From Polytrichum commune (Eukaryota > Streptophyta > Polytrichopsida > Polytrichales > Polytrichaceae): a stretch of DNA of 64,000 bases. The stretch spans positions 23,841,666-23,905,665 of the forward strand of contig OX485807.1 of NCBI GenBank assembly GCA_950295325.1, in the 5' to 3' direction. A model generated the notes under the pieces. The model ran no database searches and was not told the origin of the DNA. It saw only the letters and a list, made by a program, of their open reading frames with translations. Position 1 is the first letter of the stretch; each line of letters starts with the position of its first letter. Below are positions 1 through 64,000 of the stretch, piece after piece. The translations under genes were made by a program, and so were the position numbers.

Positions 1-109
1 TCCTGATACGAAACTTGCTGATATTTGTGGGAAAAATTTGTAGTCATTCTCAAAATTTTGCAAGCATGCAAAAAAATCAATTCCTTTGGAGCTGAAATTG
101 CCTTGGTCG

Positions 110-3100
110 CTATCTAGTAATTTGGAATTGATCACCAACAGTACCATTTGTTGAGATGAACTGCACAAAACCCACAACCCACCGAATTTGTCAATATTAA
201 CTTCATACTTGTCATAATCTAAGAATGCTAGGTTTCAAGGAGCTCAATTGCAAAAAAATGTTTGACGGCACTGTAGAGCACACATCACCTAGTACACCTC
301 ACAATATATTTCTTTCCCAATTGACAGCAAATAGAAAGATTATGAAACCTCCTACCTGAAATGAGAGGTTACTTGTATTTGCTTGGAGATAACTGTAACC
401 ATAGTCTTTAATCCGCACTAAACTCCATGCTGGAGGCTGCCATTACCAATGCAAACCAATTAATCAAATGTAAAATTTCTTGTCACAGAAAGTATGAGTT
501 TGACATGCTTCCCGGACTTCCTGGACTTTAATCAATTTCATTCCATTGCATAAAGGTTTCTTCTATTAATCAATGAATTGATGGAGTTCAGTTCTACTTA
601 CAGTATTAGAGTCAGTGTCATCAAGGGTGTAACCAGCAGTTCCGATGACAACATGAACAGGAGCTGTGTAATTTGCATTGTTGTAGGTGTCTATTCCTGC
701 GCTATTCTTTGTTGGAGACCCTAAGCATGTGCTTGAATAGACAGCACATGTGCGCTCGTAGTTGTGCACATGTCCCCACACAGCGAAATCCACCTGCAAA
801 TGCATCTTATGAGGTTAGAGGTGCCATTTATATCTTATATGATCATGTTAGTACTCACATTTGAATCCTCATATAATTAACCGAATCTAGTGCGAATTTA
901 GGGTCTATGGATTAGTCCATCATTGTCATGGATCATGGTTTAAGGTTTAGGGTACTGGTTGAGGACAATGATGGACTAAGTAACAAACAAATGGACCTCA
1001 GTGATTTGTATGACACGAAATCTGCCTACCTTGGCATTCAACAGTAAGGGTTCGATCTGAGGAGCAAAAGCTGAATCCACAGCAGGTGTGATCAAGTTGA
1101 TGATATTTGTATACGAAGAATATGCTGGGCGGTGCCTGCACGAATGAGTCAGAAGGTCAAATAAGAACAACCTGTAAGTTACCTTAGAAATGTGACATTT
1201 AATATTTTCTACCATCATAGACAAATGGGTAGTAAGAGAGAAGGTCGCACATTGAAGTAAGGATAGGATATGCTACCCTATTTTATTACAGTTTCTATAC
1301 TCATGCCACAGCGATATGACAGCAACCTCGAAACTTACCCAGTAAAAACAATCCATGGAGTGATTGTGCGATTGACTGCTGCAAGGTCCGCTTTAATCCA
1401 GTTGTACTGTTGACGGCAAACAAGCACCAGAATTCAGAAATTCACCAGCCAATTTTAAATTATGTGCCGTAATATTGCATCCCACTCAATATGGATTTAG
1501 GGCTTAGAGTTTGAGGTGGATTGAGAATTATGCGAAGGAATAGCCTTGGCAAAGCCCTTCAAAATTCATAATGAAAGCAGAAATGAAGGAAGCCCAATCT
1601 TGTTTATGATCTGGAAGTAGATTGATAGATACCTGCTCACTGCCACTAGTCCAATTGTGTTCGGTGGACATGATGGTGAAATGCACCGGCCCTGAAGCGA
1701 AGGAGTACCAGGGTTTGTCTGCTGCAGATGTGGGCATTGGGAAGTATGCCTCATATGGCACACCGATTTCTCCTCCGGAGTCTTTTGAAGTATATATAGA
1801 TCCCGAGTCAGGAAAGTCTCTGCCAAAATATGTGAAACCGTTCAGTTCGAGAAATTCGTACTCACACCCGAAGTAAGCACAGTAGGTATGATCTCAAAGC
1901 GTCACCAACACGCCAATCCTTGTAGTGGAACACAGTTCTCGAGGATATGTGACAATGCAGGACCGTAAAGGTTTACTGGAATCTGGAGTATCCACTTTTG
2001 TGGAAGATTGATTGGAGATATCGACGGAAATTATCAATCACACGCAAAGAAGTAGATCCGTGAAGCAGAAAAAACGTGTCCTCTTTGCAAAGGCAATATG
2101 ATCTCAAAGCATCACCAACACGTCGATTCTCGTAGTGGAATACAGTTCTTGAGGATCTCTGACAATGCATGACCATAAAGGTTTACTGAAATCTGGATTA
2201 TTTGTGGAAGATTGATTGGGGAGAATTTGAAGGTTAAGGTACTGACGGAAATCGTCGACCAACTACAAAGAAGAAAATGTGTGATTATGCAGAGGAAATC
2301 TGTACCTCTCGTGATTGCCGATGGCAGTCATGTAGGAAACCCTGGAGGCGACAGGATTAATCAACTCCAAGAATGAATCCCATTCCACCATGAACCCCGT
2401 GGCATAGCTGATGTCGCCTATATGAAGTACCAGATCCATGTCGCTTCTTTTAGCCAATGCGTCATTAACTCCAATTGCTCCAGGCTGCACATCAGCAGTG
2501 ATGCAAAAATTATTATTGATGCGTGTGTAAAGTGAGCCTATTTTCTTGATGATTCCTCCAACCATCTGCTTGAAGAGCTCTGAGTCTAAGTGATTGTTAG
2601 ACATGTTGATCTGCTGATAAGCCTATTGTTGAGATTGTTCCACTTCCGTTCACCAAATCTTAACATATAAGTACTGAGCCTGGGTAATGTTGTTGTACAT
2701 TAAGATAGTGTTCACTGGAGTTGTCGCGCTCGCCTTTGCCCATGTCTCCATAAATGACTGCCCTCACAGAGCTTGCGCCAGCGGCTGGGGGCGTGGTGAA
2801 ATTTTTGCTCGTACTCCATCCAGCGCTTGCACTGTATACGAAACACGACCAAGTCTTAGGTGCGGCCTTCTAAGTTTTTCGCCTTCACCCTCTTTTAACT
2901 TCCACATCTCAAAATCGACATTCTGTGATTAATTTTTGTACGTAATCTTATAAAATACCTAACACGAGAAAGAAGTGAAAGACGAAAGGAATGGTATTCA
3001 TTCGGATGACGCAGATGTGGTAAAATTTTAGTGAAACCATGCCAAGAAAGATGAACGTGAAGTTATTCAACATTCTACCTTCCATAGGAATAACTGTAAG

Positions 3101-5954
3101 ATGTAGAAGGAGTGAGGCCTGTCATCACCGCTGTGTGAATGTATCCGGGGTCGTGCCATCCAAAATCATTGGCAGGATTAGACGCATTAGCTGCACACAC
3201 AGTGATCCATCCAAAATAAGAAATCCTGCCGATACATCATATGGTCGAGCTATATACAATCCTTCATTTCTTCCCATCTGTAGTACACTGGCTACTCTGC
3301 ATGCTTATAAAATTTCGTCGGTTAATGACTTACTAGAGGACATATCGATTTGAGTCCTGTCCGATTACACGTTGCTTAAATTACAATATTATTTGTCCTA
3401 CGAGATCTTACAGGACATTTGCGACGCTGTGAAGGTGGAAACGCTCGAATTAACGAGGGAGGCGCCATTGTATGCCACTTGCTGCGAGACACTGTCGCCA
3501 CTCACCCAGGTCAATCTCATCTGCCAATATGCCAAAAGACTTCTGTAAGTATAACTTCCTATGCAGCAGTTTGCAACTCAGCGAGGAGTCAGTCTGAGGC
3601 TATTTAGCACCTGACATGCATATATACTTATGTCGTACTTGATTAGGATGCTAGCCCATCTTTGATTTGTTGACATAAAGTGGAATAATTAGTACTACCA
3701 AGTAGTGGCAGTGGAGTCACAGAGGAACGATGGCCATAGAGTGGAGACTTAGGGTTGCCAATTTCCCAAAAGACTTCTGTAAGTACTTCTGCAACAATTT
3801 GAAACTCAGTTTGCAGTCTTTCTGAGGCTAATTAACCACCTGACATGCATACATATGCCGCAATTAGCATGCTCGATCTTTGTTAATATGCAACGCATAT
3901 TAAAATACATACCTGAGTGGCAGTGGAGTCCACTGAGGAAAGATGGCCATAGAGTGGAGACTTAGGGTTGGCAAACGGGAGCGCGGCGGATGTATTGAGC
4001 ACGCAAGGTACCAGGAAGCCACCCGTGAAGAATACGAAGGTGATGTCCGTTCGGATGTTGATCAACCGGAAGGTTAAGGAGCCACTGCAAGTGGTTGTCA
4101 AGCAATGTCCGGCCACCGAGTGCTGGCATGTGGACTTGTTACAGGATGTATAAAGGGGATCGTTTTCCAGCTTCTGGTACTGCAGGACCATTCATCACAT
4201 CATCAGACTCTTAAGACACCAATCTTATTGAGTTATGGCTGGATTTCTGTCAAAGCACTCTCCGCAGTAGGAGATTCATTTGAATTTTGAAGGATAGAGC
4301 TCACCACCGCACCGTTCAAAACAATGAAGTTGCTTCCTGTAAACTAAACTCAATAGTATAACCTATTATTACAATTTTCATGAAAGTTTGAACGCATTCA
4401 ACACAACATGACCTTCACTAAGTTAGAGCCCAGCTTTCCTCAGAAAGTAACCGGTTTAAATACTCTTCCATTAAGCAGGAAAGTGAATTTTCCTATGCAA
4501 TAGTTGCTACAGGGTGAGTTACGGAAGTTGACATGAATTGTATCTGCTCCAGATTAGAGAATGAAAAAGCAGGTTCGAGTGTAAACTGTGAAACGCATAC
4601 CTTGACAGGATAGTGACAGGTGTAAGGATTGGAGCTCGTGTCTCCAGTTTCAATATACAGCGCTGATACTGACAGACACTCATCCGTGCCGCTGGTTCCC
4701 AAACCCAAGCAGAAAGAAGCAAATTACATGAGCACCATAAATAATAACCTAGTCTGGTTTGCACAATGAATGCACGAGTGTCCAAGTTGATTGTTCCAGA
4801 AGTCCGTAGCTGGAGGTAGGGTATGATTTGCCAAGGATGATTTTCCTCACGGAATCCTCCATTAATTGATTCAAACAGGAAGCAGTACTTTGATCGTCTT
4901 GACCATTACGGAGTTGAGCTCTATCATTCCAAAGGAGGAGAGAAGTTCCTCCCTTTCAAGAGACTCCGAATCTTGAAGAAACTTAGTCCAAACTAACCGG
5001 TAAATTTTAGTAACCGTGAGTCATGCATAGGTTGCTACTACTTCCCCGGATTCACTGCAATTCTTGATCTCACTTGAACTGCACAACATGAACTTGGAGA
5101 ACACTATGTCTAACCTCAGCTACTGTATACTCTCAAGCAGATTGTTTAACGGGTCAAAACATCAACCTTCTACCAATTCAACTTCCAAAGCAACACCACC
5201 ACAAATCAAAGCAAGGCTCACTGCATCAATCAATTCATCACGAAGAATACTGCTTGAAGCTGAGTAACCGAGAGAAGGAAGAAAGTCTCAATTTGCGGTA
5301 CTGTAACGATGACATCTAGTCTTGATGCAGTAGTTTTAAGCCCGTAGTTCAAATTCCTACAAAATTTACATAGATCTTTCGGTTGAATCATCGTAGTTGA
5401 AGTAAAACTGCAAGCTGAATTAGTAACAGGTGAATGTGCTATCAAATTCAGGTGCATATGTGGAGAGTCTAATTAGTGCAATGTATTGCTCACTTGGCAG
5501 TCATAGGCGACATGATACCAATCCAATCCGAGCTGTCCGGGTTCGACACTCCGCTTACTGTCACGGTCACATTCTGCACATCCGCCAGGCTTCCGGAAGC
5601 ATCAATTGTCATGCCGATGTAAGGGTTAGGATCTTTGCACTGGGCGAGGTGTCGACGTCTATTGATACTGCTGAATACTTCATTCCGCAACACATGTTGC
5701 TCAGGATGTGATGGTATTCCTCCGGCAGCAGTACTAGCACTGGATGTTGTTGATGAATCATCTTTTGCCTGCAGCCTCCTTTCGACTGTGATGAATCCAG
5801 CACTCGGTTGCTCATGTTCTTTTGCAAATTCTCGCCCTGATGCTGGGTTCGTGCTCAGAATCATCAATAGACTGATGGTGAAGACGAACATAGCCATAGA
5901 CGAGTGCAGATTGCACAAACTAATTGTCAACATCGACTTCTTCATATTCGTCAT
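110..5954 (-). CDS. Purple acid phosphatase, high-molecular-weight plant type (PAP27/PAP1-like), 13 exons
   Basis: Metallophosphoesterase that hydrolyses phosphate esters; plant relatives are secreted, vacuolar or plastidic. Exons in transcript order on the minus strand: 5954-5494, 4691-4601, 4179-3913, 3520-3412, 3190-3079, 2831-2699, 2484-2306, 1819-1633, 1406-1339, 1135-1030, 793-602, 436-356, 160-110. The total is 2037 bases and 678 residues, with all phases consistent. Residues about 20-40 form a hydrophobic signal-like segment. The N-terminal domain carries DWIGI and CHYPVK (about 182-187), followed by FGWHDPGYIHTAVMTGL. The metal-ligand blocks are complete: GDMG (about 375), GDISY (414), GNHER (447), GHRP (536) and GHVH (578). 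The protein ends in the usual short C-terminal block and a TAG stop. The start is the first ATG of exon 1; an alternative is Met20. Two tandem duplications lie in its introns. Family assignment is very secure; substrate and location are not. Confidence 0.93.
1884..2304 (-). repeat. Tandem duplication of about 210 bp inside intron 7 of the acid phosphatase gene
   Basis: The stretch starting TATGATCTCAAAGCGTCACC near 1888 recurs from about 2097 with scattered substitutions. The following blocks (GTAGTGGAA-ACAGTTCT, GACAATGCA-GACC, TAAAGGTTTACTG, GTGGAAGATTGATTGG) recur in the same order. The two units are about 1884-2093 and 2094-2304. The second unit runs up to the 3' edge of exon 7 (2306-2484). 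No coding sequence is involved. Confidence 0.85.
3530..3980 (-). repeat. Tandem duplication (about 210-235 bp) spanning exon 3 end and intron 3 of the acid phosphatase gene
   Basis: Unit A (about 3530-3766) and unit B (about 3767-3980) share CAAAAGACTTCTGTAAGTA at one end. They also share CTGAGGCTA, CACCTGACATGCATA, GTGGCAGTGGAGT and GCCATAGAGTGGAGACTTAG in the same order. Unit B contains the real 3' end of exon 3 (to 3913). Unit A contains a decayed copy of that exon end. Confidence 0.85.
3703..3766 (-). pseudogene. Decayed duplicate of the 3' end of acid phosphatase exon 3
   Basis: Read on the minus strand, this matches the real exon end at 3980-3913 (encoding ANPKSPLYGHLSS and the residues after it). 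It has lost bases around the Ser-Val-Asp codons, which shifts the frame. Its donor position no longer shows the GTATGT present at 3912. It therefore sits as a non-functional exon fragment in intron 3, produced by the local tandem duplication. Confidence 0.75.
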
Positions 5955-7000
5955 ACAGCTGAATCAATTGTGGAATTGTTATAAGTTCTGCTGTGCAGGA
6001 TGTATAGACTAGAGCTCAAGTTTTTAGTTCTGTGCACTTACAAATTACATCCCACTCATGAAAATATTTGCAGCCAAGAGCCCGCCGTGGGAATGTAATC
6101 TAACACATGAAGCCGACTCCGATAGTGTAACATCGTATGTCTGGGAATTTTATACTATTTGGCCGACCTAGATTTTCGAATCCTAGATATGCTTCCATCA
6201 CTTCCATCACTTCCGAACCTTCGCCTTTGTTTCCACTTCCTGCTGCTTGAGATGACATGACAAGGCTAGCAGATTGCTACTATGGTGCCCATGATGACCC
6301 TTTGCCAAAGTTGCTGAGAAATTGTAAGAGTAGTAGTACTGCCGGCTTCTGTTGCTACGAAACCTCGAAGTTGTGTGCAACTGACTCGTCTTGCCACCGG
6401 CCGAAAGTTCTTTCGGAAAGCTCGGAAGAAGAAAGGAGCGGGAAGGTTCACGTTTGTTTTGCAACGACGGCCCGGCGAGCTCGCTTGGCAAACAGCAAGA
6501 ACAAAATTGGATTCTGCATGTAGTGCTTCGTCGTTAACCCCTAAACCCTTTTAACATGTTCATACCAATTGTGTATTCTTCTCTTAATACTCTCTTCATA
6601 ATGGATAACAACCAACTCCCTACCAAAACTCCGGTTGAATTAATGGATAACTCTAATATGTATCAGATATTGTTCATGAGGAGCCCTGCTATAGCTCGAC
6701 ATATCGACAAGATTTGAGATGGCGAGTGCTATGAAATGTGCATTAAACTCTGGGTGTCAAGAAGAACAACTTCGCAAAGACAACAAGCTATTAGTATCTA
6801 TCAAAATTCACATCAAAGTATTTAGTCATATTGTATAATCTCATAACATCGTATGTAGAGAGGCCCAAACCACGTTCCAAAAGTGTTTAGGGGTTCAATG
6901 GAAGGGATAAGAAGGACAATTGTTAAATATAGACTAAGTCCAAGTCCATGATTATAACATGTTGAGTTCTATCAAAGGATCCTACAATAGGATTGTATAA
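5955..7000. other. Upstream region of the acid phosphatase gene, no gene seen
   Basis: This is the 5' flank of the minus-strand phosphatase gene and presumably holds its promoter and leader. No protein family is recognisable on either strand. The sequence becomes AT-rich and repeat-like beyond about 6.5 kb. Confidence 0.5.
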
Positions 7001-7136
7001 TAAGATCCTCCAATAAAATATGTAGAGTTCATTATGATAATATTATGACACGTGTTTTGATTATATAGTAAGATCCTCCAATAAATTATGTAGAGTTGGT
7101 TATGATAATATTATAGCATGTGTTTGGATTGTGTAT
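7001..7136. repeat. Two tandem 68-bp units
   Basis: TAAGATCCTCCAATAAA starts at 7001 and again at 7069. Each is followed by TATGTAGAGTT and then TTATGATAATATTAT. The two units differ at a handful of positions. A looser match to the start of the unit lies just upstream near 6976. Confidence 0.8.
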
Positions 7137-7587
7137 TCTCTATTCAACATTTATTCTATAATTCACACAAAAACTAGAATTTCTTTTTCATCACATCTTC
7201 ACCCTTAAATGCTTAAGCAACCCGAAATGGGTTGCCACCTAATATTCTACCGGGTTTGAAATCCACCATGTGGCCATCTACATGGATGGTAAGGTAACTA
7301 CTGGTGTAGGGTGGTGCTCACTATCATGTGAGCCAAAATAACATGTAAAAACCTCATACTCCAAGCATGTAGGATTTTTTTGGTTGGGTTGGCATTGCTT
7401 GTTGTGGGAGGTGGTTCCATATGTTGCTCAAATGTAGGAGCCATATATAAGAGCCAATATCTTTCACATATGATGCTCAATTTGGGTGGGTATTTGTTCT
7501 CTTAGGATAAGGTGGCGGTTGTGCACAACTTGACCAGATAGATTTGAAAAAATAAACTTAGTGCACACTACACATGTTGCTTGCCCC

Positions 7588-8049
7588 CTGAAAAAGGAGA
7601 ATCTCCCTCAATGAAGTCATGTGGCCCCTCCAACTTTGAGGGTGATGGACTTCATCTAGATTTGCTCAAAAATACCCAAATTTTTGGGAGTAACTCATTT
7701 GTCATCCATATACCATATTATGGCAAAGTTGTCAACTTTCCAAAATTTATGGCATGACCGAAATGGTCATATAAACAAAAACAAAAACAAACCAAAAAAA
7801 AAAAATTAAAAAAAAAAAACTTTAGTTGTCCCCTAGATGAAGGTCTTGTTCATATGTCAAGCTGGCCTAGCAAATATGGTCCAATTGACTTCAAATTTTC
7901 ACAGCAAGAATATATGGTAGCCTAGTTCAAATCGGTACAGTCGGATTTGAAGAAAAAATAAAATTTATTTTTCTACATAACAGAAAGGTCCAGCATTGAT
8001 GTTGGATGCGCCCAAACATGAAATATGAAGACTTGAGCGTTTAGGGGTT
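7588..8049 (+). repeat. Dispersed repeat family B, copy 1
   Basis: This block of roughly 460 bp is repeated in the same orientation at about 58511-58972. Shared landmarks in order are GTGGCCCCTCCAACTTTGAG, GGTGATGGACTTCATCTA, ATATTATGGCAAAGTTG, a poly-A/CAAAA tract and a GGGGTT-containing end. It has no open frame, so it is probably a non-autonomous mobile element. The class is not determined. Confidence 0.7.
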
Positions 8050-8859
8050 AATAACATAACATTCAAATAATCACTAAAGATCCACATATCTCTTGTAAAA
8101 TATTGATAAATCAAAAGTGTAGAGTCTGTATTTTGAAAATACGTCCAAATTTACTTAAATACGTCATTCAGTTCACTCCCTAATTGGTACACATATTGTA
8201 CATTTCAAGTGATACAGAAAGGAATTAGGGTGTTCCCTCTCGCTCATTTGGGTAACCGGTCCTAATTCATGTGCTTATATTACTTGAACTTCTATAATTA
8301 TATGGTGGGGTCACTAGCTAGAAAGATTATTGTCTGTTTCATCCATCCGTTGCGCTATGTATGGTATAAGTGTATGTTTCTTGTACCTTACTCGTCCTTT
8401 CACTTGACTTGTACATTCTAAAATGGGACTCCAAAAAAACATGTACTTCTTCTTAGACATAGCTATTGAGATTGTCTATCACTTCTAGTAGCGTGATCAT
8501 AAATTTTCCTTAATGGTAATTCAAATGTTCATGCCACGAAGTGCTCACATTCCAAGAGGTATTTTGATAATTTGATGGCTTCAAGATTGTATTTTTATTT
8601 ACAGTTTTCACCAATCTATCTAGTATATGTCATTTCAACCCATGTTTAACAAATTTCTCATTGAAATGATGAGACTTGTTATCTAAACATGATGAAATTT
8701 CATTTACTTGCTTCTCTCTCTCTCTATATATATATATATAACATTTCCCTTTTGTGATCATAGTTGGAGAAAACCCTTGGAAGTGTTATTTTACAACACA
8801 TCTTCCAAATAATTGTGCTATCTATCTTCAAGCCTTGAAGGTTAAGTAGACGGGTCTTA

Positions 8860-9210
8860 AGTGGCTTGTTTTCTTGATTGGGCCCCTAGATCTGATTGGT
8901 ATGTGGTTCAGTGAGGATCAAACACCCTGAAGACACATGTTTAATAGAGATTGGACTTCGTCGTCAAATATTAATACCCACTTTACATTCAATAATGAAT
9001 AAAATTGGGAAGACCTATGTATCCAATTAACAAACCAACAAACATGCACTTCCAATAACCATGACTAAATCATAAGATTTTTGTCAATTCTCAACATGAC
9101 TTTTGTCAATGTTTCATTGTAGACTTGGTAATACAACCCGAGTCTTATTGTGTAAATCTAATCGGTAGAAGTTGGGCAACACGAAAACTGAACCCAATTA
9201 CGTACACCCA
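8860..9210 (+). repeat. Dispersed repeat family C, copy 1
   Basis: It matches 44326-44700 in the same orientation. Shared landmarks are GATTGGTATGTGGTT, GTGAGGATCAAA, AATTGGGAAGAC, AACAAACATGCACTTCCAAT and CATCTAATCGG-like text. No coding potential is seen. It is probably a non-autonomous transposon of unknown class. Confidence 0.65.
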
Positions 9211-9452
9211 CCCACACACACCTTTACGTAGATCACCTACCGCAAGTCTTCGGTCTAAGGTTCGATGACCTCTTCGGTGACGAAAGTACTCGGCCTATTC
9301 AAAGCCGAACTCCGAACTACCTTGCTACCGGCCCCACACACCCAAGTCACACATGCTTGCTTCGATTATATCAAATGAAGAAGGTTCCGAAATGCTTGAT
9401 CCCGTGTGCTCTTGTGCTACACGGGGTCGGTGTAGGGCCGCTGTGAAACCAA

Positions 9453-9975
9453 GGGCCACTTTACACCTAGAGGCCGGGCCAATTCGTTGTGTAAGAGGCT
9501 TGAAATCTGCACTTGTGATTGGCCAAAAGGCTAAAATCGGCCCCAAACCCCTTTACACCTAGAGGCTGGGTCGATTGGGTGGCATGGTTTTTTCAATCAA
9601 AAAAACTGCATGGTATGATATGGCCCGAGCTCATTGAATTGGGTGCACCCAAAATAGAAGGCCAGTGTCAAATTTCAATACAATTTCTTTTTAATATACT
9701 ATAATCTTTTCAACGAACCATATCCATTGGATGATGTGGAAATGTGAACAACTCTATGTTAAATTATGCTAGATCCGTTGGAATATGCTACATTTATTAA
9801 ATCGGCCCTAGCTTCTTGACCCTAAGACCTTTACACATGAAAAAATTGACCCCCCCCCCGTTATAATCTTATTGTATATGTGTAGTTGAAGTCGGCCTCC
9901 TGCCCAAAAGGGGTTGAAATTTCATGCGATTGGCCTCAAGGGGAATTGGCCCGGCCTCTACGTGTAAAGTGGCCC
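9453..9975. mobile_element. Harbinger-like MITE (family E, copy 1)
   Basis: Terminal inverted repeats of about 32 bp begin GGGCCACTTTACACCTAGAG at the left; the right end is the inverse, GTGTAAAGTGGCCC. The flanks read CAA on the left and TAA on the right, consistent with a 3-bp TAA-type target duplication. An internal copy of the terminal motif lies near 9548-9575. There is no transposase frame. A second copy with clean TAA flanks is at 60255-60786. Confidence 0.8.
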
Positions 9976-10319
9976 TAAGCAACCATACACTTGGGCCTTG
10001 GAGTCAGAGAATGGCAGCCGGAAAAGAATGAAAGGGCGGGGGGAGGGGGGGTGGGACACCACAAGTTGATGAGATCGATCCAACGAGAACCCCCAAACTC
10101 CTAAGATTTGGACACATGGCGTGGACGGAGGCTAGTCTTAAATTAAAGCGCAAGACCATGGCTCCCTCTCGGTTAAAGTGCACGACTTGTGCTCCTTTCG
10201 GAGCCTTCAATGGTGGTTTGCAAGGGAAGGTTCATACACACAACCCAACCCAAAACAAAACACAACACAACGCGACACAACACAATGCGACACTTTAGAA
10301 GGGTAGCTTTATTACACTT
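9976..10319. other. Intergenic, low-complexity C/A-rich stretch
   Basis: No gene is seen. It includes a G-rich run near 10036-10053 and an imperfect ACAAC/ACACAACGCGAC tract at about 10237-10290 just before the inverted-repeat element. Confidence 0.5.
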
Positions 10320-10900
10320 CTAGCGGTGGGGGTCCCAAGACCGAAGGAACGTTGGAATCGAGCCATCTTTGTTGGTTGAGAGCCACGTTTCGATGCACGA
10401 GGTGTACATTGAAGTCGAAGTCATGAAGTATGGGTGGGTTTAAATACCCCCATCGAGCGTGGCTCGGAGGCCAGGTTCGGTGGGGTTCATTTTTCTGGCC
10501 CTCCCCATTTTGGTCCCTTGGGGACTTTTTTTGGTCTTTTTTTGCTAAATTTGGGTCCTGCGGCCCCAAATTACTCTAGGAAGCCCCCTATGAGATCAAG
10601 TAAGGCCCCACCCAATTAAAAAAATAAGGGACATGTTTTATCCCAACCCTGCCACCCCTCCCGAACCTGGCCTCCGAGCCACGCTCGATGGGGATTTTTA
10701 GGCAAATCCACGAAGTATGATCAGATGAGGTGGCATTTAGTGTGGCAACTGCACCCGATTTGAGGAACTGCACTTCGAGCTTGGGTCCGACTTTGAGTCC
10801 GAAACTGAGGTCCATGAACAAGTGTTTTGGACTCCGAGCTCCTCGGGACCCGTACCCTAATGCAAACTTGCCCTTACATGTTTTATATAGAAGCACTTTT
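10320..10900. repeat. Foldback element with perfect 33-bp inner arms
   Basis: The arm at 10448-10480 (starting CCCCATCGAGCGTGGCTCGG) is the exact inverse of 10661-10693. Weaker inverse similarity continues outward on both sides (the GAAGTATG motifs near 10425 and 10712). The loop is about 180 bp. Open frames on either strand mirror each other because of the symmetry and are not taken as genes. Confidence 0.75.
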
Positions 10901-13900
10901 GTTTTTATTCAAAAATAATAACCAATCGTCGTTATTGTTGTTTGAGTAAATTAGGTTAAACTCCTAAAGGTTCCAAGTCTGTTTATTCACATTTGTAAAC
11001 ACATGTTGTTCATTTGTTAAGAAGTAAAGGTTGCAAGGTGAAAGTTTAAGAGCTTTGAGAAGCTTAATTATTGGCATCGAATTCAAGATTACATCCATAG
11101 GGTTGGTGTCCTCAAATCACTTGGTGAACTCTATGTAAGAATTTTTCAACTTGATATTCAATCAATTCCTCGTAAATTAAGTTTACATAGGTTTGGGTTG
11201 AAACTCGTTATGTACATTGAGCGCATACATGCTTATGATTAATCAAAAGAAAAAGAGATTAAAATAGAATTTTAATATGGATATTATGGAAAGAAATGCT
11301 AGTTGGAATGAAAATAAATAGTATTTAAGGCATTTATATGAGTGAAACGTTTAGATGATTTACGTAATGGCGATAATCGTGTATGTGTCAATTTTCCTTC
11401 AATTGTGATTTGATGTGCAATTTTGGGGCTTTCTTGATGAATTATGAACATGTGAATTAACTTGCATCAGTTTTAGGGACATTATAAGGTCTAAGATGAA
11501 CTTTGAGTGCAACTAGGCTTGGAGATAGGTATATGCAAAGACACAAGGTTGGAGCATGTTGAGGGATTGCCACTTCCATTGACATTACAAGTTCAAGATT
11601 AATTATCTAGTATTTGTGTATGTGTCTTGTCTTTGGTGTGAGAGCCAAAAAAATTCTATTCCAACAAATACTCCATATATAGAAAGGCAAAGCCCCCATC
11701 AACTTTACAACTCCCTCACATCTCCCAAATTCCCAAGCTCCATTTACATGTTTGTCAGAGAAAATAACCAAACTTGATTAGGATTAAACTCGGACAAGAC
11801 CAAGAATAGAAGGAAAAATCTTGGAGCTTGTGTTTATTAATAGGTCCTATCCAGGTAGAGACAAACTATACAAGAATAGAATTGCATCAAAACTTGGAAT
11901 TTGACTTGTGTGCCACCCTCTATCCCGGCCTTTCTAGTGCCCAAAAAACCCCAAATATGGCTCAAATTTAATAATTGTGTTGATTATTTTTGCCATGCAG
12001 TATGAGAAGTAATGACCATCTCTAACCATGTAGATTAGATGGACATAAAGTCATGAATATGTCATAAGAATTTCAACCATCCAAGTGTCATTATGTTATA
12101 GATTATAATATATAAGTGCTAGGTGGTAGTAGTGGGCCACACTTGGACCAAAACGTTTGCAAGACTTTGTTTCATTGGATGGATGACGGGATTACATCCA
12201 TTTAAATGAAATAAAGTTAACATGTACGTTCTAGAGGATGTGCTAAACAATCCTATTCATGCGGGCCATGGCAATTCACTAGAACCCACATTACTTTTCA
12301 AGTCTCTAGTTGAAAAGTAGTGTGGGCCACATATATATCTATATTATAAATTTATTAATCGATTTGTTTGATTTTTTATTGTATGCTATCTTTTGTCCTT
12401 GAACTAACACTTAGAGTGTTAGTCATAAATCTTTAAGAATCCACATTATTTCCACTATGACGATATAGTTAATGTGGCCCACATTAATTTTCCATCCATA
12501 CTACTAGGAATATTTAGTGCACCTCATGGTTGGGCTTAAAATTTTGTGATTGCCACTCACTATGTTTTTTTGGGATGGCTTGCAACATCATGATGTTGTG
12601 CATATTGACTTTCGTCCTTCTGGAGGATTCTTCATCCTCATCAACCACAAGGGTATATATATTACAAAATATTAATAGAAATTTCATTCAATCTTAGGGG
12701 ACATTTAAACATAATTGTTGCTTGCATAACCTTACATAATGGATTATTAAAAGTTGCTTCAAGGTCAAAAAATAGTGCAAGAATATGGCTTTGGAAAAAA
12801 AAATCCCCATACCAGAATCAACTCTAATTTCAAATCATTTTGGTGTGTTGCATTGTTGAAGATCAAGGGCACATTGAGCTTGAGTGTAGCCAACTTTGGA
12901 CACATGAAAGTGTGTCAATCAAAACATCAAAAACGTGAATTTTGTGGTAAATTTTGGCAAAAACAAGGTTTCCGGACGATTTGTGGCAAATAAAGCCCAA
13001 GGGTTGTGGCATTGTGTGAATTAAAGGCATGCCCAAGGGTTGGCATGCTATTCAAACAATGCCTCCTTTGGAGGGCCTTATCAAGTGTACAAGGTTGATG
13101 TGGATTTGACGAGTAGATCAAGAGGAGATCAATGGTCCATATTATGATATGCATAAGTCCCTTCAGTGGTGGGAGTTTATGCGGTGTAAAGATTTCACCA
13201 CTTACAAAGGGAGAACTACGGAAGGGCTTCACGTGTGCACTTTGGTTTTGGACTGAGTGTACCTAGGCAATGACCCAAGTTTGTCAACACTTTTCAATGA
13301 AAACATAAATTCAAAAACATGCAAATCTTGGAGTGATGATGATGAATTTTTGAAATAATATTAAACCTTGATTTGCAAGCAACAAACCATATCCAGAATC
13401 GTGCTATCTCTATCATTTTACATGACGTATTCATATTTTCTATACCTTTCTCAAATCAATGATGAAATTCTTGGAAAGTTTAAAATAAATTTTTATGAAG
13501 AGCTTTCATCCAAATGACTACACCCTAAACTCCGTAATATCAACCTCCATAATGTCACACACTCTCTAATATCCTGAAACCCTAGGGAACAGTTGTTCGT
13601 AGTTCAAATCTTACTCCTTATTGTCACATTTCTCTCCCTTATATCATGAAATCTGTCATTAATGCAAACCACCAAAGACGTTAACCCACACCTTGGCATT
13701 GCGCCATGTGCCAACATGTGGAGTGTCTTCTTCTTCTTCTTCTTCTTCTTGTGATGCCACGTGTTGAATGTTGGTGCATGCCTCCGCCACATCGCCCGGG
13801 AAGGCCGAGTGGGAGTGGACCACACTAGCGCAGGTAATGGGAGAATGAATTCAAATCGCCCTCACATCTCCTTTGTGTTATTCCATAATGTCACATGCTA

Positions 13901-14100
13901 CACTAATTCTATAGTATTACACATCCATGTTTACACTACAAAACTCCATAATATCACGTGCACTTTGGTTGCCACCGGTGTGATACTACGGAGTCCTACC
14001 GGTAATTTGGTGGCTGGGAAAAGAGCGGCCACGTCAGATAGGGCCTGGAGCAACGGTGTTGGGAACTAGTGCGAACGGTGTTGGGAACTTGAGAACGGCG
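10901..14100. other. Intergenic region upstream of the complex I gene, no gene seen
   Basis: No protein family is recognisable. It contains a 17-bp-stem hairpin (12285-12326), a TTC microsatellite (about 13727-13750) and a telo-box in reverse orientation (AAACCCTA at 13577-13584). The last kilobase is GC-richer and probably holds the promoter of the downstream gene. Confidence 0.45.
12285..12326. repeat. Hairpin, 17-bp stem with one mismatch
   Basis: CCCACATTACTTTTCAA is followed by an 8-base spacer and TTGAAAAGTAGTGTGGG. Similar GTGGGCCACATTAA text recurs nearby at 12474-12486 and at 37733-37746, suggesting a small dispersed element. Confidence 0.6.
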
Positions 14101-14135
14101 GGGAACTGCATCTCTCTCTAAAGAGCCGGGCCATG

Positions 14136-14138
<3 letters not shown>

Positions 14139-14175
<37 letters not shown>

Positions 14176-14184
14176 CTAGGGTTT
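14139..14184 (+). promoter_or_regulatory. GA-rich tract and telo-box in the NDUFS8 leader
   Basis: A (GA)n run at about 14139-14175 is followed by TAGGGTTT at 14177-14184, 125 bases before the proposed start codon. Telo-boxes close to transcription starts are common in plant housekeeping genes and in genes of the translation and respiration machinery. The role here is inferred from position only. Confidence 0.5.
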
Positions 14185-14308
14185 CGTGGGCGTGTGCCAT
14201 CCATTCGGCTTGTTGCATCGATTTCCAGTTATTGCTGTTGCTCCAATTCGACTCGCTTTCGCGGGGGAGCACGCATTGTAGTACCGAGGGTGACTGGCCG
14301 TTGCAAAA

Positions 14309-16701
<2,393 letters not shown>

Positions 16702-18248
16702 TGGTTTACTTTATGATGACACATTTTTCTATGTTGACCAATTGCTTGTTCACCCTGAATAAATGGCATACTCCAGTTACTCAAAGGTAATTTAACTGGA
16801 GGATTTCTTGCTCATTGTAAGATCTTCAGCAGAGTGATGTCTCTTGTAGCTGGATCAGTCTTATTAGCCATGGTATTGCTGCAATACCTTCTGAGCTGTT
16901 CTGAATAGTTCAGATCTTAGCCTGTAGAGATGAAATCTCCTGGTTTGGTAATCAACCTGAAGCTCTACTCATTATAGGGGCTGTTTACGAGCAAGAAATG
17001 GGAATTTGGTGCACAGTTTTGTAGAGCTTGAAGTATTTTGTAATTTTCTACTTTATGTTGATCTTGTTAGAGCCGTCAGCTTGTAGTTCTTGGGTAGCAG
17101 AGGGAGTTTCCATGCAGAAAACTTTTAGGCATCTAATTCCAGTTCACACATGTGTAAATGGTGCTTGAATTCAACATTGAGAGTTTCATGTGCGCAATTT
17201 GATGAACTATGAGATCCCTCCCATTTGATGAACTATTGGATCAATGTTACATAGATTTTTGGACGTCCAAGACTTCGTTTGTGTCAGTCTTGCAACCAAG
17301 ATGTGCAGATAACCTCACTTCTCACCATGCTCTTGATTCGATTCAGGATCCACCTGTCAGTTCAAAGAGACTGCATAATCCTGCCTTAGCCCTCGCTATT
17401 AATTTAACCAGTATGTTGAGAATCTCACTAAGGTACATATGTCATATTCAAATATTCAAATATTCTCTTAAAATGAATACTTTGTAATATAATTCTGAGG
17501 AACAACACAATGGGTCATCAGGGAAGCCAAAAGTTGATGCTCACCAATGTATGGCGAGTGCCTAGGTTTAGTTGATTTCTGAATGAGTTCAGAATGATTG
17601 GGATGAGGACCGATGTAATTGTCGAGGTCAAAAATTGAATGGGTCAAGGGAGAATAGGCAATATGGTTGGTTGAGGCATCATAGTTTGGGATATAACTGA
17701 GGCATGGTGGGGGCTAGGCAAGGTTCAACTTCTTCAAAGGATATTTGGGACTTTTTTCAACACAAATTCACCCCTTTAAAAGCATAACATCATTTTTCTT
17801 TTATTATTAAAAAAACACTGACTTACTTTACACATTTTTGGAAGCATACCGAAGTCAAATTTAAAAACTAACGAAATTACTAATGGTAAAGACAAATGAA
17901 GAAATTTAGCTGAGAAAAAAACTGGCTTTTGGTAGCTTCCGAGTAATAAGAAAAAAATTTAACCTCTTTATAAAGGGTAGGAAATGTATCGATTATTATA
18001 TATAACTCCCCGGATTGTGATGCTCATCAATTATCACCTCAATATTAATCAATTTCTATACACTTATTTCTCCCTTTAGAAGATTCCCTTTTAGATATTT
18101 CAAAGTTTGTCACAAGATATATTGTCATCTTGATCTCATTCTTATGGCATTGGGTTTGTACAAAATTTGCTAATCAATCAGGTAATTATCTGAAATTAAT
18201 TGGACATTGGGAAAGGGCAAACCTCTTAGAAGTAAACGCAAAAGGTTG
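16702..18248. other. Convergent intergenic region between NDUFS8 and TBCE
   Basis: This region holds the 3' untranslated sequence of both genes, which point toward each other. AATAAA at about 16758-16763 is a plausible polyadenylation signal for NDUFS8. No coding sequence is recognised. It becomes AT-rich from about 17.7 kb. Confidence 0.5.
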
Positions 18249-21200
18249 TCAAGTGCACTTGATCTCATCCAAGATGATTGCTCTGCCAGGGTAAACCCCA
18301 ACATCTGCTAATGTCTCTTGGTCATCCTCTAATGGAATCGGTAGTGGAGAATCCTGAAGGCATTGGTGAGCTCATTACAACCATTTCCCCTTTTGAATTG
18401 TAGATTGTGTATTTTATTTTTTTGTCATGATAGTTTAGCATTCTTGTGATATTCATTACTTTCAAGCACAACTTACATTATCCTTGAAGTAGAGGCGTTG
18501 TTGCTCAGGTTGGAGTTTGAAGAGGCTACCGCATAACACCTTCAACCTGCCAATCTGCACTCTTTTGGAAAATAAGCAACATTGATTTGAAAAATTACAC
18601 ATTTTGGACATACAGTTTGCCACTCTATCACATAATTGAATCAATTTTGTGCTGAACATCATGTAGGTTATACATGTTCGTAGAGAAAATTTGGACAATG
18701 TGAATCTAAACAATGTGGAGGGCAAGAAATTTGGAAAGGGAGTAGAGCATCAACTGTTGTGGAGATTGGTAACTTCTTAATAATAGGTGCTCGTTCTCCG
18801 ATTCTTGAAGCAACACACATGATTGTTATAGCTGTTACAATAGATGACCTAATTAGCCAAAGTGCATGACACATCTACAAGTCACACTTAAAACACTTGG
18901 ATATTGTTCCTATGTGTTCATCATACAACATAATGGCTTGGACGCTCAAAGAGCACTCAGAACCATACCTTCTTGCAAACCATTGTGAGTTTCATTTTTT
19001 TATGAGGGCTTTCGCTAACCTGTCACCATTCTCAAATTTGTATTTGGAACATTTGTTATGCAATATGCTCTAGTGGGATATACTAATAAGGTCCCATATA
19101 ATCCTTGGACCTAAAAACTATTAAAAGTTTGAAGTAACTAGGGTTCAATAATTTCATGGATATCCTTAGGAATATTCATCAAATTTATGGAAAGCTCTAA
19201 GAATATAGCCGCCCCCCCCCCCCCAAAAAGGAACAATCCCTCTACACACATGGTATGAACAAATTCCATATAGTGCACCCCCAAGTATATGCTACATGTG
19301 GGCCTGGGTTGACACAATTGCCATCTTTACACCAACCCCATCCATGGCTATTTCTAAAACAAGGAGCATTTTATGTAAAGTTTATGACCATTAATGGGGG
19401 GATATATTGTTGGACACATGAGTGTAATGGCACAAATTGATGTGATCTAAAGGCAAAACAAGGGTAACAATACTAACTTGCTTAAACCAATTACACATCA
19501 TATTAGTCTTCAACATATACTAATCCGCAATTCAAATGCCACAAGTGCAATGGGCTAGAGCTAGTGTGGTTACTTGTGTAACACCAAAAATGCAAATTCT
19601 TGAAGATGAGTTTGGACAATACAAAAAAATGTCCAAACATATACTAAGGTATATTGTACTCAAAAGTGGTATGCAAATGAACATGGTTTAAGATGTCAAT
19701 CCGGTCTACTCACAAACATGGAAATTTGGAAAGTGGTGGATTTTTGGGTGTCCATTTAAAAAACACCAAGAATGTGTGTTGCATTTTTAAGGGCATCAAC
19801 TACTATCCGAGAAGTTCTCTTTCAACATCCATAACATTATTTAGCCATGTGGATCGGTTCCATGACCCTAGAATATGTCAATTATATTATGTAGGCCCCC
19901 CAAACAAAGTAAGAATATTCTTTTACTATTCATATATTCAAGCCGACACTTGGAAATTTGGATGGAGTTATACTCCTTACACTATTCATAAGAAATATTG
20001 TTCATCCCGGTATTATTCACTAAAAATACTATTCATAGCAACACTATCATTGAAAACACTGACACTATTCGAATATTCATACCATTCATACCAACATTAT
20101 ATATTATTCGTACCAACATCAATTTCTTCCTATTTTTTGAGTTTCTTCCCATGAAGGTAAGATAGTGGATGCCTGGTGTCATGCTAAATATATAATGGAT
20201 CCATAATCTACAAAATTATCAATTATATGAATTTATAATCATGGAATGAGATGTGTTGCCTAATTTGAAACTTCTTTTTTCTCCAGAAAGCCCCATAACT
20301 TACACACGAGTGTGGTAGCAAATTTTTGAGAATTACTGGGGTCGGTGCCAATAATAGAATTGCAAGTATCTATTGGCAAGTCATGCAGCACCCTGAGCTT
20401 CTCAAATCTGCAGTTCCACTAGCCATACAACTCCGATAGGCCACATTTCTGCTGCCTAAAATTCATCTTACTGGAGACATCCAAACTTCCAAGCTAAGGC
20501 TATTATAGATTTGAAGGAAAAAAGGGGTTTAAGAAACATTAATAGCGAAATGTAACCAGCAGTTGAATGGATTTTAGCGAGTGTTTTTAAATATTAAATA
20601 TTATTCTGACAGTACCTACCTGGGATGAGCAGTTGCAATCTCTTTAATATTTTTTGTTTTTGCTGTAGTCAGCACATGGCGGACATATCTGAAGATCTCG
20701 CCTCCAATGTCCATGCACCAGAAGTTACCAGAGTTGGTCATTTTGTAGCAGCCATGACATTTGAAGATGTTGCTCATTTAGAATGTAGGGTAAGAAATAG
20801 GATGATATGGACCTGATTTCTGAGTCCCTTCTCTCCCTTGGTCTCACCTGTCAAACAATTATGAAACAAACACTTTGCTCTTCAGGACTCTTCAGTTTCT
20901 TTTTGAGAGCCTATTAAGCATTAGGTGAAGCTTGCAACCTTGAAAAATTGGAGTTGGGTTCATCTGTATTAATGAGCTGGAATTGCATAACTTTCAAAGT
21001 AGAGCTGATTAATCATAGTAATCAGATATCAACTAAGCTATTTATTCTTTGTATAGAGTTTGCTTTACAGTGTGCTGTCATCAATCAGAAATTGATCTCA
21101 TGTCAACTGGGCTAACTTCAAAAAAACTGCTCCCAAGTAATTAAGTGAAGAGGATGCATACTTGACTACCATTAAGGCAGGTCAAATTGCCAATGCGCGC

Positions 21201-24200
21201 AATTAACACATAGCGCGTTGCGGTCCCTGTCTTTGAGTCTGTGAGTGGGTTATCAGATAGTCGAACATCCTGCACTAAAGTTATATTGTTAGAAAGTAGT
21301 TTCATTTTGAATTATATATCCAGAACATGAAGGTTACTTCGCAATGTTCAGAGAATTGATCCAAGGGAGGTCACTCCCTTTTTAGAGATATGAACCACCT
21401 AAGATAAAGGGTAATTTTCAATAGGCTATGAATTATGTGCATCATTATGGGGTATTCTGCATAATTGATGAAAGTTCTTAGAGAAAATCCAATATATTCT
21501 CAAAACGAATTTTCGTTATCCTAAATTTTCTATTAATTATTATTTCTATTTTGATAAATAGGACCCTATCTTTTAACGCACCACGTTTTCTAGTGGTATG
21601 CTGGTGCCCCCCCCCCCCCCCAAAATATTCATTGCTTGCAGTACCAGGAATATTGACCATTTGATTTATACTTGTTCTACAATTTGTTTGTTATGCCCGT
21701 GAGATCAGCAAGTACCTGAAGGGCTGGGAAATGGTCCAAGGAGTCCACAGATTGCCAGTCTGCAATTTTGTTCCTCGCTGAACCAACACCTTACTGTGAG
21801 TTTCAGCTGCATTAACCTCATAACAGCTCTTATACTAAAAGCCTCCAAAAACAGAGATTCCAACCTGATATCGGAATGACAAACTTCACTGGGTTTGAAT
21901 ACACAAACTGCTAAAAAAAACATAAAATAGAACCCTTCACATAAAAGAAGGTAAATTTGCAAAACAGAATTAGCATGTAAACTCACCCAAGTACAGGCAG
22001 CGCAAAGCTCCAAAAGGGACTATTGAGCTTTTCTCAAATTGATCCGAGTCTGATGTGTTTGGAAAGTCGATTGTATGGAGACTATTGCCGCTAAGATATA
22101 GCTGCTCCAAACTGCACAAAGACGTCATCCAATTAAACTACCACTAACAGAATGAATGACACTGGAAGTAAATAAGAACTCTCTATTGTGCACCATATAG
22201 TAAGCAACTTCCAGTGTGTTATTATGTAGTTCAAGAAATTTTAGAAAAATGAAAAACAATCACTTCTGAGTAGGAACCTTCGGAGTTGAGAAAGCTTCAT
22301 GACTTCATCCCAGCTTTCCAAGCAATTATCCTCTAAGTTCAAAAGACGTAGCGTCTCCAGTCCTTGAACATATGTACTACCTCCTTTCTGATCTGTGGAA
22401 TTGAAGCCTTCCTGCCCTACCACTTCCCAGAGCCAACATCAAGTAGCATTTAAACTTGCAACCTAAGAGTTTTGAGGTAATTTGTTGTGGATGGGAACAT
22501 GCAGCTTTCTAAGATTCAAGGGCTGGGGCTGCTAGCTAAATTCAGGGTTTGTGTGAGACGTCAAAACTCAAGCTAATTTCTTATTGTATTCCCAGAGCAT
22601 ACCTCAAACCTTTGTAACTTGTTTCCACAAAGTGAAAGGTCCTGAATGTTTGGGAGGCATTTCTTGAGAATCTCCACCTGAGCAACAAATACAAGCATTA
22701 ACCCACTTGCCAACTTGCAACCGTGTTCAATTCGTTTCTGAAGGCTGTAGATAATTAATTTGATTGCCAGAGCCCACAACCAAATGCTATATCCTGACCA
22801 TTCTACACAATACATTGAAGTAAATCACGGGTTGTGAGATTTTGAAGTGTCATGGTCTCCCAGTTTTCTGTCAGACCCACCGCTTTGAGGCGGGATTGAC
22901 GCAAAATCTAGTAGAATCACAAAACATCATCCATTGCATGCCATGTAAGACTCCATGTAGGTTTGTTCATCCATCCAAACTTCCCTGGTCACTTGGTCCT
23001 TAGGCACTCAAGCTCTACACTGTTTTGCTAATTAGTGTTGGTTACCATTTGGAGTTACATGTTGCTATAAATTCTGTCAACATTAATTTTCTTTTACTAA
23101 TTAAGTTATATCATATTCTATGGTGTGGATACTAATCACTTATGTTACTTGGGTAAAAATGATACTCTCAGTAATGCGTTCCAAATGGTAACCCACACTA
23201 AATAGACAAAACAGTGTTAGTGTAGAGTGAAGTGGAACGGTTGTGAGCATTTTCCACCAATGAGAGATTTTAGATTTCAATGATCACAGGCCTCAAACTC
23301 TTGTGTAAAGTGCCCCTCAATCTACACAACCATGTCTCAGTTAGCAATGGCATTGTCTGAAAGGGAGAGGGTGTCCATTCAAGCAAATGTATGCACCTTT
23401 TTTGGACACAGTAACTGCCATTAACTGACAGTTACTCCTCCCAGCCTAAACATGGTGAGAAATCCGCACAACAGGATAAGAAAGAAGTTTTAACACTTAA
23501 AGGACGCAGGGGCTCAATGCACAAGATATAGGTATACACAATTTCTACAAGCCTCGTTAAGTCCTCAACTCATATGTTTTACATTTATGGGTTTAAAATC
23601 GTCTTCAGTGCATTATCTCATGTCAAGGAGAAAAATAAAACATAGTTATGTGTGACATCAATGATCAAACTACTAAGTATGTGCTTGCATTCAAGGGCAC
23701 TCGTACTCTGTATTTGATCCCAATCTTCACTTACACTTAAGTATTCAATCGTTTTGATAAGTGCACTCAAAAAATGAGTTAATTTTAAAATATGGTCAAT
23801 TTCAACACAATTGGCTAAGAATGGAAGTCTATAGCTCAAATACATGCTTGTGTGCTCAGGGTTCAATTGCCATATCATAAAGAGGGGTGACATACCTGGC
23901 CCCACAAGATAGCGCAATTGTTGAGTGCGAGTGCTTTGAGATTTGCTAAAACGGGCAATGACGAACTGGGATCTGCTGTGATTCGACCATTACTGAGGTT
24001 GAGAATTCGAAGTTTTGGTAGCTCGTCACAGATCCGTTTCACCTCCTACAGATATAATTTCATGTGTAAGAGCCCGTACTGTGTTCAAATGGAATTCATG
24101 TTCACTAGAGATGGCTGACTTCTTAGCAACTTTGAAATTATGGTAACATCAAGAGGTTGCAGAACAAGGCATTATAAGAGTAACAAGGAAAAAATTCTGA

Positions 24201-26342
24201 AATAACTAGATGGGTCATGGGTTCAAAGATAATTGTCCTACATGCCAATCGGGCACAAGGTGTCCAGTCAGATCAAGCTCCTCAATGTCTACAACAAGAA
24301 AGGAAACAATGAAGCCATTAAATTATTATTTTCATCCTCTAAGTCGTCTGAATTAACAAGGAACTACACATCCACTCTGACTTCACAACATGTATCTCCA
24401 ACAGATAAGACAGATACATAACCAATAAGAACTACCAAAGAGTAAATCTTTGTGTCATCTTCTTATAGAATAATGTTACTGAGTTGACCAATGTTGTCAA
24501 GGATTCACAGAAGCAAGCACTACTGTAGTTCAAAATAGGTGAATCTTTTTGAGATTACTTGAGGCAGCAGCTTTTATCTGTCCAGGCGGGCCAGCCCAAG
24601 ACACTCCTGCATATGCAAGAGCAGCTAATTTCAAAATATGCAGTTGACGCTGCCGATCTTCGACTTGAGTTTTTCCCACAAGCTCCACAGGCACTCGTAC
24701 TTTTGTTACACTGGAGAGAATGAACATGTCCTCTGCACGAATTTAATTCAAAACCGTGATCAGGGTTACCAAGTTCATTCTGTAAATTTCTCATTGATAC
24801 AGCATGGTTGACCAACTCTTGTACAAATTTACCACCCCTGAGATAGACTACCAACATACTGTACGAATTTCCAAACCATTCTCACAAGCATCATACAATC
24901 CCTAATTTCATAATGCAGAGATCAAAGCCAGAACTTCCCAAATCAACTACAGAGCACTTACCAACTATTACCATATCTCATTGATGAGCTCTAAATCATT
25001 GGCCATCCGATGACCACATTGTCATTTATACCAAATATATCTAGAACATAAAACTTTCAGCCTAACATCTCTCAAAAGATTTCATGATAGGATGAAAAGG
25101 ATTTTCTTTTAGCTTCTTTTTTGCAAGGGAAACTCCTTCGATCATATGGAAGTTGTGAGGGATAAGTACCCCCCGAAGAAAAATCAACGAAGGTTTGTGG
25201 GCCTTAGGTGGTCAATCTTCTTCATCAGACACCTAATATATACATATATATTTATGAATGGTATATGGCATGGGCTGTAGTCAAGAACGGAGACCAAAAA
25301 GCCACGTCTTACGAATGAGATTGGACTATTTGCTCAAAAACATAGAAAACGTTCTAGGTTCAAAAGTTAGCGCAATGGGGACTTGGGCTTATGTGATCAT
25401 TTTAAGAGAAGAATGAATCTTCACTTTGACGACCTTTTCTGTTTGCATCTCAACTCCAATTCTGGAACTTTAAAATGACAGTCTTTGTGATTGATCCCAA
25501 CTACTAACCGAATGAAACAAGTCCCAATGAAACAAATCCCCAACCGATCCTACAGCCAGAAATGTCTATGCAGTTGGAAGTGTCCACACACCTTAAGGTA
25601 AGCAGGTCTGTCAAGGTCACTTTTTCTACTTGGACTACTATATTTGAGTGGCGTGTGGGTAGGTGTGGATCTACGGACGGACACCAAAAAGGCAAGTGTT
25701 TAAAAAAGATTGGACTCCATACTCAGAATCTTCAAACAGTCAACATTATTGGGGGAACCTATATGACCACTTAATGAGCTCAAGAATCTTCACTTTGATG
25801 GTGAATGAGATATACACACGAGCTCCCAAATTTGTGAGGAAAATGGCTACAGCCACGATTTGTGTTTGTCAATCATCTCGCACTAATCGTGTGTTTCATA
25901 TACTTCGAAAAGTGGGTACAGGGCTAAAAGTGTCTATCTAAGGCTGACTTACCTTACCTTATAAGCACCCTGCACATTTGTCACTCGCCTGGTGTTGTTG
26001 AGGTGACTTACTTTGTGTATTCTCTGTGGGATTGGCTTTGTAACGGTTGGCGAGAGCGTCGAAGAGGGAAACTCCTGTGGTCAATGTATGAGGCCGCACA
26101 AAGGAGCCTGACTGGGGTCCACCGGTGTCGAAGTAGCGGACTCCATTAACGACGCCATTGTGGCGCGCCTGGCCGTTATCCCAGTCCACCCCCACCCACA
26201 CGCCCTGGAAACCATCCACGCAGCCAATATACTTCACACTCCCATATTGGGCAGTAGTGGTAGGAGTAATTTTCCCTGCTCCTAAACAAGACACTCGTTG
26301 GCCCAGCTTCAAGTCTGAAGGAGCCTCCGAATCAGCTGCCAT
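18249..26342 (-). CDS. TBCE: Tubulin-folding cofactor E (TBCE), 15 exons
   Basis: Chaperone that binds alpha-tubulin and, with cofactors D and C, assembles the alpha/beta dimer in the cytosol. The Arabidopsis counterpart is PFIFFERLING. Exons in transcript order: 26342-26012, 24732-24559, 24288-24242, 24045-23896, 22677-22603, 22411-22278, 22111-21987, 21777-21716, 21269-21162, 20847-20813, 20688-20620, 20407-20304, 18831-18755, 18554-18477, 18353-18249. The total is 1674 bases and 557 residues, with all phases consistent. There is an N-terminal CAP-Gly domain (about 12-90; YGSVKYIG, WVGVDWDNG, NGVRYF, GSFVRPH). Leucine-rich repeats follow (about 170-400; LRILNLSNG, LRLLNLEDN, LEQLYLSGN). The ubiquitin-like C-terminus is about 472-557 (LKVLCGSLFKLQ, QQRLYFKDN). 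The 36-base exon VRPRERRDSEI and the two exons beyond the 1.5-kb last large intron are easily missed. The donor GTTGAT at 18754 is weak. Confidence 0.92.
18832..20303 (-). repeat. 1.47-kb TBCE intron with an ATTCATA-rich tract
   Basis: Intron between exons 12 and 13. From about 19920 to 20125 it contains a degenerate array of ATTCATA/ATTCGTACC-like words. A long open frame across it (19693-20154) has low-complexity Tyr/Ser-rich content and no family resemblance, so it is not called a gene. A poly-C run lies near 19211-19224. Confidence 0.5.
25216..25470 (+). repeat. Dispersed repeat family A copy, in TBCE intron 1
   Basis: It shares the family signature with other copies. In order, this is a GTAGT(C)AAGAA(C)GGA-like block, CCAAAAAG.CA.GT, ATTGGACTAT.TGCTCAA, GTTCTAGGTT, ATGTGATCA.TTTAAGA and CTTCACTTTGA. 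Other copies are near 25646, 39990, 40175, 47290, 47620, 60955 and 63265. It is non-coding. Confidence 0.65.
25640..25870 (+). repeat. Dispersed repeat family A copy, second in TBCE intron 1
   Basis: Contains GGACACCAAAAAGGCAAGTG, ATTGGACTCCATACTCA, ACCTATATGACCACTTAATG and CTTCACTTTGATGG in the family order. It is closest to the copy at 47620-47830. Confidence 0.65.
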
Positions 26343-27640
26343 GGCCTGCAGCCAGTACCACACGATACTTAATTAGTATCTCCAACTATTATTATGAAGG
26401 AAACCACGGTACTTAAGTCAACAGATGTGAGACATAATTTGAAAATGCAAGTGGCGTGCGTTTAACGTTGATGAGTCAGTGTGGTTACATACTCCCCTTC
26501 AGGGTTTAACATCCACCTATCTTCATAGTGCTAATTCATCTAATGCTTCACTCAACATGGATTCACCTCACATTTCATACTTGTAGACCTTGCAACTGTG
26601 AAATGTAGGAACAATGCAACCCTATGTTTGGTGGGCAATATTCCATGTTGTTGTTTGATGTGATTGAATAATGTGAATTCAGTGGTGATATTGTATGGAT
26701 CTAGAGGTATATGAGGGAAGTTGTTCTGGTATGTTAGATCAGATCAGATCAGTCGAAAGGGACCATAAAATTTGGCTCCAAGCGCATTGTGGAGTTGAGT
26801 CAATGCCACCTGCATGATGATGATGCTAATGCAGTAATTGTGAGGAGAAACAGATGAAATTGGCATAATATTGCTATTCCTATTGCTGGAAGATTTGTTG
26901 CGGACATGTAGATTAGTGAGCGGATATTTACCTCTTTCTTCTCAGCACGGGAGGAGCAACGATTTTCTTATAATTTCTTCAAATTGAACCGAGCTGTGTG
27001 AAGCTGCCCAATTATAAGTTTCAAGGTAACACCAAACCTCCCAAATTTTCCTCTAGTCTGCAGCTCAAGATTGGAAGGTTCGAAGTAGGGCTCCCTCTCT
27101 CATCATCCACAACTGTATTTCAAAGTGCTCAACATCCTAATTCCGAACAGCTCGAGTACTTTGGGATGCTTTAGTTTCCTCACATCTGCAACATGAGCCC
27201 CATGACAATCTTCCAATGTATTTGAATTCCTGTATCAGTAATTTCAGTATTGAAATCAGCAAATGGATCCAAGCACTTCAAGATTACATTTCTCTAGGTC
27301 GTTACACTTCAACTTGCAGCATGATAGGGCCTTGTGTTCACCTTAATATTCCTGCTATCCCAGGTATAAAGAGCATGGCCTATACCATCACAAGTAAAGG
27401 ACCTTCGGATCCCAATTCAGAAATAGAGTTTAGAAAACAGCATCCAACTTTCATCTTCACTTGGGGCAAATAAACGAATAAATGTGCTTGCCTGTGTGGT
27501 GTAAGAAACCTGTTTATGGCCCCTTCTGCCAAACACTATCGAGAGCCAGAAATCTCCTATGTCTGTGAATAAAGAGACAAGGGAAATGCATAGGGAATTC
27601 ATAGGGAATGCATGTGAATAGAACTGGGGGTTCAAGCGGG
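26343..27640. other. Upstream region of TBCE, no further gene seen
   Basis: 5' flank of the minus-strand TBCE gene. No protein family is recognised in it. GATCAGATCAGATCAG (about 26739-26754) is a short repeat. Confidence 0.45.
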
Positions 27641-27647
27641 TACACGT

Positions 27648-27677
27648 AGATAACTACCCTCATAACGGTAGTTATCT
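27648..27677. repeat. Perfect 11-bp-stem hairpin
   Basis: AGATAACTACC, an 8-base loop, then GGTAGTTATCT. It is isolated and has no known family. It could be a chance palindrome or the remnant of a small element. Confidence 0.5.
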
Positions 27678-28550
27678 TCTTAACGACCTCCGCTTCGCCT
27701 GAACTGTGCTTCTACTTCACTAGGTTTCACATGTAACGGCCAGAGTTCCTGCATTTAGGGTCCTAGTGTAACCGCTTCTAGAAATGTACTGAAAGCATTA
27801 GATGAGTTCCAAAATGTTCTCGTGATTTATCTGAAAGACTTCAATGAAGACCAGCCTCGCAGCCTCGCAAGGCAGCCTCGCAGGGGTACAATAGCCATGG
27901 CTACATTTTACTGAGGATGGCATGAGTGAAGTGGTACTTTCACAGGTGATTTCAACCCCACGTTATAGCAATGTTAATGCTAAGATACCAGAAATGGGCG
28001 TAGGAAGGAAGGCTATCAAGAAGTACAAATGTGCGACCACAATTAGAAACCAACAAGAGGAAGCTCAAAGAACACATAGAACTGAGGTCTTTACCTAATT
28101 CTGATTGTTGAGTCCGAAGCCTCAAATGTATGTTATTCCCTAACGTACCCTTATAAACATTCGTATGACTTCCAAGCAATGCATTTAGAATTGGACAATC
28201 TCCTTCTAATCATACACATGTACACTGCCGTACATACTCAATCGTGCTACGGAACAGGACGAGGCATGGTGCAGTGAAATGTTCCCTAGAGATGCTAACA
28301 TAGTTACGAGAGATAGCCTTTCCATTGAAGATATTCATCTGGCAACAAAGTAAAGACGAAAATTCATATCGTACAAACCGCGTAGGTTGACATTCTCGAG
28401 TCAGATAGACATTTGGACAATAACATTATTGCGTGCGAGAGGAGATGGACGTTGGTGGCGGAATTGTTTTATAACTGCGAGCTCATGAATTGCTGTACAC
28501 TTGAAACAAAAAGAGGGAAATTAACCCGAGATTGTCCACTGAAAAGGAAA

Positions 28551-28853
28551 CATGGATGCATCAAGGAAGTTGCGGCCTACAAATCTTTTAATGTACAATC
28601 GCGAATATTTTCATTAGCATTCTCTAATATCAGCTGCGATATTGCTTGGAGGAATGAGGATTGAGAACATTCGTGATAGTGGCCGACAACAGCATTTGTA
28701 GAACGTAGCTTCCTTGATGCATCTGTAAACTTTGCACCCTCCATGAACACATGACATTAGCGATTCGTTTGATGCATCCATGCCTTCGTCATTGTGAGCT
28801 GCCAACCTTTGTAGGCCGCAGCTTCATTGGTGCATCCATGTTTACACGAAGGT
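28551..28853. repeat. Inverted repeat, about 36-bp arms
   Basis: AAACATGGATGCATCAAGGA... at about 28549-28584 is inversely repeated at about 28816-28853 (TTTGTAGGCCGCAGCTTCAT...) with about four mismatches. A third, shorter relative (CTTCCTTGATGCATC) lies at 28708-28722. Open frames in this region mirror the symmetry and are not taken as genes. Confidence 0.6.
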
Positions 28854-29219
28854 GTGGATGCCTCAAGAAATGATGTTGACAGCAACACACGAATGGTGTC
28901 AAGTGAAAACATGGGCATGGCTATGATGCTGGAAAAGACCAATGAAATCTCTGCAGTGTAATCTGCAACTCGGAAACCATGGAAGCACTCAAGTTGGGCA
29001 CTCTCCACGAATGATCCTTGGAGAAGCTCATCCACTTAAAATTCTGTATGCTAAAACCCTGCCGAAAGGTGGCACAAATTCAACCTTCAGGCGAAGAGGA
29101 GCTTCATGAATGCGTCTTATTCTGTGTAATTACCCAATATTGAATCTGGAGCGACTTTCTGCGTAACCTCAATCCATCCCTCGCTCTTCTCTAAATCAAA
29201 TGATCCAAAACATCTTAGC

Positions 29220-29400
29220 CATCATCAAAGTGAAGAGTCTCTCGCGTCTTAAATGATCACAATAGGCCTCCCCGATGATGTTGACTAGCTATGGAACCTA
29301 AAATAAGTAAAAACAATTGAGCATGTAGTCCAATCTTTTGTAAACACGTGTCCTTTTGACGTTCGTTCTTAACCACACACTATTCAAAAATAGGTGTGTG
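29220..29400 (-). repeat. Dispersed repeat family A copy
   Basis: Read on the minus strand it shows the family order: ...GAACGTCAAAAGGACACGTG, TTGGACTACATGCTCAA, AGGTTCCATAG and TTTAAGACGCGAGAG. It is a partial, diverged copy. Confidence 0.55.
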
Positions 29401-30096
29401 ATCAAGATTAATAACCAAATTAGGCACACTTGCCTAATATGATGAAAGATTGTTTGGGTTTTGGATGCCAAATTTGCAAAATCCTAACCCTTGCCATTGT
29501 TAGACATGCAGTATTAGCTAAAGGTTTATGTTCAATGTAGATAGATATATAGAAATGCGAACTTTGATGAGAGGCACACGTGAATGGAGAGTCACTTCGG
29601 CCACAAGCTACTGCCACCTTTTGGTGGTGGACTCTAAGTTCAATGTAAAATATTCTCCTCCTCTTATCATGGATTTAGGGTGCCCGGAATCACTTGTGGA
29701 CATGCTGATCAAGCCCTCGCATGTTGCCAACCCCTTCAATCTTGAGTGTGAGGGTGCACCACAGATTACGTGTGTCTTCTTGGTGTATGCCCTCTTCTTG
29801 ACTTCATAGGAACGACATGCTTATTGTCCACATGGCCGGAGCATTTGGCGCTCAAGTTGACCTTTTGCATGCTTTAATTGCAAGAGAAACTAATGTGGGT
29901 TACTCAAGCAAAATGTCCAACTAACACATAACTTTGGTGTGTGTACAAAATAAGTAGTGTGTCTCTCCATAGATTAGCTAGAGTGTACACCATGGAAATT
30001 TTTGGGAGTAGAATCCCCATTGGTTGTTGGGGGGCAAGAAGGGTTTATGAGAAGTAGCTAGGTTGGTGTTGGCTGCCAGGTGGTTGGCGTTGTATC

Positions 30097-30880
30097 ATGA
30101 AAAGGAAGGCAACGGTCATGCGTAAGGAAAATGAGGTATGCGGTGACAACAGACTATGGCTAGTGCATTCGGAACCAATGTTGGGTGTGCAATGCCTTGG
30201 TGTTCTCCATTCAAAGTCTATGGGTTGTCACTATAGAGGTTGTCACAAGTTTTTTGAGGCCTCTGTGACTATTGCAGTGACTATTGAGTGAAGTTGATAT
30301 TGATATTAGACTTCTTATGGATTTGAGGAGGTTTATTCAAGAAAATTATAATGTTGGGTTGTGCCCTTTTGAGATGGGTGGTGCTTTGACTCATAAGCAT
30401 TTCCAAATGATGGTGAAGGGCAATTTTAGTAGCTTATGTGTGTTGAACAACAATATCAAGGTGGCTTTGGATGGCATGAAAATCCTCCGATGGGTCATGT
30501 GGTATCTTATAGGAAATTGAGAGATCATGTATTGCATACCTTCTTGGGCATAATTTGGTATTGCATGAAGGACAATGGGGAGGATCATTTTCAGTTTGTT
30601 CATCACAATGTGTCTATCGATGACATGAATGAGGGTGAAATGGAGTATGTGAAGTTTGAAAAGGTCAGTCTAAAGAATTATGTTAGTTTGTCTTATAGCA
30701 ACACTCTTCAAAGGATTCATCAATAGGCACAATTTCGTATGAAGAAGCATAATGAAGTCTATCTTCCCGGTACTTTGTTTCATATGTTAAGAGTAGGCAA
30801 TTTTATCCAAACTATACATGGATGATTTCATTGAGGTCTAGAGCATGGATGTGAGGAGGGCTACTTTCATTTAGAAGATT
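30097..30880 (+). pseudogene. Broken HUH (Rep-type) endonuclease of a mobile element, Replitron-like
   Basis: Degraded coding remnant of a rolling-circle-type nuclease. In one frame (about 30284-30470) a GGALTHKHFQ block gives the metal-binding HxH (HUH, Rep motif II). About 170 bases on, in a second frame (30436-30726), WYCMKDNGEDHF gives the YxxK catalytic tyrosine motif (Rep motif III). It is followed by a conserved-looking tail (LSYSNTLQRIHQ, then FRMKKH and LPGTLFHML). Two breaks are visible: a frameshift near 30460-30480 and an in-frame TAG at 30724 where Trp is expected. The order and spacing fit HUH nucleases of algal and plant Replitron-type transposons. The assignment is from memory of the family, not from a search. 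No helicase part and no clear element ends were found, so it is presumed inactive. Confidence 0.55.
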
Positions 30881-31569
30881 ATAATGTATCCTCGATCATG
30901 ACATTCAAATGGAGGATATTTTGATTTTTTTTTTAAACAATCATGGACGTGGTGAACACGAGGTATTTTAACTTGCAACAAATTGCCCTTGACCATAGGG
31001 TGGAGGAAAGAGAAATAAATAATACCTTGCATCATGATGATGATGGTCGTTTGAAAGAGGATAGAAGAGATCTTGCACTTCATGATTTGCAGTAGAGATG
31101 ACTAGAAGAAGATCTCCAAGCAAGAGTTGTTGAGGGTGGTAGCGATTGTTTTGTTGTGCGCATTGTGGGATATGTTGGAGAGGTTGTTGATGTTGTTGCT
31201 TACGACGCCAAGGTGGGCAGTAGGTGGTGTTGGGTTGGTAGCCTCAACCATGCATATTTGGCTTCCTCCGGGGTTCAACTCCGGTTTGCATCGGGGCAAG
31301 TTGGGTTCAGGGACGGCCTCACTGTTTGTCCCCTTGTATGTACCATCAACAAGTTGAAGGAGTCCAACGTAGAAGTAGCTTTGAAGGATTCCAATTGTAA
31401 ATAGTTATGCTTGGCAATAACTTAAAGTTTTTTTTGGTATATATATCCATGACATGGGTGTTTTTGTTGCTTGTTTTTTTGGAATTTTCCAACAAGTAGA
31501 TGCTAATTTAATCGAATTGCCAATAATGAATTAATGGCCTTTTATGTATGTTGTGGGATGTTCATGTGC

Positions 31570-32040
31570 ACAACTAATCATAGTGTGAATGGGTAAAAAG
31601 AGCACTTCACGCTAAAGCTTGAGGGCCTACAGAACCAAGTTTGAATAATGAAAAACATCCATGGAATCCTGTAATATGACATCCAATGGATATTACTCAT
31701 AAAATACTAGTTCCTGAGTCAAGCCCACCTCAAAGAGATGGGTCCAACAAAAACCGGAAGACCACGGCACTTCAAAATCGCACAACCCTTGATGTTTTAA
31801 AACTTTATGTGTAGAAGAGCCCCGATGGAAGAGGATGATAATAAAAATAGCATTCGACTGAGAGCTCAGTTGTGTACACATGGCTTTCGCCTACACTTGA
31901 AGGTCCGTGACCACAAAAAACTAATTTCAAAAGGCCCATGGTCCAGCCTTCAGATGAGTTTGAAGCACCTCACAATGGCATGGGCACGGCCCTTGGCCAT
32001 TGTTTAAAGTGGGCGTTAGTGTGCAAGGTCCGATACAGGG
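31570..32040. repeat. Repeat-derived region related to the 44.9-45.1 kb element
   Basis: Words such as GCCCACCTC, GACCACGGCACTT-AAA and the CATGG/ATGACATCCAATGGAT block appear in the same order at about 44940-45080. That indicates shared transposon ancestry. No ends were resolved here. Confidence 0.4.
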
Positions 32041-32514
32041 CATGGCTGGATATGCTCAATTTCTTGCACTGGGCGTCACAAAGACGAGTGATGGCATCAT
32101 CCTTACGTGGGCCATCAGCATCCCAGCATACTCTTGCACCCCCCCCGCCTTCCCTTCTTGGTGGGATTACTCATCACCAATTACATCGCATTCTCCGGAT
32201 TACCACTCCCCTCACCCTCTTCAATCCAGCGTCCCTTACTCCGATGCACTTGCATCCTGCAATTAGACACAAAGCCCCATTCATCATCGCCAGTTTGGAC
32301 TTCAGAGCTGCTCTGGATCTCCACTTGTTGCAAAATGATCACAAGTATATGCCCCACATGTTCCTGAGGCGATGCAATCCCTCAAAACCGGACCCAATTG
32401 CGCATGGTTTGGTTTCGGAAAGTCGGCCACCATGATGGGCTATGTACTCACTGCGTTCCTTTCTTATGAAGATGTGTAGAAATGTGTGTGGAGAAAGACT
32501 CACATAAGCTGTTC

Positions 32515-32549
32515 AGAAGAAGAAGCAGCAGCAGCAGAAGAAGAAGTGG
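32515..32549 (+). repeat. GAA/CAG trinucleotide tract in the probable 5' leader of the NYN gene
   Basis: An imperfect (GAA)(CAG)(GAA) run lies 80-115 bases upstream of the proposed ATG at 32631. It is typical of a leader or promoter microsatellite. No function is shown. Confidence 0.6.
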
Positions 32550-32630
32550 GTTATGTGGGGACATGCTTTGCTGGCTTCTGAATAGTGTGGAAAGATGATG
32601 CAGAGGTTGAGGTGAGAAGGAATTATTGCC

Positions 32631-35600
32631 ATGCAGGCTCCTCATGGCCACCCGCTTCTGGCGCTATGTCTTAGTTTGCAAGTGGTACCCCGCACAGCTC
32701 ACCGCCCCGCTCATCATCCCACAGTTGTGACGCAAGCCAGCAGTGACCAACCTTATAATGTATGTATGCCTTCATTCTTCACCTTTGTTTCCTTTGTCCA
32801 GTTGTCTATATGTTATGAGATTACAAGATTGTTGTGAGATTCCTGAGTAGATTGTGGTGTGGTAGTAATGATATATATGCTCTTGCACGTGTGGATTTTC
32901 AGTGGCCCTAATATATACATTATAAGTTAGTGGACCATACACCCTGATGTCATCTTTGGGATGAATATCATAGCCACAGCCACTGCAACCCACAATATTT
33001 ATACTAAAAGGTGTGTGCCCTAGGGTAAGGCGCAAGAACTAATTGCAAGAACGTTCTATATCAATCACGAGAGATAGTAGTCTATGAATGTACACAAGGT
33101 CTTGTGCTGGATCTTTCGACAGGCCCTAACAATCTTAATTGGGCTACATTTGCGACTCTGGATAAGAAAAACTCATGTGGTTTGTCAATTTTCCAGAATT
33201 TGACACTTCCCACCTGCTAAATTCGTGTACAAGATCCCTGAGTACAACTGTGGAGTGGTAGTAAGGATATCCTCTTGCACATTTGGACTTTCAGCGCAGC
33301 TGAGTGAAGTCAGTGCCCCTAACATGTACATAATTATAAGTTAGTGGCCGCACACCTTATGTCACTTTTGGGATGCATATCATAACCACATCAACTAAAA
33401 CCACAATATCTGCACTTAGAGGTGTCTCCCCTAGGGTAAGGCACAAGAACAAAATGCAAGAATATTCTAGATCATTCACGAGAGTTCGGAGTCTATGAAT
33501 GTACACTAGGTTCTGTGCTCGGTCTTCGACAGGCCCTAATAACAATCCTAATTGGGCTAAATCTGCGATTCTGGATAAGAATCTCATGTGGTCTGTCAAT
33601 TTTCCAGAACTTGACAATTCCCACCAACAGTAGGATATTCCTCGGCTGAATTCATGTACAAGATTCCTGAGTAGATTATGGTGTGGTGCTCTTGCGATGG
33701 AACCACGTTTGGATTCTCAGTGCAGCTGAGTGTAGTCAGTGGCCCTACATATCCATGATGAGTTTGTGTTCATTTGAGGACAGTACACCTCGTGTCATTT
33801 TGGGGATGCAAAGTATAGCCACATTTAAGTGGAGCCCACAATATTTGCACTAAAAGGTGTAAGCACTAGGGCAAGCACAAGAATAAAATGCAAAAATGTT
33901 CTAGATAATTTGAGAGAGATAGTAATCTATGAACGTACACAAGGTTTTGTGCGTGATCTTTCGACAGGCCCTAATAATCCTAATTGGGCTACACTTTGGA
34001 CACTGGATTCCTGCACATGTAACTTATATGGTCTGTCAATTTCCACCAGCAGTAGAATATTACCCACCCCACATAAAGCTCTAATGGGAGGGTTTTGATG
34101 TAGAGTGGGGTTCACGAGTGCAGGGGTAGGGATTTAGCATTTGCCTACACTTGTCAGGTCGATTTTTGGTGACACTTGAATTGTCCAGCCGATATTTGAC
34201 ACTGGCTATTGCAGATTGCAGTGTGAACCGTCTTTGTTATTTCAGATTGCACAGTTGCAAGTCATTTTGTAAGTATACTTTCATGCAGAAGCATTTCTCC
34301 TTCTCATTTCGTTGTGCATCTGCATTACCAAGATTTATAGCTCTCTTCATCTGTATCACAGAATCATGAGCCCCAGCCAAGAAGGATTACTTCCAATGTG
34401 AAACGCAATCTGCACTTGCTGAAAATCTTCAAGGTAATATAGAGTTATGCATTCTATCCTTATGATTGACACATGCCACTCTTACTCCTGGTTCTTTTGG
34501 CGATGAAAGACCAAACTAGAAAGAGTTTTGTTGCTGAGTGTTGAGATAGGCTGTATTGTTGTTATTAACACAGCATCTTTTATTCTTCATTTGAAAGGAA
34601 TATGCAAAGAAGCAATCGAATTCTGCAAGGCCCACCACAAGTTACCGCAGGAAGAAGATAGAGAAGGAAGACCTGCCTGATGATATTGACGAGTACGAAG
34701 ACCCTACAACAAAGCTCTATTTGTAAGTTACCGAGCACTCCATCATGTTTCATACAAATGACATTTTTTCAGGTCCTTTTATTCTTCGAGGTTGTACCTA
34801 ATTCCTGGATATATTTGTTTGTGACAGTACAAATGATGGATTTGAGCTAGCAACTCCAGTGCTTCTAGTGGATGGTTACAACATGTGTGGATATTGGCCC
34901 AAGCTAAAGAAGCACTTTGCACGTGGCAATCTAGAGGCAGCCAGGGACAAGCTCATTGATGAGCTCATTACATTCACACACATCAAAGGTAATTCTAGGA
35001 ACAATACTTTGTTGCGTTAACTTTCATGCAGATTGAGGTAAAGAATGCATCATTCAATTCCTTGATCTCATCCTCAAATTCTTCTGCTATTGATGTGTCC
35101 ATGATTTCCTTCAGCTGAAGTTGCAGAAGCCTGGTAGTACTTGAAGTTCTTCTAGCATTGATTGACTTCTGTTACCCCTTTCATTGGCATTACAGGGGTG
35201 AAAGTAGTTGTGGTCTTTGATGCCGTATTGTCTGGGCTGCCAAATCATAAGGAAGTTATGAGCAGGTAATGCTGCTCTGAACTTGGCGGTTACAATTGGT
35301 GTCAGTGCAGAAGTAATAGTCTTTGTTGCGAATAACTACTTCCTGTTTCTACTTGAGACTAGCATAAAGGTTTAAGAAAGTTCTTTGTGCAAAAATACCT
35401 ACCATTTTGTATTGGGTATTTGTGAAATTTCGAGGTCTATGCAGACAGGTAGTCCAAAGTTGGACTCTTGTGAACAGATTGGCCACTTGTTGATTCTAGA
35501 AGATCTGTTGTGTGACAGTGTGGACATTGTCTATGCTGCAAGCACAGATTCAGACTCATGGATTGAGAGAGAGGTATTCATGTTTGCTCCACTCGAATGT

Positions 35601-37447
35601 TTCGTTCCTAATGTCTTTGTCCCTAATGTCTTTGTCCTAAAGTTTGCAAACTGATGTAAGGAGAGGTTCCATGCACAAACTGACTCATATTTCTTGTGAT
35701 AATCTGTATTGTGTACATCATCTTGCACGACTCTTGTGACATTCTAAAATTCTGTATGAATTTATTAACAGGTCACGTTGTTAAGGGCAGACGGGTGTCC
35801 CAAGGTGTGGGTGGCCACATCAGATACTTTTCATCAACATGCAGCACATGGCGCGGTTTGTGACCTCCTCTATTTGACAGTCCGACCAGAAGGTCAACTT
35901 CTAGGTTGCATGTGTTCACTTTGCAAGTCACAACAGAGCCTGGGCTTAGCGTTATTAGAGCTTGTGAGTGTGGTTTTGTCAACTGATGCATGTGAACCAT
36001 TGTGAGTTAGGGTATAGGGCAATACTTAAAATCTACATAGTGTAATTGTGCCAGCATCAATATAAAGAGCCTTTGCACAACTGTATGTGTGCAGTGATGT
36101 TCATGAATGTGTGGTCTTCAGCATTATGTCCTAGTTTATGGAACACCAAAGCTAAGGGAATTTTAGCTAGCAAACCATAACGTCTACATCCACTAAGATG
36201 TTGGATTTCCCAACCCAAAATTATCATGGGAAGTGTTGTGGGTGTCATGGATCAAAGGGCCCTTTAGATTTATAAGGTCTATTGGTTCGTTTGGAATTAA
36301 ATGGTTTGAACAAGACATGTAACCGTGTTAATGTGCAGGGCGCTTTTATATGGAGCTGTAACATGCTCATTTCAGAGGTAAAATATGTTTCAGTGCCCTT
36401 GTAGAGCATGTGAATCTCTGTGATGCACTTTTTCCTGTTGTGTTTCTTAGGTCCAACCTGGACTACTGGACATTTCCTTGGTCACCATTGAGTACTTTCT
36501 GGACTTTATACTTCATGCATATGCATTATGGGATTGCCTATCTGGAGTTTCATAAGGTACCTATGTAGATCCAACATCTGCCTTATTTGATTGTGAAGTT
36601 CATGAGCGTGGTGAATCACTTACATGGACACCAATTTGCAATAACCATCACATCAGTAAATGTAGTTATGTTCTGAAGTATCCTACTTCTACATGAATCA
36701 AATGAGGAGATGAGATGAATCTTATTGCACTATTGTAAATTGTTTGGTTATGTTTACTATCCTTTCAACCCATATTCTTCCTGATATTTTACAGGATGAC
36801 ATGGGGTGCGTTAGGATCTGCCTTATCTCAAATTTGTTTGATAACCAACCTCCATGGGTAATTGTAGATTAAAGATGCCAAGAAGGAGCTGCAGGAGCTT
36901 CTGCATGATGAGACGTAGGTTTTTCATGCAATTCAAAGGATTCTCCAGTTTCTGTGTTATCAGAATTAGCTATCACTTACATTATCAATTCTAACCAGTA
37001 TTGTTATATGCGTACATTTTGCAACGCCTTCTTTGCACATAGTGGGGAATCCCACTTTTTTTTTCTTTTTCTTGAGTAACATACATGTGTGTGATTTCTG
37101 ATGGATGTTATAGTATTTTGATGTTATAATACGTCCTAAATGAAATTTTTTGATACTTGTGTGTGGTTGATGATGAAGGCATTTCTAAATGTGCACATGA
37201 GATAGTTTAAGACTCGATCTCAGTTCTGTAACCTTGCCAAATTTGATTGTAGCCTGTCCATTTTCAAAGCCTTTATGTATCCTTCACGGACATGGTCTGG
37301 CACATTGCTCAAGACATGATGACCCTGGGCTTTGTTGACTGCAGGATGTATTCAACCAAAGGCAAACTTTTGGAACATAACTTGGATCCAGAAGTGAGGG
37401 ATGCGCTGCAGGCTTTGAAGCAACAGCTGCGCACTGGAAACAATTAA
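32631..37447 (+). CDS. YacP-like NYN-domain (PIN-fold) nuclease, 10 exons, possibly organelle-targeted
   Basis: Predicted metal-dependent RNase of the NYN/YacP family (Arabidopsis At2g02410-like; bacterial YacP/Rae1). Exons: 32631-32759, 34362-34433, 34598-34722, 34828-34988, 35196-35265, 35519-35573, 35772-35855, 36339-36377, 36868-36914, 37345-37447. The total is 885 bases and 294 residues, with all phases consistent. Exon 1 encodes a basic, Ser/Thr/His-containing, acid-poor leader that could be a transit peptide; it rests on phase and a GTATGT donor and is the least certain exon. The core shows RRITSNVKRNL, TSYRRKKIEKEDLP, PVLLVDGYNMCGYW (catalytic Asp about 124), VKVVVVFDA (Asp171), SDSWIERE, GCPKVWVATSD and GAFIWSC. 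The C-terminal helix region includes AKKELQELLHDET. Its RNA substrate is unknown. Intron 1 holds a three-copy tandem repeat. Confidence 0.88.
32821..34080 (+). repeat. Three tandem units of about 405-430 bp in intron 1 of the NYN gene
   Basis: TACAAGAT(T)...CTGAGTA marks the unit starts at about 32821, 33229 and 33657. Each unit then carries GTGTGGTAGTA-like text, CTCTTGCAC, TATAAGTTAGTGG or a variant, ATGTCATCTTTGGGATG or a variant, GTCTATGAATGTACAC, TTTCGACAGGCCCTAA, ATTGGGCTA and TTTCCAGAA/TTTCCACCA. Divergence is moderate. There is no coding content. Confidence 0.85.
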
Positions 37448-38860
37448 ATTTTTTCCTGGATTTGATAATTTATTCTACATCAATCAAGCTCAAATCAGTT
37501 ATTGTTGCCGGTAAGATCCCGCATTTACCTGTTCTATCTGTAGTATTTTTTCTCATCTATTGAATCAATCTTTGATGTCTTAAGTTTCACCACTGTCCGC
37601 CTCAAGGTATCTGAACACAGAAGTGGCTTCAGTAAGTACACTAAATAGTCCTATTAGTGGGGGCTATAGCAATTCTCCAGGACCACAATACTTTTCAACC
37701 CACGCTAAATCTTTAGTTTAAGATTTAAGTGTGGGCCACATTAATTGTTTCCCTAGGAAATTGATGTGGGTGACTATTATATTTATTTAGTTATTTATTT
37801 ATTTCTCCCTCTTCTGTAAATAAGTGTCACCCACACTTATGAGACTGCCGTCCTGATGTCTTAAGTTCTCATTATAATTTTACCATCAAGTGACAAAAAG
37901 TTTGATACCATCGATAATGAATCCTTTAACATCAGCTTCAAACTGGCAGGGTTGGAGATGGATAGCACTACAACTGCTCTCAAAGGGAGATGCACAACAT
38001 ATGGACAAGACTTGTTGTAGAGCCTCTTTGGAATATCGTGTACAATGCAATGGTTTGAACAAGAATGCGATTTGTGACTTCCTACGGAATTGTTGGAGCA
38101 CTTTAACAAGACATGATTGTTTCACTCAGCAAGGGCCCTTTGTGCTTCTTTTCTCAAGTTTAATATGCCATGAGAAAGCCAGTGTCTGGAACTAACACCT
38201 CCAGGTCTGGAGCGTTTAGGTTTTTTGCTTGAAAGGGCTAGGACAAAGCATATCATTTTTTAAAAGGAATCCGGAAGGTACTTTTGTTTACACTCCTTAA
38301 GCACACAATCATCTAGATTATAGCCACTACTCGGTTTTGTCTGAGCAATACCTACATCTATTCTATCAAATGGTGTACATTCAGATCTATGCCAGGATGT
38401 TAGTGGATGCAATTTCTAGTACCTTTCTTGAAGTTCTGCCATTCAAGTTCCGCCTCAGGGAGATGTTTTTTTTAATGGCTTGTGGCTGTGTACATGAGGA
38501 TGGAAACTCCTTCAGCAGCTGGCATTGTTTTGGAAACTCATTTTCAGCATTTTAATTCCTAGGTGACGGATACGTGACGGATACAAAGGTTAAGAAGACC
38601 TCGTATCTGTCACCTATAAAGGTGCATTTATATAGGATATGTGACGATTTGTACAAAAAACCCCTAACAAGGATTGTGATATTATTTGATTATGTCATTG
38701 GATCCATGTTAAGCACAACCTCTCAAAAAGAGGAAGTGATAATTAAATCATGTGTCAATGGCAATAGATGATATGTATTGAAGTGTAGGCTATTTAAATG
38801 AGCTCAAATCTATCTTTATATGTATTCTCTGATTGGATTAATATATATTCACAAGGAGAT
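37448..38860. other. 3' flank of the NYN gene, no gene seen
   Basis: Presumed 3' untranslated region, then unrelated AT-rich sequence. A GTGGGCCACATTAA block at 37733-37746 resembles 12474-12486, hinting at a small dispersed element. GTGACGGATAC repeats (38563 and 38574) with an inverse at 38609-38616 are also present. Confidence 0.45.
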
Positions 38861-39069
38861 TGATAGAGGGCATCCCCACATCCTTGTTTGGATATCAAAT
38901 CCTCTAAAATTTTCATTTATTGAGCAGAAAATCATTTCTTTCCGAATTTCCTCGATTCATCCATTCCTCTCTACTTTAATCTGTGGACCTCTCGGACCTG
39001 TTAAGGTTTAGGCTAGACCTGGCTCCTCTTGGATCCTGGTCCAACAGGATGTGGGGATGCCCTCTATCA
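38861..39069. mobile_element. 209-bp MITE with perfect 23-bp terminal inverted repeats
   Basis: The left end 38861-38883 (TGATAGAGGGCATCCCCA...) is the exact inverse of 39047-39069. The inner sequence is AT-rich and non-coding. I could not identify a convincing target-site duplication, so the superfamily is open. Confidence 0.75.
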
Positions 39070-39869
39070 GGCTCACCATTTTTTGTTTAGTTACGAATAC
39101 TCACAATTTTTGAGCATATGAGTGCTCTTTACTAGAATAGTGAGGACTGAGAGAATCTGTTTAACATGAAACAGATGTAGACTATATGTAGGCAGAGATA
39201 GTCTATGCGTTACTGAAAATAAAAGTTCAACAAAATGCAACATGAAGTATTGTGCGGGATATAACTTCTCTGTCACCACAATCTTGTGCATCCATGTGAA
39301 CTCACACATGATACTACCAACTGGAGTTTTCTGTGTTGATGTACTATACCGTCAATTTTCATTTCTTGTGAGTTGGGTAGGTACCCACATCGCATGTGAG
39401 GATATAAATGCTACACAAGTTAGCCATGCTTTGAGCTTCATCATGGAGTTCAAAATTGACTGTCCAGATGCAATTCAGCTACACCAAATATCTGATTTAG
39501 TGTAGTTGTAAAATTGGTATGCCATGTTAATTAAAGCGGTCTTTGTGATTTGTCATGTCACACCAAGACCATAAGACAATCAATGTGGATCAATAATGAA
39601 TAGTATGTACCACACTAAATCAAATGTCTAGTATACATACTTTAGCATTTAATGTGCATTACATGGGTATTCACCATCTCTCCAAAATGGTTGAATGTAA
39701 GTGATAGTCATGTGGATTGCCATTGTATTGGTTCAAAGATTGTGTTCTAATTGATATCATAAGGCATGTGACCCTAAGCAGTTCCAACTTCACATACATA
39801 TGTGACCTTTGAAATAATTCATTCACTTATCCCAAATCACAAAGATCGTCATTTTCAATCTTCATATTT

Positions 39870-40460
39870 GAAATTGAGGGCTTGGGTGGATCAACCCCTC
39901 CTCTGTATTAGATATGGTTGAAGGTGAACATGGATGCAAAACATCAAATGAGGATTCTCTTTCCTCTTTAATTGACTATGTAGTCCCTATCCCCTCAAAA
40001 ATACAAATTGCATTATCTATTGAACCTAACAGAGTTGATTAAATTTGAGCACATAGTCCAGTTTCTTTGTAGCATGTGGGTTTTTAGTGTTTGTTCTTAC
40101 CTACAAGCCATGTCATACACCACTCCATTTATGAAGTATGTGGGGCCTACTAGGTTATGGGGTCACTCTTCTTGATCACACCTTTATTTGAGTGGTATAT
40201 GACAATGCTTGTTGTTAAGATGGGACACCAAATTGACACATGTTGCGATGAAATTGGATTGTGTGCTCAAAATATAGACGTCGTTCTAGGTTTAACATAA
40301 AACACAATCAGGAGGGCCTATGTGATCACTTAAAAAGAAAGAGGATCTTCACTTTGACCTCACAATTTTTGCATCTCAACTTCGATTTTGATAACTTGAT
40401 GTGGAAATTTGCTTCATTTGCAAATGCTAATGATATGAGACAATTCGGATCTGATGAAAA
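39870..40460. repeat. Head-to-head pair of family A repeats (foldback)
   Basis: The left arm (about 39870-40150) read on the minus strand and the right arm (about 40175-40460) read on the plus strand show the same ordered words. These are GTGTATGACATGGCTTGTAG / GTGGTATATGACAATGCTTG, CATG(C/T)T.C.A.GAAA(C/T)TGGA(C/T)T.TGTGCTCAAA, AGGTT.AA and AAAGAG(A/G)AT(C)CTCA/CTTCA. The centre is near 40160. Confidence 0.65.
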
Positions 40461-40499
40461 TAGCTTGCAATAAGGTCACATACCTTTCAGTTAAGTGTT

Positions 40500-42290
40500 T
40501 GATTAAGATGGGTGAGCACACAAGCATGTGTCTGTTGACTGTTTAACCTAGTTCTTGATAGGTAGGAAGAATTGGAAACTCATCTAATATGTGGTGGTGG
40601 AAACAATTTGCATTGCACCAATCAGGGAATTTGTGCTTATTGTGGGCACTTCCAACTCTACAAACCAATATGATAATTGGGTCGGGAAGTAAGAGAACTT
40701 GTTATGCCATCAATTATAATTGAGGAAGAATGTTAATGAGAAATTACATTGCCTACGAGGCAAAGTGATCTCAAAGGGTGGTTAGAAACTGAGACTCGAT
40801 TCCTTCTTTGATAGAAAGTAGTCTCAAAGTGGTTATATTCCTCCATTGATAGTTGACAACAAGTTCCATACATGAAAGTGGGGGTTTCCTTCAAAGTTGT
40901 GCAACTATACCTCAAATGGTATGATCACGTCCAATATACAAAGTATGAGAATATGACGTGTTTCGGTATATATGTGCTTGATCCCTAATAAACGATTGTG
41001 GAGCCCTATTTGGGCCTCTCATTGCATATAGTATGTTGAAATTTTAAGAATGTGAATATAGAGAATGATGTGACATTTTTGATAGATAATTGTAGGTTGT
41101 TGTCTTGCAAGGTCATTTTTCTTGACACGTGAAAATGGACCAACTTGAAAAGGTTTTTATGAAAATTTCATATCATTCAAACTAAAGAGAGAATACACAC
41201 AACTAGTATGCGCATGTTGACACCATTTAAGCACTAAACTCCAACTATAACCCAGAATTAGGTAGCCCCATAAGACAAGCGAGCATAGAAGGCAAGCATA
41301 CCCTAAGGTATGTGGGTGTTATTTGGTTCATTCTTCATGTTGTCCAACTCCTACCGATTAGATGTACACAACAAAACTCATGTTGCATTAAAAAAAATCT
41401 ACGATGAAACATCTACAAAAACTGGATTGAAAATTTAAACCTCCCCCAATTTAGTTATGGGTATCAGTAGTGCATGATTGTCAATTCCATAACTAAATAC
41501 ATAGTTCCTCCCAATTATGGTCACTATCAAGTGTAGAGTAGTTAGTAATATTTGAAGACGTAATCCAATCTCTTTTAAACATGTGTCTTTATGATGTTTT
41601 CTCTTTGAGCCTCACTGAACCACGTACCAATCAAATATAAGGGTCCGATTAAGAAAACGAGCCACTTAAGACCCATCTATTGTTCTCCCTCTTTAGTATG
41701 ACACGTTTGAGAAACACAAAAAGTCATATTAGCGAGGTGTCGTCTTCTCATTAATATGACAAATGGCATAAAGTTGTCGTACTATTGAGGGAATACAAAA
41801 ACATAATTAATAGGAGCTTGAAAATATAAACAACGAGTTTAAGAAATATAGATGGTATAAAATAATAACTTATAACTCCAAAAAAATACGAATATTTTCA
41901 AGAACTCTTGAAATCGGATGTCCGAAGATCTATGGTGTTGCCTACCCAAGTTAGCAACTCCCATCTTATCTAAATTCCCTACTAACTTTTGAAAACTAAT
42001 AATTTCATCAACACCAAAATATAAAGAGTTCTCTAACAAGAAAGTAGACAACAATGATGCATGACGTTTAGCATCAAGCTATTGGTGATACTATATCACC
42101 CGTATACAAGCAACATACTAGGTAGGAGGCCACTCTACCCCTAACCATGTCCATTCTACACCAGTAACCCTAATTATCATTAAGTTCCCAATGATAAGTG
42201 AAGTTTCCAAGTAGCCCCCAAGTGAAAATGGATGTACATAACATAGATGAAGGGAATTTTAGCATTAACTACCTCTTTACTATGACAAAA
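40500..42290. other. Intergenic, repeat-derived, no gene seen
   Basis: AT-rich sequence with a partial minus-strand family A copy at about 41540-41680 (AATCCAATCTCTTTTAAACA, CATGTGTCTTTATGATGTTT). No protein family is recognised on either strand. Confidence 0.4.
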
Positions 42291-42464
42291 CAGAGATTCT
42301 AAATGTCACATTATCGAGTGCCATAATCGTATTAAAGAGGGAGTTTTGGGCTAGAAAGTTGGGTCTTGGCAAAAATGTGTTGTAATATCGAGGGTGTCGT
42401 ATAAACGAGTGTCGTATTAATGAGGTTCGAGTGTACATTATACAGTGGAGAGCCCAGCACCATC

Positions 42465-42526
42465 TCTCTCTCTCTTTCATCCTCTCCACAGGCTCTTGGG
42501 TTTAGGGTTTGGGGGTTTAGGGTTTT
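42465..42526 (+). promoter_or_regulatory. CT-rich tract plus tandem telo-box repeats
   Basis: A CTCTCTCTCTCT run (about 42465-42476) is followed by GGGTTTAGGGTTTGGGGGTT and TAGGGTTTT at 42498-42526. This could be a plant 5' leader or promoter without a recognisable gene behind it, or a short interstitial telomere-like tract. No downstream coding exon could be identified. Confidence 0.4.
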
Positions 42527-43048
42527 GGTCGCCCAAGAGTCTTTTGGCTTGAAATTGGGCATTGTGTGACCCAGCCCCCTTTGCTGCAGGCTCAACATTG
42601 CTCCTCAAAAAGTTTTGCCCTTCACTTCGTGGCGTGTATTGTGGTTTCATGAGATCATCTCAAAAGTAAGCTTTCTAGAGTTCGATTCTTCTTGTGAAGC
42701 CGAAAAGGAAAGTCGTCGCCAACGATTTTAAGGTCACATCAATAGGGGTAGCAATATTTAGTAGATTTGTGATTTGTTAGGAATTGATTTAGAATCGGTC
42801 AACTTCAAGAAATTCGGACAAATGTCCGCGATCAAATGATAGTCCATAATTTTGAGATTATCCTAAGAATAGATGTACACTTAGAGTAAGGAAAAGAGTC
42901 CATAAGAAATTGACAATTTTCAATCAAAAGACTATGAAGATACTATATATAGTAATGTATCAACAGTTGGATGAGTTAGTTTATTCTTGACTTTTAAAAC
43001 TCTTGTGAACAACCCATCTCTTCATATTGAAATGGGATCATCGCCATT

Positions 43049-43052
<4 letters not shown>

Positions 43053-43091
<39 letters not shown>
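43053..43091. repeat. (GA)n microsatellite
   Basis: About 19 uninterrupted GA dinucleotides. Open frames through it are low-complexity artefacts. Confidence 0.9.
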
Positions 43092-43093
<2 letters not shown>

Positions 43094-43320
43094 TGTTGTG
43101 ACCTTCCTAGCACCTTCCTTTCGGATGAATTTGCCTCCAAGAGTCATTCATAAGCCCGAAACAGGCCTCTCAAGAAGTTAAGGTTAACCACTTGATGAAG
43201 AAATATGCATCACCAAATGTTTGTCCTTCATGGATATTGCCCCCTAGTGGATATCCTAGCAAACGACAAAAGAACCTCAACCTTATCAACACCTTCAAAT
43301 CCGTCCTATGCCTAGACTAA

Positions 43321-43475
43321 GGGTCAATTTAGACTACAATGAAGTGCACCAATTGGGCAATAATTTCAATCCAAAACAAGGTTATTTGAGGCAAAAATTT
43401 GTATGGCGGACAAAATGGAAATAAACCACCCAAAAGACAAAACAATGAGACAAAAAAACAAAACAAAACAACACG

Positions 43476-43548
<73 letters not shown>

Positions 43549-43740
43549 AAGTTGGAATTCTCCAAAGGCCAAGTTTCTTGTCTAAGGGTCTGAGGTTGCC
43601 CAAGAAACTTGACTTTCAGAAAACTCCCCCAACAAAAAGTGTTGCTATGTTGGCAACCATGTCGTACTTTCATCCATGCTACAAGTTCTCCAGCATAATA
43701 GTCTTGATTATAGTGTAAACCCCAACTGGTGAAGAACCCA
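43321..43740. mobile_element. Family F element (GGGTC...TTTAGACTAC end), copy 1
   Basis: It begins after a TAA (43318-43320) with GGGTCAATTTAGACTAC. It shares, in inverse orientation, the body of 62103-62409: AAGTTTCTTG, GAGGTTGCCCAAGAAACTTG, a TTG(C)TA...GTTG block, TAGTGTAAACCCCA and GGTGAAGA.CCCATTT. This copy is interrupted by a (CA)n microsatellite at about 43478-43546. Confidence 0.6.
43478..43546. repeat. (AC)n microsatellite
   Basis: About 34 uninterrupted AC dinucleotides. Cys-Val and His-Thr open frames through it are artefacts. Confidence 0.95.
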
Positions 43741-44325
43741 TTTTTATGCTATGAAACTTGTTATATGGATTGGAAAAAAAGTTATATGTTTTTGTGACCT
43801 AATGTTGACCCAAGGTAATTTGCATGGGTAAAGAGCCAACCTATGCACAAAGGCAACCTAATGACACACACCAGTGTACATATTCGTAAACTCGTCATAC
43901 ACAAACTACAAAACCAAGGATGGCAAGTCAACCTCTCCTTATTGTCACCACAGGTGTCCGAGGGGCAATACGTAACCCTCTGTCTAGTCCCTCAAAGACC
44001 TAGAACTCCAAAACTCCCTCATCAAAAACACCCAATGGAAAAGAATAGAAAAGAAAAGAAAAGAAAAAGTAAAATAACCATTACATACTTAAACCACCTT
44101 GTATCATCATATACGAGTGTACCTCTCATTCATCCAACATAAAAGCGCTCAAACAATATGCAACAATGGATGTTACTGTCTTTGGTTGATTTAATACCAG
44201 GATTAGCTTCAAGGATCCAGACTTAGTGTACTTGACGTCATTTGAGATGAATTGACAACAAACCTATAGATAGGGGGTCGAGTTTTTATGTTGGATGGAT
44301 GAAAATCTCTCTCTCTCTCTCTTCG

Positions 44326-44700
44326 AAGTGGCTCGTTTTCTCTTAATCAAATGCCTAGATTTGATTGGTATGTGGTTTGGTGAGGATCAAAGAGCAAAGG
44401 TCATAAAGACACATATTTAAAAACATATTGGCTACGTCTCAAAAAATTAATAACTACTCCACACTCAATAGAGAACACAATTGGGAAGACATATTGTATG
44501 TATCCAGTCAAGAATTCAACAAACATGCACTTCCAATAACTAAAAATACATCTAGGGGGGCCTTATTTTCAGTCCGGTGTTTGCATATGTGTCATCATAG
44601 ATTTGCTAATACACCACGAGGTTTGTTGTGTTCATCTAATCGGCAAAAGTTGGAGAATGTGAAAAACAAGCCAAATAACACACCCATGTACCTCACCACA
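44326..44700 (+). repeat. Dispersed repeat family C, copy 2
   Basis: Partner of 8860-9210 in the same orientation and with the same word order (GATTGGTATGTGGTT, GTGAGGATCAAA, AATTGGGAAGAC, AACATGCACTTCCAATAAC). A CT microsatellite sits just upstream (44308-44322). Confidence 0.65.
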
Positions 44701-45186
44701 AATGCCTTCCACAATTACTTGTAAGTGTATGGAACGTCCTTCTTAATAGTGGTTTTTATTTCTCAACAAGCTCCAGTGACTCTCCAGGTTCCTGAGGCTG
44801 GTATTAAGGGCCACTTCACACACGAGACTGAGAGCCTGTGACCATTAGACTTCAAGCACTCTCATTGGTGGAAAAGGCGGAGCCAGTCCAAGTTCGCTTC
44901 ACACTATGCTTGAGGGACCAACAGAGTAAGTGAATGCAAGATGGATGTAAAGTCCACATGGATTTCTACATGGCATCAAATGGATCATGTTTCATGGTCA
45001 CTTGGACTATTTTGCAAAACCCACCTCTTGAATGTAGGCCTCACACAACACTGGGAGACCATGGCACTTGAAAGCTCACAACAGTTGATTTATTCTATTG
45101 TATCATGTGTGAGGACCCGCATGAATAGAAATCCATTGAAATACCATTTAGTTGAGAACCCGGTCACATATGACTTCACACTTCAC

Positions 45187-45416
45187 CAATGGTTGGGGAA
45201 AACCGGTAGTTAGTTACAGTTGAACCGGTTGAGTTTGAGAAATAACCGGTTGAAGTTCCAAACTGCACAAAAATTACCGATCGTTTTAGAGGAATTCATA
45301 AAACATACCTCAATTTCATAAAGGAAACCCGGAGGATGTGAACATACAACTGGTTGGACTTGCAAACATTAGAATCTCAACTGATTATGCCCAAAAAACT
45401 CCCCGATCGATGCGCT
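45187..45416 (-). repeat. Family D repeat (AACCGGTT-rich), copy nested in the 44.8-kb element
   Basis: On the minus strand it matches 59563-59802 and 61375-61610. Shared landmarks are AACCGGTTA, a TTGAGGT/TGTTC block, CCTCTAAA.CGATCGGTA, GAACTTCAACCGGTTATTTCTCAAACT and a CCGATCG end. Confidence 0.65.
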
Positions 45417-46506
45417 TCACATGAGGGCCCGTGACCACACTACATGATTTTGGAAGTGTGTTGGGGCGGCCTTTGGGCACTTTCTCTTGGGCTCTCACAT
45501 CTTCATGGTCACGGCTCTTGGCTCATGAGTGAAGTGGTCCCCAATCACTGCACTTCACATGAGGGCCCGTGACCACACTACGTGATTGTGGAAGTGTGTT
45601 GGGGCGGCCTTTGGGCACTTTCTCTTGGGCTCTCACAGCTTCATGGTCACGGCTCTTGGCTCATGAGTGAAGTGGTCCCCAATCACTGCACTTCACCTGA
45701 GGGCCCGTGACCACACTACGTGATTGTGGAAGTGTGTTGGGGCGGCCTTTGGACACTTTCTCTTGGGCTCTCACATCTTCATGGTCACGGCTCTTGGCTC
45801 ATGTGTGAAGTGGTCCCCGATCACTGCACTTCACCTGAGCGCCCGTGACCACACTATGTGATTGTGGAAGTGTGTTGGGGCGGCCTTTGGACACTTTCTC
45901 TTGGGCTCTCACAGCTTCATGGTCACGGCTCTTGGCTCATGTGTGAAGTGGTCCCCGATCACTGCACTTCACCTGAGCGCCCGTGACCACACTACGTGAT
46001 TGTGGAAGTGTGTTGGGGCGGCCTTTGGGCACTTTCTCTTGGGCTCTCACAGCTTCATGGTCATGGCTCTTGGCTCATGAGTGAAGTGGTCCCCGATCAC
46101 TGCACTTCACCTGAGGGCCCGTGTCCACACTACGTGATTGTGGAAGTGTGTTGGGGCGGCCTTTGGGCACTTTCTCTTGGGCTCTCACAGCTTCATGGTC
46201 ACGGCTCTTGGCTCATGTGTGAAGTGGTCCCCGATCACTGCACTTCACCTGAGGGCCCGTGACCACACTACGTGATTGTGGAAGTGTGTTGGGGCGGCCT
46301 TTGGGCACTTTCTCTTGGGCTCTCACAGCTTCATGGTCACGGCTCTTGGCTCATGTGTGAAGTGGTCCCCGATCACTGCACTTCACCTGAGGGCCCGTGA
46401 CCACACTACGTGATTGTGGAAGTGTGTTGGGGCGGCCTTTGGGCACTTTCTCTTGGGCTCTCACAGCTTCATGGTCACGGCTCTTGGCTCATGTGTGAAG
46501 TGGCCC
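45406..46506. repeat. Eight tandem 138-bp units
   Basis: The marker GAG(G/C)GCCCGT starts at 45423, 45561, 45699, 45837, 45975, 46113, 46251 and 46389, an exact 138-bp period. Units differ at only a few positions. Each unit junction contains GTGAAGTGG(T)CCCC...GCACTTCAC, an inverse pair that resembles the element's own terminus. Because 138 is divisible by three, a repetitive open frame runs through several units; it is not considered a gene. Confidence 0.95.
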
Positions 46507-46662
46507 TAATGTTACAAACAAACTACTGGAGAGGTCGACCTGCTGGGGGAGGGACATGTGCAGCGGGAGTCTATACCACACTGTCATAGTGGTGCCAGTT
46601 CCGTTCCAACTAGAATGCCTTGGGGCAGATCTGGGCTTCGGAATGTGTGTAAATAATGTCCT

Positions 46663-46663
<1 letters not shown>

Positions 46664-46694
<31 letters not shown>
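46664..46694. repeat. (CT)n microsatellite
   Basis: About 14 CT dinucleotides just outside the 138-bp array element. Confidence 0.9.
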
Positions 46695-46697
<3 letters not shown>

Positions 46698-46904
46698 GCT
46701 GTTGTGGTTGTAAGTTAGTACCACCCATGTGACCCTGAGGGGTGAACTGTACCAATTTTATTCTGGAAATCTGGATTCCTGCAATAGGCCACCAACCTTA
46801 TCTGGGCATACTCTTACTACAATACAAGCCTAGAAGCACAGGCTCCTCCTCCCTCTCAACCACACCTAGATATAAGGTAAGGTAAAGTGCTAGAATGGCT
46901 CTTA

Positions 46905-47237
46905 GGGCGAGTTTTCATGTAGGCCGTTCGTCCACTAGATTCTAGATGATAGTGGGTTGGAGGTGTTCTCATGTATATAAAGAAATCCAAGCAACCCATC
47001 GCATTTGGGTGGTCGACTAGAATGTGGAGGGTTGTGGCTTTGGGCTGCTAGACTTCCATGCGTATACTAAACACTTGGAATAGCAATAGTTGGTGCACAC
47101 GTACCAACATCAGACACTTGAAATAACAATTGTTGGTTGACACGTACGAACACCCCCCCCCCCACCAAATTCCATCTACATTTGTCTTTATTCCCACTAG
47201 AATCTTGTGGGCGAACGACCTACATGGAAACTCGCCC
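46905..47237. mobile_element. 333-bp MITE with about 42-bp terminal inverted repeats
   Basis: The left end GGGCGAGTTTTCATGTAGGC continues through GTTCGTCCACTAGATTCTAG. The right end is the inverse (CTAGAATCTTGTGGGCGAAC ... ACATGGAAACTCGCCC) with few mismatches. The flanks are TTA and TCA, again a 3-bp TWA-like site. It is non-coding. Confidence 0.8.
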
Positions 47238-47284
47238 TCAAATGGTTATCGTTTTCTCCAACCATCCCACTTCTTCCTGGATGT

Positions 47285-47480
47285 GAAACACGTTAACGTC
47301 TAAAAATGAGATGGTTGGCAATTCCAAATTGAGGCTGTCATGATTTTTGGAGCTCGTCTAAATATTTGATTCACTATCAAAGTGAATATTCTCATGCTCG
47401 TTAAGTGGTCATCTAGGTCCCCCCCCCTCCAAGTATATTGACTATTGAGTTTAGGATGGTTATCATATTTTGACCACTCC
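47285..47480 (-). repeat. Dispersed repeat family A copy
   Basis: The minus strand carries CCTAGATGACCACTTAACGA and the CTTTGATAGTGAATCA block in family order. It is closest to the copies at 25640 and 47620. A poly-C run at 47419-47426 interrupts it. Confidence 0.55.
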
Positions 47481-47619
47481 ACTCAGGTATAAGTGTTTGA
47501 TTAAGAAGAGTAACCAAGTAAGTCCCGCGTATCTTAGCTCGCTACCATTACTATGTAGACGTGCCTAATTTAGGAACTTATCTAAATCGAACACATGTAT
47601 TTGTGCAGTAACTAGTTGG

Positions 47620-47900
47620 GTGTGGATATAAGAATGGACATCTTTAAAAAATGCATGTGTTTAAAAGAAATTGGACTATGTGCTTGAAATTTGTTAACCA
47701 ATGTATGTTCAATTGTCAACATAATTGGGGGAGGACCTATATGACCATTCAATGAGCTCAAAAATATTCACTTTGAGGATAAGACATTCATATGAGCTCC
47801 AAAACATTATGAGGAAAATGGCTATGGCCACGATTTGGATTTGTCGATCATCTTGCACTAATTGTGTATTTCGTATCCTACAATAAGTGGGTGTAAAAGC
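47620..47900 (+). repeat. Dispersed repeat family A copy
   Basis: GAATGGACATCTTTAAAAAA, ATTGGACTATGTGCTTGAAA, ACCTATATGACCATTCAATG, TTCACTTTGAGGAT and GGCTATGGCCACGATTTG appear in the same order as at 25640-25870. Confidence 0.65.
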
Positions 47901-48545
47901 TAAAAGTGGCCAAAGGTCTACTTTTCTTACCTTGACTCCCTAGGTGTCCACTCTTCATCGGAACTCTTAAATGACATGCGAGGGTGGTTATGAATAAAAC
48001 ACCCTATAGGCAAGAAAAACTATAGAGAAAAATAAAGGTATACGTACCAATGGTATCCTAGATAGCAGACTTGTGTATTTAGACCAATACTTTCAATTTA
48101 ATGTGATAAATGCCTCCATTACTTACCCAAAATACAAATCATGGAGAAATTTGGTACAATCCACTTTATTTTTCATTTTCATCCAAATCACGTACTTTGA
48201 CCATACAAAAATTATGGTCGATAACACATCTATGATAAAACAAAATCTCTAAACTTTAGGACACCTTTTTGTACATCTACCTCTACTTTAAGATTCTCAA
48301 CAGTCTTTTGTATTTGTTCATGGCCTTCTATATGTGTGACGATGGTATACCGGCCATGCAATTCAAGGTTTTGTGCACTCCACCAAATTAAGGCCCAGAG
48401 GCGAGGTACTCGTTTGGCTCTAGGACGAAGATGGCAAATGTATGTTCTTAAATGGAGAGCCAAAGACTTGCACACCCCAGCCCTCATGACGAATGGGCTG
48501 GAAATCATCAAAGGTATATCCAGAAGCATTGAATATTAGAAAGAG

Positions 48546-48923
48546 TTGTGTGAGGAAGACACAAGATCACCTTTTGTTCAGGATACCCATGAACCATTGA
48601 TCTTCTATTGGGATTGCATTTGGTCCACTTTGCAAATAGTAGGTGTCCATACTCATTTAATTTTTGCACAAGGATTATGGCCACAAAGTCGAGTAACAAT
48701 TGTGGATTCCAACACCGTGTTCTTCAGCAATGGAGATGTTCGCGAAGACTTCACTTCATATGAGCATTATGTTGGCCTTACTCATAATCATCTAGATCCA
48801 TCATTTCATGTGGCTATTAATTGCTACAAAGGGTATATGGGCCTCACATGCGCAAGAAAGGAGCACCCCAAAAACCAATTTGTTGGTAAAAGCATTATTG
48901 TCACCCAATTTAATTTCAACTAG
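48546..48923 (+). other. Unrecognised 125-codon open frame
   Basis: An ATG-to-stop frame without low-complexity content (contains FVQDTHEPLIFYWD and SYEHYVGLTHNHLD). A further open frame lies just upstream (48336-48539) in another phase. I do not recognise a family. The position inside repeat-rich DNA makes a transposon-derived coding remnant more likely than a host gene. No splice partners were found. Confidence 0.25.
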
Positions 48924-48929
48924 CCCCAA

Positions 48930-51080
48930 CTTTTATCAAATCGAGGTGGAAAATTGCCATCCAAGCACCGAAGACCCGAGTTAACAGTCAACTCGGTCAA
49001 CTCAGTGTATGGACCGGTTTGAATAAACATGGACTTTGTGCTTGGAAGACGCGCAAAGGTTCCAAACCAAAGACAATGACCATCCCCAAGAAACATATAG
49101 ATTTTGCCAAAGACAACTTGGCACGTATCACTTTTGTGGAAAACGGTGCCAAGAATGGAGATGAAACTAAAGATGAAGATGGGGGATGATAATGTAGGTT
49201 GGGGTTGGTGTTTAAAACATACATTTGTTATTTCAAGAGTTACACGACAGTAGGATTGAAGATTGAATTAGCTTGGGGGGATCACAACCCCTTACGTTTT
49301 GTAACCACGTGCGATAATGGGGTATTTAATGGGGGGATATTTATGAACCTCTCAATATTTTTTCCCGCCCTATTTGTAGATATAAAGCTACTTTGATGTA
49401 TTTTTTAGCACCCTACATTTATTTATAATTATTTAGAGAGGCTAATTTTTGGCACCATATTTTTTGTATAAATCATGCAAGTACCAAATAGTGGATAGAA
49501 TACTATAGCATTGCAAAATCAACTATGTGAGCAACAAACATTTCATACCATTCATCTTGTCATTCAATTGGTTTCAATTAGTTATACCAATCCTAAACCA
49601 TTCGAAGTACCATTCAAAACACAACCAATAGCATTTGGGTACTAGTTAAAGGGTTACCAATAAACACGGAGATAACAAGATATACCAGCCAACATAGACA
49701 AGTTGTAAACATGGATAGAATAAAACAAGAATTACAATCACTTGTGACAAGACATAGAATTTTGCACAACTACCTACTCCAAAAAGAAAATTACATTCAA
49801 ATACAAGAAAGCTAAATACAAACGCCATAATTATTTGATTGATCCTACTACACACTTTTAGGGGGATCCAATATCTATAACTTTATTTTTTTCTACTGAT
49901 TACTAAAATGAAGGAATTATTCACCACCTTATTTTACATATAATCATGTAGGGGACATATCTCCAATGTTATGGTAGATCTAACGAATTTATAATTTTTA
50001 CCCTCAACAAATTAAATTGATCTTATTTTTTATCTCACGTGGTTTCTAAGATTCCGATAGTCACCTCCCCGTGTGAATTAGGTGCACTATATAGAGGTCC
50101 TTTTAAGATAATTAATTTATAGATTACAATATTGCGTGCTTGTATTAGTTCACGGATGTGGAGACCAAAATTTCCATATGATGTCAAATGTTATTTATAT
50201 GTTGTTGTCAAGAATGGGAAATCCTAAGTATACATTGATGTTTAAAAAATGAGGATTTGTAGGAACACATTATTTTAAATGTAAATAGGTTTGAATGTGC
50301 CATCTAATTCAATACGACCTCTATATTTTGGATGTGCACCCAATAATTCATAATCATTACAAACCAATGGTTGTTTTTTTTTTCAATGAATCTTTTTGGT
50401 ACAAATCTAGCAATATAGGAAACATCACATTTGGTGCATGTTTTGGTTATAATTTTGATACTCTTTATATTTAGAATGGGCATATTCCTCGCATAGAATA
50501 TGCAAAACAACTTGTTCCCATTGCTTTTCATGTTTTGTATCTTACACCCTAGAGAGAAAAACACTACCTCCTCTTTACTCATACATAATGTGTACACTAA
50601 TGCCTCAAGCTATCACTCCCCTCCACAAGGTCTGACTTTATGTTGCAAACACTCATGATCAATTGGTGCACGAGGCGGCAGTCCATAATTGGGGAAGAGG
50701 ATGATTTTCCTAAAAGAACAATCTTCATCATCCTTTGCTCTATATTAACCCATACATCTCCACGATCAAAGATTCTAGAGGAGATCACCCCCAAACATTG
50801 ATTTCTAATACCCCCCACCCCCTTCTTTTCCATAGGCCTCCCCACTCACGGAGATTAACTTAGCTAGTCCTACACTAATATGTGCACTCATGTTGCCATT
50901 GCTAATAGATTGTCTTTTTACCCATGTAAATTACCATGGGTCAAAATCATATCACAAAAACTTATAACTTTGTACATTTATTCATATAGCAACAACAATA
51001 AAATAAGTATTCATGTATTTTGCTATTGTGGTAGTAAATATTCAAAATAGTGTGGAATGACAATTAGCATGGGCGACCTA
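48930..51080. other. AT-rich intergenic region, no gene seen
   Basis: No gene or clear element boundary is recognised. The low GC content contrasts with the LTR that follows. Confidence 0.4.
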
Positions 51081-52652
51081 TGTCGTAGCACGGTGATGAC
51101 GTATTCATTAAATTAACCTGATAAACGCGTAAAACGTCACAACCGCGCCAAGTTTGTTTCCACGAAGAACTTGCAGTCGTTCACAACACAGAGGGAGGAA
51201 ATCTTTTACTAACACACACACAAGAAACACCAGAAACTAAGATAACACAAATCAGATTAAGAAATCCGGGATATTACGGAAATTATAGCACCTAAATTTC
51301 CGCCTTCCCGGTAGTGGACCGAGGTAGGGAACACAACACAAAGTATGAACAAGCTTCCACCCTAGAGTAGTAACAACAATAGACTCAGCGTCCCGAATCC
51401 ATAGTATAACAACTATATACACTCCATTCTAAGATTCCTTATTACGGGTCATGACTTCCGGGATAAGGTTTCCGCAATAGAGGTAGCGGATTTGACTTGT
51501 ATTTCCACTATCCGCTAGATTTTTTACTGTGTCACAAGGACAATAATTCTAGTGTTTTAGGCTAGAATGCTTAGAGAGACTTGGTAGTTGTTCATTAGGA
51601 TCTCGCCCTTTGGGTTGGTTTCTCCGGGTTATCTCCCTATCTCCACTTCCGACTCCTAACTACTACTCCCTTAGACCGGTATTATGATGGGGGCAGCCCT
51701 CCCTCGGGAAGGTGTCCCACTCGGGTATCTGACACGTGTCACCCCCTTTGACGGGGGGAAAGGTGGAGAAAGTTTTGGGTCTACAAAACCAGCCTGATCC
51801 GCTTTCCATGATGGCACAGTTTCTACTATACAACACGCGGAAACCGAATCCTCCCTCGAGAAAGGTGGAAACGCAACATTTGCGCTCCTATCCTCACAAT
51901 GGGTAGTTTGTGTTGTTCCACCGGTTACACAAGATAGGACCCAGGGTATGTTGTTTTCCGTGACGACGGGGCTAACATAGGGATGGGGCTATCACGCCTA
52001 CCATCCGCAGTGGGAACCAAACGCCAGTCGCGGCAGGTGCATGAGTGTTCTAGACCAGTCCGTTACTGTTGATCGGTATGATCCACCTCCAGGTCACGGC
52101 AAGCGGAAGGCGTAAATCAGAACTCTCCCCCTACTATTGGACATGTCTATCCACTGCTGCTCATTGTCAGTCCCTAGTTGGACGGAGTAAATGGGGAAGA
52201 CCTACCGTGTGAGCGGAACTCCCCTTGCCCAACAACCCCACGATGGGGTTCTTTCCCCTTGCTCGTCCAATCATTTCCGCCATTCCGTGCTTAAGATTCC
52301 TCTGCCCATCACCTGCTCACACAGGGGCGTTTTAATCACACGCACCTCGGGGTATTACTGACCCTCTGTCCTATCACGGAATACTAACCTAACTAACCTA
52401 CACAGTGATAGGGAATGGCGGAAAACTCGGAAACCTCAAGTATGGAAAGGAGGGACCACTTGCATTACACATGGACTTAAGACTCAACTAAAACCGAAGG
52501 TGGAGTAAAGCATAAGGTCTGAATTGAACAAAAGAATACTTGCATTGCAAAATGATGAGGAAAATACCAAAGTGCTCCCTCTTAAACCAAACTAACACCC
52601 ACATGTCATGGTTTCTATGCTGGAAATCGCGGGCCACGTAGCAGTTCTGACA
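51081..52652 (-). mobile_element. Long terminal repeat (about 1.57 kb) of an LTR retrotransposon, minus-oriented
   Basis: On the minus strand it starts TGTCAGAACTGC and ends GTGCTACGACA, the TG...CA signature. Immediately before its start on that strand is a purine-rich AATAAGGTGGAT, a plausible polypurine tract. This would therefore be the 3' LTR. GC content and texture differ sharply from the flanks. The second LTR is not in this window or was not recognised, so the boundaries rest on the termini alone. Confidence 0.55.
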
Positions 52653-53500
52653 ATCCACCTTATTGAGAGGTCAGAATCTAAACAAAGAAATTGACAAAGC
52701 ACACAACTCAGGGCCAACTAATTATTTACCCAAAATAACCCAAAATGGAATCCTAACTAAAATCTACTCCCTATCATTCCGCTTCTTCAGCTTGGTTTCC
52801 TTCTTATTATGCTTCCGCTCCTCGCGGTGGTCCACTCTGTCCGTTGCCAAAGATGGAGCACGTGGTGGTGGCACTGACACCTCGTGTCTATTGGGCCCGG
52901 GAATCACTCCCACGTGGTCCACCGTCTCCGCAATGTCCGGCGCTAGTGGTGTGGACAGTTGGCTGTCCGGCGGAAATCCCGGAGCAAGCAGTGCAAGCGG
53001 CGGCAGATCCCGGGCAACCATCTGGAGGCCATGGCAGGGCTCGGTGGTGTTACCTCGGCCATGTGGCAACCATCTAGGGTTTCCTCCCCAACCGTGGAGG
53101 AAATTGGGGTGGCAATGGGAACCACCACCTTAGTGGCGGAAACCGGCGAGGCCGTAAGCGCCGTGATCGTCGGGATGTCTTCCACTTGGTCCACCTCTTC
53201 CACATGTTGGTGTCCACCTCCTACCGCGGCACCGTGAATTTCCACCACATCCTCTTCTCTCAGTCTGCCGCTTTCCTCTCGTAAGCGCTCCGCTTTCTCC
53301 ACCTCGCCGAAGTCTCATATTTTTCCTCTTTCCCCCATTTCCACTACCCGCAGTGGGATTTCTAACATAACTTAATTTAGGGTTTTCAACTACTTTAAGG
53401 ATTTTTATTTTTCTTCTCCCTCTTGAAGAACTAACCTACATAATGCCTACCATTTACTCTACCTATCCTACTTTCTTACATCCGTACTACTCTTTTAACC
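52653..53500 (-). mobile_element. Probable degraded internal 3' part of the LTR retrotransposon
   Basis: A GC-rich stretch with overlapping open frames on both strands. On the minus strand there is a charged start (MEKAERLREESGRLREED) and a Pro-rich segment, but the frames are mutually shifted and no reverse transcriptase, integrase or chromodomain block is visible. It is called as element DNA by its position next to the polypurine tract, not by homology. Confidence 0.35.
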
Positions 53501-53639
53501 TAACAAGACGGTTAATTGATAAATCCAGAAAACCTGGGCCACGACAACCTAATTGCACATATTTGTGTGGAAGCAATCCTTCCTCTCTTGGCCCTCCATC
53601 ATAATGCATGTCAATTATGCATACATGAAAAGAATGTGG

Positions 53640-55325
53640 ACTAAAGGCCAATTCATGCAGGTTTCAAGTCATAAGTCCCAAGTCACTTGAGGTCAATCCG
53701 TGCAATCTTAGCCGTTGACAGCATGGAAGTCGGGACTTACCACTTCATATGGGGTCCCCAATCCTAATTCCCAAGTATGACATGAATGCCTTCATGGCAA
53801 CACTTTTGGAGGTAAGGCACATGGCTTGAGTCGAGAGTTGGGTCAAGCAGCTAGACCCAACTCTGAACACAAGTCCCCATAATATTTTTGCATAAAATGG
53901 TCAAGATCCAGCTCTAATCCCCCTCCCCACCTAACTTTAGTGAGGTGGGTTTTAGCCTAAGACTCGATCCTCAATACCGGCCTTCCCCACCTGAGCCGGT
54001 ATTAGGTTCCAAGCTAAGTTGGCAAGCAAATGTGTCACCCCTAATACCCCCGATCCTGGAGTTACAGTGCTGAGGCTTGCTGCCTCCACTAACAACACGG
54101 AGGGATTCTAGGGCCGCTAAGGCTCACAGACCACGACATCGGATTGGGCAGGGGTGGTTTTAGCTATCTCGCCTCCTTGCAGGATTTTACCGGTAAAACT
54201 GAGGGGAGGGTCCCACTCCTGGACTTGGTGAAGGCGAGAAATGGTCTACTCATTTCAAGTCATAAGGAAATTCATAGCCCAACGGAATTCTCATCCCAAA
54301 TCACTGAAACCGGCGGCGGTGAGAATCCTTCTTAAGGGATTTTGGCAACACAGTTCACAAAATTTTCACCGAACTTAGGTTATGGGTTTTGTGAGCTGCG
54401 CATTTCGGAGTCCACTTTTCCTAGTCAGGTGGTTGGTTTAGCTCAAACCATGCTGCACATTTCCACAAATTCATTTCAATGTGCACATCCTAATCAGGTC
54501 GTTGCTCCAGCAAGAGCGAGCTCTACATTTCGGAAGAGGTCAGGGTTGCATTCTCATGTACACGTCCTTTGCGGGTCACAAATCAACATAATTTGAGTCA
54601 AGGGTTCAGGGTACACATGTGATTAATCAAGTTGCAGGTTTTGCTGGGAGGGAGCTGTGCATTTTAGAGTCCAAGTTACTGTGAATTTCAGCATACATGG
54701 CCTACAACAAGTCATTGCTCTAGCTAATACTAAGTTGCGCATTTCGGAGTCCAGGTGAGGTAAACACAAACACGGTATAAAGCAAGGATTGCTCTTCGAA
54801 AATTCTTTTGGTTGGAGGAGTAGAGTTTGCTTCCAGTAGCAATCATGCGTTTCAAAATAACCCGATCGAGGAAGTCTCATTGCAAAAAATGCCTACTACA
54901 GTTGAGCGGATTGTTACGAGCCTTTGACAAACGCGGTACGCATGATTCTCCCCTCAATTTTACGGGTACCATTAAGAAGGTTGCTTTGACAAGCCCAAAA
55001 ACCAGGGCCCTCCCTTTAGAATTACCAACAGAGTGAAGAATATTGTTAACAAAATGGCATTAAGACATCCTTGGGTATTATGCCCTAGGTTGCCATCCTT
55101 GCCAAACCTAGTGATGGACCCTAATACCCTACCACCGGATATAACAGTGGGTTTTAGCTTTAAGACCCAGTCTTTACTAAGACCAGGTGGGGAGGGGCCA
55201 TAATAAATATAAGCCATACTTTATTGATTTCTTAAGACTCAAAAGTTGGGACTTTACCTCATTTTGGGACTTGGTAACATGCGTGGGACCCGGGACTTGT
55301 GACCCCATGTGAACCGGCCCTAAAG
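53640..55325. mobile_element. Possible 1.7-kb DNA element with imperfect inverted ends
   Basis: The left end after CTAA (AGGCCAATTCATGCAGG, then AAGTC..AAGTCCCAAGTC) is loosely inverse to the right end (GGGACTTGTGACCCC, then GAACCGGCCC before TAAAG). Inner blocks are also inversely related: CCACCTCA/TCCCCACC and TTTTAGC motifs near 53950 and 55150, and ACCCCTAATACC near 54042 versus GTCCATCACTAGG-like text. No transposase was recognised. Confidence 0.4.
54390..54755. repeat. Recurring GCGCATTTCGGAGTCCA motif
   Basis: GCGCATTTCGGAGTCCA occurs near 54398 and 54737. GTGCATTTTAGAGTCCA is near 54656, and a shorter CTACATTTCGGAAGAGG is near 54525. Each is spaced by TCATTGCTC(T/C)AGC-like text, indicating a short internal repeat within the larger element. 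Confidence 0.55.
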
Positions 55326-55356
55326 TTTCCTTGAATTAGAGAGCCAAATGGAGCAT

Positions 55357-55383
55357 GCTCCCCCTCTCCCTCTCCCTCTCCCC
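55357..55383. repeat. CTCTCC-type simple repeat
   Basis: Four imperfect CTCCCT units. Confidence 0.7.
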
Positions 55384-56561
55384 TTTGGATCCGGGTAGGG
55401 TAGGTTAGGCTCCAAGATGTGCCTCCCAGCCACATGTGCAAAAGGCTTGTGACCACCTTATATATGACCCATATATATATATGCATGTTGGGTGGAATGA
55501 ACTCGCGTGTGTGAGCTTCCCAAGGAACTCGCCCACCTTTTGTCCATGTGCCCGAGTGATTGGGGAATTGATGGTGATTGCATGCTCACATTCGTAGTTG
55601 TGGAGGAAACGTTTTTGTAAAATCAATGAGGGAGACTAGGTATTCACTAGTGTAGGGCGGGTATTTGGTTTTGTTACCTACCTTTGTTCCGGCTTTCAAA
55701 AAACAAATTAGAAACAAAGAATCTCCGGTTCCGAGTTTTGAGAGCTTTTATAATATAATAATATATCTGGTTATTTAAAAAAATCAAAGATCCAATGGTT
55801 TTCATGAAAAAAATTGACCAAAAAATCAATAGTTTTTTAAAAGGTTGTTTCACTTGGTTTCAATTTTATGAGAACCTCACTTTTAAATCAAGTCCGGTTA
55901 GTTGAAAATTCGAGGACCATGGTCCTCAATGTAAAGAACAACCTTGATAACCAGCGGGAGTTTGGTGCCAATGTTTAATACCCACCCAACACAAGTATTC
56001 ACTTAGATTTAAGGCCATAAAATAAGCTAAAGTTGCCTAACCACCCAGCTTTGCTTTTCTACAATAAAATATGGTCTTTGGCGTGCATTGGGCAAGGACA
56101 ACTACATTAATCTCCCGCTTAAGTACACACCCGTTTAAGTACGCACCCCAGTTAAGTGCGCAATCTTTTTGACAAAAATCATGGTTCACACTTTATTGTT
56201 TGAACATGTCATGCAGAGTCATTTGCCATGAATGCATTTATTTATTTATTTTTGCTTGACATTCAATGTCAATTTGTTAACGCTTTGCTAGAATGTCTCA
56301 AACGATTGTCACAGTTCATCATACATATGTCCAACTTCTGTTTGAACATCATACCAAAGTAATTGGTCATCAATGTTGAGGACAATGTTGTGTAGAGCTT
56401 CAAAGCCTTTGAAGTCCATAGCACTTTCAATTTCAACCAATGCCTCGATAGGTTGGATTTCGGTCAAGTGGGTTGCCTCAAGTTCATCCATTTCCTGTTG
56501 CGATTCATTGAATCATAAGGTCTAGAAAGTAATATGAGTAAAGTACGCACCTTCCAACTAA

Positions 56562-56915
56562 GGGCCGGTTTACACTACGGTGGAGAAGGCCTCCGGTCGG
56601 TCAAGAATGTTTGGCCAAGACATGGTTATATGAGGCAAATGGTGGATGTGCCGGAGAAGAATTAAAGGCAATAAAATATTTTCATTGAGTTGGGCTTCTC
56701 CGGCCTCTTGAGGCCGGAGAAGCCCAACTCCAAAAAGTGCCGCCATGTAGGCGGCCATGTCATTTTATCATCCATGAGAAAAGATCACCACCATTGTTTT
56801 CTTCACCTAGTGTAAACACCCACTGGTCAAGAGTTGCATTTTCGACCAATCACAATTGCGAAATGCCCTTTTTTTCATGACCGGTGGACTTCTCCACCGT
56901 AGTGTAAACCGGCCC
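56562..56915. mobile_element. 354-bp MITE with 27-bp perfect termini and a central palindrome
   Basis: The left end GGGCCGGTTTACACTACGGT... (56562-56588) is the exact inverse of 56889-56915. The flanks are TAA and TGA. At its centre, 56687-56707 and 56710-56730 are exact inverses (GAGTTGGGCTTCTCCGGCCT...) separated by only TT. It is non-coding. It belongs with the other GGGC/TAA elements of this window. Confidence 0.85.
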
Positions 56916-57400
56916 TGAGTGCACATCAACGGCTCCGGTTCAAAGTGCGTACTTAAGCAGGAGAATATGCTTGAATCCCCACAACCCTCAAACCCAGCTC
57001 CCTGATGAGTATGTATTGCTCACCCCAAGCTGACATTAGAAGTTGATGAACTATAGGCAAATGTGCATCAAAGTGCCATAGCTACCACTTGTGCATTGCA
57101 ATATTGTCCATGGTAGGATGTGTTCTTAAACTAAAGAATCATGTGATCTTCCCATGGTTTTTATCTAGTTGTAGGACACCATATGTGGTCTTTAGTGTCA
57201 CATGTGTAATAGCATCACTTGCCTATTTTTTTAGGCATGTGTTAAGGTTACACTAATGACCAACAACTCCATCATTAGTGTCATCTCATGACACTTGGCA
57301 TTCAAGTGCGCTTACTAATATCTTGGCATGGAAATTTGTTGAATAGTGTTATGAGCTGCATGCTTATCTTATACAATGGTTTACAAGTTGACTAAAGCGT
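56916..57400. other. Intergenic, no gene seen
   Basis: AT-rich sequence with scattered CATGACACTTGGCATT-like words that lead into the direct repeat at 57412. No gene is recognised. Confidence 0.4.
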
Positions 57401-57411
57401 TTGTACACAAG

Positions 57412-57533
57412 TGGCACTTGGCATTAGTATGCTCAAGAATATCTTCCTCTTGCATACTAAAATGTATACACATGACACTTGCCTTTAGTGTGCTCAATCA
57501 CAACTTCTCCTTGCATACTACAACGCAAAATTG
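57412..57533. repeat. Two tandem units of about 60 bp
   Basis: GGCACTTGGCATTAGTATGC...CTTGCATACTA and GACACTTGCCTTTAGTGTGC...CTTGCATACTA are adjacent. An additional looser copy begins near 57291. Confidence 0.65.
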
Positions 57534-58346
57534 TCATCTCAAGTATCCCAAACTTTCACTTTAAAAAGTTACTTGTGTTGACGAATAGTGTCATATTGGC
57601 AATTAGCGGACATGACACCTTGAGACCTCTAAGCATCCAGTTTAGACCCTTCACAAATAGTGTACTTGACACTAAACCCATAAATGGTGTAGCATCCTTG
57701 AGTGAATGCGAGGGGGTTTAAAGGTTTGGACCATCAATATTGAAGTGCATATATGGTCAAATTTTTGGCAAGGAGCACAACTTTGGAATTCGTGGGTTTA
57801 TTGATGGCAGAGGTTGTGAAATTCCAATTTAAAATTTTGGTCACAACACAAATTCGTAGAGTATGCTCCAAACCTTAGCTAAAAAAAAGGGGGTAAAATC
57901 TTCAACAAACTAACCAAAGGCATTTGTAATAGATTAAAAAGCACAGCCAACATCCTCACACACCTCCTCACATAAGAATTGGCATCAACACAACCTCACT
58001 ACTCCCATACTACGTAAATTGCATTAGCCAACAACATATATAAGCACTTGATGATCTAGGATAAATGAGCACTATATATCAAGGACTCACAAAACATAAT
58101 TCCGCCAGTTATGGAGAGTTGTTGCCCCTACCAAAACTAAAACACCAAGCATATACTAGATCACATTATACCCAAACCGTGTTCATGCTAGACAGAGAAT
58201 TTTGACCCGTACGTTAATTTACACCAAGGGCATACATATATAGGAGATTGTAGAAAGTTGGAGTGAATTATTAAATATGTTTGCATGCAAATATTGGAGA
58301 CCTTAATTGTGCGAGTTTATTTCTCGTATGCATGTGTTATGATACC

Positions 58347-58404
58347 ACCTTTTATTTTATTTTATTTTATAATAAATGAAATTCTTGCTATTTCTTAGCC
58401 ATAA

Positions 58405-58438
<34 letters not shown>
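58347..58438. repeat. (ATTTT)n and (GT)n microsatellites
   Basis: About four TTTTA units near 58350-58370, and about 16 GT dinucleotides at 58407-58438. Confidence 0.85.
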
Positions 58439-58443
<5 letters not shown>

Positions 58444-58510
58444 TATCAACCCAAAAATCGTATACATGGGTATTTAAATTAAAGGTGGCGCACAAGTGTG
58501 AGGTATGTCC

Positions 58511-58972
58511 ATGAAAAAAGGGGAAATCTCCCAAAATGACCTCATGTGGCCCCTCCAACTTTGAGGGTGATGGACTTCATCTAAATTTGCTGAATTTGCT
58601 AAAAATTTTGGGAGTACCTCATTCGTCATCCACATAACATATTATGGCAAAGTTGACAACTTTCTAAAATTCGTGACATGACAACAATGATCATGAAACG
58701 AAAAATTTCAAAGTTTTCTCAAGCCACCCCACGGATGAAGGCCCTCTTCATATGTCAACCTACACTAGCAAAATGTGGTCCGATTGACTTCACGTTTTCA
58801 CAACAAGAACATAATGCAGTCTAGTTCACATCCGTACAGTTGGACTTGAAGAAAACAAAATCCATTATGCTACATAACAAACAAACAAACAAAAACAAAA
58901 ACAAAAACAATCCAACACTAGTGATGGAGTTACCCGAAACTGGAATGGGAGGACTTGAACGTTTCGGGGTTC
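58511..58972 (+). repeat. Dispersed repeat family B, copy 2
   Basis: Partner of 7588-8049, with the same word order and the same CAAAA-rich stretch near 58880-58910. Confidence 0.7.
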
Positions 58973-59562
58973 AAAGAGAAAGAGAGAGGGAAAGTTCACT
59001 TTGACCTCGTATAACTTTTGTGTCTACATGCACTACTACGTACTCCGCCTTTTAACTTAACACGTGAAACACAATCTAATCTGCATGATTCAAAATGTCT
59101 GACCAAATTAAACAAGACTATTTGTGATCCTTCCTGCCCAACCGACGGCCAAAAGTGGTGTAGTATGTGGAGTTGGAATCAGTGCCCATTCTTATTAAAT
59201 GCTTGCTAGCTAGGCCTATCTATCTTTATATATATCGTGCCTTAATAAATATCGAGTGATCTACCAAGAATCGTGAGCCTTCAGTGTCAAGTGCACGAAT
59301 GAGATGAGGGCCGGAGGGGAGGGGCTTTGAACAACTCAATTGCATGCACTTTGATGGGACTTTGATGCATGTCACGTGTCTTTGGAGCCACTTTGAAGTT
59401 GGACCCAACTGAATGAATGAATGAGTGAATGAAAATCTACCATCATCATTATCATGTGGGCTGTTGGAATAGCAAGGCCCATGGTCTCCTTACTTTTCCC
59501 CATCCCGGTTGGAACACCAAAGACCATCGATTTATATTTTTTCTAATTTTTGATATAAAAAC

Positions 59563-59802
59563 ACGACGGACCGACACTCATCGGGGAGAAATTTGGGCAT
59601 AATCGGTTGAGATCCTAGTGTTTCCGAGTCCAACCGGTTACATGTTAACATCCTTCGGTTTTTTCTAGATTAATTTGAGGTGTGTTCCGTATATTCCTCT
59701 AAAGCGATCGGTAATTCTCCTGAAGTTTTGAACTTCAACCGGTTATTTCTCAAACTAAACCGGTTCATTTGTAACTAACTGTCGGTTCTCCCCGATCGTT
59801 GT
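59563..59802 (+). repeat. Family D repeat (AACCGGTT-rich)
   Basis: Inverse ends near ATCGGGGAGAA (59580) and TTCTCCCCGAT (59787) suggest a small element. Four CCGGTT words occur inside. Related copies are at 45187-45416 and 61375-61610. Confidence 0.65.
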
Positions 59803-59885
59803 TGACCGAGGAGAGGTATGCCCCATGCTGGATCACATCTTCATTCGGGTGGGTCTCGCCCCTCCCACGCCTCTTTCATTGTTTG

Positions 59886-60110
59886 GTCCTCCTGCCCGCA
59901 CCTGCACGGGAACTCTTCCCCGTCGGGAACCAATGTGACAACACCCGATTACTTAAGCCATTGAGCTCCTTTGGCATGTGAAGGAACTCCATCAATCAAC
60001 TTGGGAGTAATGAAAGCGATGTCAACTTGAATATTTGTAATTTTGATCGGGTATTGTCACATTGGTTCCCAACGAGGAAGAGTTCCTGTGCAGGTGCGGG
60101 CAAGAAGACC
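59886..60110. repeat. Foldback element, about 65-bp arms
   Basis: 59886-59950 (CCTGCCCGCACCTGCACGGG...) is inversely repeated at 60045-60110 with few mismatches (GTGCAGGTGCGGGCA). Both arms include TGTCACATTGGTTCCC or its inverse. The loop is about 95 bp. Confidence 0.8.
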
Positions 60111-60254
60111 GGACCCTTAGTTCCGTGCATTTTTGAAAGGACGTACATGTCATGAAAATGTTACACGGACCCATATATAGACAAACAAAAAGAAAAATTC
60201 CTAAATACTAAACCAAATAGAACCCGGCATAACATGAAAAATTAGACTATCTAA

Positions 60255-60786
60255 GGGCTGCTTTACACTTAGAGGCCGGGCCAATTCGTTGTGTAAGAGG
60301 CTTGAAATCCTCATTTGTGATTGGTCAAAAGGCTCAAATCGGCCCCAACCCCTTTACATCTAGAGGCCGGGCCGATTTGGTGGTATGATTTTTTAAATTA
60401 AAAAATGTATGTTATGACACGGCCCGAGCTCGTTGAATTGGGTGCACCCAAAATGGAAGGCCAATTCTTGGCCTAGAGGCCAATGTCATATTCCACTAAA
60501 AAAATCTTCTTAAATAAAGTATAATTTTTTAAAGTGAACTAGATCCATTGGATTATGTGGAATCTAAAGGCTCTATCTTAGATTATGCTACATCCGTTGG
60601 ATTAGGCTAATTTTTTTGAATCAGCTTGGCTTCTTGGCCCGAGGGCCTTTACATATGGGAAAATTGGCCCCGGTATAATCTTATTATAATGTGTAGTAGA
60701 GGCCGGCCTCCAACCCAAAAAAGGCTAAAATTTTGTGCAATCGGCCTCAAGGGAAATTGGCCCGGCCTCTAGGTGTAAAGCGGCCC
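60255..60786. mobile_element. Harbinger-like MITE (family E, copy 2)
   Basis: It starts GGGCTGCTTTACACTTAGAG and ends CTAGGTGTAAAGCGGCCC, with exact TAA on both flanks (60252-60254 and 60787-60789). It aligns along its length with 9453-9975. An extra internal copy of the terminal motif lies near 60352-60375. Confidence 0.88.
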
Positions 60787-60954
60787 TAAGATGAGCAACC
60801 AACCTCCTAAAAAGACCAATTTACATAGACTGGGAGAGTAAGGGTGCATCTCCATAACCCGCTTTCAATGTTGACCTTTTGAGCACAAGGGTCCACCGTT
60901 GTGATTTAAGGTAGGTTTGTGGGCTGCATCCGGTAACTTTCCTTAAACATACAC

Positions 60955-61165
60955 ATGTATTTGAGTGGCATGTTGCAAGGCATGTAGTTGAGAATGGTGC
61001 CAAAAAGACATGTGTTACAATAACATCGGACTGTTGATTCAACATATAGACAATATTTGAGATTCCATTCTTAAGATAATCAAGATGTCATCTGTGACCA
61101 CTTAGAAAGAGAAAAAGATTCACCGTTGCTAACTAGATGAGACAATTCTCAATTCCAGCCAAAAA
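60955..61165 (+). repeat. Dispersed repeat family A copy
   Basis: TTGAGTGGCATGTTGCAAGG, GTTGAGAATGG, CCAAAAAGACATGTGTTACA and GTGACCACTTAGAAAGAGAA, in the family order. Confidence 0.65.
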
Positions 61166-61374
61166 TCAAAATTGTTTGTGGGGTTTGAAACATCCACAAT
61201 GAGATCATATACCTTAGAACGACAAAAAGAGAATCGTTGTAAACGAACGTACCTCTCACTCCAACATAAAACCCTAAAATAAAGTGTAGTATGGGTGCTA
61301 CTTTTTGGAATTGGTTGACGACAAAACTAACCTCAAAACCCCCAAATCAGTCTAGTCCAAGTCAACGTCCAAGG

Positions 61375-61610
61375 ACAATTCTGCACATAATCAGTCAAGA
61401 CCCTAGTGTTTCCAAGTCCAACCGGTTACATGTTGCAATCTTTAGAGGTTTCTTTTCTGAATTTGAGGTACATTCCATAGACTCCTCTCAAATGATGGGT
61501 ACCTTTTATGCAGTCTTGAACTTCAACCAATTATTTCTCAAACTCAACCGGTTGAAGTTCAAAACTCAAATTTCAATATGTAACTAGCGGTTGGTTCTCT
61601 CCGTTCATTG
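61375..61610 (+). repeat. Family D repeat, diverged
   Basis: CCTAGTGTTTCCAAGTCCAA, CCGGTTACATGTT, TTGAACTTCAACC and ATTTCTCAAACTCAACCGGT, as in 59563-59802. Confidence 0.6.
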
Positions 61611-62102
61611 GTCCAAGTCATTTGACATGAATCAACCATAAACCTATAAGGACCAAGTTGATTTTTTTGTATGTTGAATGGAGGAAAGGTGAAGTTGTAT
61701 GTGACAATTCCCTTTTGCCCCTTAACCTAAGTCAAGGGAAGAATGGTAAAAGTCTTCAGCCCCATGGTCTCAGCTATGGTAACGTTCCGTACATATATAG
61801 ATGGTGGATTTTTTGTTGAGCGGTTTTCCAATTGTGGGAAAGGGGGGGGGGGGTCAACATGGGACATGCTTTGACTAGGGTCACAAGGGCTAGGATATAT
61901 GCCACTCACACACTATCCCTTCACTTGTGTAACTTTAATAAGTTACTGTTGAGTACCTCCCCGCATCTAGTTGTTGGGTGTCCATAATTAATTGCACACA
62001 AGACTATACTAATGGGCAAGGGCCTTCCATTTGTACGTTTGTTCAAGAGTCCGATTAGGAAGCATGCTATATATATTGCACATACAACATATAGTCTACT
62101 AG

Positions 62103-62409
62103 GGGTCGGTTTAGACTACGGTGTGAAGTGCACTAGTCAAGAATTTTAGGGGAATGGAGTATTATGCTTGGCTACGAAATGGGCTCTTCACCGGCTGGGG
62201 TTTACACTACATCCAAGGCTTCTCCTGTGAAGAATTTCAAGTATGAATGGAAAAGTAACATGGGTTGTCAACACGGCAATAATTGTTGCTAGGGGTGTTC
62301 TCCGGAGGTCAAGTTTCTTGGGCAACCTCAAACCTTCGGACAAGAAACTTGTTTTGGGTGAAATTCTTGACTGACGAGTGCACTTCTTCACTATAGTCTA
62401 AAATGTACC
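62103..62409. mobile_element. Family F element, copy 2
   Basis: The left end GGGGTCGGTTTAGACTACGG.GTGAAGTGCAC is inverse to the right end GTGCACTTCTTCACTATAGTC ... GTACC before TAA. It shares its body with 43321-43740 in opposite orientation. Confidence 0.65.
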
Positions 62410-62474
62410 TAACATCGTTGTCATGTTTGATGTGCATGTGCTCGACATCAAGGGCTCCTTAACAAGGGTGGTGA

Positions 62475-63226
62475 GGGCGGGTTTACGTTAGGATCCAGCC
62501 CCAAAAGACTTGGGGTCCAAAAGACTTGGTACATAATGGACCTTATAGTTGGACTCAAGCTTTGAGATTGGTATTCTCAAACTAGGAGGATGTTTTCTTG
62601 ATTAAGGACCATCGAGATTTGGCGTGAACTACATTGGGTGCCCATACCCATGCCCATGCCCATACCCACCCATGCCCATGGGTTTGGGTGGGCATGGGTG
62701 CAATATTATTGTTCATGGGTGGGCATGGGTGGGCATGGTTGCGATATTATTGTTCATGGGTGGGCATGGGTGGGCATGACTGCGATATTATTGTTCATGG
62801 GTGGGCATGGGTGGGGCACAATTACACAATCATACAAGACACATTACATAATTACACAATACACATTATACAATTTTTGAATACATGGGCGCAATTTGAA
62901 TAGCATGGGTGGGCACATGTCATGCTATGTGTAGGCATGGGTGGGCATGGGTGCGCACATGTCATGCTATGGGTGGGCATGGGTGGGCATAGGTCACTGC
63001 TGATGGGCATGGTCTGGGTATGGGTGCAATTAAAAAGGAAAATGTTGGGCTCTGGCGTGAAGTGAGGCCACATAAGCACCATTTCAAAACTTTAATTCAT
63101 AGCTTGGACTAAGATTCTATCATAAAACTTTGTTGTAACTCCTTGGATCCAAAACTTTGCTTGACCCATAGGATCACTCAATTTTAGGGTTTTTTTTTTG
63201 TCCTGGACCCTAGTATAAACCCACCC
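62475..63226. mobile_element. Harbinger-like element containing a CATGGGTGGG minisatellite
   Basis: The left end GGGCGGGTTTACGTTAGGAT is inverse to the right end CTAGTATAAACCCACCC. The flanks are TGA (62472-62474) and TAA (63227-63229). Most of the interior is tandem GGGCATGGGT-type repeat. It has no transposase. Confidence 0.65.
62640..63010. repeat. GGGCATGGGTGGG minisatellite with 41-bp higher units
   Basis: Three 41-bp units (GCGATATTATTGTTCATGGG plus two GGGCATG words) run at about 62700-62815, and shorter GGGCATGGGT arrays follow to about 63005. The left edge (62640-62700) has CCCATGCCCATA words that are inverse to the rest, forming a palindrome near 62680. Confidence 0.85.
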
Positions 63227-63264
63227 TAAGGCGTGTGGATCTTATGCGGTCACTCTACTTTGTC

Positions 63265-63490
63265 ATAGACCTATGTTGAGTGGCACGTGACAAGGCTTGG
63301 AGTTGAGAATGGACACTAGAAAGACATGTATTACAAAGGGATTGGGCTATGTGCACACAATTTACTAACCATTATGAGTTCCATAGTGCACATAAATGAG
63401 AGGAACTTTATGACCATTTAGAAAGAAACGTAGTCTTCATTTGTGGACTCTTATAACTTACCCTTAATGTACCCAAACTGCACCCTTAAT
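63265..63490 (+). repeat. Dispersed repeat family A copy
   Basis: GTTGAGTGGCACGTGACAAG, GAGTTGAGAATGGACAC, AGAAAGACATGTATTACAAA, GGCTATGTGCACACAA and TTATGACCATTTAGAAAGAA. It is the least degraded copy in the window and is useful as a reference. Confidence 0.7.
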
Positions 63491-64000
63491 GAGAGGTATT
63501 GTGAACTAAACCCATTCACATGTTACACATCATTTGTGCATAGCAAGTGAATCTTTAGCTAAAATACTTGAATTTGGCAATAGTAGCATGAATTATATTA
63601 TAGAATTCACGAGTAGAATCCATGTGGCTAGTGTTTTATGTACTCAAACATAACATTTGACATATCTAAAGAAATCCTTGGATGTGGATGTGACCACACA
63701 CTCAAACTTCATGGAAGAGTGTAAAGTCTTGTTGCACACAACCATAGTGACATGCACAACAATTGGGGTTGGCCTTACCCTCAACTGACCTCATGTCCAA
63801 TGGGTTAGACCTTTAAAGCCAACCACTACAACCAAATTTGGTCATGGTGGCACTTAGGGGTTAAAGTTGAGTGGAACCCCAAAGTCTACTTGGTCATTTG
63901 TCTACAATTAGCATCAATAACTCATATGCATGTGAACATCTTGAGCTTCTACTAAGTGATTTGAATGATTGTTTCTACATCCAATGAGCCCTCTTATGCA
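63491..64000. other. Intergenic to the window end, no gene seen
   Basis: AT-rich, with no recognisable gene or element boundary. Confidence 0.4.

Follow-up and report, generated by a model that had tools for sequence, protein, structure and literature searches.

A decayed HUH endonuclease at the locus

The window (positions 1-64000, meaning the whole 64,000-base stretch of moss DNA that was analysed) holds two overlapping pieces of reading frame on the forward strand, 30281-30517 and 30433-30723, each in a different frame, which correspond to the first and second parts of a HUH endonuclease domain. The first piece contains the HxH block (GGALTHKHFQ, 30377-30406; histidine codons at 30392-30394 and 30398-30400) and the second contains the YxxK block (WYCMKDNGEDHF; tyrosine codon at 30559-30561 and lysine codon at 30568-30570), so that the motif residues fall at 30392-30400 and 30559-30570. 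Both blocks are in the right order and at the right spacing, as had been claimed in an earlier note made on this DNA, which read them as the remnant of a Replitron-like nuclease. When the two pieces were searched separately against Pfam, Replitron_HUH (PF21859) was named directly: the second piece matched profile positions 90-127 at 35.5 bits with an E value of 1.5e-8, over the curated cut-off of 28.5, and the first piece matched positions 8-64 at 14 bits (E 0.064, under the cut-off by itself), the two matches being in register along the profile. Three further window frames put through the same scan gave no match to PF21859, in contrast to the YxxK piece, which exceeds the cut-off alone; because it does so at such an E value, the two blocks are, judged from the profile, more than a chance resemblance. 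A scan of the whole genome with PF21859 also recovered the window copy, at C5:23872194-23872313 with 33.9 bits.

These matches, together with matches to PF21859 and to the C-terminal Replitron domain (PF21860, Replitron_C) in paralogues elsewhere in the genome, identify the feature, with a probability that we put at roughly 0.95, as what decay has left of a single Replitron copy. Replitrons are eukaryotic DNA transposons that encode a HUH endonuclease with one tyrosine and, behind it, a Replitron_C domain. The Replitron-like reading of the earlier note is therefore upheld. Helitrons are HUH-type transposons of eukaryotes too, and share that much with the moss family, but a remnant of one (a rolling-circle transposon with HUH endonuclease and helicase) is extremely unlikely here, as no Helitron model was among the Pfam matches at E ≤1 for the window pieces and three paralogue frames, where Replitron_HUH and Replitron_C do occur.

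An endogenous viral Rep (CRESS-type, geminivirus-like for example) integrated into the plant genome is another alternative. The Rep proteins of CRESS viruses and plasmids have the same HxH and YxxK layout and the same single tyrosine as the moss family, and the YxxK block of the window copy resembles Rep motif III. However, the same window and paralogue frames matched no Pfam Rep model at E ≤1, a search of a viral contig collection gave 58 pattern matches with no relative confirmed among them, and the dispersed high copy number, long lineage history and Replitron_C domain of the family speak against a viral Rep, leaving this origin with hardly any probability. Prokaryote genome contigs gave 95 pattern matches, again with none confirmed, a PHROGs search returned weak matches at most (best E 0.019), and no solved structure matched the PF21859 profile at E ≤10.

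Extent, parts and ends of the element

The range of 30097 to 30880 given in the earlier note does hold the HUH pieces (30281-30723) but misses the 3' part of the element, to which homology continues as far as 31533. The minimum extent of the fossil copy, made up of a conserved coding block and a 3' non-coding part, is 30190-31533 on the forward strand: conservation among 38 copies from the genome climbs at about 30190 and drops at about 31490, and pairwise homology to the sister copy on contig 2 (L020) spans 30238-31533, with breaks. On the 5' side of the HUH core a 42-base block at 30238-30279 aligns with L020 4551-4592 (score 56, shuffle maximum 40) and represents a decayed N-terminal coding block. 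On the 3' side, 30724-31100 is a decayed C-terminal region with stops and frame changes, equivalent to the Replitron_C domain and tail of the paralogues. It lies within an alignment block in which 683 of 892 columns (77%) are identical to L020, and it is also read through by tblastn against a copy on contig 1 (L018, the same locus as L006); the paralogues L006 and L004 (the latter the same locus as L019) match PF21860 at the equivalent position, and the window copy is placed there by DNA alignment. The 3' non-coding part, 31316-31533, was delimited by local alignment to L020 5748-6005 (score 120, shuffle maximum 42), and beyond 31533 no homology between the window and L020 rises above chance (best score 34, shuffle maximum 38).

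Comparison of flanks had been proposed in the earlier note as the way to the element ends, and aligning the 38 copies with their flanks, and the closest pairs, delimited the coding block and some stretches of the flanks, yet in no single copy were both exact ends established. A tentative candidate for the 5' terminal motif lies at 29949-29962 (forward strand), where 14 bases match exactly the left homology edge shared by L018 and a related copy, L055. Over the longer motif, 15 of 19 bases match at 29949, where 20 shuffles reached 14 at most, and at least 15 of the 19 are found upstream of 5 of the 38 copies (the window copy, L045, L044 and L020 with 15, and L011 with 17), although the chance level is high and some of these matches are probably due to chance. 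The stretch from the motif to 30238 is not clearly alignable with L020 (score 38, shuffle maximum 36), and with copies of this age no 3' repeat that matches the candidate, which recurs upstream of L011, L044 and the window copy, could be fixed.

Replitrons are described as 0.9-4 kb in length, with short direct repeats at their termini (5-11 bases) and a target-site duplication of 2-8 bases (PMC10741241). They are not known to have terminal inverted repeats. The window copy, at 1.3 kb or more, is inside this length range, as a bound taken without both ends. L018 and L055 share further stretches, and their alignment suggests that the element may be as long as about 3.3 kb on that branch, also within the range; the two are separated by about 2.1 Mb on the same contig and, given this spacing, may stem from a segmental duplication.

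Two rearrangements were observed within other copies. L018 carries an insertion of about 1.15 kb (3275-4424, contig 1) for which L055 has the empty site. The insertion can be read as running from TG to CA between duplicated edges of 4-5 bases (ACGT/ACGTT), and is possibly a solo LTR. In L008 (contig 2) a 5' part of the element occurs roughly three times in a row at approximately 1942-2533, the repeat period being about 262 bases.

Copies in the moss genome

The genome searched comprises 408 Mb, and seven of its 64 contigs are large. Scanning it with PF21859 and scoring every one of the 119 candidates yielded 74 matches, 71 of them over the cut-off; the 74 fall at 73 loci, which occur on each of the seven large contigs and on both strands. 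The corresponding scan with PF21860 gave 32 matches among 72 candidates, all over the cut-off. In 15 of the 32 a PF21859 match precedes on the same strand at a distance of no more than 700 bases; the other 17 have no Replitron_HUH profile match alongside, perhaps because the HUH part of those copies has decayed. Neither profile matched anything in 14 control genomes. Searches with single sequences returned at least 150 matches for the 97-codon window piece (the best 150 of 190 candidates) and at least 144 for the open frame of L006 (135 of 389 candidates scored), where several rows can belong to one copy. The earlier note had considered such HUH elements rare in eukaryotes; with 73 loci the element is not rare in this genome, and Replitrons are not unexpected in this host group, since a review includes mosses among their hosts.

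The best preserved architecture was seen in L006/L018 on contig 1, where a single 289-codon open frame matches PF21859 (57.7 bits) and PF21860 (35.2 bits) and keeps all four motif residues. PF21860 follows the HUH domain in the same open frame in L004 as well; it was not matched in the L002 frame. Comparisons between copies used 38 of them, the set left when duplicates among 46 loci had been taken out, and L055 was set against a few; as the 38 were picked by score, they are the better preserved ones. When they were stacked on the L006/L018 frame, the first histidine of the HxH block was kept in 32 of 36 copies and the second in 25 of 36, the tyrosine in 29 of 36 and the lysine in 30 of the 35 that have a residue at that position. 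In the median column the commonest residue reaches a frequency of 0.70, so the second histidine is conserved at an average level while the first histidine, the tyrosine and the lysine are above average, and the conservation of the blocks among paralogues, which the earlier note had made a check on its reading, is borne out.

Selection, decay and the search for an intact copy

Across the 38 copies (703 pairs) differences in the coding core at codon positions 1, 2 and 3 were 0.27, 0.24 and 0.47, whereas flanking non-coding controls gave 0.59, 0.60 and 0.61, and 0.64, 0.63 and 0.62, at the same positions. Since third positions differ most in the core and all three evenly in the controls, the Replitron lineages parted while the enzyme was under purifying selection. 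The window copy and L020, which are joined in the tree with 98% SH-aLRT support, show a different pattern. Their differences at the three codon positions are 0.215, 0.197 and 0.222, a ratio of third to other positions of 1.08 (bootstrap 0.80-1.46), and this evenness is the pattern of two dead copies from one source. At a moss silent rate near 9e-9 per site and year, the K2P distance of 0.254 between the two would correspond to a divergence of the order of 13 million years. The history is one of past purifying selection on the enzyme family followed by neutral decay of the window copy, which, with its contig 2 sister, descends from one source and has diverged free of coding constraint since its death.

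Damage to the window copy is heavier than the one frameshift and one in-frame stop that had been noted. The single stop holds good, but the coding core carries about six frame-disrupting length differences relative to the majority of aligned copies. The stacked tblastn reading gives five stops, of which only one, the same as marked before, is clear on this reading, as two lie in an out-of-frame stretch and two near a frame change.

It had also been suggested that an intact relative may exist in the genome. Among the 74 PF21859 matches, six (L011, L017, L018, L010, L012 and L057) are stop-free over at least 118 of the 128 profile positions, and no intact copy was found among them, all six being broken before, after or in the motif. 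In the tree of the 38 copies the end branches have a median length of 0.18 changes per site and a minimum of about 0.11, and hence no sampled copy is recent. The best non-self DNA identity was 77% with the window copy as query (among the best 40 of 123 candidates), 82% with L019 (best 40 of 618), 84% with L018, to a copy on the same contig (best 40 of 149), and 79% with L010 (best 40 of 122); L018 and its same-contig relative are the closest pair among the DNA matches scored, and younger copies could have been missed by these searches, given the best 40 candidates per query.

The long open frame of L018, with both domains and all four motif residues, would also be accounted for if the host had domesticated a Replitron gene, the sequences being that gene or a pseudogene of it and not transposon copies, and the close relatives of L018, compared with it over the core, do show between 2 and 8 length differences that disrupt the frame. 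Against this, no ATG precedes the HUH motif in the open frame, the changes in L018 since its split from L055 are spread evenly over codon positions (15, 13 and 17), a simple simulation of its substitutions (with length changes left out) leaves it stop-free with a probability of 0.27, and the window copy itself decays evenly over codon positions. Domestication of L018 is accordingly not supported, and a host-gene origin for the window copy is very unlikely.

With the window feature taken as a Replitron copy, the genome may hold a graveyard of these elements, in which a diverse population was long active, split under selection and then stopped everywhere, a history to which we give even odds. 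If true, such an extinct Replitron population would offer a natural setting in which to study how a HUH transposon comes to be shut down.

Relationship to known Replitrons and wider implications

Like the Replitrons of Craig 2023 (PNAS 120:e2301424120), as summarised in PMC10741241, the moss family has a PF21859 HUH endonuclease and a PF21860 C-terminal domain, and it shares with them a plant host outside the seed plants, a kilobase scale and many dispersed copies. It differs from them in that the moss copies examined are all decayed and divergent and that neither terminal repeats nor target-site duplications could be pinned down. The window copy is a new Replitron member, most likely in a host group where Replitrons are already known, and the host range is left unchanged as far as the review that lists mosses describes it.

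By analogy with other HUH enzymes, the histidines of the HxH block in a working enzyme would hold a metal ion and the tyrosine of the YxxK block would nick one strand at the element end, the enzyme staying bound through a 5'-phosphotyrosine while the element moves through a single-stranded intermediate.

The profile matches and paralogues confirm a family of non-Helitron HUH transposons that was once abundant in the nuclear genome of a host that is most likely a moss, and the case shows how a Replitron family dies, with selection while it is active and even decay afterwards. For annotation, dozens of loci in the assembly need a Replitron label.

Other features of the window and genome

The host is most likely a moss. 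On its plastid contig trnR-CCG directly follows rbcL and precedes an open frame that is probably accD, an arrangement found in bryophytes and not known from angiosperms. The plastid PsaB is closest, among PDB sequences, to 8HTU, 6L35/7XQP and 7KSQ/7KUX (1701-1705 bits, with others following at 1667 and then 1630), all three from the moss Physcomitrium, and the seven large contigs agree with the seven chromosomes suggested for the moss ancestor in PMC13120521. Every closed stop-to-stop frame in window 1-64000 is shorter than 180 codons, which is why we consider it probably gene-poor, repeat-rich DNA. A tandem array of eight copies of a 138-base unit, with 97% matches, lies at 45400-46503, and short minisatellite-like repeats with periods of 8 to 42 bases, several of which are G-rich, are clustered at 62685-63007. 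Elsewhere in the genome, fragments of the RuBisCO large-subunit family were found besides the plastid gene, at 14137891-14138196 on contig 3 and 70106055-70106189 on contig 2, and these are probably insertions of plastid DNA.
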